The notes beneath the pieces are model-generated. The model worked only from the letters and a program-made list of their open reading frames with translations. It had not been told where the DNA came from and searched no databases. DNA of 64,000 nucleotides. Source: Kaistia soli DSM 19436 (GTDB lineage: Bacteria; Pseudomonadota; Alphaproteobacteria; Rhizobiales; Kaistiaceae). The stretch spans positions 1,530,615 to 1,594,614 of the forward strand of contig NZ_FQUP01000001.1 in assembly GCF_900129325.1 (NCBI RefSeq), given 5' to 3'. Shown in pieces: positions 1 through 64,000 of this stretch (the first letter of the stretch is position 1; each line of letters opens with the position of its first letter). Both the position numbers and the translations under genes were made by a program.

Positions 1-480
1 CAATTGCGCCAGCGTTGCCTCGGCGATCGCTCGCGCTGGGGCGCGATTGACAATCAGGATCGCGGGCGGGCCGCCCTTTTCGACGAGTTCGAGCGTCGCC
101 ACCGTCGCCCAAAGATCGACCGGCGTCGGTTGGACGGGGACGGCGACGAGGTCGGCCGCCTCGATCGCATTGCGCGCTTCCATATCGGAGCGCGGCGGCA
201 TGTCGATCAGCACCAGATCGTGGTCACGCGCCAGAATCCGTGCCTCGCGCTTGGCGCCCCAGCCCGAAGCAGTGCGCAGCAGCAATCCGGTCTCGCCTTC
301 GCCAAGGCGCCGCTCCCGGCGCTCGTACCATTGGCCGAGACTGCCCTGCGGATCGATGTCGAGAATAGCAACACGGCCGCCGCCGGAGACGTGAAGCCCC
401 GCGACGGCGAGATGAGCGGCCAGCGTGGTCTTGCCCGAGCCGCCCTTCTGCTGCGCGATCACCAGGATCTTGCCTGTCAT
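1..480 (-). CDS. ParA family ATPase, 3' end cut by window
   Basis: Reading the minus strand from the ATG at 480 gives 160 codons with no stop before the window edge, so the C-terminus is missing. The deviant Walker A motif QQKGGSGKTT lies at residues 10-19 with both the signature lysine and the P-loop lysine, and DIDPQGS at residues 41-47 is the Walker A' region typical of ParA/Soj/MinD ATPases. Such proteins dimerise on ATP and partition DNA or other cargo. No ParB is visible, and the short product start suggests an orphan ParA-like ATPase rather than the chromosomal parAB locus, which would normally sit near gidAB. It diverges from uvrB across about 180 bp. Confidence 0.85.
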   Translation of the reverse strand, partial: MTGKILVIAQQKGGSGKTTLAAHLAVAGLHVSGGGRVAILDIDPQGSLGQWYERRERRLGEGETGLLLRTASGWGAKREARILARDHDLVLIDMPPRSDMEARNAIEAADLVAVPVQPTPVDLWATVATLELVEKGGPPAILIVNRAPARAIAEATLAQL

Positions 481-647
481 GGCGGTCGCCTCATTGGCTG
501 TTGCGCGCTGCCGCATCTGGCACGTGTTCGACAACAACTGTTGCAGGATGCGGTGACAAGGGCAATGCAGCGAAGGGCATGCGGGGGCAGAGAAGCGCGG
601 CATCGCGTTTTTTCGAGCCATGCTCCCCTTCAAAAAACGACTGACTC

Positions 648-662
648 GTTCTACTTTCGTAC
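648..662 (+). promoter_or_regulatory. Candidate alphaproteobacterial LexA (SOS) box before uvrB
   Basis: The sequence GTTC-N7-GTAC lies at 648-662, one mismatch from the direct-repeat LexA box of Alphaproteobacteria (GTTC-N7-GTTC). It ends two bases before the preferred uvrB ATG at 665. The position fits repression of a transcript with a very short leader. One mismatch in an 8-base defined motif makes a chance match possible. Confidence 0.4.
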
Positions 663-664
663 CC

Positions 665-3505
665 ATGGCCAAACGCTCTAGACCATCCGGCTTCGGCGAA
701 GCGCCGCAGGCCGCTTTCGAAGCAGACAGCTCAGCCGGGCTTTCCGGCAATATCGCCGACTGGATCGACGAGATCGCGCGCGCCGCCGATGCGCAGCCGA
801 TCGCGCCGAAGCCGAAGCGCGCCCCGCGGGCGCGGCCGGAGCGGATGCAGCTTGTCGACCTCCCGGTCGATGAGGGCCGGAAGAAGGGCAAGGCGAAGGA
901 CAAGTCAGCCGACAGTGGCGCCTACAAGTCTGGCCGCGGTACGTCGATCGGCGTCGCCAGTTCGGCGCGCGAACGGGCGGCCAGCGGGCTCAATCCCGTC
1001 GCCGGGCTCGACATGGGGCTTGAAGAGGCCGAGGCGTCGTCGAGCCTTGCCTCATCCTCTGTGACGGCGACCGTCGCGGCGCTGACGGCGCTCATCGAGC
1101 ATGGCCGGCAGGAGGTGCGCGACAAGACGTGGGTGCCGCACCGGCCGGAGCGGCCGCAGAAATCGGAGGGCGGACAGCCCTTCCGGATCGTGTCGCCCTT
1201 CGAGCCGAAGGGCGACCAGCCGAACGCCATCAAGGAACTGGTCGAGGGCGTCAGCCGTCAGGAAAAGGATCAGGTGCTGCTCGGCGTCACCGGTTCCGGC
1301 AAGACCTTCACGATGGCGCAGGTGATCGAGCGGACGCAGCGTCCGGCGCTGATCCTGGCCCCGAACAAAACGCTCGCCGCTCAGCTCTATGGGGAATTCA
1401 AGTCATTCTTCCCCGACAACGCCGTCGAATATTTCGTCTCGTATTACGATTATTATCAGCCCGAGGCCTATGTGCCGCGGACGGACACCTATATCGAGAA
1501 GGAATCTTCCGTTAACGAGCAGATCGACCGGATGCGCCATTCGGCGACCCGCTCTCTGCTGGAGCGCGACGACGTCATTATCGTTGCGTCAGTGTCATGC
1601 ATCTACGGTATCGGCTCTGTCGAGACCTATACCGCCATGACCTTCGGCATTGAGCTCGGTGAAAAGCTCAACCAGCGCCAGCTGCTCGCCGATCTGGTGG
1701 CCCTGCAATACAAGCGGCAGGATCTCAATTTCGTGCGTGGCAGTTTCCGCGTGCGCGGCGATACGGTCGAGATCTTCCCGGCCCACCTTGAGGATCGCGC
1801 CTGGCGGTTGTCGCTGTTCGGCGACGAGGTCGAGAGCATCACCGAATTCGACCCGCTGACAGGTCAGAAGACCGCCGACCTCAAATTCGTGAAGGTCTAT
1901 GCGAACTCGCACTATGTGACGCCGAAGCCGACGCTCAACCAGGCCATCGCCTCGATCAAGACCGAGTTGCGGGCCCGCCTCGTGGAACTGGAGGCGGCAG
2001 GGCGTTTGCTGGAGGCGCAGCGGCTCGAACAGCGCTGCCGCTTCGATATCGAGATGATCGAGGCGACCGGCTCCTGCGCCGGCATCGAGAACTATTCACG
2101 CTATCTCACAGGCCGCCTGCCGGGCGAGCCGCCGCCGACACTGTTTGAGTATCTGCCCGACAATGCGCTCGTCTTCACGGACGAGAGCCATGTCACGATT
2201 CCGCAGATCGGCGCGATGTATCGTGGCGACTTCAGGCGCAAAGCGACGCTGGCCGAATATGGCTTCCGTCTGCCGTCCTGCATGGACAATCGGCCGCTCC
2301 GCTTCGAAGAGTGGGACGCGATGCGGCCGCAGACGGTGCATGTCTCGGCGACGCCGGGCGGCTGGGAGATGGACGCGACGGGCGGCGTGTTCACCGAGCA
2401 GGTCATCCGTCCAACGGGGTTGATCGATCCGGTGATCGAGATCCGCCCGGCCAAGACGCAGGTCGACGATTTGCTTGGTGAGGTGCGCGAAACGGCGAAG
2501 GCGGGATACCGGACGCTGGTGACGACCCTCACCAAGCGTATGTCGGAGGATCTCACGGAGTATCTGCACGAGAACGGCGTCCGCGTGCGCTATATGCATT
2601 CCGACGTCGAGACGTTGGAGCGGATCGAGATCATCCGCGACCTGCGCCTCGGCGCCTTCGACGTGCTGATCGGCATCAACCTGCTGCGCGAGGGGCTCGA
2701 TATTCCGGAATGCGCACGCGTGGCGATCCTCGATGCCGACAAGGAAGGTTTCCTGCGGTCCGAGACTTCGCTGATCCAGACGATCGGCCGTGCAGCGCGC
2801 AACGTCGACGGCAAGGTCATTCTCTATGCCGATCACATCACCGGCTCGATGGAGCGGGCGATGGCCGAGACCGAGAGGCGGCGCGAGAAGCAGGTCGCCT
2901 ATAATCTCGAGCACGGCATTACGCCGGAATCGATCAAGCGCCAGATCGGCGACATCATGGCCTCGGTCTACGAGCAGGACCATGTCACCGTCGATGCCGG
3001 CCTCGCCGATACGGCACTCATCGGCAACAACCTCAAGGCTCATCTCGAAGATCTCGAAAAGCGGATGCGCGAAGCGGCGATCAATCTCGAATTCGAGACC
3101 GCGGCGCGGCTGCGCGACGAGATCAAGCGCCTGCGCGAGACGGAGCTCGCCATCGCCGACGATCCGCTGGCGCGTCAGTCAGCCATAGACGACCGGACCG
3201 GCGGCTATCGCGGCGAGAAGAAATACGGGGCGGCCGGCAATCTGCCGCCCGAACCGAAGACGCGGGCCCGCAAGAACGACCTCGACGAGATGACGGTGAA
3301 GCGCACCGAAGTGCCGCTCATCACGAAGGCGCGCAAGCCCACGCTGGACGAGATGGGCGCCAGTTCGAACATGACACAGGTCGCCGCCGATCACGGCGAG
3401 AAGCCGAAGCGTCCGGACCCGATGACATCAAACCACCGCCCAGGTGGGCGTTCGGTCGGCGGCAGGGCAGGATCGAGCGCGGGCCGGAAGGGTCCGAAGC
3501 GGTAG
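665..3505 (+). CDS. uvrB: Excinuclease ABC subunit B (UvrB), extended at both ends
   Basis: UvrB is the DNA-damage-verifying helicase-like subunit of the UvrABC nucleotide excision repair nuclease. The conserved core begins near residue 173 ([13 protein letters not shown]). It carries Walker A GVTGSGKT near residue 209, the Tyr-rich beta-hairpin ([10 protein letters not shown]) and the helicase DESH box. A UVR motif near residues 790-830 binds UvrC. The product is about 947 aa against about 670 for typical UvrB. The extra sequence is a roughly 170-residue basic, low-complexity N-terminus and a roughly 110-residue basic C-terminal tail, both seen in related Rhizobiales proteins as far as I recall. 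An upstream in-frame ATG at 620 exists. I prefer 665 (MAKRSRPS) because the intervening sequence looks like leader and a LexA-like box falls there. Confidence 0.95.
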
Positions 3506-3569
3506 GGCAAGCAGGACAGGTCGTGCGGGCGACGATCGAACCCGTCGCGGCCGGACTGGCGACCGGTCC

Positions 3570-3962
3570 ATGGATGGAGCAGATCTCTTGGAGCGTATGG
3601 CGGCCTGCGCCTGTGGACATCTGCGCGTCTTCTGCACCGACGAGCCTGACAAGGTCTCACTCTGCCACTGCCTCGCCTGCCAGAGGCGGACTGGAAGCGC
3701 CTTCGGCATCGCCGCATTCTTTGCACGCGATCATGTCCGGGTCGAAGGGCCAAGCCTTTCCTATGAGCGTCCCTCCGACAGCGGGTTTCCCGTGCTGCTG
3801 CATTTCTGTCCGGACTGCGGATCCACCGTATTCTGGGAGCCGCGGCGGAAGGCGGACATGATCGCGGTCGGCGTGGGCTCGTTTGCCGACCCGGCCTTTC
3901 CCGCGCCGTCGCAGTCAGTTTATGCGGAATTCAAGCATCCCTGGCTTGGAGATATCGGCTGA
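3570..3962 (+). CDS. GFA-family (glutathione-dependent formaldehyde-activating-like) zinc protein
   Basis: The product is about 130 aa with the Cys pattern of the GFA/CENP-V fold: ACACGHL near the N-terminus, CHCLACQRRTGS in the middle and CPDCGSTVFW later. These cysteines bind zinc in the Mss4-like fold. The family was named for a glutathione-formaldehyde adduct enzyme, but most members have no proven reaction, so no substrate is claimed. The start is uncertain: ATG 3570 or ATG 3597 (MAACACG) both give an intact domain, and neither has an ideally spaced ribosome binding site. The gene follows uvrB on the same strand by about 65 bp. Confidence 0.8.
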   Translation: MDGADLLERMAACACGHLRVFCTDEPDKVSLCHCLACQRRTGSAFGIAAFFARDHVRVEGPSLSYERPSDSGFPVLLHFCPDCGSTVFWEPRRKADMIAVGVGSFADPAFPAPSQSVYAEFKHPWLGDIG

Positions 3963-4027
3963 AGCAGACGACGGCCGCCCAGGTTTTAACGGAACCATGG
4001 ATGCAATCGCGTCGGCATATGCGCCGC

Positions 4028-4417
4028 TCACCGTTGTGGGTGCGCGCTCAGATGCTCATGCGCGATGAGCCATCCATCGCGATCGCGGCGCATGACGGTC
4101 GTGCCGCGTCCGCCGCCGCTGACGGGGCGGCCATCAACCGTAGCCGTCCAGTGAAAATGATAGGTGCAGGCCGCCGCTCGGTCGTCCCGCGCGACCCATG
4201 CGACGGTGTCCAGCCAGTAGCTTTCGAGCGGGAAGCGTTGCCATGTCTCTTCAAAGGCTGAGCGGATCGCCGCAATTCCCTCGAACGATCCATCATTGAA
4301 CCAGAAGATAGCGTCTTCGGCGATAAGCGGCGCGACATCATCGAAACGATGGTTGTTGATGCGCGATCGATAGAGATCCAGCAGATCGGCTGGACTTCCG
4401 GCCAGACACGCCATCAA
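4028..4417 (-). CDS. NTF2-like / SnoaL-fold protein
   Basis: The 129-aa product matches the small nuclear-transport-factor-2-like fold: an N-terminal helix with an LLDLYRSRINNHRFDDVAPLIAED-type opening (shown in part), then FWFNDGSFEG, and a C-terminal sheet ending in a conserved His-Glu-His pattern (AHEHLSAH). Proteins of this fold can be isomerases, hydrolases or binding proteins, and the sequence alone does not decide which. Its ATG overlaps the stop of the upstream phytochelatin-synthase-like gene in an ATGA, implying translational coupling and a shared transcript. Confidence 0.75.
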   Translation of the reverse strand: MMACLAGSPADLLDLYRSRINNHRFDDVAPLIAEDAIFWFNDGSFEGIAAIRSAFEETWQRFPLESYWLDTVAWVARDDRAAACTYHFHWTATVDGRPVSGGGRGTTVMRRDRDGWLIAHEHLSAHPQR

Positions 4418-5145
4418 TCGTTCTTCTTTGCCACGAGCACATACCCTCTCGTCCTGTTGCCATTGTCCTTATCCGGTGTGTTCATCGCCGCGAAAAGGTC
4501 GGCGGCCTTGACCCAGACCGGCGGGTATTTGTAGCGGGCGACGTCGAGGATCAGGAAGCGGTCCTGCTCTGCGTCATAGGCGGCCAGCGGCGAGATATGG
4601 CCGCCGGTCTCCTGGCCCATCGCCTTGCGCAGATAGTTCACGATGACGAAGCGATCCTCGTCGGCCAGATAGGCGCGGGCCTCACTCCGGAAGGCGTCGA
4701 GGTTGGTGTCGCCGGCATGGTGGACAGCGGCGATGACCGGCTTGGTGGCGATCGCCGCACCGAGCTGGTCGAGCGTCATGCCCATCCGCTCGATGGTCGC
4801 GCGAGGAACGACCGCCTCAGTCCTGTCGTCGAGCACATTGTCCTGTGTGAAGGTGCGGAACGGCTTGTATTCCGGCACCTCCGGGGCGGGCAGGGCCATA
4901 GCGTTGAACACCATGGTCATCGAGGCCACGCCGCAGAAGGACTGCGTCTTCTGGGTGACGAAATTGTCGACAAGCGGGAAATAAGCCTCGCGCGCCTCCG
5001 CCTCGACCAGCAGCGCTTCGCCCTCTTCGCTCGATGCGCTGACCATCGAGGGCGGCAAAGCGAGCGTCTCGGCGAAACCGTAGCCGGTCAGGCCGACCAG
5101 CATGGCGGCAATGAGCGAGCGGGAAGCCAGGCGGCGGAATGACAT
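4414..5145 (-). CDS. Secreted phytochelatin-synthase-like peptidase (C83 family)
   Basis: The 243-aa protein has an N-terminal hydrophobic signal segment (about residues 8-25, cleavage near GFAE). It then closely follows the short cyanobacterial-type phytochelatin synthase (as in Nostoc): VTQKTQSFCGVAS with catalytic Cys71, GGHISPLAAY with His183, and LILDVARYKYPPVW with Asp201. All three papain-like triad residues are present. The plant-type C-terminal sensor domain is absent. Short bacterial homologues mainly cleave glycine from glutathione and make little phytochelatin. A periplasmic glutathione-processing role is therefore the best inference, with a possible link to metal or thiol homeostasis. 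It is translationally coupled to the downstream NTF2-like gene. Confidence 0.9.
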   Translation of the reverse strand: MSFRRLASRSLIAAMLVGLTGYGFAETLALPPSMVSASSEEGEALLVEAEAREAYFPLVDNFVTQKTQSFCGVASMTMVFNAMALPAPEVPEYKPFRTFTQDNVLDDRTEAVVPRATIERMGMTLDQLGAAIATKPVIAAVHHAGDTNLDAFRSEARAYLADEDRFVIVNYLRKAMGQETGGHISPLAAYDAEQDRFLILDVARYKYPPVWVKAADLFAAMNTPDKDNGNRTRGYVLVAKKND

Positions 5146-5327
5146 CGCGACGTCCCCGGCCGCTCGCGTGAGGTCTCATCGAGGAAACCGGCCGCTTGAC
5201 CTCGATGGCTGGTCCTGATCCTATCAGCGTCAGACGATCCGGTCGAGCAAGGCTCCCGGCGACTGTTCCCCCCAGCAGAACCCATCCGTCGGCCGCGCCG
5301 CGGCCGGCCTTTGTCGGAGTGACTATC

Positions 5328-5909
5328 ATGTTCGATTATGATGATGATTTCGCTAGTCTTTCTGAGCTCAGAGAGCGTTTCGTGATGATCTCGGGATGTT
5401 CAGGCGGCGGCAAGTCGACGCTTCTCGAGGCCCTGGCGCTGCATGGCTTTGCCGTTCAGCGGGAACCCGGTCGGCAGATCGTGCGGGAGCAACTGTTCAT
5501 AGGTGGCGACGCGCTTCCTTGGGCCGATGCGGGCGGCTTTCTCCGTCTCGTGCTGTCACGGGCAATGCATCAGCTGGCCAAGGCCGCCGCGAGCGGGCGG
5601 CTGACGCTGTTCGATCGCGGGCTGGTCGATGCCTATGCCGGGTTCCGCCGTGCGGGCGCCGCGGTTCCCGCATGGGCCGCGACGGCGGTAGCGCAGCTCC
5701 GCTATGCGGACACGGTGTTCATGGCGCCGCCTTGGCCCGAAATCTTCGTGCAGGACGCGGATCGGCGGCATGACTTCGACGCCGCCGAGGCCGAATATCA
5801 TGACTTGTGGGCGGCTTATGAGTCGCTCGGCTATCTTCTGGTCGAGCTCCCGCGCAGCGATGTCGAGAGCCGCGTCAGCTTCGTCGTCGACCGGCTCGGC
5901 GCGCCCTAG
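5328..5909 (+). CDS. AAA_28-type ATP-binding protein
   Basis: The 193-aa product has a Walker A motif (SGCSGGGKST) about 23 residues in, followed by a kinase-like layout with LFDRGLVDAY (a possible Walker B/lid) and FMAPPWPEIF. This resembles the AAA_28 family of small P-loop proteins, some of which act as nucleotide or metabolite kinases. Its substrate is unknown. ATG 5328 is preferred because GGAG at 5316-5319 lies 8 bases upstream. The stop interlocks with that of the convergent GNAT gene in a CTAG at 5906-5909. Confidence 0.8.
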   Translation: MFDYDDDFASLSELRERFVMISGCSGGGKSTLLEALALHGFAVQREPGRQIVREQLFIGGDALPWADAGGFLRLVLSRAMHQLAKAAASGRLTLFDRGLVDAYAGFRRAGAAVPAWAATAVAQLRYADTVFMAPPWPEIFVQDADRRHDFDAAEAEYHDLWAAYESLGYLLVELPRSDVESRVSFVVDRLGAP

Positions 5910-6397
5910 ATGACGAGCGCCATGGAGCGTGTGTCGTAATAGACGCCGTCGATCAGGTCTGTCCCGCGGTGGAAGCCCTCGGCCGTGAAGCCGATCTGCT
6001 CATAAAGGTGAGCCGCGGCCGGATTGTCGGCGCGCACCGTCAGGGCGATCCGTGTCATGCCGCCGGCATGCGCGGTATCGATGGCCGCTTCGAGAAGTCG
6101 GCGGCCGATGCGCTGGCCGCGATAGGCCGGCAGCAGGCCCATGCCGACCGTTCCAGAATGCGCATAGATCGGCAGATGGTCGTTGCGGACGATGTCGCAC
6201 CAGCCGACGACCATGGGGCCGTCGACAGCGACCAGGTGGGGATTGCCCTTGGCAAGATTGTCGCGGACGAATTCCGCCGCCTGCTCGAGGGTTGGACCTT
6301 CAGTTCGTGCCAAGAAACGCTTCTCGCGAGCGACGCAGTCGACCGCGTCGCGAAAGCCGGGAATATCCTCTTCGCGGATCGACCGTATCTCGATCAC
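5906..6397 (-). CDS. GNAT family N-acetyltransferase
   Basis: The 163-aa product has the acetyl-CoA-binding GNAT fold: an N-terminal IRSIREEDIPGF strand-helix, GMGLLPAYRGQRIGRRLL with the Q/RxxGxG/A pyrophosphate loop, and a C-terminal ALTVRADNPAAAHLYEQIGF segment that is very typical of the family. It most resembles general or phosphinothricin-type N-acetyltransferases. The acyl acceptor cannot be read from the sequence. It sits 3 bp downstream of the SDR gene, probably in one transcript. Confidence 0.85.
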   Translation of the reverse strand: MIEIRSIREEDIPGFRDAVDCVAREKRFLARTEGPTLEQAAEFVRDNLAKGNPHLVAVDGPMVVGWCDIVRNDHLPIYAHSGTVGMGLLPAYRGQRIGRRLLEAAIDTAHAGGMTRIALTVRADNPAAAHLYEQIGFTAEGFHRGTDLIDGVYYDTRSMALVI

Positions 6398-6400
6398 GCC

Positions 6401-7228
6401 TCAGCCTTTCAGGAAGGCCTGGAAGGCGTCGCCGTAATCCGTGTGCCACCGCGACAGTGGCGGGCGGTTCTCGGCGATGTCGCCGGCGGCCCAGAGAATG
6501 CGCTTCTCGTCGGTCGGTCGCTGGACCTCGTTGTCGGGGCACAGAATGTAGAAATCACCCTTCTCGATCGAGGCGAGCATGAAGTCGATGGTCTGTTCTG
6601 GCGTCCAGGCGCCATCGGGCTTGACGGCGCGCTCGCCGGTCGTCAGGCCGGTCCAGACGAAGCCGGGGATCAGCAGCTTGGCCTCGACCCTGCCGCCCTC
6701 GATGTTGCGCAGCTCGTGCTGCAGCGCCTCCGTGAGCACCTTCACGCCAGCCTTGGAGACATTGTAGGCGGTGTCGCCGGGCGGCGTGGTGATGCCCTGC
6801 TTGGAACCAGTATTGATGATGAGCCCGGGCGCGCCGCCGGCGATCATCGCCGGGCCGAAAACCTGAACGCCATTGACGACGCCATAAAGGTTGGTCCCGA
6901 TGACGCGCTGCCAACTCGCGAGTTCGCCGAGCGCCGGACCGCCATTGCCGATGCCGGCATTGTTCATGACGATATGAGGCGTGCCGAACCGGTCGATGAC
7001 GGCATCGAGCAGGGCTTCCACATCGGCGCGGTTGGAGACGTCGGCCTTGACCACGAGCGCCTCAGGCCCCAGCGCGGTTCTTGCCCGTCCCAGCGCCTCC
7101 TCGCTCCAATCGGCGATCGCCACGTTGAGGCCGAGCGCCTGGAACTTGCGCGCGGCGGCAAGGCCGATGCCGGAAGCGCCGCCCGTGATCACGGAGACAT
7201 GGCCGGTGGCGATGGCGGGATGCGTCAT
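6401..7228 (-). CDS. Short-chain dehydrogenase/reductase
   Basis: The 275-aa protein is a classical SDR NAD(P)-dependent oxidoreductase. It has TGGASGIG at residues 15-22 for dinucleotide binding, NNAG near 89-92, and the catalytic Ser142, Tyr155 and Lys159 (YNVSK). The Asp40-Trp after the second strand suggests NAD(H) preference, a weak inference. The substrate is unknown. The open frame extends a further 210 codons upstream without a stop. The ATG at 7228 is chosen because it places the Rossmann motif at the normal distance and the upstream extension runs antisense through two other genes. Confidence 0.9.
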   Translation of the reverse strand: MTHPAIATGHVSVITGGASGIGLAAARKFQALGLNVAIADWSEEALGRARTALGPEALVVKADVSNRADVEALLDAVIDRFGTPHIVMNNAGIGNGGPALGELASWQRVIGTNLYGVVNGVQVFGPAMIAGGAPGLIINTGSKQGITTPPGDTAYNVSKAGVKVLTEALQHELRNIEGGRVEAKLLIPGFVWTGLTTGERAVKPDGAWTPEQTIDFMLASIEKGDFYILCPDNEVQRPTDEKRILWAAGDIAENRPPLSRWHTDYGDAFQAFLKG

Positions 7229-7345
7229 GTCTTCGTCCTGCTGGTCGATTGTTGGAGGTTGGCCGACGCGGTGATCGGGATGGATGCACAAAGCATGATA
7301 ACCTTCTATATCCGGATTGGGGACTGGTTTCGCCACAGGGATTTC

Positions 7346-7612
7346 ATGCCGATGCGCCGCACGCTTCTTGCTCTCATGCTCCTCGCCGCGACCATGCCGG
7401 CGGCTCTCGCCTGCACGAAGGACGAGCTGCAGGCGAAGTCGATTGAGCTCGCCGATCTCGTCAAGGCGATCGTCGCCAAGGATCCGAGTCAGGCGCAACC
7501 ATGGCGCGCCAAGCAGGTGACCGTCGATCAGGTGGCCGAGGTGACAACCGACCTCGACAAGATCTGCGCCGCCTATGATTCGGCGATCGCAGAGGCCAAA
7601 GCCGCGCCGTAG
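7346..7612 (+). CDS. Small secreted protein, function unknown
   Basis: This 88-aa product begins with a clear signal peptide (MPMRRTLLALMLLAATMPAA, cleavage near LAC) followed by a short, helical, Lys/Asp-rich domain with two cysteines, one directly after the predicted cleavage site and one near residue 74 (LDKICAAYD). A disulfide in the periplasm is possible. The first Cys could also mark a lipoprotein, although the preceding residues are not an ideal lipobox. I recognise no family. It diverges from the SDR gene and is followed 21 bp later by arfB. Confidence 0.65.
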   Translation: MPMRRTLLALMLLAATMPAALACTKDELQAKSIELADLVKAIVAKDPSQAQPWRAKQVTVDQVAEVTTDLDKICAAYDSAIAEAKAAP

Positions 7613-7633
7613 CTGCTCTATCGGGCTCGCGCC

Positions 7634-8053
7634 ATGATCCGCATCACCGACGAGATCGAACTCGACGAGAGCGAAATCGAGGAGACGTTCATCCGTTCGT
7701 CGGGACCTGGCGGGCAGAACGTCAACAAGGTGTCGAGCGCAGTACAACTGCGCTTCGACGCTCGCCGATCGCGGGCGTTGCCCGACGCCGTCGCCGTGCG
7801 ATTGATGCGGCTCGCGGGGTCCAAGCTGACGCAGGATGGCGTCATCGTCATCACCGCGCAGCGCCATCGCGACCAGGCGCGCAACCGCGCCGATGCTGTC
7901 GAGCGCCTTGCTGAGTTGATCCGCGCGGCCATTCCGCCGCCGATCCCCCGCCGCGCCACCAAGCCGACAAAGGCTTCCAAGGAGCGGCGGTTGGACGGGA
8001 AGGCCAAGCGATCAGGCGTCAAAGCCATGCGGGGCGGGGTCAAGTTCGATTGA
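7634..8053 (+). CDS. arfB: Alternative ribosome-rescue factor / peptidyl-tRNA hydrolase ArfB
   Basis: The 139-aa protein has the release-factor catalytic loop SSGPGGQNVNK with GGQ at residues 26-28, which hydrolyses peptidyl-tRNA on stalled ribosomes. The basic C-terminal tail (KPTKASKERRLDGKAKR and onward) is the part of ArfB/YaeJ that enters the empty mRNA channel. The lack of codon-recognition domains separates it from RF1/RF2. Length and order match the family. Confidence 0.92.
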   Translation: MIRITDEIELDESEIEETFIRSSGPGGQNVNKVSSAVQLRFDARRSRALPDAVAVRLMRLAGSKLTQDGVIVITAQRHRDQARNRADAVERLAELIRAAIPPPIPRRATKPTKASKERRLDGKAKRSGVKAMRGGVKFD

Positions 8054-8168
8054 AGGTCGGCACGCAGACATAGGTTTTGCGCGATCTGGCTAAAATCACC
8101 TGAGCGGTGCAACATCCTTGAAGGCCGCGCATTGAAGCTCGGGCTTAACACGAGACGAGGGACGCACC

Positions 8169-8423
8169 ATGGGTATCATCTGGACCATCATCATCGGCTT
8201 CATTGCCGGCGTGATCGCGAAATTCATCATGCCGGGCGACAATGAGCCCCGGGGCTTCATTCTCACCATCATCCTCGGCATTGCCGGCGCTTTCTTGGCC
8301 ACCTGGCTCGGGCAGGCGATCGGATGGTATGGCCCGAACGATCAGGCAGGACTGATCGGCGCGGTCGTCGGCGCGCTGATCGTCCTGTTTATCTGGGGCG
8401 CTATCGTCCGCCGCCGGGCCTGA
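8169..8423 (+). CDS. GlsB/YeaQ/YmgE-type small membrane protein
   Basis: An 84-aa, almost wholly hydrophobic protein with three predicted membrane segments and the glycine-rich pattern of the transglycosylase-associated / YeaQ family (GFIAGVIAKFIMPGDNEP at the first loop, then ILGIAGAFLATWLG). The family is linked with stress and stationary phase. No catalytic role is established despite the historical name. The ATG at 8169 has a GA-rich stretch (GAGACGAGGGACG) upstream. A perfect palindrome follows the stop. Confidence 0.88.
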   Translation: MGIIWTIIIGFIAGVIAKFIMPGDNEPRGFILTIILGIAGAFLATWLGQAIGWYGPNDQAGLIGAVVGALIVLFIWGAIVRRRA

Positions 8424-8430
8424 AAGAAGA

Positions 8431-8458
8431 GATCCCGCTTCGCATGCGAAGCGGGATC
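8431..8458. terminator. Perfect 28-bp palindrome between convergent genes
   Basis: GATCCCGCTTCGCA and its exact complement form an uninterrupted 28-bp palindrome just after the YeaQ-type stop and just before the DUF2892-type stop on the other strand. It is symmetric and lies between convergent ends, so it most likely terminates both transcripts. Neither side has a strong T-run. Confidence 0.65.
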
Positions 8459-8461
8459 GCT

Positions 8462-8716
8462 CTAGCGACGGCGCGGAAGTTCCGGGTGCTCGCTGAAATG
8501 TTCTTCAAGCGCCTCGGTGATCGGACACCGGCCGGTCGCGCCGCGATAGGCGAGGTAGGACCCCGTCGCCAGAGCCAGCACCGACAGGAAGCGATTGGGA
8601 CGCGGCCGCAAAGCGGCGGCGGCCAAAGCGAGCCCGCCCAGAACCGATAGGGTCCTGCTGGCGGTCGACATTTCCGGAACCACGACAGGTTCGACGGTTC
8701 GCGAGCGGAAGATCAT
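8462..8716 (-). CDS. Small membrane protein, DUF2892 (YgaP-type membrane) family
   Basis: The 84-aa product contains two hydrophobic stretches (SVLGGLALAAAAL and FLSVLALATGSYLAYRG) joined by RPRPNR, then GRCPITEALEEH. The RxxR...RGATGRCP layout is characteristic of the DUF2892 inner-membrane hairpin family. An internal ATG about 15 codons in (MSTASRTLS) is an alternative start. Function is unknown. Confidence 0.72.
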   Translation of the reverse strand: MIFRSRTVEPVVVPEMSTASRTLSVLGGLALAAAALRPRPNRFLSVLALATGSYLAYRGATGRCPITEALEEHFSEHPELPRRR

Positions 8717-8800
8717 TTGTGGTCTCCTCTTGGAATCGAGCGTTCAACGCGGCATCGGCGGTTGCGTTCCCGCGACCCTTTCGCCGCAAGGGAGGGTGTC

Positions 8801-9589
8801 ATGATCAAAGTGGGCATCGGTGGCTGGGTGTTCGAGCCCTGGCGCGGCGTGTTCTATCCCGAGGGATTGCCGCAGAAGCGCGAATTGGAGCATGCCAGCC
8901 GGCATGTCACATCGATCGAGATCAATGGCACCTATTACGGCAGCCAGAAGCCGGAGAGCTTCCGAAAATGGGCTGCCGAGACACCCGAGGACTTCGTCTT
9001 CGCGCTGAAGGGCTCTCGCTACACGACCAACCGGCGCGTTCTCGCCGAGGCCGGCGAGTCCGTGCAGCGGCTGATCGACAGCGGTATCACCGAACTCGGC
9101 GACAAGCTCGGCCCGATCAACTGGCAATTCATGGAGACCAAGAAATTCGAGCCGGAGGATTTCGAGGCGTTTCTCGCGCTCTTGCCGAAGAAGGAAGGCA
9201 GCCGAAAGCTGCGCCATGCGGTCGAAGTGCGGCATGAGAGCTTCAAGTCGCCGGAGTTCGTGGCGCTGGCCCGGCAGTACGGCGTCGCCATCGTGCTGGC
9301 GGACTCGGACCATTTTCCGATGATTGCCGATCCGACTGCGGACTTCGTCTATGCCCGCCTGCAGGCCGCTTCCGAGGATGAGGCGGTGGGCTATTCCGAC
9401 GCAGCCCTCGACCAATGGCTCGACCGTGCCAAGGCGTTTGCCGAGGGCGGGTTCCCGGAGGACCTGCCTCGGCTGTCAGACCATACCATCGTGAAGGGCG
9501 GACGCGACGTTTTCATCTACATGATCAATGGTTTCAAGCCGAAAGCCCCGGCTGCTGCGATGGCGCTTATTGAGCGGCTGGGCGGCTGA
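8801..9589 (+). CDS. DUF72 family protein
   Basis: The 262-aa product has the DUF72 (YecE-like) TIM-barrel hallmarks: VGIGGWVFEPWRGVFYP at the N-terminus, SIEINGTYYGSQKPESF, a central LGPINWQF and a C-terminal DHTIVKGGRDVFIYMIN. The family is widespread and uncharacterised, and an enzyme role is inferred only from the fold. GGAGG at 8791-8795 fixes the ATG at 8801. A longer in-frame extension to 8717 lacks the conserved start region. Confidence 0.9.
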   Translation: MIKVGIGGWVFEPWRGVFYPEGLPQKRELEHASRHVTSIEINGTYYGSQKPESFRKWAAETPEDFVFALKGSRYTTNRRVLAEAGESVQRLIDSGITELGDKLGPINWQFMETKKFEPEDFEAFLALLPKKEGSRKLRHAVEVRHESFKSPEFVALARQYGVAIVLADSDHFPMIADPTADFVYARLQAASEDEAVGYSDAALDQWLDRAKAFAEGGFPEDLPRLSDHTIVKGGRDVFIYMINGFKPKAPAAAMALIERLGG

Positions 9590-9616
9590 CCCATTGCTCT
9601 TCGGTCTCCGCTTTCC

Positions 9617-9659
9617 CATAGAGCCTCAAGCCTGATACGCCCGGCCTCAAGGCTCTATG
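9617..9659 (+). terminator. Long imperfect hairpin after the DUF72 gene
   Basis: CATAGAGCC and GGCTCTATG pair perfectly at the ends, with partial pairing continuing inwards. It begins 28 bp after the DUF72 stop, so it is a plausible transcript end, although there is no T-run. Confidence 0.45.
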
Positions 9660-9788
9660 TGCGTTTTGGTGCACAATCCACGCCCCATTCTCGCCTTTTT
9701 TCGCCGGTTGATGAACGACGTCGAACAAGGGCTTCCTTCGATCAGGTGTGGATGCGCGCCAGCGAGCGCGATAACGGAGAGTAACCGG

Positions 9789-10184
9789 GTGAGTTCCAAG
9801 ACCTATTTGCCGGCCATTACGGCCGGCCTGATGGCTATCGCGGCGACGACGTCCCTCAACATTCAGCCGGCCCAAGCTGGCGCTCAATGCGGGCGGGCCT
9901 CCTGGTACAAGCTCTCCGGCCGGACGGCGAGCGGCGAGCGCAACAACCCCGCCGCCCTGACGGCAGCCCATCGGTCTCTCCCCTTCGGCACCCGCGTCCG
10001 GGTCGAAAATCTCCGCAACGGCAAGTTCGTCGTCGTCCGCATCAATGATCGCGGTCCGTTCGTCGGTGGCCGCGTCATCGACGTCTCGCGCGCCGCCGCG
10101 CAGCAGCTCGGCATGGTTTCGACGGGTACGGCCAAGGTGCGCGTCGTCGCCGACGGTGTCGCCATGAAGGGCGCCTGCGGCTAA
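9789..10184 (+). CDS. RlpA-like secreted double-psi beta-barrel protein
   Basis: Starting at GTG 9789 (GGAG 9 bases upstream) the product is 131 aa with a signal peptide ending near QPAQA. It then has one RlpA-type domain: [27 protein letters not shown], and [18 protein letters not shown] with the catalytic-type Asp. RlpA proteins are septal lytic transglycosylases acting on peptidoglycan lacking stem peptides. This one has no SPOR domain, so septal targeting is not evident. A conventional lipobox is not seen. The stop interlocks with that of modC at 10181-10184. Confidence 0.85.
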
Positions 10185-11239
10185 CGTTCGTCGAGTGCCA
10201 CGGCCTTGATCAGCGCCGTTACCGCAAGTCCTGGCGCAAGGCCAAGATCGCGCTGAGCCCCGCGTGTAACCCGAGCCAGCATCGGTTCGCCGCCGACATC
10301 GAGACTCACCGCTACATCCGACATCTGTTCGCTGACCGCGACGACCCGCGCCGCCAGGCGGTTGCGGATCGAGAGCCGTCCAGGTTCGCCAACGGCGAGC
10401 GCGATGTCGCGAGCGCGAATATGCACGCGGACCCGGGTGCCCAGGCGGCGACCGAGCTTTGGTATCTGCAGCACGCCCGCCGGATGATCGAGCAGCGTCA
10501 CTCCGTCGATCTCATCCTCTGCATGGACGATCGCGGTCAGGATCGCGCCGGTCTCGCTGTCGGCCGCGACATCGGCGAAGACCGTTCCGACGGGCCCTGC
10601 CGCCGCGACGCGCCCCGCCTCGATGATCACCACCTGATCGGCCAGCCGCGCCACTTCGTCGACCGCATGGCTGACATAGAGGATCGGCAGCTTCATCTCG
10701 TCGCGCAGGCGCTCGAGAAAGGGCAGGATCTCGGCCCGCCGCGCGCGGTCGAGCGCGGCAAGCGGCTCGTCCATTAACAGCAGGCGCGGGCTCGCCAGCA
10801 AGGCCCGGCCGATCGCGACGCGCTGCTTCTCGCCGCCCGAGAGGTCGAGAGGCCGACGTTTCAGTAGTGCGCCGATGCCGAGCAGTTCGACGATGGCGCC
10901 GAAATCGCCCCAGCGTCCGGCCCGCGGTCCGAACCAGCGGCCATAGGAGAGGTTGGACTGTACTGAGAGGTGAGGAAACAGCCGCGCATCCTGGAAGACA
11001 TAGCCGATCCGACGCCGTGACGGTGGCAGCATGACGCCAACTGCCCGGTCGACGAGAACTTCGCCGTCCAGTGTGATGCGTCCGCGGTCGGGCTGCGAGA
11101 GGCCCGCGACCAGATTGACGATCGTCGTCTTGCCAGATCCGGAAGGACCGAAAAGAGCTGTCACGCCGCCCTCGGAGGTGAAGCGCGCCTCCAGCACGAA
11201 GTCGCCAAGCCGCTTCTCGGCCTCGAAAGTCAGCGTCAT
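10181..11239 (-). CDS. modC: Molybdate ABC transporter ATP-binding protein ModC
   Basis: The 352-aa ATPase has Walker [10 protein letters not shown] (31-39), ABC signature LSGGEKQR (133-140) and Walker B LLLMDEP (153-159). A C-terminal domain of about 120 residues matches the TOBE/Mop molybdate-sensing module usual in ModC. It energises molybdate import through ModB. Its ATG overlaps the modB stop by 4 bp (ATGA), and the gene order modA-modB-modC is the standard one. Confidence 0.95.
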
Positions 11240-11934
11240 GGCCGTGTATCGCGCGTCGCGCGCCTGGCGATGGCTTCGGAGAGCACAAGCGCGCCCAACG
11301 AGATCACCACGGAGACGATCGTCAGCCGCAGCGCCGCTCCATCGCCACCGGGCGTCTGGATCAGGCTGTAAATCGCCGAGGGAATGGTCTGCGTCTCGCC
11401 GGGAATGTTGGAGACGAAGGTGATCGTCGCGCCAAATTCACCAAGCGCCCGCGCGAAGGAGAGCACAAGGCCGGCCAAGATGCCGGGGAGGGCAAGCGGC
11501 AGCGTCACGGTCAGAAAGACCGCGACGCGTCCGGCGCCGAGCGTCGCGGCGGCCTGTTCAAGCCGCTGGTCGATCGCCTCGATGGACAAGGCGATGGCGC
11601 GCACCATCAGGGGAAAGCCCATGACGGCGCAGGCGAGCGCGGCTCCCGTCCAGCGGAAGGCAAGCACGACGCCGAATTGCTGGTCCAGGAAGGCGCCGAT
11701 CGGTCCCTTGCGGCCAAAGGCGAGCAGCAGCAGGAAGCCCGTCACCACGGGCGGCATCACCAGCGGCAGATGGATGACGGCGGAGAACAAGGTCCGGCCT
11801 GGGAAGCGTCCGCGCGCCAGCAGCATGGCGCAGGCTATACCGAAAGGCAGACTGGCAGCGACGGCGACGCAGGCGACACGCAGACTGAGCCCGATCGCCT
11901 GCCATTCTTCGGCTGTGAAAAGACCGTCCATCAC
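11236..11934 (-). CDS. modB: Molybdate ABC transporter permease ModB
   Basis: The 232-aa protein has five to six hydrophobic segments and the permease EAA-type loop ARALGEFGATITFVSNIPG, which contacts ModC and is near-diagnostic for ModB. The N-terminal FTAEEWQAIGLSLRVA is also family-typical. It lies between modA (95 bp upstream on this strand) and modC (4-bp overlap). Confidence 0.95.
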   Translation of the reverse strand: MMDGLFTAEEWQAIGLSLRVACVAVAASLPFGIACAMLLARGRFPGRTLFSAVIHLPLVMPPVVTGFLLLLAFGRKGPIGAFLDQQFGVVLAFRWTGAALACAVMGFPLMVRAIALSIEAIDQRLEQAAATLGAGRVAVFLTVTLPLALPGILAGLVLSFARALGEFGATITFVSNIPGETQTIPSAIYSLIQTPGGDGAALRLTIVSVVISLGALVLSEAIARRATRDTRP

Positions 11935-12029
11935 TCCTCGGCGGCCCCATCACGGCCTGTCTGTCTCGCTCGCCCTGATGTCGCCGACAGAGGCGTGTGA
12001 GGCAAGGGCAGAGCTTGCCGCTGCTTCTC

Positions 12030-12824
12030 TCAACCCTGACTGCCGATGACCGTGAAGCCGGCTTGCTCGAAAGCGGGGCGCGCCTCTGGCGAGACGAGCC
12101 AATCAAGAAACGCCCGGGCGTCCGGGTTGCTCGAGGCCTTCACGAGGGCAATCGGATAGACGATGGGCGGATGGCTGTCTTCGGGAAAAGTACCGACGAC
12201 CTTGACGCCAGGCTCAGCCTTGGCGTCGGTGCCATAGACGATCCCGAAGGGCGCTTCGCCCCGCGCCACGAAGGCGAGCGCGCCGCGGACATTATCGGCC
12301 TCGGCAACATGAGGGGCGACGGCGTCCCAGACGCCGAGTGCGGTCAGCGAGGCCTTGCCATATTTGCCGGCCGGCACCGAGGCGACGGCGCCCATCGCCA
12401 GCTTGCCATCGGCGCCGAGCGCCGCAGCGAGCGGGGAGTTCTTGCCGATCGTGATCGTTGCGGCGGAATCCTTCGGCGCCACCAGCACCAGCGTATTGCC
12501 GAGCAGCGTCGTTCGCGTTGACGGATCGATCAGGCCCTTCTTCGCAAGTTCGTCCATCCAGTCGAGATCGGCAGAGAAAAAGATATCGGCCGGCGCTCCG
12601 GCCTCGATCTGCTTGGCGAGCGCCGAGGACGCCGCATAGCTGACCGCGACGGGCTTGCCGGTCTTTGCCTTGTAGGTCGCCGTCGCGGCGCCCAACGCTT
12701 CCTTGAGGCTGGCGGCGGCGAAGACGGTGACGTCGGCGGCGCGGGCAGGCAGGGCCGCCAGAGGGGCGGCAACGAAGGCGAGGCCGGTAAGCGCGAGCGC
12801 AAGGCGGCGAGTCAGACGGATCAT
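12030..12824 (-). CDS. modA: Molybdate-binding periplasmic protein ModA
   Basis: From ATG 12824 the product is 264 aa. It has a signal peptide ending near LPARA-AD, followed by DVTVFAAASLKEAL, the strongly conserved ModA opening in which Ser and Ala contact the oxyanion. PADIFFSADLDWMDEL and GEAPFGIVYGTDA are further ModA blocks. The longer frame to 12935 adds residues without signal-peptide character and is rejected. It is the first gene of modABC. The 156 bp upstream separate it from a divergent GST gene. Confidence 0.95.
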   Translation of the reverse strand: MIRLTRRLALALTGLAFVAAPLAALPARAADVTVFAAASLKEALGAATATYKAKTGKPVAVSYAASSALAKQIEAGAPADIFFSADLDWMDELAKKGLIDPSTRTTLLGNTLVLVAPKDSAATITIGKNSPLAAALGADGKLAMGAVASVPAGKYGKASLTALGVWDAVAPHVAEADNVRGALAFVARGEAPFGIVYGTDAKAEPGVKVVGTFPEDSHPPIVYPIALVKASSNPDARAFLDWLVSPEARPAFEQAGFTVIGSQG

Positions 12825-12980
12825 GGCAAAGGGCTCCGGACGCGAGAGCGACATTTCTGCACGGAAATATCGATGGATCAACCGTCGCATCGATCGGCGG
12901 CACTGATGGATACGCAACAGGTTGGAATTGGACATTCATCGTTCATGCGGCGATCGTTGAGCGATCCAGGGGAGATCCAC

Positions 12981-13607
12981 ATGGCCGCCATCCATACGCT
13001 GTTTTCGATGCAGTCTTCAGGCAATTGCTACAAGCCGCGGCTGCTGATGCATGAACTCGGCATTCCCTTCCGCATCGTCGAGGTGGAAAAGGGAAGCGGC
13101 AAGACGACGGCGCAGGATTTCCTGAAGCTCAATCCAAACGCGCAGGTGCCGCTGCTCGTCCTGCCCGATGGACAACCGCTCGCCGAATCGAACGCGATGC
13201 TGCTGCATCTTGCCGAGGGCTCGCCGCTCATCCCGGCCGACGCCTATGACCGTGCGCTCTGCTACCAATGGCTCTTCTTTGAGCAGTACAGCCACGAGCC
13301 CGTCATCGCTGTCGCGCGCAACTGGCTGTTCCTGACGCCGGGCGGACGGGTCACGATGGCGCATCGCATCGAGGAGTGGCAGGTCAAAGGCCACAAAGCG
13401 CTCGGGGTCATGGAAGCGCGCCTGTCCGTCGCCGATTTCCTTGCCGGCCCGGCCTTCTCCATCGCCGATATCGCGCTCTATGCGTATACGCATGTTGCCG
13501 AGGACGCGGACTATGATCTCGCGCTCTATCCCGGCATCAGCGCCTGGCTCGCGCGCATCGCCGCCCGGCCGCGCCATGTCGGGATCGACTGGCGGCCCCT
13601 CGCGTGA
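12981..13607 (+). CDS. Glutathione S-transferase family protein
   Basis: The 208-aa product has an N-terminal thioredoxin-like domain (HTLFSMQSSGNCYKPRLLM; Ser12, Ser13 or Cys16 as candidate catalytic residues), the cis-Pro and GSH-binding block NAQVPLLV, and the ESNAMLLHLAEG turn with the conserved Glu-Ser pair. A helical C-terminal domain follows with FSIADIALYAY, the N-capping box. The electrophilic substrate is unknown. GGGGAG at 12969-12974 supports the ATG at 12981. Confidence 0.9.
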   Translation: MAAIHTLFSMQSSGNCYKPRLLMHELGIPFRIVEVEKGSGKTTAQDFLKLNPNAQVPLLVLPDGQPLAESNAMLLHLAEGSPLIPADAYDRALCYQWLFFEQYSHEPVIAVARNWLFLTPGGRVTMAHRIEEWQVKGHKALGVMEARLSVADFLAGPAFSIADIALYAYTHVAEDADYDLALYPGISAWLARIAARPRHVGIDWRPLA

Positions 13608-13795
13608 CCGAGGTCACAGACAGCTTCAGCCTTCCCGGCTAAGGACCGGCAGCGGCACAGTTTTCAGGCCGTTTACCTTTGCCGCAATTTGGTCACGACA
13701 TGGCACGGTGGGAGCCACATTCGCTCCGAACCACCGCCGCAGTCGGGGTTCTGAATGGCGATGTGGGACGAAGACAGCCGAGACGGGGAACCGCC

Positions 13796-14056
13796 ATGAC
13801 CGAGAACATCCATCGCCAGCGCGCCAATCCCCGGCGGGAAAAGACAACCCGCCGCGCCTTCATTCTCTGGATGGCCGCCTACACCGTCGCCCTCGTCCTC
13901 GTCGCGATGCTGCACAGCTTCGGCGGCGGTCCGGGCGGCGTGACGATCGATTCGAACGGCGTTGCGACCCAGCAGGCGCGGGCAACCGGCGCGCCGCAGA
14001 GTTCGCTTGCCGACCGCCTGTTGCCTGAAACCGTGTCGCTCCGCGTCGACGGCTAA
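13796..14056 (+). CDS. Small single-pass membrane protein, unknown
   Basis: The 86-aa product has a basic N-terminus (HRQRANPRREKTTRRAF), one clear membrane helix (ILWMAAYTVALVLVAMLHSF) and a short hydrophilic, probably periplasmic tail rich in Gly, Ser and Thr. Topology by the positive-inside rule is N-in. GGGGA lies 8-9 bases before the ATG. No family recognised. An N-terminal extension to 13679 has no membrane or coding character. Confidence 0.6.
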   Translation: MTENIHRQRANPRREKTTRRAFILWMAAYTVALVLVAMLHSFGGGPGGVTIDSNGVATQQARATGAPQSSLADRLLPETVSLRVDG

Positions 14057-14091
14057 GGCCGGGCAAATCCGGGCGACACACCTGGCAGCAT

Positions 14092-14120
14092 GAAAAAAGG
14101 AGCGCCCGTCGACGCTCCTT
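14092..14120 (-). terminator. Rho-independent terminator of the sugar-binding-protein gene
   Basis: On the minus strand an 8-bp stem (AAGGAGCG / CGCTCCTT, 14097-14120) is followed directly by a run of Ts (plus-strand A-run 14093-14098). This is a classic intrinsic terminator. Confidence 0.85.
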
Positions 14121-14131
14121 CTAGTCTAGGT

Positions 14132-14153
14132 CCGGCGGCTTCACAGCCGCCGG
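14132..14153 (-). terminator. Second hairpin after the sugar-binding-protein gene
   Basis: A perfect 9-bp stem (CCGGCGGCT / AGCCGCCGG) with a 4-base loop lies between the stop at 14174 and the terminator at 14092-14120. It probably protects the 3' end of the abundant binding-protein mRNA or acts as part of a tandem terminator. Confidence 0.6.
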
Positions 14154-14173
14154 CTGCTTCCGAAAAGTATCGC

Positions 14174-15166
14174 CTATTTCTGGATGCAGGTGTCGGCGGT
14201 GTCCTTGGTGCATTCGTCGAGGCCGGTGAAGACCGGATCTTCGACCTTCTCGCCCTTGATCAGGCTGATCATGACGCTCGGCGCCTTGTAGCCCATCTCG
14301 AACGGACGCTGGCCGACGAGAGCCTCGACCCGGCCCTCCTTGGCGATCGCGACTTCGTCGCCGATCGTGTCGGCCGCGACGATGACGAGATCCTTGCTGG
14401 CGATCCGGTCCTTGTACTGGTCGGTCAGCTGGCGATAGGGCTGCGGCGCGCCGAACAGCGGCCAGCCGCCCTCGATTACGAAGGCGTCAAGCTTCGGATT
14501 GGCAGCCAGAATGTCCGACATCGCCTGCACGCCGGCAGGGCCGTCATCATTGGTGAACACCGGGCAACCGGCGATCTCGGTCCAGCCGCCTTCACCCTTG
14601 AGCGCGTCCAGGCCCTTCTGGCCGGACAGCGCGTCGCGGGTGCCGGAGGCGCGGCGCAGGATGTTGTCTGCCGCGGCATTGCCTTCGATCAGGCAGACGG
14701 TGCCGCCATTCGGCTTCGCCTTCTTGAGATATTCGCCGAGACGGAAGCCCATCAGGTAGTTGTCAGTGCCGAGATAGGTCTTGCGCAGCGCGGCGTCTTC
14801 CTTCTTGAGGTCGGCGTCGAGCGTCATGATCGGGATCTGCGGATTGGCAGCCCGGAGCGTGTTTGCGATCAGCGGCGCGTTCGACGGCGAGATCGCCATG
14901 GCGACCGTCGAGGGCTTGCCGAGCATGTCCTGCACGATCTGCGCCTCGCCGGCCTCGTCGGAGGTCGAAGCGGGGCCGGTGTAGAAGCACTCGTACTCGC
15001 TGTCGGCGTTTTCCTTGTTCCACTTCTCGCAGCCCTGATGGATGGCTTCGAAGAAGGGGTTGTCGAGGCCCTTCACGACGATGACGAGCTGTTTCTTGGC
15101 AGCGAACGCATCGCCGGCCGAAAGGGCCAGCACAGCGGCTGCGATCAGCATGAGGCTCTTTTTCAT
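14174..15166 (-). CDS. Periplasmic sugar-binding protein of a CUT2-type ABC importer
   Basis: The 330-aa product has a signal peptide (cleavage after about residue 22, AFA) and the periplasmic-binding-protein-4/ribose-type fold: LVIVVKGLDNPFFEAIHQG, IPIMTLDADL, YLGTDNYLMGFRLGEYL and GQRPFEMGYKAP. The paired cysteines late in the sequence (DECTK...DTCIQK) could form a disulfide. The substrate is probably a simple sugar or sugar alcohol and is not readable from sequence. It is transcribed away from its ATPase and permease partners. Two hairpins follow its stop. Confidence 0.88.
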   Translation of the reverse strand: MKKSLMLIAAAVLALSAGDAFAAKKQLVIVVKGLDNPFFEAIHQGCEKWNKENADSEYECFYTGPASTSDEAGEAQIVQDMLGKPSTVAMAISPSNAPLIANTLRAANPQIPIMTLDADLKKEDAALRKTYLGTDNYLMGFRLGEYLKKAKPNGGTVCLIEGNAAADNILRRASGTRDALSGQKGLDALKGEGGWTEIAGCPVFTNDDGPAGVQAMSDILAANPKLDAFVIEGGWPLFGAPQPYRQLTDQYKDRIASKDLVIVAADTIGDEVAIAKEGRVEALVGQRPFEMGYKAPSVMISLIKGEKVEDPVFTGLDECTKDTADTCIQK

Positions 15167-15631
15167 GGTCTCCTCCCGAGACGTTTGAAAATCTTGGCTC
15201 CGGATGTCCGGCCGCGGCCCAGTTCCCTGGTTTCTTCGTCTTTCTGGCCCCGCCGGATCCGACGGGGAGATGATGCAGGCACGCGCAGGCCTGCAGCCAC
15301 CATCCCCGATGCAGAGAAGCTATCGTTGTCGATCCAAGCGAGTCAATCCGAATGATCGTATGATATTGACATATTCCGCTTTGCGATAATTCTATACTGC
15401 GATGCAAAAAGTATTGCGCCGCAGCATCGTAATATGGTGCTCATGCGGACTTGATCTGCTCGGCCATACTGCGCGTTTCCGGCTCCATTTTTCCGCCAGA
15501 GCCGATACGGATATTCATCGGACGATCGGATTGACGGCAATCACGCTGCCGATTATTGGGATAGGGGACTGGAACGAGCCGCCCGGTCCCGCTGCGGCGG
15601 TTGGGGCCATCAGCTTCGGGAGGAGGCGGGG
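15167..15631. promoter_or_regulatory. Divergent promoter region of the sugar ABC transporter
   Basis: This 465-bp AT-richer interval has no credible gene. On the minus strand TTGACT (plus 15341-15346) and GATAGC (plus 15319-15324) are 16 bp apart and could serve the binding-protein gene. On the plus strand TTGACA occurs at 15366-15371, with AT-rich hexamers downstream but at poor spacing. An operator for a sugar-responsive regulator would be expected here, but no clean palindrome was found and no such regulator gene is adjacent. Confidence 0.45.
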
Positions 15632-16375
15632 GTGCCGGTTCTTGAGATTTCGAATGTCTCGAAGCATTTCGGGGCCATTCATGCGCTGAATGATGTCTCG
15701 TTCTCGCTCGAGCCGGGCGAGGTCATCGGGCTGATGGGCGACAACGGCGCCGGCAAGTCCACGCTCGTGAAGATTATCGCCGGCAATTTTCGCCCGACGC
15801 ATGGCTCTCTGAAAATGGACGGGCGCGAACTCGTCATGCACAAGCCGGTCGAGGCGCGGCAGCATGGCATCGAGATCGTGCACCAGCACCTCGCGCTCTG
15901 CGACAATCTCACGGCGGCGGCGAATGTCTTTCTCGGCCGTGAGCTGCGCAAGGGCGTTGGCCCGTTCCGCGTCCTCGACTATGGCGCGATGTACAAGCGC
16001 GCCGGCGAGCTGTTCAAGGAATTGAAATCAGAGACGCGGCCGCGCGATCTCGTGAAGCAGATGTCGGGCGGCCAGCGCCAGGCGGTCGCGATCGCGCGCA
16101 CGAGGCTTTCGGATGCCAAGATCGTGCTGATGGACGAGCCGACGGCCGCGATCTCCGTGCGGCAGGTGGCGGAAGTGCTGAACCTCATCCGTCATCTCCG
16201 CGATCAGGGCATCGCCGTGGTGCTGATCAGCCACCGCATGCCGGACGTCTTCACCGTCTGTGATCGCGTCGTGGTGCTGAGGCGCGGGCGCAAGGTCGCC
16301 GATCGGCCGATCGCTCTCAGTTCTCCCGAGGAAGTCACCGGCCTCATCACCGGCGCCATCGAACAGGTGGCGTGA
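15632..16375 (+). CDS. ABC sugar transporter ATP-binding protein (single domain)
   Basis: From a GTG with a strong GGAGGAGG site upstream, the 247-aa product has one ATPase domain: Walker A GDNGAGKST (36-44), signature MSGGQRQ (144-150) and Walker B IVLMDEP (164-170). Classical CUT2 ATPases (RbsA, AraG) are about 500 aa with two fused domains, whereas this is a half-size version like FrcA of rhizobia. It presumably homodimerises beneath the permease encoded 34 bp downstream. Confidence 0.92.
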   Translation: MPVLEISNVSKHFGAIHALNDVSFSLEPGEVIGLMGDNGAGKSTLVKIIAGNFRPTHGSLKMDGRELVMHKPVEARQHGIEIVHQHLALCDNLTAAANVFLGRELRKGVGPFRVLDYGAMYKRAGELFKELKSETRPRDLVKQMSGGQRQAVAIARTRLSDAKIVLMDEPTAAISVRQVAEVLNLIRHLRDQGIAVVLISHRMPDVFTVCDRVVVLRRGRKVADRPIALSSPEEVTGLITGAIEQVA

Positions 16376-16408
16376 GTTCACGGCCAGCAGCAGGGCGACG
16401 ACATCATC

Positions 16409-17407
16409 ATGGCGACCACCATCGACGACCATATCGGCCAGCGGCAGCACAGCCTCCTGTCCTGGCTGACCTCGCGCCAGACCTTCTGGGTGCTGATCGC
16501 CGTCATCCTCGCCTGCGCCTTCCTGTCGTTTGCCACGGATTCGTTCGCGACCTCCAACAACCTCTTCAACGTCACCCGCAATTTCACCTTCGTGGCCGTC
16601 ATCGCGCTCGGCATGACGATCGTGATCATTACGGGTGGCATCGACCTCTCGGTCGGCTCGGTGCTCTGCCTCTGCAGCATGGTGCTCGCCGTGACGATGC
16701 ATGCGGGCTATTCGATCGAGGTCGGCATCGCCGCGTCGCTGGGCACCGCCCTGATCATCGGCGCGGTCAATGGCGTGCTCATCGCCTATGTCGGCATGCC
16801 GCCCTTCGTGGTCACGCTCGGCATGCTGTCGATCGCACGCAGCCTTGCCATGGTCGCCTCGAACAACACCGTCGTGTACCAGTTCGGCCCCGACCACGAT
16901 AAGCTCTTGGCACTCGGTGGCGGACATTTCTTCTTCGGCATCGCCAACCCGGTCATCTACATGGTCGTGCTGACGTTGATCACAGCCTTCGTGCTGCGCT
17001 GGACGCGGTTTGGTCGCCATGTCTACGCCATTGGCGGTAATGAAAATGCGGCGGTGCTCACCGGTGTGCCGGTGAAGCAGATCAAGGTCGCCGTCTACAT
17101 GATCTCGTCGCTCTCGGCCGGCATTGCCGGCGTGATCGAGACGGGCTGGCTCGGCGCCGTGACAACCAATCTTGGCACTGGGATGGAGCTACAGGTGATC
17201 GCGGCCACCGTCATCGGCGGTGCGAATCTGGCCGGCGGCGTCGGCACCGCCTTCGGCGCCATTGTTGGCGCGGCGCTGATCGAGATCATCCGAAACAGCC
17301 TCGGCCTGCTCGGCATCAACGCCTTCTGGCAGGGCGCCTTTATCGGCTCGTTCATCATCGTTGCGGTGCTGTTCGACCGGATCAAGAACCTCCGCCAGCC
17401 CTCTTGA
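16409..17407 (+). CDS. ABC sugar transporter permease (CUT2 type)
   Basis: The 332-aa membrane protein has about eight to ten hydrophobic helices and the ribose-permease family signature region (VIALGMTIVIITGGIDLSVGS, given in part). The loops YAIGGNENAAVLTGVPV and IAATVIGGANLAGGVGT are strongly conserved in RbsC/XylH-type permeases and contact the ATPase. It forms the importer with the ATPase just upstream and the divergent binding protein. The substrate is unknown. Confidence 0.93.
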   Translation: MATTIDDHIGQRQHSLLSWLTSRQTFWVLIAVILACAFLSFATDSFATSNNLFNVTRNFTFVAVIALGMTIVIITGGIDLSVGSVLCLCSMVLAVTMHAGYSIEVGIAASLGTALIIGAVNGVLIAYVGMPPFVVTLGMLSIARSLAMVASNNTVVYQFGPDHDKLLALGGGHFFFGIANPVIYMVVLTLITAFVLRWTRFGRHVYAIGGNENAAVLTGVPVKQIKVAVYMISSLSAGIAGVIETGWLGAVTTNLGTGMELQVIAATVIGGANLAGGVGTAFGAIVGAALIEIIRNSLGLLGINAFWQGAFIGSFIIVAVLFDRIKNLRQPS

Positions 17408-17478
17408 GCCGCTATCGGCATGGACGGCGCTTGCTGTTGGCGGCACACTGAGAGCTGTGTCGTCAGGGCTTCAACCGC

Positions 17479-17856
17479 GTGCATGCTCCCAACCAGACCG
17501 AAGGCCTGCGTTTCCGTCTTGTGCTGAAGGCGGGCTTCGCGCTCGGCCCCGGCAAGGGTGATCTGCTTGATGCGATCGCAGCGACGGGATCGCTGGCCGC
17601 ATCCGGTGATCGCCTCGGCATGAGCGCCAAGCGGGTCTGGACGCTGATCCGCGAGATGAACGAGGCATTCCCGACACCGCTCGTGGAAACCGAAAAGGGC
17701 GGGACGGGTGGCGGTGGCGGCGCGCGATTGACGGTGCTCGGCGCACGGGTGCTTGCTCGCTACCGCGCGATGGAAGCGGAAGCCAATGCCGCGATCGCCG
17801 CCGGCCTTGATGAATTGCGCCTGCTGCTTAAGGAAACCGACAACCCCGAAACCTGA
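17479..17856 (+). CDS. ModE-type winged-helix DNA-binding protein without molybdate domains
   Basis: The 125-aa product from GTG 17479 matches the N-terminal DNA-binding domain of ModE/MopB regulators: FALGPGKGDLLDAIAATGSLAASGDRLGMS (shown in two overlapping recognisable parts, GPGKGDLL and GMSAKRVW), KRVWTLIREMNEAF and the Gly-rich wing ending GARLTVLGARVLARY. The C-terminal Mop/TOBE pair that binds molybdate in E. coli ModE is absent. It may act as a stand-alone repressor of modABC, about 4.7 kb away, but proximity alone does not show this. The start is a GTG without a clear ribosome site. Confidence 0.8.
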   Translation: MHAPNQTEGLRFRLVLKAGFALGPGKGDLLDAIAATGSLAASGDRLGMSAKRVWTLIREMNEAFPTPLVETEKGGTGGGGGARLTVLGARVLARYRAMEAEANAAIAAGLDELRLLLKETDNPET

Positions 17857-17857
17857 G

Positions 17858-19105
17858 TCAGGCCAAGGGCTCCGGCACGAATTCTGATGTGCCGGCTGAG
17901 GGCCGCGCGAGCCAGGCCTTGATGCCGTCCGATGCGGCGACGCCGGTCGCGAAGCAGGCCTGCAGCAGATAGCCGCCAGTCGGCGCTTCCCAATCCAGCA
18001 TTTCCCCGGCCACGAAGGTGCCCGGCCGCGCCCTCAGCATCAGCTGATCGTCGACAGCGTCGAAGGCGACGCCGCCCGCGGTTGAGATCGCGCGCTCGAG
18101 CCCGGCTGGCGGACCGAGGCGCAAGGGCAGCGCCTTGATGAGCGCAGCCAGCGCCTCCGGCTCCCGCGGCAGATCGGGGCGTGTCTCGCGCAGCAGATTG
18201 ATTGCGACGGGTGCGAGCTTCACGGCCTTGCGCAGACGGTTCGACAGCGATTCCGTCGGGCGCTGGCGTGCGATCCGCCTGGCAATCTCGGCCGCGTCCA
18301 GTTGCGGCAACAAGTCGATGGCGATCTCCGCGCCGCCGGCCTTCGCGTTCTCGCGGAGCGTGCTGCTCAGCGCGTAGAATGCGCCACCTTCGATGCCATA
18401 GCGGGCAATCATCGCTTCGCCACGCACCCGCTCGTGCTTGTAGCTGACGGCGATATTCTTGAGCGGCGTCCCAGCGAAGCGATCGCGAAACGTTTCCGAC
18501 CAGGGCAGCGAAAATCCGACATTGGCGGGGGCGAGCGGCGTCACCGCGACGCCCGCCTCTTCGAGGATCGGCACGAACCGGCCGTCGGCACCGAGGCGCG
18601 GCCAACTGGCGCCGCCGAGCGCGAGCAGCGTCGCATCCGCCTTGATTGTCTCGATCGTCCCGTAGGGCGTGCGGAAGCGATCCTCGCCCGGCCCGCCGAA
18701 GCCGATCCATTCATGCCGAGTCACCAGCGTGACGCCGAGCGCGTCGAGCCGGCGGAGCCAGGCCCTCAGCAGTGGCGATGCTTTCATCGATTTCGGAAAT
18801 ACGCGTCCGCTCGAGCCGACAAAGGTTGTCTCGCCAAACGCATCGGCGAAAGCACGGAGCGCATCGGGCGGGAAGCTCTCCACAACGGCCTGGAGCCTTG
18901 GCGCGGCCACGCCATAGCGCCCGAGGAATCGCTCCATCGGCTCGCTATGGGTGAGATTGAGGCCGCCGCGTCCCGCCATCAGGAACTTGCGGGCCGGGGA
19001 GGGCATACGCTCATGCACGGTGACCGCCGCGCCCGCCTCGGCGAGGCGGAGAGCGGCGATCAGCCCGGTTGGGCCGGCGCCGACGATCGTGACGCGACGT
19101 GTCAC
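17858..19105 (-). CDS. NAD(P)/FAD-dependent flavoprotein, HI0933-like (TIGR03862 type)
   Basis: The 415-aa protein opens with the dinucleotide-binding GAGPTGLIAALRLAEAG and has the HI0933-family blocks GRGGLNLTHSEP, FPKSMKASPLLRAWL, ALGGASWPRLGADG and a C-terminal GTFVAGEMLDWEAPTGGYLLQ, where FAD binds. Family members include bacterial oxidoreductases of mostly unknown substrate. It lies 3 bp downstream of a lytic transglycosylase gene and is probably cotranscribed with it. Confidence 0.88.
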   Translation of the reverse strand: MTRRVTIVGAGPTGLIAALRLAEAGAAVTVHERMPSPARKFLMAGRGGLNLTHSEPMERFLGRYGVAAPRLQAVVESFPPDALRAFADAFGETTFVGSSGRVFPKSMKASPLLRAWLRRLDALGVTLVTRHEWIGFGGPGEDRFRTPYGTIETIKADATLLALGGASWPRLGADGRFVPILEEAGVAVTPLAPANVGFSLPWSETFRDRFAGTPLKNIAVSYKHERVRGEAMIARYGIEGGAFYALSSTLRENAKAGGAEIAIDLLPQLDAAEIARRIARQRPTESLSNRLRKAVKLAPVAINLLRETRPDLPREPEALAALIKALPLRLGPPAGLERAISTAGGVAFDAVDDQLMLRARPGTFVAGEMLDWEAPTGGYLLQACFATGVAASDGIKAWLARPSAGTSEFVPEPLA

Positions 19106-19108
19106 GCG

Positions 19109-19930
19109 CTACTGCTTGCCGACCAGCTTGTCCGCGAAGAGCGCTGCGCTTTTGGCATAGACTTCGGCCTTGTTCCACTGGCGCAGCACGTTGAAATTGG
19201 CCGAGCCCTCTTCCCAGCTGCCGCCGCGCTGCCAGCCATAGCCCTTGAGGTAATTGGCCGTCGAGGCGAGGACGTCGGCGGGGCTGTGGCGCAGGTCGGC
19301 ATGGCCGTTGCCGTCGAAATCGATGGCGAAGCGGACATAGGAGGACGCCATGAACTGCGTCTGTCCGATCTCGCCGGCCCATGCGCCCTTCATGTCGCCG
19401 GGGGCAAGGTCGCCACGCTGGACGATCTTGAGTGCGTCCATCAGCTGCTCCTGGAAGAAGTCGGTGCGGCGGCAATCGAAGGCCAGCGTCGCAAGGGAGC
19501 GGAAGGTCGACATATTGCCGCTGCCGGCGCCGAAATCCGTCTCCATACCCCAGATCGCGATCAGGATCGGCCCGGGAACGCCGAACTGCTTCTCGATGCG
19601 GGCGAGCACATTGGCATACTGCGCCATCAGCTTCTTGCCACGAGCGACGCGACCGGCCGAGACGACGCGGGCGGAATAGACCGAGAAGGGCTGCTTGAAG
19701 TGCTTCTGATTGCGGTCGAGCTTGATGACGCGCGCATCATAGGTCACGCCCGAAAGCGCCGCCTGGACGACGCGCGGCGAAATGCCATTGGCGATCGCCT
19801 CGCCCTTGAAGCTTTCCAGCCAGGTTGGGAAGTCGGCCGGATTGTTGCTGCAGGTCGCGGCGTTTGCTCCCGCCGCGCCGGCAGTGAGGACCAGCGTGGC
19901 AATCAGCATGCGAAGCTTGGAACGGATCAT
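19109..19930 (-). CDS. Lytic murein transglycosylase, MltB/SLT_2 family
   Basis: The 273-aa secreted protein has a signal peptide ending near GANA-AT and the SLT_2 fold. The catalytic Glu130 lies in IAIWGMETDFG. GEIGQTQFMASSYVRFAIDFDGNG and ANYLKGYGWQRGGSW are standard MltB blocks. It cleaves the MurNAc-GlcNAc bond with 1,6-anhydro ring formation. Unlike its neighbour at 20820-22064 it has no peptidoglycan-binding tail. The upstream frame to 19990 precedes a natural signal peptide and is not used. Confidence 0.9.
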   Translation of the reverse strand: MIRSKLRMLIATLVLTAGAAGANAATCSNNPADFPTWLESFKGEAIANGISPRVVQAALSGVTYDARVIKLDRNQKHFKQPFSVYSARVVSAGRVARGKKLMAQYANVLARIEKQFGVPGPILIAIWGMETDFGAGSGNMSTFRSLATLAFDCRRTDFFQEQLMDALKIVQRGDLAPGDMKGAWAGEIGQTQFMASSYVRFAIDFDGNGHADLRHSPADVLASTANYLKGYGWQRGGSWEEGSANFNVLRQWNKAEVYAKSAALFADKLVGKQ

Positions 19931-20089
19931 GGTCTGCTTTCGTCTCTTTGTTGGCCGGCGCCGGAGAGCCTTGGCGGCATTGAGTGCCATCGATGCGCCA
20001 AGTACTCACGGGTGGACGGTACGTTCAAGACGAAGCCTAGACGATCGAGGTTACTTTCCGGTTGAAAGGACCCGGTGTTGCATTCCTGC

Positions 20090-20569
20090 TCAGGTCGTCG
20101 CTGCACCGAAACCCCGGCGTTTCAGCCGCACGATGGCGAGATCGAGCGCCGAGAGGAACGCTGATCGATCGCGCGGCGAGAAGGGCCTCGGTCCGCCAGT
20201 GATCGCGCCTGCGGAGCGTAGGTCTTCCATGAGATTGCGCGTCGCCAGCGCCATGCCGATCGAGGCTTCGGTGAAGGGTCGGCCATTTGGCGCGATGACG
20301 TCCGCGCCGGCCTTTATCGCGCGGTCGGCGAGAGGTACGTCGGACGTCACCACGATGTCGCCCTCGACCGCCCGCTCGGCGATCCAGTCGTCGGCGACAT
20401 TCATGCCGCCGGGCACGATGACCCGTTCGATCATTGGGTCGCGCGGTACCTGCATGAAGCTGTTGGCGACGACGAAGGTCTTGAGGCCGTGCCGTTCGGC
20501 GACCTTGTAGATCTCGGCCTTCACCGGGCAGGCGTCGGCGTCGATATAGATCAGGATCGGTCGAGACAT
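20090..20569 (-). CDS. YaiI/YqxD family (DUF188) NYN-domain protein
   Basis: The 159-aa product has the family opening [21 protein letters not shown] and the acidic, nuclease-like pattern [19 protein letters not shown], plus a C-terminal [19 protein letters not shown]. The NYN/PIN-like fold suggests an RNase-type metal site, but no activity is established. The ATG at 20569 replaces the longer frame to 20656, which would run through a strong hairpin. Confidence 0.88.
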
Positions 20570-20592
20570 GGAGAACAGGCTTCTCAAATGAG

Positions 20593-20618
20593 AAGGGTCG
20601 CCCGTTTGGGCGACCCTT
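20593..20618. terminator. Perfect 11-bp hairpin in the leader of the YaiI-type gene
   Basis: AAGGGTCGCCC and GGGCGACCCTT pair exactly around a 4-base loop, 24 bp upstream of the DUF188-family start. No T-run follows on either strand. It could end the upstream minus-strand transcript, or it could be a leader structure affecting translation of the gene. Confidence 0.5.
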
Positions 20619-20819
20619 CCATTGTCAGACCGCGACCCGGCCCGAAGGCCAAGCAAGGCCGGTCAAGCGGTGCGAATCCCTACGAAATCAGAGATCCGGA
20701 CCATTGCGACCAAGCCACGCGGCAAACGACAATGAGACACAGGATCACCTCCTTTCGATTGTTGAAGACAGACCGAGCTTACCGAAGATGACGGCGATTG
20801 AAAGCGGAAATTCACCGGC

Positions 20820-22064
20820 TCATCGAATCTGTTTGAGCAGTGCCGCATCCGGGAAGCAGGTGGGCGGAACGCCCTTCGCGGTCTGCCAGGCGCCGACCGC
20901 GTTGCGCGTCTTGTAGCCCACCAGCCCATCGGCCGAGCCTACATCGACGCCGCGTGCTTCGAGGCGCTGCTGCATTGCACGGACGTCGCTGCGCCTGAAT
21001 CCACCCACGTCAGCCCAGCGTCCAAGGAAGGCACCGGCATTGGACCGGATGCGATCGGAAAGATGGCCGATGAACAGCGCGTAGAGATCGCTCTCGTTAT
21101 AGGTCTTCAGGACGTAGAAATTGTCCGAGACGAGGAAGGCGGGGCCATACCGACCGGCGGGCATCAGCAGATGCATGGTCTGCTTCTGGGCCCGCGCGTT
21201 GATCGGCGTTCCATCGGCATTGCGAATGCCCATGGCGAGCCAGTCCGTCATCGGCCTGCCCTGGTCGGGGCCTTCGAGGCTGCAGGTGATTTCCGGCGGC
21301 AGCGACACCTCGAAGCCCCAGCCGACGCCGGGCTGCCAGCCATTCTGCTTCAGGAAATTAGCGATGGAGCCGAGCGTATCCGGGACCGAGTTCCAGATGT
21401 CGCGGCGGCCGTTCTTGTCGAAGTCCACCGCCGTCGTGAGGTATTTCGACGGCAGGAATTGCGGCTGGCCGAGCGCGCCGGCCCATGAACTCTTCATCTC
21501 CTTCAGGGCGATGTGGTCACCCTCAAGGATTTCCAGCGCCGCGAGCAGTTCGGGATAGAAGTTTTCCTTGCGCGCGCCCATGAAGGCTTCGGTCGCGAGC
21601 GCCCGGATCGCGGAATAGGGCAGCTTGGCCGCGCCATAGCCGGACTCGCGGCCCCAGATCGCCAGAACGATCGAGGGCGGCACGCCGTAACGTGTCTCGA
21701 CCTCGGCGAGGGTTCGCGACAGTGACCTGAAGCGGCTGCGGCCGCCCTGGGCAAGCGACTTGACCTTGCCTTCATCGAAATAGCGGGCCGGTCCCTGGAA
21801 TTCGGCCTGGCGCTGCGGCTCCTCTCGCCCCGGCTGTCCAGGTGGCGCGAGGTCGGGCAGCGTCCAGTCGAGCGTCAATCCTGCAAAGGCGCGCTGAAGC
21901 GTCGGCTGCGTCACGCCGCGCTTCTCCGCGTCGGGCGCCACCGTTGCGGACAGCCATTTCTGGAACGCGATTTCGGTCTCGCCCCGCGACTGTGCATAGG
22001 CAGGCGATGCGGCGACGAGACCGAGGAGAACGCAGAGATTGAAGAAGAAGCGCAAGGTAATCAC
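20820..22064 (-). CDS. Lytic murein transglycosylase with C-terminal peptidoglycan-binding domain
   Basis: From GTG 22064 the product is 414 aa: a signal peptide (ending near PAYAQ), then the MltB-type catalytic region with Glu140 in LAIWGRESGYG, GALGQPQFLPSKY and FLKQNGWQPGVGWG. A C-terminal PG_binding_1 domain follows (RSDVRAMQQRLEARGVDVG, given in part, with GLVGYKTRNAVGAWQ). The frame stays open 138 codons further upstream, but that part overlaps the DUF1194 gene and lacks family sequence. A TTG four codons inside is an alternative start. It is a second, paralogous enzyme within 1.5 kb. Confidence 0.9.
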   Translation of the reverse strand: MITLRFFFNLCVLLGLVAASPAYAQSRGETEIAFQKWLSATVAPDAEKRGVTQPTLQRAFAGLTLDWTLPDLAPPGQPGREEPQRQAEFQGPARYFDEGKVKSLAQGGRSRFRSLSRTLAEVETRYGVPPSIVLAIWGRESGYGAAKLPYSAIRALATEAFMGARKENFYPELLAALEILEGDHIALKEMKSSWAGALGQPQFLPSKYLTTAVDFDKNGRRDIWNSVPDTLGSIANFLKQNGWQPGVGWGFEVSLPPEITCSLEGPDQGRPMTDWLAMGIRNADGTPINARAQKQTMHLLMPAGRYGPAFLVSDNFYVLKTYNESDLYALFIGHLSDRIRSNAGAFLGRWADVGGFRRSDVRAMQQRLEARGVDVGSADGLVGYKTRNAVGAWQTAKGVPPTCFPDAALLKQIR

Positions 22065-22128
22065 CCGATCCGAAAGTGCAATTCGCAGCCGACAGTGGCG
22101 GGTTGCCGGGCCGGACGCAACGGGGATG

Positions 22129-22953
22129 CTAGCGCGACATCCAGTTGTTGCGACGCGCCTCGCCGATGAGACAATCGGCCGTATCGCGCGCCGCGCTATC
22201 GGCGACGCGAATGAGCGGCGGACCCTTCGAGGGGCCCCAGTATTCAGCGATTTCCTGGATGAGCTTGCGGCGGATCGCGGTCTCGAACTGGTCGCTCGAC
22301 GTGACGGGAATTGTGAACGCACCTGGGCCGCCGACGACGCAGTCGCGGTAATACCCGTCGAGATCGGCGATATCAAAAGCGCTGTAGCCGCCGGGGCGCA
22401 GCACGATCGGCAGGCCGTTGATGACGATGCCGCGCGCCAAAACCGCGTCGCGGGCCGGCACGACGGGGCCGCCGACATTGTTCGGTCCGTCGCCCGAGAC
22501 GTCGATCACCTGCCGCTCGCCGGCAAAGCCGTTGTCCATGAAGAGACTGGCCGCAAAGAGGAGGCTCGACGAGATCGATGTGCCGAAGCGCCCGCTCGCC
22601 TGCGAAGGTCCGATCGCAGCGGAAAAGGCGTCGGCGCCTTCTTCGTCTTCCACGAGGCTCCAGGGAACGACGACATTTTCGGAGCCCGGTCCCGACCATT
22701 CGAAATAAGTGAGCGCGATGCGACCGTTGAGTCCGGAACGAATGGCCCTGATGACATCTGGATGGCGCAATGCGTCACGATAGCCCTGCCTCTGGATCGC
22801 ACGTTCCCCGGCATCCATCGAGCGCGAGACGTCGACAGCGAGCACAAGTTCGACATCGACGGGGAGATCGGCCGCTTGCGCGGGCATCACCGACGTCGCG
22901 AGCAGCGCGGAAAGACCCGCGATGAGGCATAGCGGAAAGCAAGCGGGCTTCAT
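22129..22953 (-). CDS. DUF1194 von Willebrand A-like secreted protein
   Basis: The 274-aa protein has a signal peptide (ending near PAQA-AD) and a vWA-like domain with the metal-site motif DVSRSM (Asp41, Ser43, Ser45) and VIDVSGDGPNNVGG. Conserved DUF1194 blocks include TYFEWSGPG and SSLLFAASLF. The family is common in Alphaproteobacteria and its role is unknown. A metal-dependent protein-binding function in the periplasm is the inference from the fold. Confidence 0.88.
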   Translation of the reverse strand: MKPACFPLCLIAGLSALLATSVMPAQAADLPVDVELVLAVDVSRSMDAGERAIQRQGYRDALRHPDVIRAIRSGLNGRIALTYFEWSGPGSENVVVPWSLVEDEEGADAFSAAIGPSQASGRFGTSISSSLLFAASLFMDNGFAGERQVIDVSGDGPNNVGGPVVPARDAVLARGIVINGLPIVLRPGGYSAFDIADLDGYYRDCVVGGPGAFTIPVTSSDQFETAIRRKLIQEIAEYWGPSKGPPLIRVADSAARDTADCLIGEARRNNWMSR

Positions 22954-23088
22954 GTCCTCCTCCTCGGGCGTGGCGGGCAGAGCGCGAAGACCGGGGGATG
23001 CAAGGCTTCCCTGACAACTGTAGGGTGAGCTGAGCGATCCTCAAGGCCTTTTCGGGCTGGGCTGATCGAACGCTAGCGAGCAATCTGG

Positions 23089-24594
23089 ATGGCAGCGACT
23101 GACGAAACGGCATCAGGGACGGCCCGCGTGGTGCTTGCGGCGACGATCCTGGCCTCCGGCATGGCCTTCATGGACGGTACCGTTGTCACGGTGGCCTTGC
23201 CAGCGATCCGCGCCGGGCTCGGCGCCGGCTTTGCAGAGGGACAGTGGACGGCGAATGCGTACACGCTGACGCTTGCCGCCTTCACGCTGCTCGGCGGCGC
23301 CGCCGGCGACGCCTTTGGTCTCAGGCGCGTCTTCATGATCGGGATCGCGCTGTTTGGCCTCGCTTCAGCGGCCTGCGGGTTCGCATGGTCGCCGGAGAGC
23401 CTTGTCGTGTCCCGGGCGATCCAGGGGGTCGGCGGTGCCTTGATGGTGCCGGGCTCTCTGGCGCTGATCGCGGCGCACTATCCGCCGAAGGTTCGTGGGC
23501 GGGCGATCGGCGCCTGGGCTGCAGCCTCGTCGATCGCGCCGGCGATCGGCCCCGTCATCGGCGGCCTTCTCGTCGATCATGGTTCGTGGCGCGCTATCTT
23601 CCTGATCAATGTGCCGATCGCCATAGCCGCGCTTGTCCTCTGCCAACTGCGTGTTCCGGCCGATGGAGCGCGCGCCGAAGCGCGGATGGACTGGACCGGT
23701 GGCGCGCTCGCGGTGCTCGGGCTTGGGCTGACCGCCTACGGACTGACGGCGGTCGCGGATCCGGCGGGCGGCGGCGCGGCGATCAATCTCGGCCTCGCCG
23801 CGCTCGGGGCCTTGATACTGGTTCTGTTCGTCTTCTGGGAGCAGCGGGCTCCGAACCCGATGATGCCCCTTGGGCTGTTCAAAAGCCGAACCTTCTCGGG
23901 CGTCAATGTGTTGACGCTGCTCCTCTATTTCGCGCTGTCCGGCGCCCTGTTCTTCCTGCCGACGGCGCTTATCGAGGCACATCGCTATCCGGCGGCGCTC
24001 GCTGGTTCGGTATTCATTCCGTTTGTCGTGGTCATGGGCGTGCTGTCACGCTTTGGCGGCGGCCTTGCAGACCGTATCGGCACGCGGCCCTGTCTGACCT
24101 TCGGTCCCATCATCACCGGGCTGGGATTTTTGGCTCTGGCGCCGGCCGTCGCGCAGGGCGGCTATGGAACGGCGGTGGTGCCCGTCATGCTGCTGATGGG
24201 GCTCGGCATGGGCATTACCGTCGCGCCGCTTTCGACTGCCGTCATGAATGCCGCGCCCCCCGAACGCAGCGGCGCGGCCTCAGGCATCAACAACGCGGTC
24301 GCACGAGTCGCCGGCCTGCTCGCCGTCGCAAGCCTCGGCCTCGCCGTCGGCATCGGTTTCACGATAGCGCTCAGCGGCGAAGCCGGGCCAGCCGCGGATG
24401 CCGTTCGGGCGGCTGGCTTCGGCGCGGCGCAGGCCGGCGAGCTCGCCGATGGAGCGATCGAGGCGCTGCGGGCGCGCGCAACGATCGCCGGCTTCGGCGC
24501 GGCGACCGTGATCTGCGGCGTCCTGGCGCTTCTCGCCGGCCTCGTCGGATGGCTGTTCACCGGAGCCGAGGCCGGCTCGGAGCCCGGCGGCTGA
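23089..24594 (+). CDS. MFS exporter, DHA2 (14-TM) family
   Basis: The 501-aa protein has about 14 membrane helices and the DHA2 signatures: motif D1 in MAFMDGTVVTVALPAIRAGL (helix 1), motif A GDAFGLRRVFMIG between helices 2 and 3, and motif C-like GPVIGGLLVDHGSWRAIFLIN, the antiporter motif. These transporters use the proton gradient to export drugs or metabolites. The substrate is unknown. It has no adjacent regulator. Its 3' end is 3 bp from the convergent EF-G paralogue. Confidence 0.9.
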   Translation: MAATDETASGTARVVLAATILASGMAFMDGTVVTVALPAIRAGLGAGFAEGQWTANAYTLTLAAFTLLGGAAGDAFGLRRVFMIGIALFGLASAACGFAWSPESLVVSRAIQGVGGALMVPGSLALIAAHYPPKVRGRAIGAWAAASSIAPAIGPVIGGLLVDHGSWRAIFLINVPIAIAALVLCQLRVPADGARAEARMDWTGGALAVLGLGLTAYGLTAVADPAGGGAAINLGLAALGALILVLFVFWEQRAPNPMMPLGLFKSRTFSGVNVLTLLLYFALSGALFFLPTALIEAHRYPAALAGSVFIPFVVVMGVLSRFGGGLADRIGTRPCLTFGPIITGLGFLALAPAVAQGGYGTAVVPVMLLMGLGMGITVAPLSTAVMNAAPPERSGAASGINNAVARVAGLLAVASLGLAVGIGFTIALSGEAGPAADAVRAAGFGAAQAGELADGAIEALRARATIAGFGAATVICGVLALLAGLVGWLFTGAEAGSEPGG

Positions 24595-24597
24595 ACG

Positions 24598-26661
24598 TCA
24601 GGCGGCGCGGGCGTTTGTCTTTCGCCCGTCCGGCGTAGTGGTGCGGCTGGTCTGTTCGGCGAGGTGATCATAGCGCGCCGTATAGCTGCCCGCTCCGGAG
24701 GTCGCCGAGCGCAGCTCGACGATGAAGCCCGCCATTTCCGCTTCCGGGATTTCCGCCTCGACGGTGTCCCAGCCAGGCCAGCCGCTGCGCGCATCGAAGC
24801 CGAGCAATTGGCCACGTCGCTGTGTCACCATCATGTTGACCCGCGGCGCGGTCTCCGACGGAACAATCACTGAGACATGGAGGACAGGCTCCAGCAAGAC
24901 GGGCTGGCATTGCTCCAACGCCTCGCGCATGCCGATCTGCCCCGCCGTGCGGAATGCCTGGTCCGAGGAATCGACGCTGTGATAGGAGCCGTCGGTGAGC
25001 CGCACCGCGACATCGACCACCCGATGGCCGAGCGGCCCTTTCTTGAGCGCGTCCAGAACCCCCGCCTCGACGGCGGGAATATAGTTGCGCGGGATGGCAC
25101 CGCCGGTGATCGCGTCCTCGAACAGGAAGCCGGCGCCTCGTGGCTGCGGCCGGACCTCCAGCACGCAGTCGCCGAACTGGCCATGGCCGCCAGACTGCTT
25201 CTTGTGGCGCCCGCGCACGGTGGCGCTGGCGCGGATGGTCTCGCGATAGGGAATGCTCGGTGGCCGCTGCTCGACCGAAAGGCCGAAGCGTGCGGCAAGG
25301 CGCTCCATGGCGACGCGCAGATGCATCTCGCCCTGGCCGCCCAATCGCACTTCGCCCGTATCGGCGTCCTGTCCGACGACCATCGCCGGACTTTCCTCGG
25401 AGAGTTTGGCGAGGGCAAGCGCGAGCTTCGCCTCGTCCTTTCGATCGATGGAACCGATCGCGAGTGCCATCACGGGTTCAGGCGCTGCCAGCGGCGCCAG
25501 TTGCGGCACGGCTGATTTGCCCGCCGCGAGCGTCATTCCCGTCGCCGCGCCGTCGAGTTTGCCGAAGCCGGCCGTTTCTCCCGTCTGCACCGTGTCGCGC
25601 TTCACCATCTGAACCCCTGTCGGTCGCAGGAGGCTAGAAACGCGGCCGACAGGCCCGCTTGGTCCCGCCAGTTCGGCTGCGTCCTCGATCGCGCCACGCA
25701 GCACGCGGCCAATGGAAAGCTTGCCAGCATGGCCGGCATTGACTGTCTTGACGATCTGGACGACCGGTTCCCCGGCGCTCGGAAGCGCGAGGCGGTCGAG
25801 GACGGCTGTGATGTCGGGCGCCTCGTGACGGATAGCCTTCAACAGCCGCCCGACGCCATGGCCATGCAGCGCCGATCCGATCAGTACCGGACAAACCAGG
25901 CCGTCGCGGAAGTCGCGCACGAGATCGGCGAAGACGTGGTCCCGCGCCGGCTCGATATCGTCGAGCAGCGCCTCCATGAGCGCATCGTCATAGTCGGCGA
26001 GCTTTTCCAGCATCGCATAGCGCGCCTCTGCCTCGCGGACGCGGTCGGGATCGGACATGTCGATCACCTCGCTCGGCGCCTGTTCGCGGTAGAGGAATGC
26101 GCGTTCGAGGGCGAGGTCGACGAAACCGGTGACGATATCGTTCTGGCGAATAGGGATGTGGCGCAGCAGCAGCGGGGCGCGGCTGGCCTTCTGCATCAAT
26201 TCGAGCGCTTCCTCGACGCCCATTTCGCTCTTGTCGATCTTGTTCAGGAAAACGAAGCGGGGGATGCCGCGCGCTTCCAGCATGCCGAGCCAGGTCTGCA
26301 AGGCCGGGATCTTGCGCGGATCGGCCTCGACGACGACGACAGCGCAGTCGACGACCGCGAGCGCCGCCTCGGCCTCATGGGCGAACTCCACCGAGCCGGG
26401 GCAGTCGAAGATCGTGATGCGGTCATCGAGGAACGCGGTTTCAGCGATATTGAGCTCGACACTCATCTGGTGCGCGCGCGCCTCGGCCGAGGCATCGCCA
26501 ACCGAGGTGCCGGATGCGACGCTACCCTGGCGGGGGATTGCGCCGGTGCGCGCCAGCAGTGCTTCCAGCAGGGTTGTCTTGCCACTCGCAAAAGGGCCGA
26601 CCAGCGCGATCGCCCTGGGGCCGGCTCTCCTGCCGGCGCCACCGTGGATTGACTCGGTCAT
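24598..26661 (-). CDS. Elongation factor G-like GTPase paralogue
   Basis: The 687-aa product is collinear with EF-G domains I-V. P-loop GPFASGKTT is at residues 22-30, where the usual form is AHIDAGKTT. G3 is DCPGS at 86-90, where the usual form is DTPGH, so the catalytic His is Ser. G4 NKID is at 140-143. A later EF-G domain IV block (KKQSGGHGQFGDC) and domain V complete it. Such second EF-G genes occur in many bacteria, and some lack translocase or GTPase activity. It is not in a str operon here (no rpsL/rpsG/tuf), supporting an accessory role. Confidence 0.9.
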   Translation of the reverse strand: MTESIHGGAGRRAGPRAIALVGPFASGKTTLLEALLARTGAIPRQGSVASGTSVGDASAEARAHQMSVELNIAETAFLDDRITIFDCPGSVEFAHEAEAALAVVDCAVVVVEADPRKIPALQTWLGMLEARGIPRFVFLNKIDKSEMGVEEALELMQKASRAPLLLRHIPIRQNDIVTGFVDLALERAFLYREQAPSEVIDMSDPDRVREAEARYAMLEKLADYDDALMEALLDDIEPARDHVFADLVRDFRDGLVCPVLIGSALHGHGVGRLLKAIRHEAPDITAVLDRLALPSAGEPVVQIVKTVNAGHAGKLSIGRVLRGAIEDAAELAGPSGPVGRVSSLLRPTGVQMVKRDTVQTGETAGFGKLDGAATGMTLAAGKSAVPQLAPLAAPEPVMALAIGSIDRKDEAKLALALAKLSEESPAMVVGQDADTGEVRLGGQGEMHLRVAMERLAARFGLSVEQRPPSIPYRETIRASATVRGRHKKQSGGHGQFGDCVLEVRPQPRGAGFLFEDAITGGAIPRNYIPAVEAGVLDALKKGPLGHRVVDVAVRLTDGSYHSVDSSDQAFRTAGQIGMREALEQCQPVLLEPVLHVSVIVPSETAPRVNMMVTQRRGQLLGFDARSGWPGWDTVEAEIPEAEMAGFIVELRSATSGAGSYTARYDHLAEQTSRTTTPDGRKTNARAA

Positions 26662-26813
26662 CGCTTCCTCCGTTCATGAAATGTTCTCGTGCCATTCTCA
26701 TGCTTCGGTGCGCGAACCGGGCCCGGAAGTCCGGTCGGCGAAGGGATGGTCTCAGGGAACGGGGAGACTGACAAGCATCCTGTACATCACGACGCGGCGA
26801 GGACAAACGCAAT

Positions 26814-26843
26814 CGGCCCGCGCATCCGGGGATGTGCGGGCCG
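26814..26843. terminator. 14-bp hairpin after the DUF992 gene
   Basis: CGGCCCGCGCATCC pairs with GGATGTGCGGGCCG (one G-U) around a 2-base loop, 27 bp beyond the DUF992 stop on the minus strand. It is a strong candidate terminator despite lacking a T-run. Confidence 0.6.
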
Positions 26844-26869
26844 AAAGAATGAACCGATCGGTGTCCGAA

Positions 26870-27385
26870 TCAGGTGGTCGGGACGAGCGTCAGCGCGGCG
26901 CCGCCGGCTGCTGCATTAAGGCCGGTCTGGCCGGTGACACTGATCATCTGCAGGGCAATCGAGCCACCTGTGCCGCCGACGAGCACGTTGGTGCCGACGC
27001 CGACAATCGCCGTCGCCTCGGCTGTCGCGCCGAGATAGAGGCCCGAGAGCGCGCCATGGTGATAACCCGCGACCGGTGCGAACACCGCCCAGAGCAGCTT
27101 GCCTTCGCGCGTCCAGCCCACATCGACGCCGAGCTTCTTGATGTTGCCCGTATAGGTCTCGACGCGGCCCTTGGTCGAACGGAAGGTGCAGGAGACCTCC
27201 TTCGCCGAACCGATCAGGTAGCCTAGGCCGCCGCCGATGTCGCATTCCAGCATGCCGATCTTCACGCCATTGCGCTCGTCGTCCTGATAGGGAGCCGGCG
27301 AGGACATGTCTGCAGCGTGGGCGAATGTGCCAGCACAGGCAACGGCCATGGCGGCGGCGGCAATCTTCAGCGAGACGGTCTTCAT
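26870..27385 (-). CDS. DUF992 secreted protein
   Basis: The 171-aa product has a signal peptide (ending near FAHA-AD) and the DUF992 pattern: VKIGMLECDIGGGLGYLIGSAKEVSCTF (shown across two short blocks, GMLECDIGGG and KEVSCTF), YTGNIKKLGVDVGWT, and a Gly-rich C-terminus ending GGAALTLVP. The two cysteines probably pair. The family is largely restricted to Alphaproteobacteria and has no known function. Its ATG at 27385 gives a normal signal peptide, while the extension to 27493 is rejected. Confidence 0.85.
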   Translation of the reverse strand: MKTVSLKIAAAAMAVACAGTFAHAADMSSPAPYQDDERNGVKIGMLECDIGGGLGYLIGSAKEVSCTFRSTKGRVETYTGNIKKLGVDVGWTREGKLLWAVFAPVAGYHHGALSGLYLGATAEATAIVGVGTNVLVGGTGGSIALQMISVTGQTGLNAAAGGAALTLVPTT

Positions 27386-27607
27386 TGGTATTTCCTCTTC
27401 AAGTCGAGCACCGCGCCGGGGGGCGCGACGCCGTTGGAGCCCCGTGTAAGCCCGAGTCAACGCAGTTCGCAGGAGTTTGATCCCGCGATGCATTGATCTG
27501 CGTCATCGCAGCCCATGCCGGCACGATCAAGCGCCGCCCGGAGTTGTGGTAAACCCGGGCCAAAGGCAGTCGGCTTCTTTTGACTGCCGCCATAAGCGGA
27601 GTTGTCA

Positions 27608-28597
27608 ATGCTCACAGCCTATGCGGTTGCCGATCGCGGACCCACCGTCGTCGCGCTGCCTCCGATCGAGGCGATCGGGCGCGGGGAGGCGCGGGACATC
27701 GCGTGGGTCGACCTCCATGACCCGACGGCGGACGAAGAAAAGCAGGCTGAGGCCTATCTCGGCGGCCTCATTCCGACCCGCGAGGAAACGCGCGAGATCG
27801 AGTTTTCGAGCCGTTTCTATGTCGAGGATGGTGTTGTGGTCATGACCGCCAGCATCCTGGTCGGTATTGACCAGGGCACGCCCGGCCTGACGCCCTTCTC
27901 CTTCGCGGTGGCGAAGAACAAGATCGTGACGCTGCGCTATGCCGATATGACTGCGTTCAAGCAGTTCCTGGCGCGCGCGCCAAAGCCGGACAGCGGCTGT
28001 ACCTCGGCTCCCGGAGTTCTCGCTGGCCTTCTTGAGGCCTTCATCGATCGTTCGGCCGATGTTCTTGAGCGCATCGCCCAGTCGGTCGACCACCTCAATT
28101 TCGAGATCTTCCAGCAGCGCGGCAAGCGGCGCCATCGCGGACGCCTGCTGGCGGCGGCGATCAGCGGCCTCGGCATTCAGGGCGATCTCGCATCGAAGAC
28201 GCGCGAGAGTCTCGCCTCGCTGGAACGGCTGGTGCAATACGCAGCGGCCATGCTGCCGGATGTCAGCCTGAAGGCGGGGCTGTCATCGCGGCTGAAGCTG
28301 ATGCTGCGCGATATCCGGTCTCTTGAGGACCATGTGAACTTCGTCCTCAACAAGATCACATTCCTGCTCGACGCGACGCTCGGGCTGATCTCGAACGAGC
28401 AGAACCAGGTGGTGAGCGTCTTGACCGTCGTCTCGACGATCCTGCTGCCGCCGATGCTGATCGGCACCATCTACGGCATGAACTTCCGTGACATGCCCGA
28501 ACTCAATTTCGCCTGGGCCTATCCGGTGGCGATCATTGCGATGGTGCTCTCGGCCATGCTGCCCTACCTCTATTTCAAGTGGCGCGGCTGGCTTTAG
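27608..28597 (+). CDS. corA: CorA family magnesium/divalent cation channel
   Basis: The 329-aa product has a long cytoplasmic N-domain, a helical stalk (VDHLNFEIFQQRGKRR and onward) and two C-terminal membrane helices. The family signature YGMN is at about residues 289-292, followed by the MPEL loop that closes the pore mouth. CorA pentamers carry Mg2+ and some homologues Co2+, Ni2+ or Zn2+. The ATG at 27608 with GCGGAG 6 bases upstream is preferred to an in-frame TTG at 27602 that abuts the ribosome site. Confidence 0.93.
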   Translation: MLTAYAVADRGPTVVALPPIEAIGRGEARDIAWVDLHDPTADEEKQAEAYLGGLIPTREETREIEFSSRFYVEDGVVVMTASILVGIDQGTPGLTPFSFAVAKNKIVTLRYADMTAFKQFLARAPKPDSGCTSAPGVLAGLLEAFIDRSADVLERIAQSVDHLNFEIFQQRGKRRHRGRLLAAAISGLGIQGDLASKTRESLASLERLVQYAAAMLPDVSLKAGLSSRLKLMLRDIRSLEDHVNFVLNKITFLLDATLGLISNEQNQVVSVLTVVSTILLPPMLIGTIYGMNFRDMPELNFAWAYPVAIIAMVLSAMLPYLYFKWRGWL

Positions 28598-28640
28598 GGT
28601 TTCGGCAAACGGTCGGTACGGCAGCCGCGACAGAGTCTGG

Positions 28641-28664
28641 ATTGCCGGGTCGGGGCCTGGCAAT
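28641..28664 (+). terminator. Hairpin after corA
   Basis: ATTGCC and GGCAAT form the outer stem with further G-C pairing inside, 44 bp after the corA stop. No T-run is present. Confidence 0.4.
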
Positions 28665-28728
28665 GACAGGAAGGGCTGCGCAGGCGCCGCGCGCCTTTGA
28701 CGCGCCCTCAGAACGATATCGCTTGGTC

Positions 28729-30171
28729 CTAAAGATAGGGCGAGGCGAGGCGGGTGGCGGAATCGCGCAGCCGTGTCAGGATCGAGCGCTGCCTGAGTTC
28801 GACAAGCGTGACTCGCTTCGACTGCGCGAGCTTGCCGTCGATGATGGCATCGATCGTGGCGGCGAACTCGGTCGAGTAGGCCTCGACATTGAACTCGAAA
28901 TTGAGGCGCAAGCTGCGCGCGTCCCAATTGGCGCTGCCGAACAGCGACCAAGCGCCATCGACCGTCATCAGCTTTGAATGGTCGAAGGGCGCTGCGGTGC
29001 GGCGGACGTTGCAGCCGGCCCGCAGAAGCGGCGCCATCAGGCCGTTCATGGCCCAGTCGATATAGATGTGGTTGGACCGGCCAGGGATGACGAGTTCGAC
29101 GCTGACGCCGCGCAGCGCCGCCAGGGCGAGTTGCGAGCCGAGCCGGTCGTCCGGCACGAAATAGGGCGTCAGGATGCGGACGCGCTTTTCGGCCCGGCTG
29201 ATCGCCGAAGCCATGGTCCACATAAGCTTCTCATTGTCCTCGTCGGGACCGCTCGCGATACCGCGCGCCGGGATATCGCCGGCCGCGCCGATTTCGGGGA
29301 ACCAGGCGAGGCCGTCGAGCCGCTCGCCGGTTGTGAATGCCCAGTCCTCGGCGAAGGTCTCCATGAGGTGGGCGACCACCGGGCCTTCGACGCGAAAATG
29401 CATGTCCTGCACGGCGCGCTGCGGCGGAATGTTCATGACGCGGAAGAGATTGTCGTCGGAAATGTTCATGCCGCCCGTGAAGCCGTGCCGGCCGTCGACC
29501 ACCAGAACCTTCTTGTGCGTCCGCAGATTGATGAACGACATCTTCCAGGGCGCCACTTCGTGCATGAAGCGGGCTGCGGGCACGCCGGCGGCGCGCAGGC
29601 GCTCATAGACGGGGCTGCGCAGATAGCCTGCGCCGATGCCGTCGACCAGCGCCCGCACGGCGACGCCGCGCTTCTGCGCCGCGATCATCGCATCGACGAT
29701 TGGTCCGCCGCCGGCATCGTCGTGGAAGATGAAGCTCGAGATCGCCACGCTCTTCTCGGCCGCTTCGATCGCCGCGATCATCGCGGGATAGGCAGCATCG
29801 CCATCGACGAGCGGGGTGATGGCATTGCCGGACAGGAGCGGCCGTCCCGTCAGGCGGAGGCCGAACTCGGCTAGCGGTTCAAGATGCTCGTCGCCGCCAT
29901 GCTCGATATCCGCCGGCGCCAGCACGAAACGCGAGCGTGGCGCATCGATGTCGCCTTCGGGGCCGGAGAGCTTGATCGCCTTGCGGCGCACCCGGTTGAC
30001 GCCGAACAGCAGATAGAGCACCGGCCCGACATAGGGCGAAAGCCAGGCAAGCCCGATCCAGGCGATGGTTGATTGCGGTGCAAGGCGCGTGAGCAGCGCA
30101 TGCACCGTAACAGCCGAAGCCATCGCGATGTGCAGGGCTGAGAGAAACAGCGCGAAAGTACTCGACGTCAT
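28729..30171 (-). CDS. cls: Cardiolipin synthase (phospholipase D superfamily)
   Basis: The 480-aa membrane protein starts with two hydrophobic helices (about 5-28 and 35-57) and carries two HKD motifs: His219-Lys221-Asp226 in HKKVLVVDG and His398-Lys400-Asp405 in HSKLMTVDG. These form the PLD active site that joins two phosphatidylglycerols into cardiolipin. The Gly-Ser residues of GSANWDARS are also canonical. It stands alone on the minus strand. Confidence 0.93.
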   Translation of the reverse strand: MTSSTFALFLSALHIAMASAVTVHALLTRLAPQSTIAWIGLAWLSPYVGPVLYLLFGVNRVRRKAIKLSGPEGDIDAPRSRFVLAPADIEHGGDEHLEPLAEFGLRLTGRPLLSGNAITPLVDGDAAYPAMIAAIEAAEKSVAISSFIFHDDAGGGPIVDAMIAAQKRGVAVRALVDGIGAGYLRSPVYERLRAAGVPAARFMHEVAPWKMSFINLRTHKKVLVVDGRHGFTGGMNISDDNLFRVMNIPPQRAVQDMHFRVEGPVVAHLMETFAEDWAFTTGERLDGLAWFPEIGAAGDIPARGIASGPDEDNEKLMWTMASAISRAEKRVRILTPYFVPDDRLGSQLALAALRGVSVELVIPGRSNHIYIDWAMNGLMAPLLRAGCNVRRTAAPFDHSKLMTVDGAWSLFGSANWDARSLRLNFEFNVEAYSTEFAATIDAIIDGKLAQSKRVTLVELRQRSILTRLRDSATRLASPYL

Positions 30172-30239
30172 CGTCGCCTGACTGCCTTGTTCGAATGCCT
30201 GGACCGGCTCGTTGCCGAGGCCGCGATCAGAGCATGATT

Positions 30240-30653
30240 CTAGTCGTGGCGCGGAGGCGCGCCGTTGATCTCGATAATGTTGCGGTCCGGATCGCGCAGA
30301 TAGAGCTGGGGAAAGCCGGCGACGCTGTCGCGATAAACGACGATGTGCGCAGGATCGTCCTCATCTCCGTCCTCGCGGAAGCCGCGCGCGAACAGTCCGC
30401 CCAGAAAGCCTGCGAAGTCGTCGGTGCGAAAGCAGAAGTGTCCGTCGGACGTATCGATCGGGCCGGTGCGGAAGCTGCCGGGCGGATACTGGATGAGATG
30501 GATCTGCACCTTGCCGCAGGCGAGCCAGGCGCCTGCCGTCTTGAACGGCGGGCGATCAAGGCGCGGCAACCCGAACAGCGAATGATAAAAGTCGATGGAG
30601 CGGTCGAGATCGCTGACCACGACCGAAATGTGATGGACCTCGAGTTCAGCCAT
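30240..30653 (-). CDS. VOC (glyoxalase/dioxygenase fold) family protein
   Basis: The 137-aa protein shows two beta-alpha-beta-beta-beta modules: VHHISVVVSDLDRSIDFYHSLFGL at the start and GFPQLYLRDPDRNIIEING near the end. Likely metal ligands are His8, a central His (GHFCF) and the Glu of IIEING. The fold serves glyoxalases, extradiol dioxygenases, and antibiotic-binding and fosfomycin-modifying proteins, so no substrate is assigned. Confidence 0.85.
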   Translation of the reverse strand: MAELEVHHISVVVSDLDRSIDFYHSLFGLPRLDRPPFKTAGAWLACGKVQIHLIQYPPGSFRTGPIDTSDGHFCFRTDDFAGFLGGLFARGFREDGDEDDPAHIVVYRDSVAGFPQLYLRDPDRNIIEINGAPPRHD

Positions 30654-30713
30654 GGCGCTCCTCCCCGAATGCCGTGTCGCTCGTCAAGCAACAATAGGCG
30701 TCCGGAGAGGCGT

Positions 30714-30739
30714 CGTCCCGCTCAAACTGGAGCGGGACG
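30714..30739 (-). terminator. Hairpin at the 3' end of aatA
   Basis: CGTCCCGCTC and GAGCGGGACG form a perfect 10-bp stem with a 6-base loop, 10 bp beyond the aspartate aminotransferase stop. It is a likely terminator without a T-run. Confidence 0.6.
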
Positions 30740-30748
30740 GACCAGCTT

Positions 30749-32014
<1,266 letters not shown>

Positions 32015-32053
32015 TCATGGCAAGGACGAAGCTGGCCGGCGCTCGGCTAAGCC

Positions 32054-32071
32054 CGTCCGCATCAGCGGACG
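32054..32071 (-). terminator. Hairpin after the glycosyltransferase pair
   Basis: CGTCCGC-ATCA-GCGGACG is a perfect 7-bp stem with an outer GGC/GCC extension, 46 bp beyond the stop of the minus-strand GT2 gene. Confidence 0.45.
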
Positions 32072-32116
32072 AGCCAGCGGTCATCAAAGGGCTGGCCGGG
32101 GCGCCAGCCGTTCGAC

Positions 32117-33259
32117 CTATTTCCAGGTGTAGGCGCGCGTGACGCAGTAGTTGAACACGGCGCTCATCAGGGCACCGGCAACGCCCGCGACGAGCGGCTG
32201 CGGTTCCGAGGCATAGATGTTGCTGGCGACAGAGACGCTGGCGATGCCGCCGACCGAGCAGATGGCGATGAACTCGATCAGGCCGATCACCATCTTGCGG
32301 CCCTTCAGCTTCCTGTCGGCATAGGTCAGCGTATTGTTGAGGAAGAAGTTCCAGACCATGGCCGAGAGCGTGGCCACGATCTGAGCTGCGACGAAACCGA
32401 TGGCCAGCACGACATTGGTGAGCCACAGCACGGCAAGGTGCACCAGCAGCCCGCTGATCCCGACCATTGCAAAGAGCAGGAAGCTCATCGGCAGCCGGCC
32501 ATTGGTCAACTGCGATAGCCACAGGCCGAGGAACTGCACGACGATGATCGAACTCATCTTGCTCTCGCCGGCATTGCGCTCCCGGAACGAGTAGCCGACC
32601 TCGCGCACCGAAAGCGGCGCGCCGTGGCGCGCCGAAGTCGCGAGGATGTCGAGCAGGATCTTGAAGCCGTCACGGTTGAGAAACGGCGCGACCTCCTCGA
32701 ACTTCCGTCGCGGCATCAGGAAGAAGCCGCTCATCGGGTCCGAAATGTCTCGTCCGACGATGAAGCTCGCAAGCCTGGTTGCGAACTCGCTCCCCTTCAG
32801 TCGGGTGGAGGAGAGCCCCTTGCCGACCGAACCATCTTCGACGAAGCGCGACCCGATGGCGATGTCCGCGCCAGCCTTCGCCGCCGCAAGCATTTCCGGC
32901 AAAATACGCTCGTCATGCTGATGATCGGCATCGATGACCGCAACATAGGGCGCCGCCGTCGACGCCATGCCCTCGACGCAGGCAGAGGACAATCCGCGCC
33001 TGCCGAACCGGCGGATGCAACGGATGTTGCTGTGCTGTCGCGACAGTTCCTTGGTCAGTTCCGCGGTGCCGTCAGGACTGTTGTCATCGACCACGATGAA
33101 CTCGAACGGAACGCCGGCGAGCGCCGTGGTGACCTTTTCATACAAGGACTTGATATTGTCGCGCTCATTGAACGAAGGAACGACGATCGCAAGCTCGGGC
33201 GCCTGTTCCCCGTCAAGCCTGGCGTTCTCGACACGGTCTAGCTGCACGGTCTCGACCAA
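32117..33259 (-). CDS. Polyprenyl-phosphate glycosyltransferase (GT2) with GtrA membrane domain
   Basis: The 380-aa protein joins an N-terminal GT2 domain of the dolichol-phosphate mannosyltransferase type (VVPSFNERDNI, VVDDNSPDG, VIDADHQHD as the metal-binding acidic motif) to a C-terminal GtrA-like domain of four membrane helices (about residues 255-375). Such fusions transfer a sugar onto undecaprenyl phosphate and help flip or present it. Its start overlaps the 3' end of the upstream GT39-type gene by 22 bp, implying coupled production: lipid-linked sugar made here and used by the partner. Confidence 0.9.
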   Translation of the reverse strand: MVETVQLDRVENARLDGEQAPELAIVVPSFNERDNIKSLYEKVTTALAGVPFEFIVVDDNSPDGTAELTKELSRQHSNIRCIRRFGRRGLSSACVEGMASTAAPYVAVIDADHQHDERILPEMLAAAKAGADIAIGSRFVEDGSVGKGLSSTRLKGSEFATRLASFIVGRDISDPMSGFFLMPRRKFEEVAPFLNRDGFKILLDILATSARHGAPLSVREVGYSFRERNAGESKMSSIIVVQFLGLWLSQLTNGRLPMSFLLFAMVGISGLLVHLAVLWLTNVVLAIGFVAAQIVATLSAMVWNFFLNNTLTYADRKLKGRKMVIGLIEFIAICSVGGIASVSVASNIYASEPQPLVAGVAGALMSAVFNYCVTRAYTWK

Positions 33260-35055
33260 AGCTTTATCTCTCTTCCATTGGGCATATAGACGGAGTCAAA
33301 GACTGAGAAGCCAGCGTTCCGCGCGGCTTGCTCCAGTGCTGCAGGATCGACGGAGGGTCGAATGTCGCCGTCCGTCCCATCTGCTGAAAGGAGGACGCAG
33401 CTTGGGCTGGATCTGATCCATGCATCATAATCTGCCACAGTTCCTGGAAAAGGAGGGGCGTTGTCAATTGGCAGCAGATCAGCAGCATCGAGTAGGTTAA
33501 ACATTGTCAAGGTATTGGCGTTAAGCGGGTAGGTGCGAAAGCCGTCCTTGATCACCTTATCCGGCTTCGTTTTATTTTTGATGCGATCGTATAGCGATCT
33601 TCCCAGCTCGTACCATTGCTGCGATATCTCCTTTGAGACGATGGTCGCATTGTCAGGGTCGCCAAGCCCACTTTCCTTGAGATACCAGTGAATCGGTACC
33701 CGCGATGAGAACGCCGGGATCCAGCCAACTACCGGCAACTCAATCACTGAGTTACGGTAGTAGGGCGAGGCCATGCTCACCAGCGGAAAAGCAGCAACGA
33801 GCGAGGCCAAGCTCAGTGCGGCCGCCCCGGCTTTGCGCACCGACGCAACAGGGATCAACGCCCGGAATCCATAGACGGCTATGATGATCAACGCCGGTGC
33901 CAGAGGGGCCGAGAATCCGGTGCCCTTGTTCGCGGAACTCATCAACGCCATCATAGAGGCCGCTGCGAATATACTGATAGGAGCGATAGGAGACGATCGT
34001 ATATCCGATGCTGTCTTGCGCCACCCGACGCTGAGAGCAGAGACTAAAGTAGCTATAATCAGCGCTAGAACGCCGGATAATATCAACAGAGTCTGAAAGA
34101 GCTGAAAATAGGCGGCCGAATATTGCAGTGTGGTCCGAACACTGTCCCAGAATGCGGTGGGACCATAGCTGGCTGCCTTGTCGCCATAGCCGAAACTTGT
34201 CAGATAGTCGAAGACCTCACGCCAGGTAAAGGCGAGCCAGCTCGCCGCCGTTATCACGGCGACGATACCGGCGATAACGGCATTGAAGAATGCTCTGCCG
34301 ACCCCATCCTTGCGGGAAAAGACACACCAGAGGACTGCCAGCATAATGGCTGGGTAGAAGGCGATCGTCACCGTGCGCGCGATGACCATCAGGCCGACGC
34401 AAAAGCCCAGTGCGATCGCCCAGCGGCGTGATCGCATCTGCTGTGACGAGACAAGGCACAGCAGGGCTGCCGTCGTGCACAGAGTTGCGGCCATGGCGAA
34501 ATTGAAAGTCCGACTATAGCCGATCATGTAGGGCGAGGTTGCTATCAACAGCGTCGCCAGGAGAGCAAACCATTCGCCCGCTATACGTCTGGCCATAAAA
34601 TAGGAGACAAAGACAGAGAGTCCCCCGAACAAGATCGGCACGATGTATCCAAAGAAGGTCGTCGGCCTGAATATCAGGAAAAGAACGGACGCGGTGGCCG
34701 TTGTCATCGGGGATTGTATCGAAGGGGCCAAAACCCTGTCGAGCCAGGCGGTGGGTCCACCTGAAAGCCAAGCATAATAATCCGACAGGGATATGGATAG
34801 ATATCCTGCCTCGTCTATGTCGACAATTTGATCAATCCGGTATTTTATTATCCAGTCGACATTCAATGCTATAAATATGAGCGCGAATATTGCGGAAATG
34901 ATCGGAGGTGCGACTTTTTTATTCAGATACAACGAAACTCGGTTCTCCAAAATACAAATCACTCTGTTCTTGTATGAGCGGCGAAAATCGACATCGAACG
35001 AAAGACATGCACGCGTGGCGAGCCTTCGTAAAGCCTGTTGGACCGCGCTGTCCAT
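33238..35055 (-). CDS. Multi-pass membrane glycosyltransferase, GT39/ArnT-like
   Basis: The 605-aa frame encodes about 11 to 13 hydrophobic helices with an early extracytoplasmic acidic site (DIDEAGYLSISL) like the catalytic Asp-Glu of GT-C transferases (ArnT, PMT), and a hydrophilic C-terminal domain. It likely moves a sugar from a lipid carrier made by the adjoining GT2 enzyme to a cell-surface acceptor. Base composition is markedly AT-richer than the neighbours, especially toward the 5' end, suggesting transfer. The start is uncertain: the first 31 residues lack hydrophobic character and GTG 34962 is an alternative. Confidence 0.8.
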   Translation of the reverse strand: MDSAVQQALRRLATRACLSFDVDFRRSYKNRVICILENRVSLYLNKKVAPPIISAIFALIFIALNVDWIIKYRIDQIVDIDEAGYLSISLSDYYAWLSGGPTAWLDRVLAPSIQSPMTTATASVLFLIFRPTTFFGYIVPILFGGLSVFVSYFMARRIAGEWFALLATLLIATSPYMIGYSRTFNFAMAATLCTTAALLCLVSSQQMRSRRWAIALGFCVGLMVIARTVTIAFYPAIMLAVLWCVFSRKDGVGRAFFNAVIAGIVAVITAASWLAFTWREVFDYLTSFGYGDKAASYGPTAFWDSVRTTLQYSAAYFQLFQTLLILSGVLALIIATLVSALSVGWRKTASDIRSSPIAPISIFAAASMMALMSSANKGTGFSAPLAPALIIIAVYGFRALIPVASVRKAGAAALSLASLVAAFPLVSMASPYYRNSVIELPVVGWIPAFSSRVPIHWYLKESGLGDPDNATIVSKEISQQWYELGRSLYDRIKNKTKPDKVIKDGFRTYPLNANTLTMFNLLDAADLLPIDNAPPFPGTVADYDAWIRSSPSCVLLSADGTDGDIRPSVDPAALEQAARNAGFSVFDSVYMPNGREIKLWSRPCS

Positions 35056-35237
35056 GCCTTTGTCAGGCTTTGGCTGGGCGTCGGCACATTATTTTCGTCG
35101 ATGGCCTAATGGAAAAAAGCGACGCATACAGATTGCATCACGACATCTTGCGATGACGTCACGCCCATGTTGCTTGGAATGGCCGAAGCTGAAACTAGAT
35201 TTCGTCCTACTGGCAGAATCAGAGGGATGCACGGAAC

Positions 35238-36194
35238 ATGTTGATCAAGCGCCATCGAGGCTGGGAGATTGCCGAGCGGGAGGCGACGCCGGAAGCGCTG
35301 TTCCTTGATCGCCGGGCGGTTCTGGCTGCTGGCGGCTTCGGGTTGATGGCGGCCGGGATACCGCGGATCGCGCGCGCCGAGGATGCCGATCCGAGCGCCT
35401 CGCTCTATCCCGCCAAGGCCAATCCGAAGTTCACGATCGACCGCCCCGTCACGCCCGAGGCCATTAATCTCCACTACAATAACTTCTACGAGTACAGCAC
35501 GGACAAGGATCTGGCCGATGCCGCGCAGCAGTTGAAGACGCGGCCCTGGACAGTGCAGTTCGACGGTCTTGTCGAGGCGCCCAAGACCGTCGATATCGAT
35601 GATCTCCTGAAGGCGATGACGCTTGAGGAGCGGCTCTACCGCCATCGTTGCGTCGAGGCGTGGTCGATGACCGTGCCGTGGACGGGCTTCCCGCTCGCGG
35701 CGCTCGTCGCCTATGCCAAGCCGCTCTCCGGCGCGAAATATGTGCGCATGGAGACCTTCATGAATGCCGATATGGCGCCAGGGCAGAACCAGCCCTTCTA
35801 TCCCTGGCCCTATGTCGAGGGCCTGACCATGGCCGAGGCGACCAACGAGCTCGCCTTCATGGTGACGGGCGCCTATGGCAAGCCTTTGCCGAAGCAGATG
35901 GGTGCGCCGATCCGCCTGCATACGCCGTGGAAATACGGCTTCAAGAGCGTCAAATCGATCGTCAAGATCTCGTTTGTCGAGGAGCAGCCGCTTAATTTCT
36001 GGCAGCAGCTGCAGTCATCGGAATATGGCTTCTGGGCCAATGTGAACCCTGAGGTGCCGCATCCGCGCTGGAGTCAGGCGACCGAAACGGTCATCGGCAC
36101 CAACGATCGGATCCCGACCAAGCTGTTCAATGGATACGGGGAGTTCGTAGCCGGCCTCTACAAGGGCATGGAGAGCGAGCCGCTCTATATGTGA
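35238..36194 (+). CDS. msrP: Periplasmic methionine-sulfoxide reductase catalytic subunit MsrP (YedY)
   Basis: The 318-aa molybdopterin enzyme has a Tat signal with twin Arg at 25-26 (LDRRAVLAAGG) and the molybdenum-ligating Cys138 in YRHRCVEAWSMTVPW. PFYPWPYVEGLTMAEATNEL and IRLHTPWKYGFKSVKSI are typical MsrP blocks. It reduces methionine sulfoxide in periplasmic proteins with electrons from the quinone pool through the haem protein MsrQ. No msrQ lies beside it. The molybdenum requirement links it functionally to modABC in the same window. Confidence 0.93.
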   Translation: MLIKRHRGWEIAEREATPEALFLDRRAVLAAGGFGLMAAGIPRIARAEDADPSASLYPAKANPKFTIDRPVTPEAINLHYNNFYEYSTDKDLADAAQQLKTRPWTVQFDGLVEAPKTVDIDDLLKAMTLEERLYRHRCVEAWSMTVPWTGFPLAALVAYAKPLSGAKYVRMETFMNADMAPGQNQPFYPWPYVEGLTMAEATNELAFMVTGAYGKPLPKQMGAPIRLHTPWKYGFKSVKSIVKISFVEEQPLNFWQQLQSSEYGFWANVNPEVPHPRWSQATETVIGTNDRIPTKLFNGYGEFVAGLYKGMESEPLYM

Positions 36195-36209
36195 GCGATG
36201 ACATGAGAG

Positions 36210-36230
36210 GCGGGCGCGATCCGCGCCCGC
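36210..36230 (+). terminator. Hairpin after msrP
   Basis: GCGGGCGCG-ATC-CGCGCCCGC is a perfect 9-bp stem starting 15 bp after the msrP stop, without a T-run. Confidence 0.6.
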
Positions 36231-36302
36231 AGCAGCGCGTCTCGACGAAGCAGTGGCACTCGCCCGCGCCATTCTGCGCCGCAAGAGGTTAGGTGCACCG
36301 CG

Positions 36303-36443
36303 AAAAGAAAAGGCCGGGCGCTCTTGCGAGGCCCGGCTAAGTCTTTGTTGCTGCGGCAGGGAAATGCGCAGCAAACACCTTCCAGAGGGAACAGTTGAGG
36401 TCCACTGGTGGCAGGGAGGAGAAAGCCACCGGCAACGCATCAA
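36303..36443 (-). ncRNA. abcR: Putative AbcR/alpha-r15-type regulatory sRNA
   Basis: On the minus strand three hairpins follow one another. The first (plus 36407-36430) has stem GGTGGC/GCCACC and exposes UUUCUCCUCCCU in its loop. The second (36348-36374) has stem TTGCTGCG/CGCAGCAA with CAUUUCCCUGC in its loop. The third (36313-36337) is a GC-rich stem GCCGGGC/GCCCGGC followed by TTTTCTTTT, a strong intrinsic terminator. Two pyrimidine-rich anti-Shine-Dalgarno loops plus a terminator, downstream of an lsrB-type gene, is how I remember the AbcR (alpha-r15) sRNAs of rhizobia, Agrobacterium and Brucella, which silence ABC-transporter mRNAs with Hfq. The 5' end (about 36443) is inferred from a TATACA -10 element. 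Confidence 0.68.
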
Positions 36444-36449
36444 CTGGTG

Positions 36450-36455
36450 TGTATA
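36450..36455 (-). promoter_or_regulatory. Candidate -10 element of the sRNA
   Basis: On the minus strand TATACA lies at plus 36450-36455, with TTGAGC 15 bp and TTGTTT 19 bp upstream as imperfect -35 candidates. It is placed correctly to start the sRNA at about 36443. The weak -35 would suit an activator-dependent promoter. Confidence 0.4.
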
Positions 36456-36488
36456 TGGAGCGATCAGGCTGCTCAAACAACCGGCATG

Positions 36489-36509
36489 AATGCATCGCAG
36501 CTATGCATT
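36489..36509. promoter_or_regulatory. Perfect inverted repeat upstream of the sRNA promoter
   Basis: AATGCAT-N7-ATGCATT is a perfect 7+7+7 dyad about 35 bp upstream of the sRNA -10 box. That is where a LysR-type activator would bind. The adjacent LsrB/VtlR-like regulator is the natural candidate, as VtlR is known to activate abcR2 in Brucella. The binding assignment is inference. Confidence 0.5.
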
Positions 36510-36698
36510 TCCGGCAGAACAGTAACAATTTTCTGCCACAGTCCGCAGAAAATCCGGTTTTTTTCGGCTCAGGCGTTCCCATAGGAACGAAATTGCGCCG
36601 CCAGCCTGGAAAATGGGAGTTGGTTGATCAAGAATTTCTGCAGCGCAGCAAGCTGCATGCAATGGTGCCCAAAAAATGGGCCGCTAATAATGCTGCCT

Positions 36699-37589
36699 TC
36701 AGAACTGCCAGTTTTGGGCCTTGGCCAGCATGAAGTCGCGGAAAGCCGTCACGCGGGCCGAATTCTTGAGTTCCGCTGGATAGCAGAAATAGGTCGGGAA
36801 ACTCGGGACCTGCGCTTCCGGCATCAGCTTCACGAGGGTCGATTCGTCCTCGATCATATAGTCGGGCAGAATCGCAATGCCGGTGCCGCGTTCCACCGCT
36901 GCCTTGATGGCGTAGATATTGTTGATGCGAACAATCGGCTCACGCGGATTGTCAGTCGACCGGCCGGCGATCTCAAGCCAGTTCACATCGCGGATATTGG
37001 GCGGGACCGGAACGCCGAAGGTGACGATGCGGTGATGATCGAGATCGTCGAGCGACTCGGGCTTGCCGAAGCGCTCGACATAAGCCGGCGCGGCATAGAC
37101 GTGATAGTGCGTCGTGAACAGCCGGCGCTGGATGAGGTCTGGCTGTACCGGTTGGCGGAGACGGATTGCGACATCCGCCTGTCGCATGGTGAGATCCAGT
37201 TCCTGGTCGTCGAGGATCAGATGCAGGTTCACCTGCGGATGCAGGTCGACGAATTCGTTCAGTCGCTCCGTCAGCCAGGTGGAGCCAAGGGCCACCGTCG
37301 TCGTAATCCGCAGCGTACCCGTTGGCTTCTCGCGCGAATCCGTCAGGCGGATACGGACGCCCTCGAGCTTCATCATCACGTCCTGCGACGTTCGATAGAG
37401 CAGTTCACCCTGTTCGGACAGGATGAGGCCACGGGCATGGCGATGGAAGAGCGGTACGCCGAGATCCTGTTCGAGCGCGCTGACCTGACGGCTGACGGCT
37501 GACTGGCTCATGCCGAGCGTTTCACCCGCGTGGGTGAACGACCCGGCCTGCGCCGCCGCATGGAAAATCCGCAGTTTGTCCCAATCCAT
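36699..37589 (-). CDS. lsrB: LysR-family regulator, LsrB/VtlR type
   Basis: The 296-aa protein has the LysR winged helix (DKLRIFHAAAQAGSFTHAGETLGMSQSAVSRQVSALE, seen as the blocks IFHAAAQAGSFTHAG and SQSAVSRQVSALE), a linker helix and a periplasmic-binding-like effector domain. The N-terminus and the position beside trxB match S. meliloti LsrB and Brucella VtlR, which govern oxidative-stress, envelope and symbiosis or virulence genes and, in Brucella, an AbcR sRNA. Only one cysteine is present, Cys269 in TYFCYP. It is 30 bp downstream of trxB on the same strand, allowing cotranscription. Confidence 0.88.
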   Translation of the reverse strand: MDWDKLRIFHAAAQAGSFTHAGETLGMSQSAVSRQVSALEQDLGVPLFHRHARGLILSEQGELLYRTSQDVMMKLEGVRIRLTDSREKPTGTLRITTTVALGSTWLTERLNEFVDLHPQVNLHLILDDQELDLTMRQADVAIRLRQPVQPDLIQRRLFTTHYHVYAAPAYVERFGKPESLDDLDHHRIVTFGVPVPPNIRDVNWLEIAGRSTDNPREPIVRINNIYAIKAAVERGTGIAILPDYMIEDESTLVKLMPEAQVPSFPTYFCYPAELKNSARVTAFRDFMLAKAQNWQF

Positions 37590-37619
37590 GATGCGGCCCG
37601 CCCCCCGCGGCCTTCCCGT

Positions 37620-38588
37620 CTATTCGGCCGCAACGGCCGTCATGTCCGCAACGGGATTTTCGGCAACCCAACGCTCGGCCTCGAGCGCCGCCATGCAGCC
37701 TTGTCCCGCCGCGGTCACCGCTTGGCGGAAAGTCTCGTCGGTGACGTCACCGGCCGCGAAGACGCCGGGAACGCTGGTCGCGGTCGAATCGGGCGCGGTC
37801 CAGATATAGCCGGACGCCTTCAACTGAAGCTGGTCGCGCACAATTTCGACGGCCGGCGCATGGCCGATGGCGATGAAGACGCCATGGGTTTCATGCTCGG
37901 TGATGACGCCGGTCTGGACATTCTTCAGCCTGAGACCGGTCACCGATGGCGGGAAGCCGGCCTTGCCAGTCACTTCCTCGATCACCGTGTTCCAGAGCAC
38001 CTCGACATTGTCCTTGGCCAGCAGGCGGTTCTGCAGGATGCGCTCGGCGCGGAAGTGGTCGCGCCGGTGAATGATCGTGACCTTCCGCGCGATATGAGAA
38101 AGATAAAGCGCCTCCTCGACCGCGGTGTTGCCGCCGCCGACGACATAGACGTCCTTGCCGCGATAGAAGAAGCCGTCACAGGTGGCACAGGCTGAGACAC
38201 CGAAGCCCTTGAAGCGCTGTTCGCTTTCAAGGCCGAGCCAACGTGCCTGGGCGCCGGTCGCGATGATCAGGCTGTCAGCCGTGTAGATTTCTCCGGAATC
38301 GCCCTTGAGCAGGAAGGGGCGCCGCGAGAGGTCCGCCTCGATGATGTGATCGGTCACCATGCGCGTGCCGACATGCTCGGCCTGCAGGCGCATCTGTTCC
38401 ATGAGCCATGGGCCCTGGATCACATCGGCGAAGCCGGGATAATTCTCGACATCGGTAGTGATGGTGAGCTGGCCGCCGGGCTGGACGCCGGCGATGAGCA
38501 GGGGTTCCAGCATCGCGCGCGCGGCATAGATGGCGGCGGTGTAGCCGGCGGGGCCGGAACCGATGATGATGAGCTTGGCGTGTTGCAT
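37620..38588 (-). CDS. trxB: Thioredoxin-disulfide reductase
   Basis: The 322-aa flavoprotein has the FAD-binding GSGPAGYTAAIYAARA, the redox-active CATC (Cys134-Cys137) and an NADPH-binding GGGNTAVEEAL. The C-terminal GVFAAGDVTDETFRQAVTAAGQG (given here as AAGDVTDETFRQA) binds FAD again. It reduces thioredoxin with NADPH. The gene precedes the LsrB-like regulator gene by 30 bp and diverges from the Lrp-type regulator. Confidence 0.95.
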   Translation of the reverse strand: MQHAKLIIIGSGPAGYTAAIYAARAMLEPLLIAGVQPGGQLTITTDVENYPGFADVIQGPWLMEQMRLQAEHVGTRMVTDHIIEADLSRRPFLLKGDSGEIYTADSLIIATGAQARWLGLESEQRFKGFGVSACATCDGFFYRGKDVYVVGGGNTAVEEALYLSHIARKVTIIHRRDHFRAERILQNRLLAKDNVEVLWNTVIEEVTGKAGFPPSVTGLRLKNVQTGVITEHETHGVFIAIGHAPAVEIVRDQLQLKASGYIWTAPDSTATSVPGVFAAGDVTDETFRQAVTAAGQGCMAALEAERWVAENPVADMTAVAAE

Positions 38589-38795
38589 GATGCGCCTGAG
38601 ATGGTGACGGCCGGCCGTTTCGTGAAGTCCGGAAGTCTAGAGGGTTGAGCACAGCGCATGCAAGGCGCCGAGCTATGCAATCCTGTGCGTTCTCGCGAAC
38701 AATTGTTTCCGAATCATGGCGCAATCGGCGAGAATCGGCGAAAGCGGCGGGCCGGCGTCGCCGCGAAGCGGTTTGCTCCGGCCGGAGGCACTCGT

Positions 38796-39260
38796 GTGAA
38801 GGCCAATCTCGACGCCATCGACTGGAATATCCTCAAGGAATTGCAGGACGATGGTCGCATTACCAATGTCGAACTCGCGCGGCGGGTTGGCATTTCCGCG
38901 CCGCCTTGCCTGCGCCGCATGCGCGCGCTGGAAGAGGCCGGCATAGTCACCGGCTATCGCGCGCTCGTCGACGAAAAGGCGCTCGGCTTCGATGTGACGA
39001 TGTTCGCGATGGTCGGACTTTCGAGCCAGGCCGAAGCCGATCTCAACGCCTTTGCAGCACGCGTCAAGGATTGGGCCGTCGTCCGTGAGTGCTACATGCT
39101 CTCGGGAGAGGCGGACTTCATCCTCAAATGCGTGGCGCCGACCCTGCGCGCGTTCCAGGGGTTCATCGAAGAGCTGACCGGCGCGGCCAATGTCGCGAGC
39201 GTCAAGACCTCGCTGACCATCCGCCGCATCAAGGACGCCCCAATCGTTCCGATCGCCTAG
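38796..39260 (+). CDS. Lrp/AsnC family transcriptional regulator
   Basis: From GTG 38796 (GGAGG 7 bases upstream) the product is 154 aa with the AsnC-type winged helix (DWNILKELQDDGRITNVELARRVGIS, seen in the blocks ILKELQDDGRITN and ELARRVGIS, then PPCLRRMRALEEAGIVTGY) and the RAM effector domain (ECYMLSGEADFILK). It probably senses an amino acid. Its position beside trxB/lsrB is shared with rhizobia. The stop interlocks with the convergent AAC(3)-family gene. Confidence 0.9.
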   Translation: MKANLDAIDWNILKELQDDGRITNVELARRVGISAPPCLRRMRALEEAGIVTGYRALVDEKALGFDVTMFAMVGLSSQAEADLNAFAARVKDWAVVRECYMLSGEADFILKCVAPTLRAFQGFIEELTGAANVASVKTSLTIRRIKDAPIVPIA

Positions 39261-40069
39261 CTGGCGCGTCGCTCCATCCACGAAACGGCGAATGCGACGA
39301 TCGGTGCCGCCTCGACGAGGATCGCTTGGGCGCTGCCGATTTGCCCGCGCGATCCGGCACCGGTCGCAAGATAGTCCTCGACGATCTCACCGAAATAGTC
39401 CGGCTCGAAGGCCGCGACGACCGGATCGCCGGTGTCGAATTCCTCGACCATCCGCCAGACGGTTCCTCCCGGCGATGCGAACGGGACCTCGACGCGGCGA
39501 ATGCGCTTACCGGGGAGGCGGGCGAGATGTTCCGCGTGATGCAGCAGCGTCATCGTGTCGAGCGGCGCCCCAACATTGAGCACCTTGCCGCCGGCTGCCA
39601 CCAGCTTTGCGAAGGGTGAGCCTTCGCCATAGCCATAGTCGAGTGGGTGATCGGTCGTCAGATACTCCGAACGCGCGCCGAGGGCGACGACTGACGCGCC
39701 GGGATTGCCGCTCCGCGCGGCGCCTGGCGTCGTACGGAGAAACTCCGGCAGGATGCCGTTGTGGCGGATCGCGCGGGAACGAAGCGGATCGAAGGGCGGG
39801 ACATGTGGTCGCCAGTCCTCGGGCATGTGGCCGTCGGCGTCCAGCAATTCGTCATAGGCACCGTCCCAGTCAGTATAGGCGAGGATGGTCCCCTCGGTGC
39901 CGACGGTGTCGAGAAGGGCGCCGATCAGCGCGTCCGGGCCGCTCAGCAATCGTCCCACCCGCCCCATGGCTGCATGCACCATGACGGTATCGCCAGTTCG
40001 AATGCCCAGCCGCGCGCAATCGGCGGCAAGGTCGGCGCGGGTCAGAAAGGGACGGGGGCTCTCAGTCAT
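39257..40069 (-). CDS. AAC(3)-family N-acetyltransferase
   Basis: The 270-aa product has AAC(3) family sequence: VMVHAAMGRVGRLLSGPDALIGALLD at the start (as VMVHAAMGRVG and GPDALIGALL), GTILAYTDWDG, the active-site region ARSGNPGASVVALG, and GGKVLNVGAPLDTMTLLHHAEHLA, where His residues are expected. The family contains aminoglycoside 3-N-acetyltransferases but also many chromosomal members with other or unknown substrates, so resistance is not implied. ATG 40069 is preferred to an in-frame TTG at 40090. Confidence 0.82.
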   Translation of the reverse strand: MTESPRPFLTRADLAADCARLGIRTGDTVMVHAAMGRVGRLLSGPDALIGALLDTVGTEGTILAYTDWDGAYDELLDADGHMPEDWRPHVPPFDPLRSRAIRHNGILPEFLRTTPGAARSGNPGASVVALGARSEYLTTDHPLDYGYGEGSPFAKLVAAGGKVLNVGAPLDTMTLLHHAEHLARLPGKRIRRVEVPFASPGGTVWRMVEEFDTGDPVVAAFEPDYFGEIVEDYLATGAGSRGQIGSAQAILVEAAPIVAFAVSWMERRAS

Positions 40070-40132
40070 GAAAGCAGATGCAGGCGGCAACGGGACATCC
40101 GCTCCGACAATGGCCGGAGCGGATGGAAGAGG

Positions 40133-40606
40133 TCAGCGGAAGCCGACTTCGAGGATCTCGTAGGAACGCTCGCCGCCCGGGGCCTGCACGGCGACTGTGT
40201 CGCCGACGGACTTGCCGATGAGGGCGCGGGAAATCGGCGAGGAGATCGAGATGCGGCCGGCCTTCACATCGGCCTCGAGATCGCCGACGATCTGATAGGT
40301 CTTCTCTTCCTCGGTGTCCTCGTCGACCAGCTTCACAGTGGCGCCGAACTTCACCGTCTTCCCAGAGAGCTTGCCGACATCGATGATCTCGGCGCGCGAC
40401 AGCTTGTCCTCAAGCTCCGCGATGCGGCCCTCGTTGAGGCTCTGGGCCTCTTTGGCGGCATGATATTCCGCGTTCTCGGAAAGATCGCCATGGGCGCGCG
40501 CCTCGGAGATCGCCGCGATGATGCGCGGACGTTCCTCGGAGGATAGACGCTTCAGCTCGCGCTCGAGCGCGGCATGGCCCGGCGCCGTCATCGGAACCTT
40601 TTCCAT
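40133..40606 (-). CDS. greA: Transcription elongation factor GreA
   Basis: The 157-aa product has the N-terminal coiled coil with the acidic tip ([17 protein letters not shown], which reaches into the RNA polymerase secondary channel) and a C-terminal FKBP-like domain ([14 protein letters not shown]). It stimulates transcript cleavage in backtracked RNA polymerase. ATG 40606 is chosen over the extension to 40675, which lacks family sequence. Confidence 0.95.
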
Positions 40607-40864
40607 GGTGTTCCAAGCCTTTTCTTCGTCTTGGCGCCCGCGATCTGTCCGCGAGAGCACAATATTTCCCGGCACCGGCCCTTAAGGGCCAGTCCCTTGG
40701 CGTGATCAACGACTGCGACTTAGGAAGCGCGCACCGACGCTTCAAGCGGGCGGACGCCTCCGGCCGGGCGCTGCCGCAGCAGTCCCGAACACCAAGTGTC
40801 CTCTACCAAGGCGGCGAGTGCAAGAGGCGCGACGCCGTGAAAAGGCGGCTTTGTGCCAATTAGG

Positions 40865-40892
40865 CCGCCCGCCATTCGGATGAAGCGGGCGG
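40865..40892. terminator. Distal hairpin after carB
   Basis: CCGCCCGC and GCGGGCGG form an 8-bp stem with a 12-base loop. TTTC follows on the plus strand, so it could also stop readthrough toward carB. Confidence 0.45.
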
Positions 40893-40922
40893 TTTCATCG
40901 TGGAATAGAGAGCCGCCTTCAC

Positions 40923-40942
40923 GGCCGGGCCAGAGCCCGGCC
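40923..40942 (-). terminator. Hairpin directly after carB
   Basis: GGCCGGGC-CAGA-GCCCGGCC is a perfect 8-bp stem with a 4-base loop, 28 bp beyond the carB stop. No T-run. Confidence 0.55.
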
Positions 40943-40969
40943 GAACTTCCGGATTATGCGCGCCTTACC

Positions 40970-44281
<3,312 letters not shown>

Positions 44282-44512
44282 GTCGTCTCGCGCGTGGCAA
44301 AAAACCCGGCGCGGCGTTCCGCTCGGGTTCCTGGCTAAGGTCTTTCAGGCTAGAGCGGGCTTATAGGGGAAAAGGTGGGGAGGGGGAACCCCCGGAACCT
44401 TGCAGCCGTGACGGGCTTGATGCGCTGTGGGCAGCGGCAGTACCGTGCATTCCAGCAGGGGCGCCGCCGGAACAGTGGTCGTGGCGCGTGCCACGCTTCG
44501 GGGGATAATGAT

Positions 44513-45442
44513 ATGCGGCTCGGCGGACAGCGCGAATCCAGCAATGTCGAGGATCGCCGCGGTGATAGCGGCGGGCTCGGCGGTGGCGGCTATCGTCAGG
44601 CGGGCATGGGCAGGGGCATCCCGCTCCGCGGTGGCTCGCTCGTCACAATCGCGGTCCTGATCGGCATCGGGTATTTCGTTTTCGGGATCAATCCGCTCCA
44701 GATGTTGGCCATGTTGACGGGCGGCGACAGCTATACACAGAGCGAAAGCACCCAGCCATCATCACCATCGACTCCTTCCCAGACCTCGACCAATGGCGGC
44801 GCGTCCGACGCCGGCAAGACCTTCGTCGCCAAGGTGCTGGGAAGCACCGAGGATGTCTGGACCGATATCTTCGCCGCCAGCAATCGCAGCTACAAGCCAA
44901 CGCCGCTGGTGCTGTTTAGCGGCCAGATCGGTTCGGCCTGCGGTGCGGCCAGCGCCGCTTCGGGTCCGTTCTATTGCCCGAACGATGGCAAGGTCTATAT
45001 CGACCTGGCCTTCTATGACGAGCTCAAGAGTCGCTTCGGCGCGCCGGGCGATTTCGCGCAGGCCTATGTGATCGCGCATGAGGTTGGCCATCACGTGCAG
45101 GATCTCATCGGCGTGTTGCCCGAATTCAACCGCCAGCGCCAGTCGGCCAGCCGCTCCGAGGCCAACGAAATGTCAGTGCGCGTCGAACTGCAGGCCGACT
45201 GCTTCGCCGGGATCTGGGCCAACAAGACGGACCAGAAGGGCATGCTGGAGGCAGGTGACATCGACGAGGCGCTGAATGCCGCGACGCAGATCGGCGACGA
45301 CACCATCCAAAAGCGCAGCCAGGGCTATGTTGTGCCGGACAGCTTCACGCACGGCACCTCGGCTCAGCGGAGCGCCTGGTTCAAGCGCGGCTATCAAACT
45401 GGCGACATGAAGTCCTGCGACACGTTTTCGGGCGATATCTAG
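44513..45442 (+). CDS. Neutral zinc metallopeptidase, YpfJ family
   Basis: The 309-aa product has a Gly/Arg-rich N-terminus, one membrane helix (about 42-60), a Ser/Thr/Pro linker and a peptidase domain with the zinc site HEVGHHVQDL (His189, Glu190, His193) and GPFYCPNDGKVYIDL. NEMSVRVELQADCFAGIWA carries the third ligand region. The catalytic domain should face the periplasm. Its substrate is unknown. GGGG lies 8 bases before the ATG. It is followed 6 bp later by a DUF1003 gene. Confidence 0.9.
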   Translation: MRLGGQRESSNVEDRRGDSGGLGGGGYRQAGMGRGIPLRGGSLVTIAVLIGIGYFVFGINPLQMLAMLTGGDSYTQSESTQPSSPSTPSQTSTNGGASDAGKTFVAKVLGSTEDVWTDIFAASNRSYKPTPLVLFSGQIGSACGAASAASGPFYCPNDGKVYIDLAFYDELKSRFGAPGDFAQAYVIAHEVGHHVQDLIGVLPEFNRQRQSASRSEANEMSVRVELQADCFAGIWANKTDQKGMLEAGDIDEALNAATQIGDDTIQKRSQGYVVPDSFTHGTSAQRSAWFKRGYQTGDMKSCDTFSGDI

Positions 45443-45448
45443 GCGCAG

Positions 45449-46075
45449 ATGAGCGATCTCGCGATCCGCGAGCTGGCCGAACGGCTGCTCGCCAATGGCA
45501 CGGCCAGCCTCTCGGCGCATGATCGCAAATTGCTGGAGCAGGTGGCGCGTCGCCAGACTGTGACGCGCAACGTCAACCGCGAATTCGAACAACAGCTTAC
45601 CTTCGGTGAGCGACTGTCCGATCAGGTTGCGGCGATCGGCGGGTCCTGGGGCTTCATCGTCGCCTTCGGCCTCATCATTCTCGGATGGGTCGCTCTGAAC
45701 TCCATCCTGCTCGTCGAATGGGGGCGACCCTTCGATCCCTATCCCTATATCTTTCTCAACTTGATGCTTTCGATGGTTGCTGCGATTCAGGCGCCGATCA
45801 TCATGATGTCGCAGAACAGACAGGCCAATAAGGACCGTCTGGCTGCGCAGCTCGATTATGAAGTCAATCTCCGGTCCGAGATCGAGATCGCGGAATTGCG
45901 TGAAAAGCTTGAGCACCTGCGCACAAACGAGCTGACGACGATTCTCTCGCGCATAGAGAGCGCCCTTGGCGAGCACTTTGCCGAAGACGAGGCGCGGGAG
46001 GCCCGGTTGGCTGAAGCGGCCGCGGCAATCGCGGTCGAGGCGCTGGCTCCTGGTCACAAGCCGAACGCCCCCTGA
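45449..46075 (+). CDS. DUF1003 membrane protein
   Basis: The 208-aa protein has two adjacent membrane helices (IGGSWGFIVAFGLIILGWVAL as its first part, and PYIFLNLMLSMVAAIQAPIIMM as its second) separated by a short loop with FDPYP. This is the DUF1003 signature including the conserved QNRQANKDR after helix 2. A C-terminal coiled coil follows. Function unknown. The 6-bp gap to the metallopeptidase gene suggests one operon. Confidence 0.9.
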   Translation: MSDLAIRELAERLLANGTASLSAHDRKLLEQVARRQTVTRNVNREFEQQLTFGERLSDQVAAIGGSWGFIVAFGLIILGWVALNSILLVEWGRPFDPYPYIFLNLMLSMVAAIQAPIIMMSQNRQANKDRLAAQLDYEVNLRSEIEIAELREKLEHLRTNELTTILSRIESALGEHFAEDEAREARLAEAAAAIAVEALAPGHKPNAP

Positions 46076-46097
46076 AGATAACCACCACGGAAATTAC

Positions 46098-46157
46098 AAG
46101 TCGAGCATATGATATGCTTGACTTATGAAAATTGAGGTCGATATGTAGGTAACTACA
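46098..46157 (+). promoter_or_regulatory. MarR-type operators over the efflux operon promoter
   Basis: A 13-bp inverted repeat with one mismatch and a 1-base spacer (AAGTCGAGCATAT-g-ATATGCTTGACTT) occupies 46098-46124. A second one, TGTAG-gtaa-CTACA, occupies 46144-46157. TTGACT (46118-46123) in the first and TATGTA (46142-46147) partly in the second are 18 bp apart and look like the -35 and -10 boxes. A repressor bound at either palindrome would block RNA polymerase. Confidence 0.7.
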
Positions 46158-46183
46158 ATTAAGGCGTCCTATTCGAGATCACC

Positions 46184-46651
46184 ATGGCAGTTCCCACGGA
46201 TTTCCTCGCTACGCTGTCGCAAGTCAGCCGCTTGTTGCGCACCTATTGCGACCAGCGGTTCCGGCGTCTCGACCTGACGCTTGCCCGCGGCCGCGTCATG
46301 CTCCAGCTCGCCAAGGCGCGCAGCACCATGACGCAGACCGAGCTGACGGCGCTGCTCGATGTCGAGCATCCGACCGCCGTTCGCCTCTTCGATGGCCTCG
46401 AGCAGGCCCATCTGATCGAGCGCCGCGCGGTTGTCGGTGATCGCCGCGCCAAGGAGATCGTGCTCACCGAGACCGGCCGGCCCGTCGCAGAGCGCGTTTC
46501 CATCGCGATCGATGAGATCGCCGCCGCTGTCGTCGCGGGCATCGATCCGGGCGAACTAGCAATTGCCGACCGCGTCCTGACGCAGATTCTCGCCAATATC
46601 GCGGGGCTGGCGCGCGAGGCCGACATCCGCTCCGCCGAGGTCGCCCAATGA
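46184..46651 (+). CDS. MarR family transcriptional regulator
   Basis: The 155-aa protein has the MarR winged helix: RVMLQLAKARSTMTQTELTALLDVEHPTAVRLFDGLE (as the blocks MTQTELTALLDVEHPTA and VRLFDGLE), followed by the wing VVGDRRAKEIVLTETGRP. It is the first gene of an efflux operon. Its stop overlaps the exporter start by 4 bp (ATGA). Palindromes over the promoter suggest autorepression that is lifted by an exported compound. Confidence 0.92.
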   Translation: MAVPTDFLATLSQVSRLLRTYCDQRFRRLDLTLARGRVMLQLAKARSTMTQTELTALLDVEHPTAVRLFDGLEQAHLIERRAVVGDRRAKEIVLTETGRPVAERVSIAIDEIAAAVVAGIDPGELAIADRVLTQILANIAGLAREADIRSAEVAQ

Positions 46652-48306
46652 GCGCTGCACTTGCCCTTGCACCGGAGGAGGAGACCCCGCGGCAACCTCT
46701 GCCCGTCGCGACCCCGCCTGCCGCACCTCTTCCGGCGACGGCTGCGATCCCGGCCTGGCGCGTCGTCCTCTATGGCGCGGCCTCGGTCTTCCTCGGCGTG
46801 ACGCAGGGTCTCGGCATCAACCTCGTCACTGCCAATCTTTCCGGCATCCAAGGCTCGCTCGGCGTCACGCAGATCGAAAGCAACTGGCTGATTGCGGCTT
46901 ATATGTCGACCAACCTGGCCGGTACGATCCTGCTCTACAAGGTGCGTACCGAGTTCGGCCTTCGCCGCTTCGCGGAGCTGGGCCTGCTCGTCTATGTGCT
47001 GGTGACGGCGGCTCATCTTTTCGCGGACGATCTCAGATCCGCTGTCGTGGTGCGGGCCGCGATGGGCGTCGCCGCCGCGCCGCTGTCGACGCTTGCCTTC
47101 TTCTACATGCTTGAAGTGATGAAGCCGGCGAAGAAGCTGACCGTTGGCATCTGCTTCGGCTTGCTCGGCGGTCAGATCGCCGTCCCGCTCGCGCGCGTCA
47201 TCTCGCCGGATCTGCTCGAGCTCGGACGTTGGCATGGCCTCTATCTGCTTGAGACGGGCCTTGCTCTGATGAGCCTCGCCATCGTCTTCCTGCTGCCGAT
47301 CAGCCATCCGCCGCGTCAGAAAGTGTTCGATCGCCTCGATCTCCTCAGCTTCCCGTTGCTGGCGATCGGCTCCGGCGCCTTTGCCGTGCTGTTGACCCTC
47401 GGCCGGCTCTACTGGTGGTTCGACACGCCGTGGCTCGGCGTTCTCGCTGCCATTGGCATTCTGGCGCTGACCGCTGTGCTGATCCTCGAATCGCAGCGTG
47501 CTCATCCGATGATCGACCTCAAATGGCTGTCCAGTTCGGAAATGCTGATCTTCGCCGGATCGCTGCTGGTCTTCCGCCTGCTGCTGGCCGAACAGACGAC
47601 AGGCGTGGTCGGCCTCTTCACCTCGCTCGGGCTTTTGAACGATCAGCTCGCGATGCTCTACTGGATCATCCTCGGCGCGACAGTGAGCGGACTCGTCGTC
47701 ACCAGCCTGCTGATGGGACCGGGTCGCACACCGGCCATCCACCTGACCGCGCTGGTGCTGATCGCCTCCGCCGCCTTCCTCGATTCGCACGCGACCAATC
47801 TTTCGCGGCCAGCGCAGTTCTATGTCACGCAGGCCATGATGGCCTTTGCCGGCGCCATGTTCCTGCCACCCGCCCTTCAGGTCGGCTTCGGACAGGCGCT
47901 GGCGCGCGGCGGCAATGCGATCGTCAGTTTTCTGATCGTCTTCATCGGCACGCAGACGCTTGGCGGCCTTATCGGCTCGGCCGCGCTCGGCACTTTCGTC
48001 ACCATGCGTGAGAAGTTCCATTCCAGCGCGCTCGTTGAGCATCTGACGGCGGTCAACCCGTTCGTCGTCCAGCGGGTCCAGGCCTATGCAGGCGCCTATG
48101 GCAAGGTGCTGTCAGACCCCGCGCTGCGCAGCGCCGAAGGGGCCATCCTGCTCGGCAGGGCCGCAACGCAGGAGGCAACCGTCCTCGCCTACGACGATCT
48201 CTTCCTGCTGATCGCCGTGCTCGCTGTCTGCGCCATGTTCGTCCTGATCTCCCATCAGATCGTCATCTCCTGGCGCGCCGCACCGCCAGCCCTGGCGAGC
48301 GTTTGA
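46648..48306 (+). CDS. MFS exporter, DHA2/EmrB-type
   Basis: The 552-aa membrane protein has about 14 helices, starting near residue 30, and an N-terminal Ala/Pro-rich tail. LNLVTANLSGIQGSLGVTQIESNW-type sequence (seen as NLVTANLSGIQGSLGVTQ) and GGQIAVPLARVISP are consistent with the EmrB branch. The HlyD-type gene immediately downstream would extend export across the outer membrane, presumably with a TolC-like protein not found in this window. The substrate is unknown. Confidence 0.9.
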   Translation: MSAALALAPEEETPRQPLPVATPPAAPLPATAAIPAWRVVLYGAASVFLGVTQGLGINLVTANLSGIQGSLGVTQIESNWLIAAYMSTNLAGTILLYKVRTEFGLRRFAELGLLVYVLVTAAHLFADDLRSAVVVRAAMGVAAAPLSTLAFFYMLEVMKPAKKLTVGICFGLLGGQIAVPLARVISPDLLELGRWHGLYLLETGLALMSLAIVFLLPISHPPRQKVFDRLDLLSFPLLAIGSGAFAVLLTLGRLYWWFDTPWLGVLAAIGILALTAVLILESQRAHPMIDLKWLSSSEMLIFAGSLLVFRLLLAEQTTGVVGLFTSLGLLNDQLAMLYWIILGATVSGLVVTSLLMGPGRTPAIHLTALVLIASAAFLDSHATNLSRPAQFYVTQAMMAFAGAMFLPPALQVGFGQALARGGNAIVSFLIVFIGTQTLGGLIGSAALGTFVTMREKFHSSALVEHLTAVNPFVVQRVQAYAGAYGKVLSDPALRSAEGAILLGRAATQEATVLAYDDLFLLIAVLAVCAMFVLISHQIVISWRAAPPALASV

Positions 48307-48323
48307 AACCAAGAAGAACCATC

Positions 48324-49421
48324 ATGTCCAAATTCTTCCGTTCCAAGATCCCTTATGTCATCGGCCTTGCCGGCATCGCCGGCGCGCTGCTGGTCCTTTA
48401 TGCCTGGCAACTGCCACCCTTCAATTCGACCGTTGTCTCGACGGATAATGCCTATGTGCGCGGCCAGGTGACGCTGCTATCGGCACAGGGCGCCGGGACG
48501 GTCACGGCCGTTCATGTCCGCGACTATCAGCCGGTGAGACAGGGCGACGTCCTGGTCGAGATCGACGACCGCACGGCGCATGAGCAACTGGCGTCTGCCG
48601 AGGCCGGGCTCCAGACGGCGAAGGCGTCGCTCGACAGCTTCTCGGCCAACCGCGCTGCCAAGGTCGCGAGCCTCGACCTCGCCAAGGCGCAACTGCTGAG
48701 CGCCGAGGCCGGGCTCGAGAAAGCGAAGCTTGATTCAACACGCACGGCCTCGCTGGTCACAAAGGGCATCACGTCGCAGTCGACGGGCGATCAGGCCCAT
48801 GTCGCGTTGCAGCAGGCTGACGCGGCCGTTGCGCAGGCCAATGCCAATATCGGAATCGCCGAACAGAACGTGGCTCTGGTCGACGCGGGTCGCCCCTCGC
48901 TGGAGGCAGCGGTTGCGAGCGCGGAAGCGGCGGTCTCGCTTGCGAGGATCACGCTCGGCAATCTGAAGGTCGTGGCACCGGTCGATGGACGCCTCGGAGA
49001 GGTTGGCGTTCGCGTCGGCCAGTATGTCGCCGCCGGCACCTCACTCACGTCAGTGACGCCCGATGCCGCCTGGGTCATCGCCAACTTCAAGGAGACGCAA
49101 GTCGGCCGCATGGCCGTCGGCCAGCCGGCCCGCTTCACGGTCGATGCGCTCGTCAGACAAACCTTCACGGGCCGGGTCATCCATTTCGCCCCGGCCGCAG
49201 GCTCGGAGTTCAGCGTCATCAAGGCCGACAATGCGACGGGCAACTTCACCAAGGTGCCGCAACGCATCTCGGCCCGAATCGAGATCGACCCCGGCCAGGC
49301 GGCTGCCGATGGCCTGCGGCCCGGCATGTCTGTCGTCGTGACGGTGGATACGTCGGCCGCCGCCGATGCAACGCTGGCCGCAGCGGACGAGCCGGCCGAG
49401 CAGATCTCGGAACTGCGCTAG
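48324..49421 (+). CDS. HlyD/EmrA-type membrane fusion protein
   Basis: The 365-aa periplasmic adaptor has one N-terminal membrane helix (IPYVIGLAGIAGALLVLYAW, about 9-28), an EmrA-like STDNAYVRGQVTLLSAQGAGTV lipoyl half (seen as STDNAYVRGQVT), a long coiled-coil hairpin (about 85-190) and the second lipoyl half GRLGEVGVRVGQYVAAG. It couples the EmrB-like exporter to an outer-membrane channel. ATG 48324 is preferred to an in-frame TTG at 48303 that overlaps the exporter stop. The end interlocks with the convergent hydrolase gene. Confidence 0.92.
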   Translation: MSKFFRSKIPYVIGLAGIAGALLVLYAWQLPPFNSTVVSTDNAYVRGQVTLLSAQGAGTVTAVHVRDYQPVRQGDVLVEIDDRTAHEQLASAEAGLQTAKASLDSFSANRAAKVASLDLAKAQLLSAEAGLEKAKLDSTRTASLVTKGITSQSTGDQAHVALQQADAAVAQANANIGIAEQNVALVDAGRPSLEAAVASAEAAVSLARITLGNLKVVAPVDGRLGEVGVRVGQYVAAGTSLTSVTPDAAWVIANFKETQVGRMAVGQPARFTVDALVRQTFTGRVIHFAPAAGSEFSVIKADNATGNFTKVPQRISARIEIDPGQAAADGLRPGMSVVVTVDTSAAADATLAAADEPAEQISELR

Positions 49422-50329
49422 TAGCCGTCGACCTGGAGCATCCAGTTGATCGTGGCGCGCCAGTCAGTCATGCGAATCGGCGTGCCGTGACTGCCGGTCT
49501 GGAACAGCACGAATTTCGACGGGTAGCCGGGCACTGCATTGCGGATCTGCTCGAAGAAGCCGGCCTGATCCTGCCAGGCGAAGACGTTGTCATCGCTGCC
49601 ATGGCCGAAATAGAGCGGTATGGGCCTTCCACGCTTCAACGCCGCGCTCGACAGGAAGCCCTCGTCGGGCATCGTGCCCATCAGCAGCATGCCGGAAAGC
49701 AGCGAGGAGGCCTGCGGGTCGTCGGCGAGCGCCCAGCACAGCTTCCCGCCATAGGAGCCGCAGGCGAGGAAGATCGGCGCGCCGGGTGAGAGACGCGCAT
49801 ATTGCATCATCAACGCCTTGACGTCGGCCGCTCCCTTGGCGCCAAAATCGGTGAAATCAGGCGAGAGATAGACGCCGCCCGCTTTGACAACCATGTTCTT
49901 GATGCGGTTGAAATTGCCGCCAAAGCTCCAGTCGTCGGCGCCGAGGAAGCGCGTTCCGTTCTGGCCGTGCAGGAAGACCACGATCATCGAGGCCGGCTTG
50001 TCAGCGGGGCCGACGACCACCGTTCGCAGGTTCCGGCCACCGCCCCCCTTGTAGTCGACATGGCGCTGCTGCCAGTTCACGCCTGTGTCGACATATTTCC
50101 ACTGCACCTTCTTTTCCGGCACCTCGTCGCGGACATGGATGTCGCGTTGCTTGTCATAGGCAACGACGACGAAGTCCCCGTCATTCTGCGTCTGCAGAAT
50201 GCCCGGAAAGGCGAACAGCTGATCCTTCTGCGGCGGAAGGCGGAGCGGCGCGGCGACCGCAGCCGAAGCCGCGAAGGACGCGGCGAGGACGAGGGTGGCG
50301 ATCACGCGGAGACGTTGGCGGAAGAGCAT
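49418..50329 (-). CDS. Secreted alpha/beta hydrolase-like protein
   Basis: The 303-aa product has a signal peptide (ending near AVAAP) and an alpha/beta hydrolase pattern: FLHGQNGTRFLG for the oxyanion region, a nucleophile elbow ACGSYGG, GHGSDDNVF with the acid, and TGSHGTPIRM with the His. The elbow reads C-G-S-Y-G rather than the usual G-x-S-x-G. The substrate is unknown. The convergent efflux operon ends in the same CTAG. Confidence 0.78.
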   Translation of the reverse strand: MLFRQRLRVIATLVLAASFAASAAVAAPLRLPPQKDQLFAFPGILQTQNDGDFVVVAYDKQRDIHVRDEVPEKKVQWKYVDTGVNWQQRHVDYKGGGGRNLRTVVVGPADKPASMIVVFLHGQNGTRFLGADDWSFGGNFNRIKNMVVKAGGVYLSPDFTDFGAKGAADVKALMMQYARLSPGAPIFLACGSYGGKLCWALADDPQASSLLSGMLLMGTMPDEGFLSSAALKRGRPIPLYFGHGSDDNVFAWQDQAGFFEQIRNAVPGYPSKFVLFQTGSHGTPIRMTDWRATINWMLQVDGY

Positions 50330-50577
50330 TGGAGGTTCCGATGGTGGGGTCGGCTCGCGTTAGGATCGCATCAGCGGCGTTCGACGCCAAGCTCTGGCGA
50401 CAACGGCTGCCCGGCCCCGCCATTCAGGCCCCGTTCAGCCGCATTGCCGCATGCATGCCGCCAGTTTCGCCGCAGAGCGCCTTACGACTGTCGTGCCGTC
50501 GCCGCTTTGTTGGTGCCTCCTCGGGAGCGAATCGGCCCGTCGGGGTTTGAACGGCGGGCAACAAAGGATGGTGTCGC

Positions 50578-52791
50578 ATGAATATTTGGGGTCTTGCAGG
50601 AGCTGCCGTTATCGGTGGTGTCGCGGTTGCCAGTGCGGGCGTTCTGACCGGTGTGATCGAGGTTCCTTATTCGATCCAGATCGCGCCGAAGAATCCGCCG
50701 GCGCCAGCGCCCGAACCGGTCGCGGAAGCGCCGCAGGCGCAAGCGGAAACGCCGGCAGCGACGCCCGTCGCGCAGCCGGCGAAGCCGTTGCCCGTCGCTC
50801 AAACCGCTGCTGTGACGCCACCGCGCCCCCGTCCGCGCCCCGTGACGGTAAAGCCGGCTCCGTCTCCGATCCCCGTAGCCAGCGCGCCGTATCAGGCAAA
50901 TCAGCCCACCGGCGATATCGACTATTTCTTCGACGCGCTGGCGCCTTACGGCCAGTGGGTTGCGGACCGCGCCTATGGCTATGTGTTCGTGCCGGACCGG
51001 CGCGGTGCCGGCTGGCGGCCTTATCAGGAGGGACAGTGGGTCTGGACCGATGACTATGGCTGGTATTGGCAGTCGAACGAGCCCTTTGGCTGGGCGACCT
51101 ATCACTACGGTCGCTGGGACTACAGCCCGGCTTATGGCTGGTTCTGGGTGCCGGGCGACGTCTGGTCGCCGGCCTGGGTGACGTTCCGCACCGGCGGCGG
51201 CTCTGTCGGCTGGGCTCCCGTCGCGCCCGACCGGAAGGGCTATGCATATGGCATGCCGCGCCGCTATCAGCCGCCCGTGGCCGAAAGCTGGGTCTTCGTC
51301 GATCAGCGCGCCTTTGGCGGTGCCGATATCGGCCGCCGCGCGGTTCCGATCGACGAGATCGGCGACTATCTCGGCCGTGCCCAGGATGTCCGCCGGCCGC
51401 GCTGGCAGGACGGTCGCTTCTACAATGACCCCGTCGGTCGACCGTCGCAGCCCTCGCGCGAAATCGTCTATGTCGACCAGCAGGACGATATCTTCGAGGA
51501 CAACCGCAGCGGCCGCATCGGCGTGTTTCGGCCACAGATTGACGACGGCAATTTCAACCGTCGACCGGACCGCTACGTCAACGACGTGCCGCGCGAGGAC
51601 CGCAGCCTGATCCGTCAATTCGTTCCTCAGAGCGGCTCGGGCACCGATGCCGTTTCGGCGGCGCTGCTGTCGGTGCTCGCGCCTGCCGAACGGCAGACGC
51701 TCGATGACAGCCGCCAGCAAGATGGCGGCGCGTGGCAGGCCGAGATCAACCGGCTCAATGCCGAGAAGGCGGCGCTCGTCGAGCAGCAGCGCCAAGCCTC
51801 CGCGAGCCGCCAGACCGAGATCGACGCGGCCGTGAAGAAGGCCGAGGCGGAGCGTCAGGCGCAGCAGGACCAGTTGCGCAAGGAGCGTGAGGCGAGGGCG
51901 CAGTCCGTTCTTGAGAAGGTGGCGGCGGAGCCAAAGCCCCAGCCGCCAGCCGGCCAACAGCCGCCGCAGCCCGATCAGCCGCAGCCGCCGCGTGCCGAAC
52001 CGTCGACACCTGCTGAGCCTGCGCCTCCGCCGCCTGCGGCCCCAGCCGCGCCGAGCATCCCGCCTCCGCCGCCCGCGCCGGCATCTGAGCCCGCGCCGGC
52101 AAGTCCGAAGCCGCCGAAGCGCGAAAGGCCGGTTGAACAGCCCGCGAGCCAACCCCAGCCGCCGGCGCCTGCTGCCGAGGCAGCGCCGCAGCCCGAAGCC
52201 GTTCCGCCGGCCGAGCAGCCTCCCGCGCGGCCGAAGCGCCAGAAGCCGGCCGAGCAGGCTGTACCGCCGCCAGAGCCGCCAGCGCCTGCCGCCGAGCCAG
52301 AGTCACCCCCACAGCCAGAGGCCGCTCCGCCCGGGGAGGCTGCGCCTCAGCCTGAGCCTCCGGCACCGGCTGCCGAGCCAGCACCGCAGCCCGAAGCTGT
52401 TCCGCCGGCTGAAGAGCGACCCGCAAGGCCGAAGCGTCAGAAGCCGCCGGAACAGGCCGCGCCGCAGCCCGAGGCTCCCCCGCCGGCAGCGGAGCCGACA
52501 CCGTCGCCCGAGCCGCCGGCACCGGCCGCCGAGCCAGCACCGCAGCCCGAACCCGCTCCGCCGGCCGCAGAGCCAGCGCGACAGCCAGAACCGCCGGCGC
52601 CTGCGGCTGAGCCCGTGCCGCAGCCCGAGGCGCCGGCGCCGGCCGCCGAGCCAGCGCCGCAGCCCGAGGCTGCTCCGCCGGTCGGAGAGGCGCCGAGAGG
52701 CGAACGGGGCGGTGAGCGGCCGAACAAGCATCGCGAGAGCTGCCCGGAGGGCATGGTCGCTCAGCCGGATGGCGGTTGCGCCGCGCCCTGA
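50578..52791 (+). CDS. DUF6600 envelope protein with long Pro/Ala/Glu repeat tail
   Basis: The 737-aa protein begins with a hydrophobic export segment (about 1-30), then a Pro/Ala-rich linker. A DUF6600 domain (about 115-240) is packed with Tyr/Trp pairs, such as YGQWVADRAYGYVFVP, DDYGWYWQSNEPFGWATY and SPAYGWFWVPGDVW. A central charged helical region (about 385-450) follows, then about 280 residues of Pro, Ala, Glu and Gln repeats in which RPKRQKPxEQA recurs. The last residues include a possible disulfide (SCPEGMVAQPDGGC). It is probably an envelope-spanning protein whose tail crosses or binds peptidoglycan, but no function is established. Confidence 0.85.
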   Translation: MNIWGLAGAAVIGGVAVASAGVLTGVIEVPYSIQIAPKNPPAPAPEPVAEAPQAQAETPAATPVAQPAKPLPVAQTAAVTPPRPRPRPVTVKPAPSPIPVASAPYQANQPTGDIDYFFDALAPYGQWVADRAYGYVFVPDRRGAGWRPYQEGQWVWTDDYGWYWQSNEPFGWATYHYGRWDYSPAYGWFWVPGDVWSPAWVTFRTGGGSVGWAPVAPDRKGYAYGMPRRYQPPVAESWVFVDQRAFGGADIGRRAVPIDEIGDYLGRAQDVRRPRWQDGRFYNDPVGRPSQPSREIVYVDQQDDIFEDNRSGRIGVFRPQIDDGNFNRRPDRYVNDVPREDRSLIRQFVPQSGSGTDAVSAALLSVLAPAERQTLDDSRQQDGGAWQAEINRLNAEKAALVEQQRQASASRQTEIDAAVKKAEAERQAQQDQLRKEREARAQSVLEKVAAEPKPQPPAGQQPPQPDQPQPPRAEPSTPAEPAPPPPAAPAAPSIPPPPPAPASEPAPASPKPPKRERPVEQPASQPQPPAPAAEAAPQPEAVPPAEQPPARPKRQKPAEQAVPPPEPPAPAAEPESPPQPEAAPPGEAAPQPEPPAPAAEPAPQPEAVPPAEERPARPKRQKPPEQAAPQPEAPPPAAEPTPSPEPPAPAAEPAPQPEPAPPAAEPARQPEPPAPAAEPVPQPEAPAPAAEPAPQPEAAPPVGEAPRGERGGERPNKHRESCPEGMVAQPDGGCAAP

Positions 52792-52804
52792 CCGGACGAA
52801 AAAA

Positions 52805-52829
52805 CGGGCCGGCGCATGACGCCGGCCCG
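52805..52829 (-). terminator. Rho-independent terminator of hlyU
   Basis: CGGGCCGGCG and CGCCGGCCCG form a perfect 10-bp stem with a 5-base loop, and the minus strand continues with TTTTTT (plus-strand As at 52799-52804). It may also stop the convergent DUF6600 transcript. Confidence 0.85.
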
Positions 52830-52907
52830 AACAGGCAGAACTCAAATTCGGTTGTACCCGGGCGAACCGAGTGCCGCGTGGTCTAGTTCATCAAGCGCGC
52901 TGGTTCG

Positions 52908-53198
52908 TCAACCGAGATCGACGTAGATGCGATCACCTTGTTCGTCGATGATCTGCTGTCCCTTGATGATGATCAGCGCAACGGCGTCTTCGCGGCTCGC
53001 ATGCTTGTCGACGCGCACGAAGCGGTAGCTCTTCAGCGTCCCGCCAATCTCCTTTTCGATGAGGCCGGCAGTCTGGTACTGCGCGCCCGCCTTCATCGGT
53101 GTCGGGCGGATGACATGGCCCTTATATTCGACGCCCTCGTCCGACGATGTGTCCTGCTTGTCCTTGCCGCCAAACAGGCCTTTCAGAAATCCAATCAT
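52908..53198 (-). CDS. HlyU family protein
   Basis: The 96-aa product matches the HlyU family of Alphaproteobacteria: MIGFLKGLFGGKDK at the N-terminus, then YKGHVIRPTPMKAGAQYQTAG and FVRVDKHASREDAVALIIIKGQQIIDEQGDRIY (visible as DKHASREDAV and GQQIIDEQGDRIY). The name comes from a Vibrio haemolysin activator, but these short relatives have no proven DNA-binding role. It ends before a strong terminator. Confidence 0.88.
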   Translation of the reverse strand: MIGFLKGLFGGKDKQDTSSDEGVEYKGHVIRPTPMKAGAQYQTAGLIEKEIGGTLKSYRFVRVDKHASREDAVALIIIKGQQIIDEQGDRIYVDLG

Positions 53199-53319
53199 CG
53201 GCCGCGCTCCTCACTCGCAATCACTGGTTCTTGGTCGGTCCTGCACCGTCTGCCATGCGCGCCGCGTTCGAGACATGCGGGCGGAGCGACCGCACAGGGG
53301 CTCAAGCCATCCTAAATAA

Positions 53320-53347
53320 GAAAGGCCGCCCTCGCGAGCGGCCTTTC
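53320..53347 (-). terminator. Terminator after rpoD
   Basis: GAAAGGCCGC and GCGGCCTTTC form a perfect 10-bp stem with an 8-base loop, starting 25 bp beyond the rpoD stop. A T-rich tail follows on the minus strand. Confidence 0.8.
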
Positions 53348-53371
53348 GATCAAGCGTCGATATTGAAACGC

Positions 53372-55351
53372 CTAGTTGTCGAGGAAGCTCCGCAGCTTGC
53401 GCGAGCGGCTCGGGTGCTTGAGCTTGCGCAGCGCCTTCGCCTCGATCTGGCGGATGCGCTCACGCGTCACCGAGAACTGCTGGCCAACTTCTTCCAGCGT
53501 GTGATCGGTGTTCATGCCGATGCCGAAGCGCATGCGCAGCACGCGTTCTTCGCGCGGCGTCAGCGACGCCAGCACGCGCGTCGTCGTCTCGCGCAGGTTC
53601 GACTGGATCGCCGCGTCGATCGGCAGGATCGCCATCTTGTCTTCGATGAAGTCGCCGAGATGCGAATCCTCCTCGTCGCCGATCGGCGTCTCGAGGCTGA
53701 TCGGCTCCTTGGCGATCTTCAGGACCTTGCGGACCTTTTCGAGCGGCATCGCCAGCTTCTCGGCCAGCTCTTCCGGCGTCGGCTCGCGGCCGATCTCATG
53801 CAGCATCTGGCGCGAGGTACGGACGATCTTGTTGATCGTCTCGATCATGTGCACGGGGATGCGGATCGTGCGGGCCTGGTCGGCGATCGAACGGGTGATC
53901 GCCTGGCGAATCCACCAGGTGGCATAGGTCGAGAACTTATAGCCGCGGCGATACTCGAACTTGTCGACCGCCTTCATCAGGCCGATATTGCCTTCCTGAA
54001 TGAGATCAAGGAACTGCAGGCCGCGGTTCGTGTATTTCTTCGCGATTGAGATCACGAGGCGGAGATTGGCCTCGACCATCTCCTTCTTGGCCTGACGTGC
54101 TTCCTTCTCGCCCTTCTGCACCATGTGCACGATGCGGCGATATTCAAACGGCTCTAGACCAGTCTCGGTCGCCATCTGCTGGATCTCGCCGCGCAATTCG
54201 CGGATCCGGTCCTTGCCGTTGGTGACGAAGTCCTTCCAGCCGCGGCCGCCGAGATTGGCGATGCGACGGAGCCAATTCGGATCAAGCTCAGAGCCCTGGT
54301 ATTCGCGCAGGAATTCCTCGCGCGAAACACGGTAGCTCTCGGCGAGACGGAGCAGTTTGCCCTCGGAGGTGATGAGACGCTTGTTGATGTCGTAAAGCTG
54401 CTCGACCAGCGAATCGATGCGGTGCTGGTTGAGCGACAGCGACTTCACCTCGACGATGATGTCGTCCTTGAGCTTCTTGTAGCGACGCTCCTGCGAGGGC
54501 GAGAGCGTCTCGTTCTTGAGACGGCCTTCGACGAGCTGGTCCTGCAGGCGGCGCAGCTTCTTGTAGTTCTCGGCGACGTTCTCGAAGGTCTCGACGACCT
54601 TCGGCTTCAGCTCGGCCTCCATGGCGGCGAGCGACATGTTGTTTTCCATGTCGTCTTCGTCGTCGCCTTCGCCTTCCGTGGGGATCGGCGGCTCGGCCTC
54701 TTCGCTTTCCTCGGTGAATTCGCCGCCCGGGCCGGCGATCGGCGCGTTCTTGGCGTCGGGGCCGGCATAGGTCGCTTCGAGGTCGATGATGTCGCGCAGG
54801 AGAATTTTGCCCTCGGCAAGCTCCTCTTTCCAGATGATGATGGCCTGGAAAGTCAGCGGGCTTTCGCAGAGCCCGGCGATCATCGTCTCGCGGCCAGCTT
54901 CGATGCGCTTCGCAATGGCAATTTCGCCCTCGCGCGACAGCAGTTCCACCGAGCCCATTTCGCGCAGATACATGCGGACGGGGTCGTCGGTGCGGTCGGT
55001 CGGCTCGCGCGCAGTCGTCGTCTTCGCGACGGCGGTGCCGGTCGATTCGGCGAGTTCGCCAGCCTCTTCCTCCGCGTCGGCGGCCGTTTCCTCGGCCTCC
55101 TCGACTTCGTCCGCCTCGATGACGTTGATGCCCATTTCCGAGAGCATCGAGAGAATATCCTCGATCTGCTCGGAACCGACCTGTTCGGACGGCAGCACGG
55201 AATTCAGTTCGTCATAGGTGACGAATCCGCGCTTCTTGGCGACCTTGATCATCCGCTTGACGGCGGCATCGGAGAGGTCCAGAAGCGGTCCGTCCTGGGG
55301 CTCGGACGTCGCCTCCTGGGCCTCTTCGTTCTCCTGAACCTTCGTCGCCAT
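53372..55351 (-). CDS. rpoD: RNA polymerase primary sigma factor RpoD (sigma-70)
   Basis: The 659-aa protein has all sigma-70 regions: 1.1 at the N-terminus, an acidic non-conserved insert (about 195-235), region 2 ([59 protein letters not shown], seen in these core blocks: [15 protein letters not shown] and [11 protein letters not shown]), region 3 and the C-terminal helix-turn-helix ([23 protein letters not shown]). It directs housekeeping transcription. GGAGA lies just before the ATG. It follows dnaG by 169 bp on the same strand, the usual macromolecular-synthesis order. Confidence 0.97.
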
Positions 55352-55520
55352 GCTCTTCTCCGTATGAGCGGGGCGGGGCGCCAGTCGATCACCGTCGCGC
55401 CCGCAAACCGCCGATTTAGTGCAACGGCCTCGGGATGAAACTCCCGGACCGCGAATCGCCTTCGTCAGAAATAGGCTTCGTGTCTTAAGTGACGCCTAAC
55501 CATCCGGTTCATCCGGGCAC

Positions 55521-57464
55521 CTAGACAGTGCCGAGCCGGCGGCCGGACGTCGCGCCGAACCCCTCGATTAGGGCCTCGGTGCCTTCGCTGTTCGCCATCT
55601 GCTTCTGGATGTCGACGAGGTGGGCCAGATTGGCGTCGCTCGGCTCGGAGGCGAGGGCAGCCTCGGCATCCTTTAATTCCTTATGTAACGTGCGCGCCTT
55701 CCGATGCAAGGTGAGCGCCTGGAGCCAGCCGTCGAGCGCGTCCTGTTCGGGCGCGCCGGCCTCTGCCTGCCAGATGCCGCCCAGCTTCAGATGACGATCC
55801 AATCGTTCCACCAGTTCGCCAAATCCCGCGCCCATCAGCCTCTGCATCAAGTCCCCGGAACCGACATGCGGATCTTCGGCCGCAATCTCTAGGATTTGCG
55901 AGCGAAGAGAGTCAAGGTCGCGATTCGTCAACTCGATATGTGCAAACGCATCGAAGTGGTCGGCAATGAGCGCGGGATGATGCGCCATGGTCATTACGAG
56001 GACCGTCTCGCGGAGGCCTGCGACCGGCCGGCTGCGTATCTGCTGTAGCGCGGCGGAAATCGGCGGCGCCTGCATGCGGAAGGTCGGCACATAGCGGGCG
56101 TCGGCTGGGCCGTCGCCCTTTCCGCGCCGGAATGATGACTGTCTCGGCCCGCCGCCGCGACGATTTCCCTCGCGCGCATCGCCGCCGAAAAAGGCGCGGG
56201 CGCGTTCGGAGAGCGCTTGCTCATAGTGGCGGCGCACGGTCTCGTCGCCGACCGAACGGGCGATGTCGCGCAGCTTAGCCTCGAAGGCTGCGCGGCGTTC
56301 GGGCGTCTCGAAGCCGCCCTGGTCCGTCTCGCGCGTCCAGATCATCTCGACCAGTGGCTTCGCCGACGCGAGGATGTCGGCCATGGCAGCACGGCCGGAA
56401 TGGCGGACGAGATCGTCGGGATCCTGGCCCTCGGGCAAAAGGGCGAAACGGATCGACCGACCCGGCTTCAGCGCCGGCAGCGCGAGATCCACCGCGCGAT
56501 AAGCAGCGCGAAGGCCGGCCTTGTCGCCATCGAAACAGAGGATCGGCTCCGGCGTCTGGCGCCAGAGAAGCTCGAGTTGGTGCTCGGTCAGCGCCGTCCC
56601 GAGCGGCGCGACGGTGTGGCCGAAGCCGGCGACGACCATGGAGATGACGTCGACATAGCCCTCGACGACGACCAGAGTGCCGGCCGCCTGAACGGCCTTC
56701 CGCGCCTCGAAACCGTTGTAGAGGAGGTCCCCCTTCTTGAAGAGAACAGTCTCCGGCGAGTTCAGATATTTCGCCTGCGCATCGGGCGAGAGCGCCCGTC
56801 CGCCAAAGGCGACGATCCGTCCGCGGAAATCTGTGATCGGAAACATCACGCGGTCGCGGAAGCGGTCGAAGGAAACTGGGATGTCGTCGCCGGCTATGAG
56901 GAGGCCCGTCGCGACCATGTCGTCGTGGCTGACGCCCTTGGCGGCGAGATGCTCCTTCAAGGCGTTGCGGCTGGACCGGGCATAGCCGAGGCGGAATCTG
57001 CGCTGGATGTCCGGCCCGAGATCACGGCCCGAGAGATAGCCCCGTGCATTGGCGCCGTCGCGGGCCTGCAGCCCGTCCTCGAAGAAGCGGCAGGCAAGCT
57101 CCATGACTTCATGCAGCGACGCGCGGACCTTTTCCTGCGCCTCGGCGCGCTCGTCGCGCGCCGGCAGCGCGAGACCGGCGTCGGCCGCCAGGCGCTCGAC
57201 GGCCTCGGGAAAGGATAGTCCCTCATGCTCGGTCAGAAAGGTGAAGTGATCGCCGGAGACGCCGCAGCCGAAGCAGTGATAGCGGCCTTTGCGGTCGTCG
57301 GCGTGGAACGAGGGCGACTTTTCGCCATGAAACGGGCAGCAGGCCCAATAATCGCCCTTGGCCGGCTGCGACTTCCGCCGGTCCCACGACACGCGCGGGC
57401 CGATGACGCTCGAAAGCGGCAGCCGAGCGCGGATATCATCGAGGAAGGAGGGCGAAAAGCGCAT
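55521..57464 (-). CDS. dnaG: DNA primase DnaG
   Basis: From ATG 57464 the product is 647 aa: an N-terminal CHC2 zinc finger (Cys43, His46, Cys64, Cys67 in CPFHGEKSP and CFGCG), a Toprim catalytic core with VVVEGYVDV and LCFDGDKAG acidic residues, and a C-terminal helicase-interacting region. It makes RNA primers for replication. The frame extends 16 codons further to 57512, but those residues are not family sequence. It is placed upstream of rpoD as in most bacteria. Confidence 0.96.
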   Translation of the reverse strand: MRFSPSFLDDIRARLPLSSVIGPRVSWDRRKSQPAKGDYWACCPFHGEKSPSFHADDRKGRYHCFGCGVSGDHFTFLTEHEGLSFPEAVERLAADAGLALPARDERAEAQEKVRASLHEVMELACRFFEDGLQARDGANARGYLSGRDLGPDIQRRFRLGYARSSRNALKEHLAAKGVSHDDMVATGLLIAGDDIPVSFDRFRDRVMFPITDFRGRIVAFGGRALSPDAQAKYLNSPETVLFKKGDLLYNGFEARKAVQAAGTLVVVEGYVDVISMVVAGFGHTVAPLGTALTEHQLELLWRQTPEPILCFDGDKAGLRAAYRAVDLALPALKPGRSIRFALLPEGQDPDDLVRHSGRAAMADILASAKPLVEMIWTRETDQGGFETPERRAAFEAKLRDIARSVGDETVRRHYEQALSERARAFFGGDAREGNRRGGGPRQSSFRRGKGDGPADARYVPTFRMQAPPISAALQQIRSRPVAGLRETVLVMTMAHHPALIADHFDAFAHIELTNRDLDSLRSQILEIAAEDPHVGSGDLMQRLMGAGFGELVERLDRHLKLGGIWQAEAGAPEQDALDGWLQALTLHRKARTLHKELKDAEAALASEPSDANLAHLVDIQKQMANSEGTEALIEGFGATSGRRLGTV

Positions 57465-57539
57465 GATCGGCCTTGCTGAACTGCCGATTATGTAGGGATT
57501 TGCACCCCGCAATGCAAAGTCCGTGCTGACTTATCCCTG

Positions 57540-58523
57540 CTATCCCCCGCCGACTTCTACGGCCGTGAATACATCGCCCCAATCGGCGCGCCGCGCCTCC
57601 CGAAAGACGTCGCCCTCGCGGCGGGTAACGAGGCGGTCAGCGCGGGTTCCGTCCGGGCGGCAGAGCTTGAGCTGGACGCGGCCGCTGCCGGCGCGCGGCG
57701 GGGCGAGGATGCGGGCTGGTCGTGTTTCGGCAGGGATGCGGCTCGCCGCCAGATAGATGAATTTCTCGTCCTCGAAGGGCACTGAGGCGTTCTTCGTTCG
57801 AAGATGCACCCGGCTGCGTGCGACACGGGCCGCGAAGTGGCACCAGTCGGGGGCCGAGAGGGGGCAGGGCGCCTCATGCGGACATGGGGCGACAATGTTT
57901 GCACCCGCCTCGATCAGCGCGGAGCGGGCGTCGAGGATGCGCTGCCAGCCGGCCGGCGTGCCGGGTTCGACGATGAGGAGAAGCCCCGTCGTGGCCGTCC
58001 AGGCGGCGGCGACGAGTTTCGTCCGCAGTGATGGCTCCAGTTCGTCGAGCACATAGGTGATGGTCACGAGGTCGTGCTGCGCAAGGCTCGGGAGCCCCGC
58101 GGCAAAGTCGGCAGCCTGCCAATTGCGGGCGAGGGGCGCGCCACTCGCGAGCCGCTCGCCCTGATGGCGCATCGCGGCGCTGCCCTCAATCAGCGTTGCC
58201 CGGGCCAGCGACGGCCAGCAATCCGCGGCTGCGAAGACAGCCGTACCAGGGCCTGCGCCGATATCGAGCTGGCTGGCGGGCTTGAAGTAGGGAAGTCGTT
58301 CGTCCGCCGCGCCCATTGCGGCACGGGTGGCGGCATAGGTCGCCGGCAGGCGGGCGGCGAGATAGGCGCGGGCGGCGGCGTCGGCATCGACGTGGAAGCG
58401 GCCGTCGCGCAGTTCGGCGCGATAGCGCGCGGAGAGGGCGGAGGCGCTCGCCGCCAGCTCGTCCGTCGAGACGCCCGCTAAGGCGGCTTCGACAGCCGAT
58501 CTGAGGGCGGGCGGAAGTTCCAT
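57540..58523 (-). CDS. Rsm22-like ribosomal small-subunit methyltransferase-type protein
   Basis: The 327-aa product has a class I methyltransferase core with LDIGAGPGTA (SAM binding) and YVLDEL in the acidic post-II region. It also has the four-cysteine cluster of Rsm22 proteins, in APCPHEAPCPLSAPDWCHF (three to four Cys) and LKLCRPDG. In mitochondria the homologue METTL17/Rsm22 binds an iron-sulfur cluster and assists small-subunit assembly. An analogous bacterial role is inferred. It sits between dnaG and the YqeY gene on the minus strand. Confidence 0.85.
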   Translation of the reverse strand: MELPPALRSAVEAALAGVSTDELAASASALSARYRAELRDGRFHVDADAAARAYLAARLPATYAATRAAMGAADERLPYFKPASQLDIGAGPGTAVFAAADCWPSLARATLIEGSAAMRHQGERLASGAPLARNWQAADFAAGLPSLAQHDLVTITYVLDELEPSLRTKLVAAAWTATTGLLLIVEPGTPAGWQRILDARSALIEAGANIVAPCPHEAPCPLSAPDWCHFAARVARSRVHLRTKNASVPFEDEKFIYLAASRIPAETRPARILAPPRAGSGRVQLKLCRPDGTRADRLVTRREGDVFREARRADWGDVFTAVEVGGG

Positions 58524-58527
58524 GATG

Positions 58528-58980
58528 TCACGCGGTCAGGGCAGCCTTCACAGCCGCGCCGGCCTTTGCGAAATCCATAGCTCCGGCGTGGTGCGCCTTC
58601 AGCTCACCCATGACCTTGCCCATGTCCTTGATGCCGACGGCCCCGGTGGCGGCGATGGCCGCGTCGATCGCCGCCTTCACGCCTGCTTCGTCGAGCTGGC
58701 GCGGCAGATATTCCTCGATCACGGTGATCTCGGCCCTTTCCTGCGCAGCGAGCTCAGGGCGCGCGTTGTCTTCATAGATCCTGGCTGATTCCTGCCGCTG
58801 CTTCACCATCTTGGCGAGCAGGTCGATCAGTTCCGAATCGCTTGCCGCAGTCGTTCCGGCGCCGCGCGCCAGGATGTCGCGATCCTTGATTGCTGCGGAG
58901 ATCAGCCGCAGCGTGCCGGTCCGCTGCTTGTCCTTCGCGAGCATCGCGGTTTTCAGGTCCTGATTGATGCGGTCGCGCAT
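58528..58980 (-). CDS. GatB/YqeY domain protein
   Basis: The 150-aa product matches YqeY: MRDRINQDLKTAMLAKDKQRTGTLRLI (as MRDRINQDLKTAMLAKDK and RTGTLRLISAAIK), LLAKMVKQRQESARIYEDN, and EYLPRQLDE followed by GKVMGELK near the C-terminus. The domain is shared with the tail of GatB, which binds tRNA. Free YqeY has no settled function. ATG 58980 is preceded by GGAAGGAA. It lies 4 bp upstream of the Rsm22-like gene. Confidence 0.93.
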   Translation of the reverse strand: MRDRINQDLKTAMLAKDKQRTGTLRLISAAIKDRDILARGAGTTAASDSELIDLLAKMVKQRQESARIYEDNARPELAAQERAEITVIEEYLPRQLDEAGVKAAIDAAIAATGAVGIKDMGKVMGELKAHHAGAMDFAKAGAAVKAALTA

Positions 58981-59088
58981 GGCGGGCTTCCTTCCATTTT
59001 GCCGGCACCATAGGAGCAACATCGGAGCCGTTCAAGCCACATTCAGCTAAGCTATTGAAAGTGCTTGAGATTAATTTCAGCGTCCTGG

Positions 59089-59117
59089 TTGACGGACGCG
59101 GACTGATCGCCTAGGTT
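59089..59117 (+). promoter_or_regulatory. Candidate carA promoter
   Basis: TTGACG (59089-59094) and TAGGTT (59112-59117) are 17 bp apart, about 98 bp before the carA ATG. The DNA upstream is AT-rich. The -10 match is moderate. Confidence 0.45.
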
Positions 59118-59214
59118 CCGCGCCGACGTCGACAGGGCGGCGGATCGCGCGATCCGGCGCGCCTTGGCATGCGGGTATGCACCCGGCGTCCGACAGCTTT
59201 GACGGTGCTCAATC

Positions 59215-60438
59215 ATGACCGACGGAACGACTGTGTTGGCGGAAGATGCGGTGTGGGCGGAGCCCGAACCGACGGCGCTTCTGATTCTCGCCGATGGGAC
59301 CGTGATCGAGGGCCGAGGCATCGGCGCCACCGGCCATGCCGTCGGCGAAGTTTGCTTCAATACGGCGATGACCGGGTATCAGGAAATCCTGACCGACCCG
59401 TCCTATGCCGGGCAGATCATCACTTTCACTTTCCCCCATGTCGGCAATGTCGGCACGAATGACGAGGATATCGAGACGGTCAATATGGCCGGCGCCTCGG
59501 GTGTGCGTGGCTGCGTGATCAAGACCGACATCACCAACCCGTCGAATTATCGCGCGTTGCGCCATTTCGATGCCTGGCTGCGGGCGCGCGGCATCATCGG
59601 CATAGCCGGGGTCGATACCCGCGCCCTGACGACTCTGATCCGAGAGAAGGGCATGCCCAACGCCGTGATCGCCCATGCTGCCAATGGCAAGTTCGATCGC
59701 GATGCGCTCTTGGCCGAGGCTACCGCCTGGCCGGGACTTGTCGGCATGGACCTCGCGCCCGACGTCACCACAGGCCAGTCCTTCCGCTGGGACGAGACGA
59801 CCTGGCAGTGGAATGCCGGCTTCGGACGTCAGGAGGCGCCGCGCTACAAGGTCGTGGCCGTCGACTATGGCATCAAGCGCAACATCCTGCGGCTGCTCGC
59901 CGAGGCCGGCTGCGCCGTCACTGTGCTGCCTGCCACCGCGACCGGCGAGGACATCCTCGCCCACGAGCCGGACGGCGTGTTCCTTTCGAACGGCCCGGGT
60001 GATCCGGCGGCAACCGGCGAATATGCCGTGCCGGCGATCCGTGCCGTGATCGAGGCCAACGTGCCGCTGTTCGGCATCTGTCTCGGCCATCAGCTGCTCG
60101 GCATCGCGCTCGGTGGCGAAACCAAGAAGATGCATCAGGGGCATCACGGAGCCAATCATCCGGTCAAGGACCTGACGACGGGCAAGGTCGAGATCACCTC
60201 GATGAACCATGGTTTCGCGGTCGATTCGGCCTCGCTGCCCGGTTCGATCGAGGAAACGCATGTCTCGTTGTTCGACGGCTCCAATTGCGGGCTGAAGGTC
60301 AAGGACAAGCCGATCTTCTCGGTCCAGTACCATCCGGAAGCCTCGCCCGGTCCGCAGGACAGCCACTATCTCTTCACGCGCTTCGTCAACATGATCCGCG
60401 CCCGCAAGGGTGAAGAGGCGCTGCCTGAGCAGGGATAA
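59215..60438 (+). CDS. carA: Carbamoyl-phosphate synthase small (glutaminase) subunit
   Basis: The 407-aa protein has the CarA N-domain (GEVCFNTAMTGYQEILTDPSYAGQ, seen as CFNTAMTGYQEILTDPSY) and a class I glutamine amidotransferase domain with nucleophile Cys289 in LFGICLGHQLLG, plus the His-x-Glu of VQYHPEASPGP. It supplies ammonia from glutamine to CarB for pyrimidine and arginine synthesis. It diverges from the YqeY gene. carB is about 15 kb away. Confidence 0.97.
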   Translation: MTDGTTVLAEDAVWAEPEPTALLILADGTVIEGRGIGATGHAVGEVCFNTAMTGYQEILTDPSYAGQIITFTFPHVGNVGTNDEDIETVNMAGASGVRGCVIKTDITNPSNYRALRHFDAWLRARGIIGIAGVDTRALTTLIREKGMPNAVIAHAANGKFDRDALLAEATAWPGLVGMDLAPDVTTGQSFRWDETTWQWNAGFGRQEAPRYKVVAVDYGIKRNILRLLAEAGCAVTVLPATATGEDILAHEPDGVFLSNGPGDPAATGEYAVPAIRAVIEANVPLFGICLGHQLLGIALGGETKKMHQGHHGANHPVKDLTTGKVEITSMNHGFAVDSASLPGSIEETHVSLFDGSNCGLKVKDKPIFSVQYHPEASPGPQDSHYLFTRFVNMIRARKGEEALPEQG

Positions 60439-60460
60439 GCGGTTCCATTGTCGCCAGGGC

Positions 60461-60482
60461 GCGGAGAAGCGCGCTTCTCCGC
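60461..60482 (+). terminator. Palindrome after carA
   Basis: GCGGAGAAGC-GC-GCTTCTCCGC is a perfect 22-bp palindrome 23 bp after the carA stop. Likely terminator, no T-run. Confidence 0.6.
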
Positions 60483-60518
60483 CGGATCGTTCCTTGCGTT
60501 TCAGCGTTTGACGCCTAG

Positions 60519-61475
60519 ATGCTGCATTCGCGCGGCATGCGCTTGGGGGCATCTTTGGCTGACACCGTCATCATCTTGAATGCGCGCGCGGGAACGATCC
60601 GCGATCTTCAGCCGAAGGAGGTCGAGGCGCAGGTGCGGGAGGCCTTTGCCGGCCACACCGAAAGCGTCGCGGTCGAACTGGTCGAGGGCGAGCGCTTCAT
60701 CGCCGCCATCGACAAGGCCGCCGAGTCCGAGGCTTCTACCATCATCGTCGGGGGCGGCGATGGATCGGCGAGCTATGCTGCGCGCAAGCTCATCGACAGC
60801 AACCGAACGCTTGGCGTGCTGCCGCTCGGCACCATGAACCTGTTCGCACGCAGTCTTTCGATCCCCGCCGATCTCAACCAGGCACTCGATATCCTGGCAA
60901 AGGCCGAGCCTGCTCGGATCGATCTCGGCGCGGTCAATGGCCGAATCTTCCACACGCTGGCCGGGCTCGGCTATTTCGCGGAAGTGGCGCGCGCCCGCGC
61001 GCAGGTGCGCGAGGACACCAACCTACCCTTCGGTCGCTATATCGCGGCAGCGCGCGCCTCGCTGCGCGCCTTCGTTCGGCCGGGTATTCTCGAATTGACG
61101 ATCGATGCTGACGGCGGACGGCGCGACATCGAGACTTACGCCCTCTTCATCGGCAACAACCGCTTGTCGGATGGTGGTTTTGACCGGCCGCGCCTCGATG
61201 AGGGGCTGCTGGAGGTGCACTATGCCGAGGGTGCGGATTTCGGCAATCGCATGCAGGCAGCGATCGACCTCCTGGCCGGGCGCTGGCGCGAAAATCCGGC
61301 GATCCAATCCTTCACCGCGAAGACAGTGACGGTTCGGAGCCGCCGGCCGAGGCTCTGGGTCTCGGTCGACGGCGAACTGACCCGGCTCGAAACGCCGCTG
61401 CGTTTCGAATGCCGCGCCGGGGCACTCAACGTGCTGATGCCGGCGGCGTCCGATCAGCGCGGAGCGATGGCGTAG
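60519..61475 (+). CDS. Diacylglycerol kinase catalytic-domain lipid kinase
   Basis: The 318-aa protein is of the YegS/DgkB type: ILNARAGTIRD at the start, the nucleotide loop VGGGDGSASYAARKL (GGGDGS at 78-83), LGVLPLGTMNLFARSL with the conserved GTxN, and a C-terminal sandwich domain. It phosphorylates a lipid or sphingoid base; the substrate is unknown. ATG 60519, ATG 60537 and TTG 60555 are all possible starts, the last having a G-rich stretch nearby. The 3' end overlaps the convergent SIMPL gene by 22 bp. Confidence 0.9.
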   Translation: MLHSRGMRLGASLADTVIILNARAGTIRDLQPKEVEAQVREAFAGHTESVAVELVEGERFIAAIDKAAESEASTIIVGGGDGSASYAARKLIDSNRTLGVLPLGTMNLFARSLSIPADLNQALDILAKAEPARIDLGAVNGRIFHTLAGLGYFAEVARARAQVREDTNLPFGRYIAAARASLRAFVRPGILELTIDADGGRRDIETYALFIGNNRLSDGGFDRPRLDEGLLEVHYAEGADFGNRMQAAIDLLAGRWRENPAIQSFTAKTVTVRSRRPRLWVSVDGELTRLETPLRFECRAGALNVLMPAASDQRGAMA

Positions 61476-62185
61476 ACGATCGTCGCGTTGGCAGAGATTT
61501 CCTGCGTGCCGCCCATGACAGGAGAAGCTGGCATCGCATCTTTCATCGCCATGGCGCGGAACACCGGCGGCCCGCCACCTTCATTGGCGCTGATCGACTG
61601 AATGGGCCCGAGCTTGACGCCAGCGGCCTCGGCCATGATCTCGGCCCGGCGCCGCGCCTCTGCGATTGCCGCCTTGATGGCGGCGTCGCGCAGGCCTTCC
61701 GACTTGCCGATCTCGAACGAGATGCCGTTGACGCGATTGGCGCCTGCGGAAATTACCTTGTCGAGCAGTGGGCCTGACTTGCCGATGTCGCGGATGCGAA
61801 CGGTGAGCTGGTTGCTGACGCGGTAGCCCGTGATCTTCGATTGGCCGGCCGGATCCTTGGCGGGATCGGAATAGACGGGTTCGACAAAGAGGCCGCTGGT
61901 CGCGACATCCTTCTTGTCGATGCCGGTGCCTGTGATGGTATCGACCACCGCGTTCATGTCCTTGGCGTTGGCGGCGAGTGCCGCCTGCGCGGTGTCGGAC
62001 TCCGAGACCACGCCGAGCGAGACGACTGCGATATCGGGCGCGGCGCTGGCGCTGCCCTCGCCACTGACCGTCAAAACCGGCGGGCCGGCAGGATCGGCGA
62101 AGGCAGGAAGGGCCAGCGCGCCCAACATCGCCGAAGCGAAAAGGGTCGAGCGAAGCAGTCGCGAAGGTCTCATTGTCGTCGGCAT
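61454..62185 (-). CDS. SIMPL-domain (DUF541/BP26-like) periplasmic protein
   Basis: The 243-aa product has a signal peptide (ending near LPAFA-DP) and the SIMPL domain: VLTVSGEGSASAAPDIAVVSLGV at its start (here as VLTVSGEGSASAAPDIA), YRVSNQLTVRIRDI, and ARRRAEIMAEAAGVKLG. Relatives include BP26/OMP28 of Brucella, an abundant periplasmic antigen that forms ring-like oligomers. Function is unknown. ATG 62185 and ATG 62173 both leave an intact signal; the longer frame to 62233 is not used. Confidence 0.88.
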   Translation of the reverse strand: MPTTMRPSRLLRSTLFASAMLGALALPAFADPAGPPVLTVSGEGSASAAPDIAVVSLGVVSESDTAQAALAANAKDMNAVVDTITGTGIDKKDVATSGLFVEPVYSDPAKDPAGQSKITGYRVSNQLTVRIRDIGKSGPLLDKVISAGANRVNGISFEIGKSEGLRDAAIKAAIAEARRRAEIMAEAAGVKLGPIQSISANEGGGPPVFRAMAMKDAMPASPVMGGTQEISANATIVYAIAPR

Positions 62186-62382
62186 CGTCTTCAAATCCCC
62201 ACTTTCAGCGGCGTCTCTGCCACCTCTCTCCACGGATAGGTGGCCATTGCGACGCGAATGCGGCTTTGCCTTCGCGTCGTCAGGTTGCGGGTGAATATGT
62301 GGGCAACTGCTATGCGAGCGGAGCCGCTTTCAGTCCTGCTTAAATCTGCTAGTGGTGATCGACAAGGCGCAAGGAGTTGTTG

Positions 62383-63510
62383 GTGGAAGCCGGTAAGCAT
62401 AGCGAAGAAGCGCGACGTATCGCGGCTCTTCACCGATATGATATTCTCGACACGCCGACCGAGCGCGAGTTCGACGAAGTCGTGCGCGTGGTGAGTGCGA
62501 TCTGCAATGCGCCGATCTCCGTCATCAATCTCATCGATGAGCATCGCCAGTGGTTCAAGGCCGAGGTGGGGCTCGGCGTGCGAGAGACGCCGTTGCCGGC
62601 ATCGATCTGTGCGCATGCGATCCTGCAGGACGACTTCATGCTCGTCCCGGACACGCTCGACGATATCCGCTTTGCCGGCAACCCGCTGGTGCTGGGCAGT
62701 CCTCATCTGCGCTTCTATGCCGGCGCGCTGCTGAAGACGCCGGAAGGGCTGCCGATCGGCACAATCTGCGTACTCGACACCAAGCCCCGCGGTCTCGACG
62801 CCAACCAGCAGGCTTTGCTCCGCCTGATGGCGAGCCAGATCATGAAGCTGATCGAATCGCGCCAGCTTGTCATCGCTGAACAGGCCGCGCGACTTCGGGC
62901 AGAGCAGCTTGCAGAAGAGAACGAGACGCTAGCGCGGGAGAGCGATCATCGCGTGATGAACTCGCTGCAGCAGGTGTCATCGGTGCTTTCGATGCAGGCG
63001 CGCGGCGTCGGTGGCGTCGCGAAAGCCGAGCTCGACAGCGCCCGCCACCGGGTCGACGCGATCGCCCTCGTTCACCGGCAGCTGCATCTCGCGCGTAAGC
63101 TGACGTCGGTCGACGCCGCACCGTTCCTGCGGCAGCTGTCGGAACAGATGAAGGCGAGCGCCCCGGCGCGCATCGAGGCGATCACGGTCGATGTCGAGGA
63201 TCGGTGCCTCGCCCCGGAATGGGCGAGCGCCCTTGGCCTTATCGTCGCTGAGCTGATCGCGAACAGCATCAAGCATGCCTTCCCGGGTGACCGTCGCGGG
63301 ACCATCGCCATTCGCTATCGCCGCGAAGGAGACGCTTCGGTGCTGAGTGTAGAAGATGATGGCGTCGGCCTGCCCGCGGGGTTTGATCCCGCAAAGAGCA
63401 AGGGCGTCGGCATGCGCGTCATCGTCGCCAAGGCCCGGCGTATCGGAGCCGAGCTCACCTCAGAATCAATCGGCGGCCGAACCACCTTCCGCCTTCGCCA
63501 TTCCGGCTAG
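62383..63510 (+). CDS. Soluble GAF-domain sensor histidine kinase (HisKA_2 type)
   Basis: From GTG 62383 (AAGGAG six bases upstream) the product is 375 aa: an N-terminal GAF domain (about 25-165), a short coiled coil, a HisKA_2 dimerisation region with His189 in ESDHRVMNSLQQV, and an ATPase domain with N-box ELIANSIKHAF, EDDGVGLP and a GVGMRVI lid. No membrane segment, so it senses a cytoplasmic signal. The HisKA_2 class is common in light, general-stress and cell-cycle signalling of Alphaproteobacteria. No response regulator is adjacent. Two TTG codons at 62377 and 62380 abut the ribosome site and are unlikely starts. Confidence 0.9.
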   Translation: MEAGKHSEEARRIAALHRYDILDTPTEREFDEVVRVVSAICNAPISVINLIDEHRQWFKAEVGLGVRETPLPASICAHAILQDDFMLVPDTLDDIRFAGNPLVLGSPHLRFYAGALLKTPEGLPIGTICVLDTKPRGLDANQQALLRLMASQIMKLIESRQLVIAEQAARLRAEQLAEENETLARESDHRVMNSLQQVSSVLSMQARGVGGVAKAELDSARHRVDAIALVHRQLHLARKLTSVDAAPFLRQLSEQMKASAPARIEAITVDVEDRCLAPEWASALGLIVAELIANSIKHAFPGDRRGTIAIRYRREGDASVLSVEDDGVGLPAGFDPAKSKGVGMRVIVAKARRIGAELTSESIGGRTTFRLRHSG

Positions 63511-64000
63511 CGCCCATCCGCCCCCGATGCGCTCGAACGGGAAGATGGTTGCGCTAGGCTGAACGCCGCTTTTGCAGTCATCGACGCTGTCTCTGATAAC
63601 GAGCGAGACGTTCGCGATCTCGCGCTGAAATCGCGGTAGTGGGCGCCGAGGCGGTCAGGGCCTTGGCCGTCAGCGGATGATTCGCGCAAACGCCTTGGCG
63701 ATGCCAAATGGCACCCAGGCCGGCAGGATTCGGTAGGGGTGGCCGAACGGCAGGCGATATCCGTGGCGCCTTGCCTGGCGTGCTTCATGTCGGGCTCGGC
63801 GAGGCGACGGCGAAGGCTGATGAATCGTCATATGGTGATGGCCTAGAGCGACGAGCGGGCGGCCCTTGGCGCGTGGGTGCGCCTCGGACGACGAGAATCG
63901 ATCTGGGGGGAGCTTTCCCCGCCCGGCACGACATTCGCGTCGCACCGCGCCCTCTATTGCATTGCACCATAATGCTGACGGCTTCCACAAAAATGTACAG
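63511..64000. other. Terminal region without a convincing gene
   Basis: No open frame in these 490 bp has recognisable family sequence. The best candidate is a small minus-strand frame listed separately. The last bases run off the window. Confidence 0.6.
63670..63831 (-). CDS. Possible 53-aa basic small protein
   Basis: From ATG 63831 the frame gives 53 residues, Arg/His-rich, ending HGYRLPFGHPYRILPAWVPF and then an amphipathic tail. The C-terminal half looks protein-like, but no ribosome binding site is seen and no family is recognised, so it may not be real. Confidence 0.25.
   Translation of the reverse strand: MTIHQPSPSPRRARHEARQARRHGYRLPFGHPYRILPAWVPFGIAKAFARIIR

Follow-up and report, generated by a model that had tools for sequence, protein, structure and literature searches.

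A single-copy, probably AbcR1-type small RNA gene beside lsrB in Kaistia soli, and its possible relation to SorX-type RNAs of the class

The described systems closest to the RNA considered here are the AbcR sRNAs of S. meliloti, A. tumefaciens and Brucella and the SorX RNA of R. sphaeroides. According to the accessible part of one study (PMC8844928), the AbcR RNAs of S. meliloti carry one seed, CUCCUCCC, in loop 1 and a second, UUCCCCUC, in the linker, and the abcR1 promoter of this species carries the LsrB consensus GCAT-N3-TG-N3-T at -61 to -49; the PabcR1 promoter comparison in the same source already spans "several alphaproteobacteria". The gene order in Agrobacterium is given as trxB-vtlR-abcR1-abcR2 in the available text of PMC7486931, and according to the excerpted part of a review (PMC7143759) ABC-transporter mRNAs make up 35-45% of the highest-ranking AbcR targets predicted in S. 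meliloti. SorX of R. sphaeroides, as described in portions of two papers (PMC9438474, PMC6238624), is cut from the 3' end of an OmpR-type mRNA, not of lsrB, and represses potA. The accessible text of a 2011 rhizobial sRNA survey names AbcR1 once (PMC3927594). Among the open-literature matches listed for Kaistia, AbcR1, AbcR2 and ar15, the only Kaistia paper concerns a biocontrol consortium in the rhizosphere, and we found no paper in the open literature treating SorX together with AbcR1, VtlR, LsrB or AbcR; the novelty of the Kaistia sRNA is therefore judged against the open literature only, with subscription papers, including the 2018 AbcR review, outside its scope.

The locus lies in a 64,000-nt stretch of Kaistia soli DSM 19436 (the window; all coordinates are window positions), with the following features:

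37620-38588, minus strand: trxB, thioredoxin reductase (TIGR01292)
36699-37589, minus strand: lsrB/vtlR orthologue of the LysR family, whose protein shares 61-76% identity with LsrB at 13 loci of other genera in the order
36491-36507, minus strand: predicted LsrB box TGCATAGCTGCGATGCA, by match to the published consensus
36453-36458, minus strand: putative -10 hexamer CCATAT, found in 13 of 14 genus loci (ACATAT in L013)
36303-36445, minus strand: AbcR1-type sRNA gene of about 143 nt, from fold, ar15 alignment and genus alignment, with an inferred 5' end at 36445
36414-36421, minus strand: aSD1 seed CUCCUCCC, located in the hairpin 1 loop and the same as aSD1 of S. meliloti AbcR1/2
36385-36391, minus strand: aSD2/M2-like seed UUCCCUC in the linker (compare UUCCCCUC of S. 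meliloti)
36347-36375, minus strand: enlarged hairpin 2 with loop UUUCCCUGC, a candidate third seed, from sequence and fold comparison
36303-36337, minus strand: intrinsic terminator with TTTTCTTTT, ending at 36303, from sequence and fold
35238-36194, plus strand: msrP, methionine-sulfoxide reductase catalytic subunit (NF003767), convergent with the sRNA
15164-15177, minus strand: predicted target site GGGAGGAG-ACC-ATG of a CUT2-type solute-binding protein gene (14174-15166)

The minus strand reads trxB-lsrB-sRNA, with about 250 bases between lsrB and the sRNA, such that the RNA gene lies beside lsrB/vtlR and downstream of trxB as in Agrobacterium; the LsrB of the window is 96% identical to that of K. 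dalseonensis. The original prediction, drawn from the letters of the window, had named an AbcR/alpha-r15-like sRNA gene beside lsrB, and this identification is borne out by gene order, the position of the LsrB box, the presence of both seeds, covariation in the stems and reciprocal covariance searches. Its minus-strand sequence, coordinates, hairpins and terminator agree with our re-examination, as does its remark that a single copy is visible: a search of the genome returned one full copy (E 1.5e-40), and the next match (E 0.13) covered the terminator part only.

The sRNA was present in all 13 other genus genomes searched, giving a footprint in 14 of 14 with our own, and the DNA query matched 18 of 28 family genomes (own included), the 10 misses being other genera. 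In the alignment of the 14 genus loci, most of the intergenic DNA is unalignable, and three elements stand out, namely a 17-bp palindromic box, the CCATAT hexamer and the whole RNA. Pairwise identity, at 40% before the box, rises to 91% within it. Between box and start it is 74%; hairpin 1 reaches 81% and 69% in its arms and 91% in its loop, the linker motif 95%, hairpin 2 96% and the terminator 99%, and identity falls to 26% in the 60 columns past the terminator. Four of the 41 stem pairs in this alignment have changed on both sides. A loop that is kept while its stem changes, with some two-sided pair changes, is the mark expected of a functional RNA loop. Judged by this alignment, the stretch is a real conserved gene, far more than chance would give.

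At -53.9 kcal/mol, the predicted fold of the 141-nt minus strand is more stable than shuffled versions are on average (-42.2; z -3.19), of which 2 in 200 do equally well, and it shows three stem-loops, aSD1 in loop 1 and aSD2 in the linker, as in the AbcR RNAs. Hairpin 1 has a 6-bp stem, GGUGGC/GCCACC, around UUUCUCCUCCCU. The proposal that two pyrimidine hairpin loops serve as anti-Shine-Dalgarno seeds held for loop 1, an exact aSD1; the second AbcR seed, however, is not the loop of hairpin 2, and the aSD2-like UUCCCUC, missed earlier, lies in the linker and is one C shorter than in S. meliloti. This UUCCCUC form occurs in the window and in L002-L004, L011, L013 and L015, and the other Kaistia loci have UUCCCCUC, a one-base difference in a near-invariant seed. 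The third hairpin is an intrinsic terminator, as had been proposed, with the stem GCCGGGC...GCCCGGC followed by TTTTCTTTT to 36303; a generic terminator scan missed it, the stem being bulged and, without the bulge, the loop too long for the scan. Hairpin 2 is short in the Rhizobium-type members shown and longer elsewhere. A pyrimidine run (CCCUG or CCCC) between linker and terminator occurs in 4 of 6 f1 loci shown (one of the four too short to fold), 5 of 5 f11 loci and 4 of 5 f14 loci, with differing stems, and is absent from the shown loci, a few of them incomplete, of 11 family labels (f13, f17, f19, f23, f24, f28, f35, f41, f44, f49 and f50). We infer that the UCCCUG loop of hairpin 2 is a candidate third seed.

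Upstream of the RNA, the consensus GCAT-N3-TG-N3-T is matched exactly by GCATAGCTGCGAT at 36506-36494, which is -61 to -49 of a start at 36445, and it precedes the sigma-70-type hexamer CCATAT, as at abcR1 promoters. The start is more likely 36445 than 36443, since the ar15 alignment begins there and this position follows the -10 by 7 bases; of the span 36303-36443 first given for the sRNA, the 3' end is retained and the 5' end is shifted accordingly. A generic sigma-70 scan reported no promoter at the sRNA, and the -35 is weak. Three of the 14 Kaistia loci deviate from the strict box consensus (AG for TG). Altogether the promoter looks like one of the LsrB-dependent abcR1 kind.

The Rfam ar15 model (RF02345) aligns over its full length to the Kaistia sRNA at 18.8 bits with a cut-off of 40, so that the check put forward in the original prediction, an ar15 score above the gathering threshold, failed and the RNA falls outside the curated family. 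The Rfam gathering search of the window likewise gave no ar15 match. At E 1e-3, ar15 found no match in the Kaistia genome, and as 14 control genomes were also unmatched, this genome-wide null is not evidence of absence. Among 199 genomes of the order, 24 were matched by ar15 at E<=1e-3 and 7 passed the cut-off; the 18 sub-threshold loci that were fetched included 13 matches of 130-141 nt and 11 loci with an LsrB orthologue. Graded intermediates in other families have ar15 scores from 18.8 to 42.5, and because they bridge the gap to the curated members, the ar15 model is taken as probably too narrow. The sole gathering match in the window is a separate element at 20594-20764 on the minus strand, Rfam CC2171 (a Caulobacter sRNA; 77.4 against a cut-off of 75), which overlaps the start of a minus-strand frame at 20090-20656. 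It carries GAAAGGAGGUGAUCC, which we take to be the exact complement of the 16S rRNA 3' end.

Two wider models were built, whose E-values are rough. Model R1, trained on 13 Kaistia sequences plus L015 from a different genus of the family (14 in all), was searched in 87 sources, with L101-L128 left out, and found the tandem Agrobacterium copies (L099, E 1.2e-3 and 4.6e-4) and a Brucella locus (L064, E 2.7e-4). At E<=1e-3, model R2, from 35 sequences, matched 100 of 198 order genomes; at E<1e-5 there were 78, with 21 family labels, and at least 16 of these 78 had supplied training sequences. Applied to 142 genomes drawn from the class, R2 gave a best non-own match of 4.1e-5, with 12 of 141 reaching 1e-3 and 0 of 141 at E<1e-5; hence E 1e-5 stands above the noise. 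Double changes were seen in 37 of 41 pairs, with covariation of 0.433 against 0.147 when shuffled and 0.03-0.07 when slid, in an alignment fitted to the model and thus favouring this result. One R2 match, in L316, was discarded as unrelated terminator DNA. Taken together, it is well supported by these comparisons that the Kaistia sRNA would be an AbcR1-type RNA with a modified, enlarged second hairpin, which the curated model misses in the genus. Since ar15 passes its cut-off in 7 of 199 order genomes, compared with the 78 of 198 that the wider model reaches at E<1e-5, much of the order probably has a nutrient-uptake regulator that is unannotated.

Anchoring on lsrB gave a similar picture. Both seed motifs were found by regex within 1.3 kb downstream of lsrB in 70 of 80 named loci (the best 80 of 590 LsrB matches), and in 54 of these 70 an exact box lies 101-120 nt upstream of the linker motif (0.3% per shuffled stretch), the other 16 having no exact box in the stretch tested. 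Among the 10 named loci without regex motifs, L053, L054, L068 and L088 were matched there by R1, the sequence of L097 is incomplete, and L056, L059, L080, L084 and L100 have lsrB followed, over the stretch of downstream DNA covered, by neither an AbcR-type motif nor an R1 match, an apparent loss of the AbcR-type gene. Seven other loci (L142, L148, L151, L156, L157, L158 and L160) have strong R2 matches (E 5e-23 to 9e-18) with no LsrB within the 1.5 kb examined on each side; apparently these AbcR-type genes have been relocated, and five of the seven bear family label f19. Two entries titled Bacillus subtilis SK6B4 (L114) and Arenimonas MAG (L076) have a rhizobial-type lsrB with AbcR motifs downstream, and their labels look wrong or their assemblies mixed.

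We weighed three other explanations of the locus. That it encodes no sRNA at all, being a small reading frame or merely the shared terminator of lsrB and msrP, is highly improbable: an 81-codon minus-strand frame (36582-36337) does span most of the RNA and the terminator hairpin gives a match (13.6 bits) on the plus strand as well, but indels of one and two bases among the Kaistia loci break any frame and exclude a conserved one, nothing in the alignment points to a frame being preserved, two-sided changes maintain some of the stem pairs, and conservation reaches 170 nt before the terminator. Release of the RNA from the 3' end of the lsrB mRNA by RNase E, in the manner of SorX rather than from its own promoter, would agree with the position of the SorX-type class matches, which in 41 genomes follow lsrB on the same strand at a distance of 127-680 nt, and with R. 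sphaeroides SorX being a 3'-UTR product in the available text of PMC9438474 and PMC6238624. Such processing is nevertheless unlikely, given that lsrB and the RNA are separated by a conserved LsrB box and CCATAT, that the DNA before box and hexamer is unconserved, and that a weak terminator-like hairpin intervenes at 36554-36527 (shuffles average 0.8 such sites).

It is equally unlikely that an unrelated anti-Shine-Dalgarno sRNA evolved separately next to lsrB and came by convergence to resemble AbcR in layout. The ar15 score far under the cut-off, the nearly equal scores of the anti-hemB and SorX models here (18.3 and 16.9 bits) and the recurrence of pyrimidine loops with CCGGGC terminators in many class matches would all suit convergence, yet the RNA shares locus and strand, box spacing and an identical seed 1 with AbcR1, the ar15 scores are graded through other families, and R1 finds the rhizobial members. 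We consider it highly probable that the gene encodes a single-copy AbcR1-type trans-acting sRNA of Kaistia, activated by LsrB and blocking mRNAs for solute-binding proteins of ABC importers.

The target side of this reading was examined by searching the Kaistia genome for the aSD1 complement GGGAGGAG 2-11 bases before ATG, which gave 41 rows, as compared with 2 for the reversed pattern. Setting aside ORFs <60 aa (9 of 40 loci) and L221 (the same gene as L220), 30 ORFs of >=60 aa were left, 26 with a Pfam family, comprising 11 ABC solute-binding proteins and 2 ABC permeases. Two GGAGG-core controls were treated likewise: AAGGAGGA gave 13 ORFs scanned (9 of 22 dropped), 7 recognised and 1 a solute-binding protein, and AAGGAGGB gave 14 ORFs scanned (from 30 of 55 rows, 16 of 30 dropped), 10 recognised, with no solute-binding protein and 1 ABC ATPase. 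Solute-binding proteins are thus predicted in 11 of 26 aSD1 genes vs. 1 of 17 in a small, partly sampled control (Fisher p 0.014), and all ABC parts in 13 of 26 vs. 2 of 17 (p 0.020); strong Shine-Dalgarno sequences before solute-binding-protein genes may be favoured for other reasons. For the linker seed, the complement GAGGGAAC before ATG (7 of 17 ORFs dropped) gave 9 recognised genes with no solute-binding protein or other transporter part; seed 2 is therefore without target support in Kaistia. Of the two targets originally proposed, the sugar-binding-protein leader at 15166 was retained, as it has a 9-base match to seed 1 (GGGAGGAGA) and belongs to one of the 11 solute-binding-protein genes, and the modA leader (12824), which has no seed 1 match in its sequence and is not among the 11, was dropped. 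The RNA duplex energy at the 15166 leader did not stand out from that of shuffled leaders, 42 of 200 of which reached as low a value; the method ignores internal structure, and its result was given no weight.

We surmise that LsrB, encoded just upstream on the same strand, would bind the box at 36507-36491 and would activate the sigma-70-type promoter, as inferred from the site and shown only in S. meliloti and Agrobacterium. The resulting RNA of about 143 nt would expose CUCCUCCC in loop 1 and UUCCCUC in the linker, and both seeds would pair with Shine-Dalgarno regions of mRNAs for ABC-importer solute-binding proteins, blocking translation. By analogy with the known AbcR family Hfq probably takes part, and a further contribution to targets or strength may come from the third pyrimidine loop, that of hairpin 2. 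Redox or metabolic input via LsrB would in this way become lower nutrient uptake.

The class-wide searches led beyond AbcR. Among the 12 weak R2 class matches, L164, L169 and L174 adjoin LsrB orthologues (51-58% identity) and have SorX (RF02784) scores of 43.2, 40.9 and 28.7 bits, with a cut-off of 46.6. Across 289 class genomes the SorX model matched 90 at E<=1e-3, 4 of them above the cut-off; LsrB was found at E<=1e-90 in 131 class genomes including our own, and 63 had both, the remaining 27 with a SorX-type match having no LsrB at this level. In 41 of the 63, with 27 family labels, the SorX-type match follows lsrB on the same strand within 700 nt, in 10 it lies 1.0-5.6 kb downstream on the same strand, and in 12 it is not near; by simple arithmetic, chance adjacency would be expected in far less than one genome. 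Loci were also fetched by LsrB alone, and a regex located a 3' module with the consensus ACGUCUCCCAGACGUGAAGCCUCCCUGUU-GACUU-GCCGGG within 700 nt in 12 of the best 29 non-own ones. Members of family label f94 have a long first hairpin with a pyrimidine loop (CUCCUCCC in L293 and L302, CUCCCUCCC in L287) and were found by R2 (2.4e-7 to 3.5e-5 in a search of 43 loci), and in L024, inside the order, one RNA matches both ar15 (42.5) and SorX (30.8). At the level of sequence, these data show a class-wide link of lsrB with a predicted anti-Shine-Dalgarno sRNA.

Descent of AbcR and SorX from one RNA is put forward as a hypothesis. It is nearly as likely as not, though we advance it tentatively, that the lsrB-linked anti-Shine-Dalgarno sRNA is an ancient class-wide partner of LsrB, with AbcR of the Hyphomicrobiales and the SorX-type RNAs of other orders being two forms of one gene, and that the UCCCUG loop in Kaistia is a remnant of the SorX-form seed CCUCCCUG, giving three seeds vs. 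two in rhizobia. Model R3, built from 15 class-wide 3' modules, matched the window only in GACUU plus terminator (17.6 bits, E 0.003; a second, unrelated window match had 0.026), and in 34 of 39 rows of order loci it matched only from position 50 on, mainly the terminator; we therefore rejected R3 as proof of homology between SorX-type RNAs and the Kaistia sRNA. A common origin is weakened by this near-restriction to the terminator in Kaistia and by R. sphaeroides SorX being an OmpR-type mRNA product. The lsrB-linked RNAs give a concrete test of it. The link between the redox-sensing LsrB and an anti-Shine-Dalgarno sRNA appears far wider than the host-associated bacteria where it has been studied, which suggests a basic redox-to-uptake circuit, not only a device of symbiosis or virulence.

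Compared with the known systems, the Kaistia sRNA resembles AbcR1 of S. meliloti, A. tumefaciens and Brucella in its place beside lsrB/vtlR on the same strand, its LsrB box at -61 to -49, and its three hairpins with CUCCUCCC in loop 1, a pyrimidine linker seed and an intrinsic terminator. In contrast to AbcR1/ar15, it is longer (143 nt vs. 112 model positions), has hairpin 2 enlarged with the UUUCCCUGC loop and a linker seed one C shorter, is single copy and lies under the Rfam cut-off. MmgR/suhB (RF00519) shares the Rfam clan CL00108 with ar15, and three RNAs of the class from the lsrB/msrP locus have matches to it that stay under its cut-off of 41 (L174 35.3, L167 34.5, L169 30.0); its model is shorter (77 positions) and gave no match in this region of the window up to E 10. 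SorX of R. sphaeroides is an anti-Shine-Dalgarno sRNA directed against an ABC transporter mRNA, in oxidative stress, and its relatives beside lsrB share with the Kaistia RNA the order CCCUG-(A)GACUU-GCCGGG near the terminator. The curated SorX model, however, scores the Kaistia sRNA at 16.9 bits vs. its cut-off of 46.6 and found no match in the Kaistia genome at E 1e-3; SorX is 75 nt long, and its model lacks any equivalent of hairpin 1 and of the linker seed, both of which the Kaistia RNA has in common with AbcR1.
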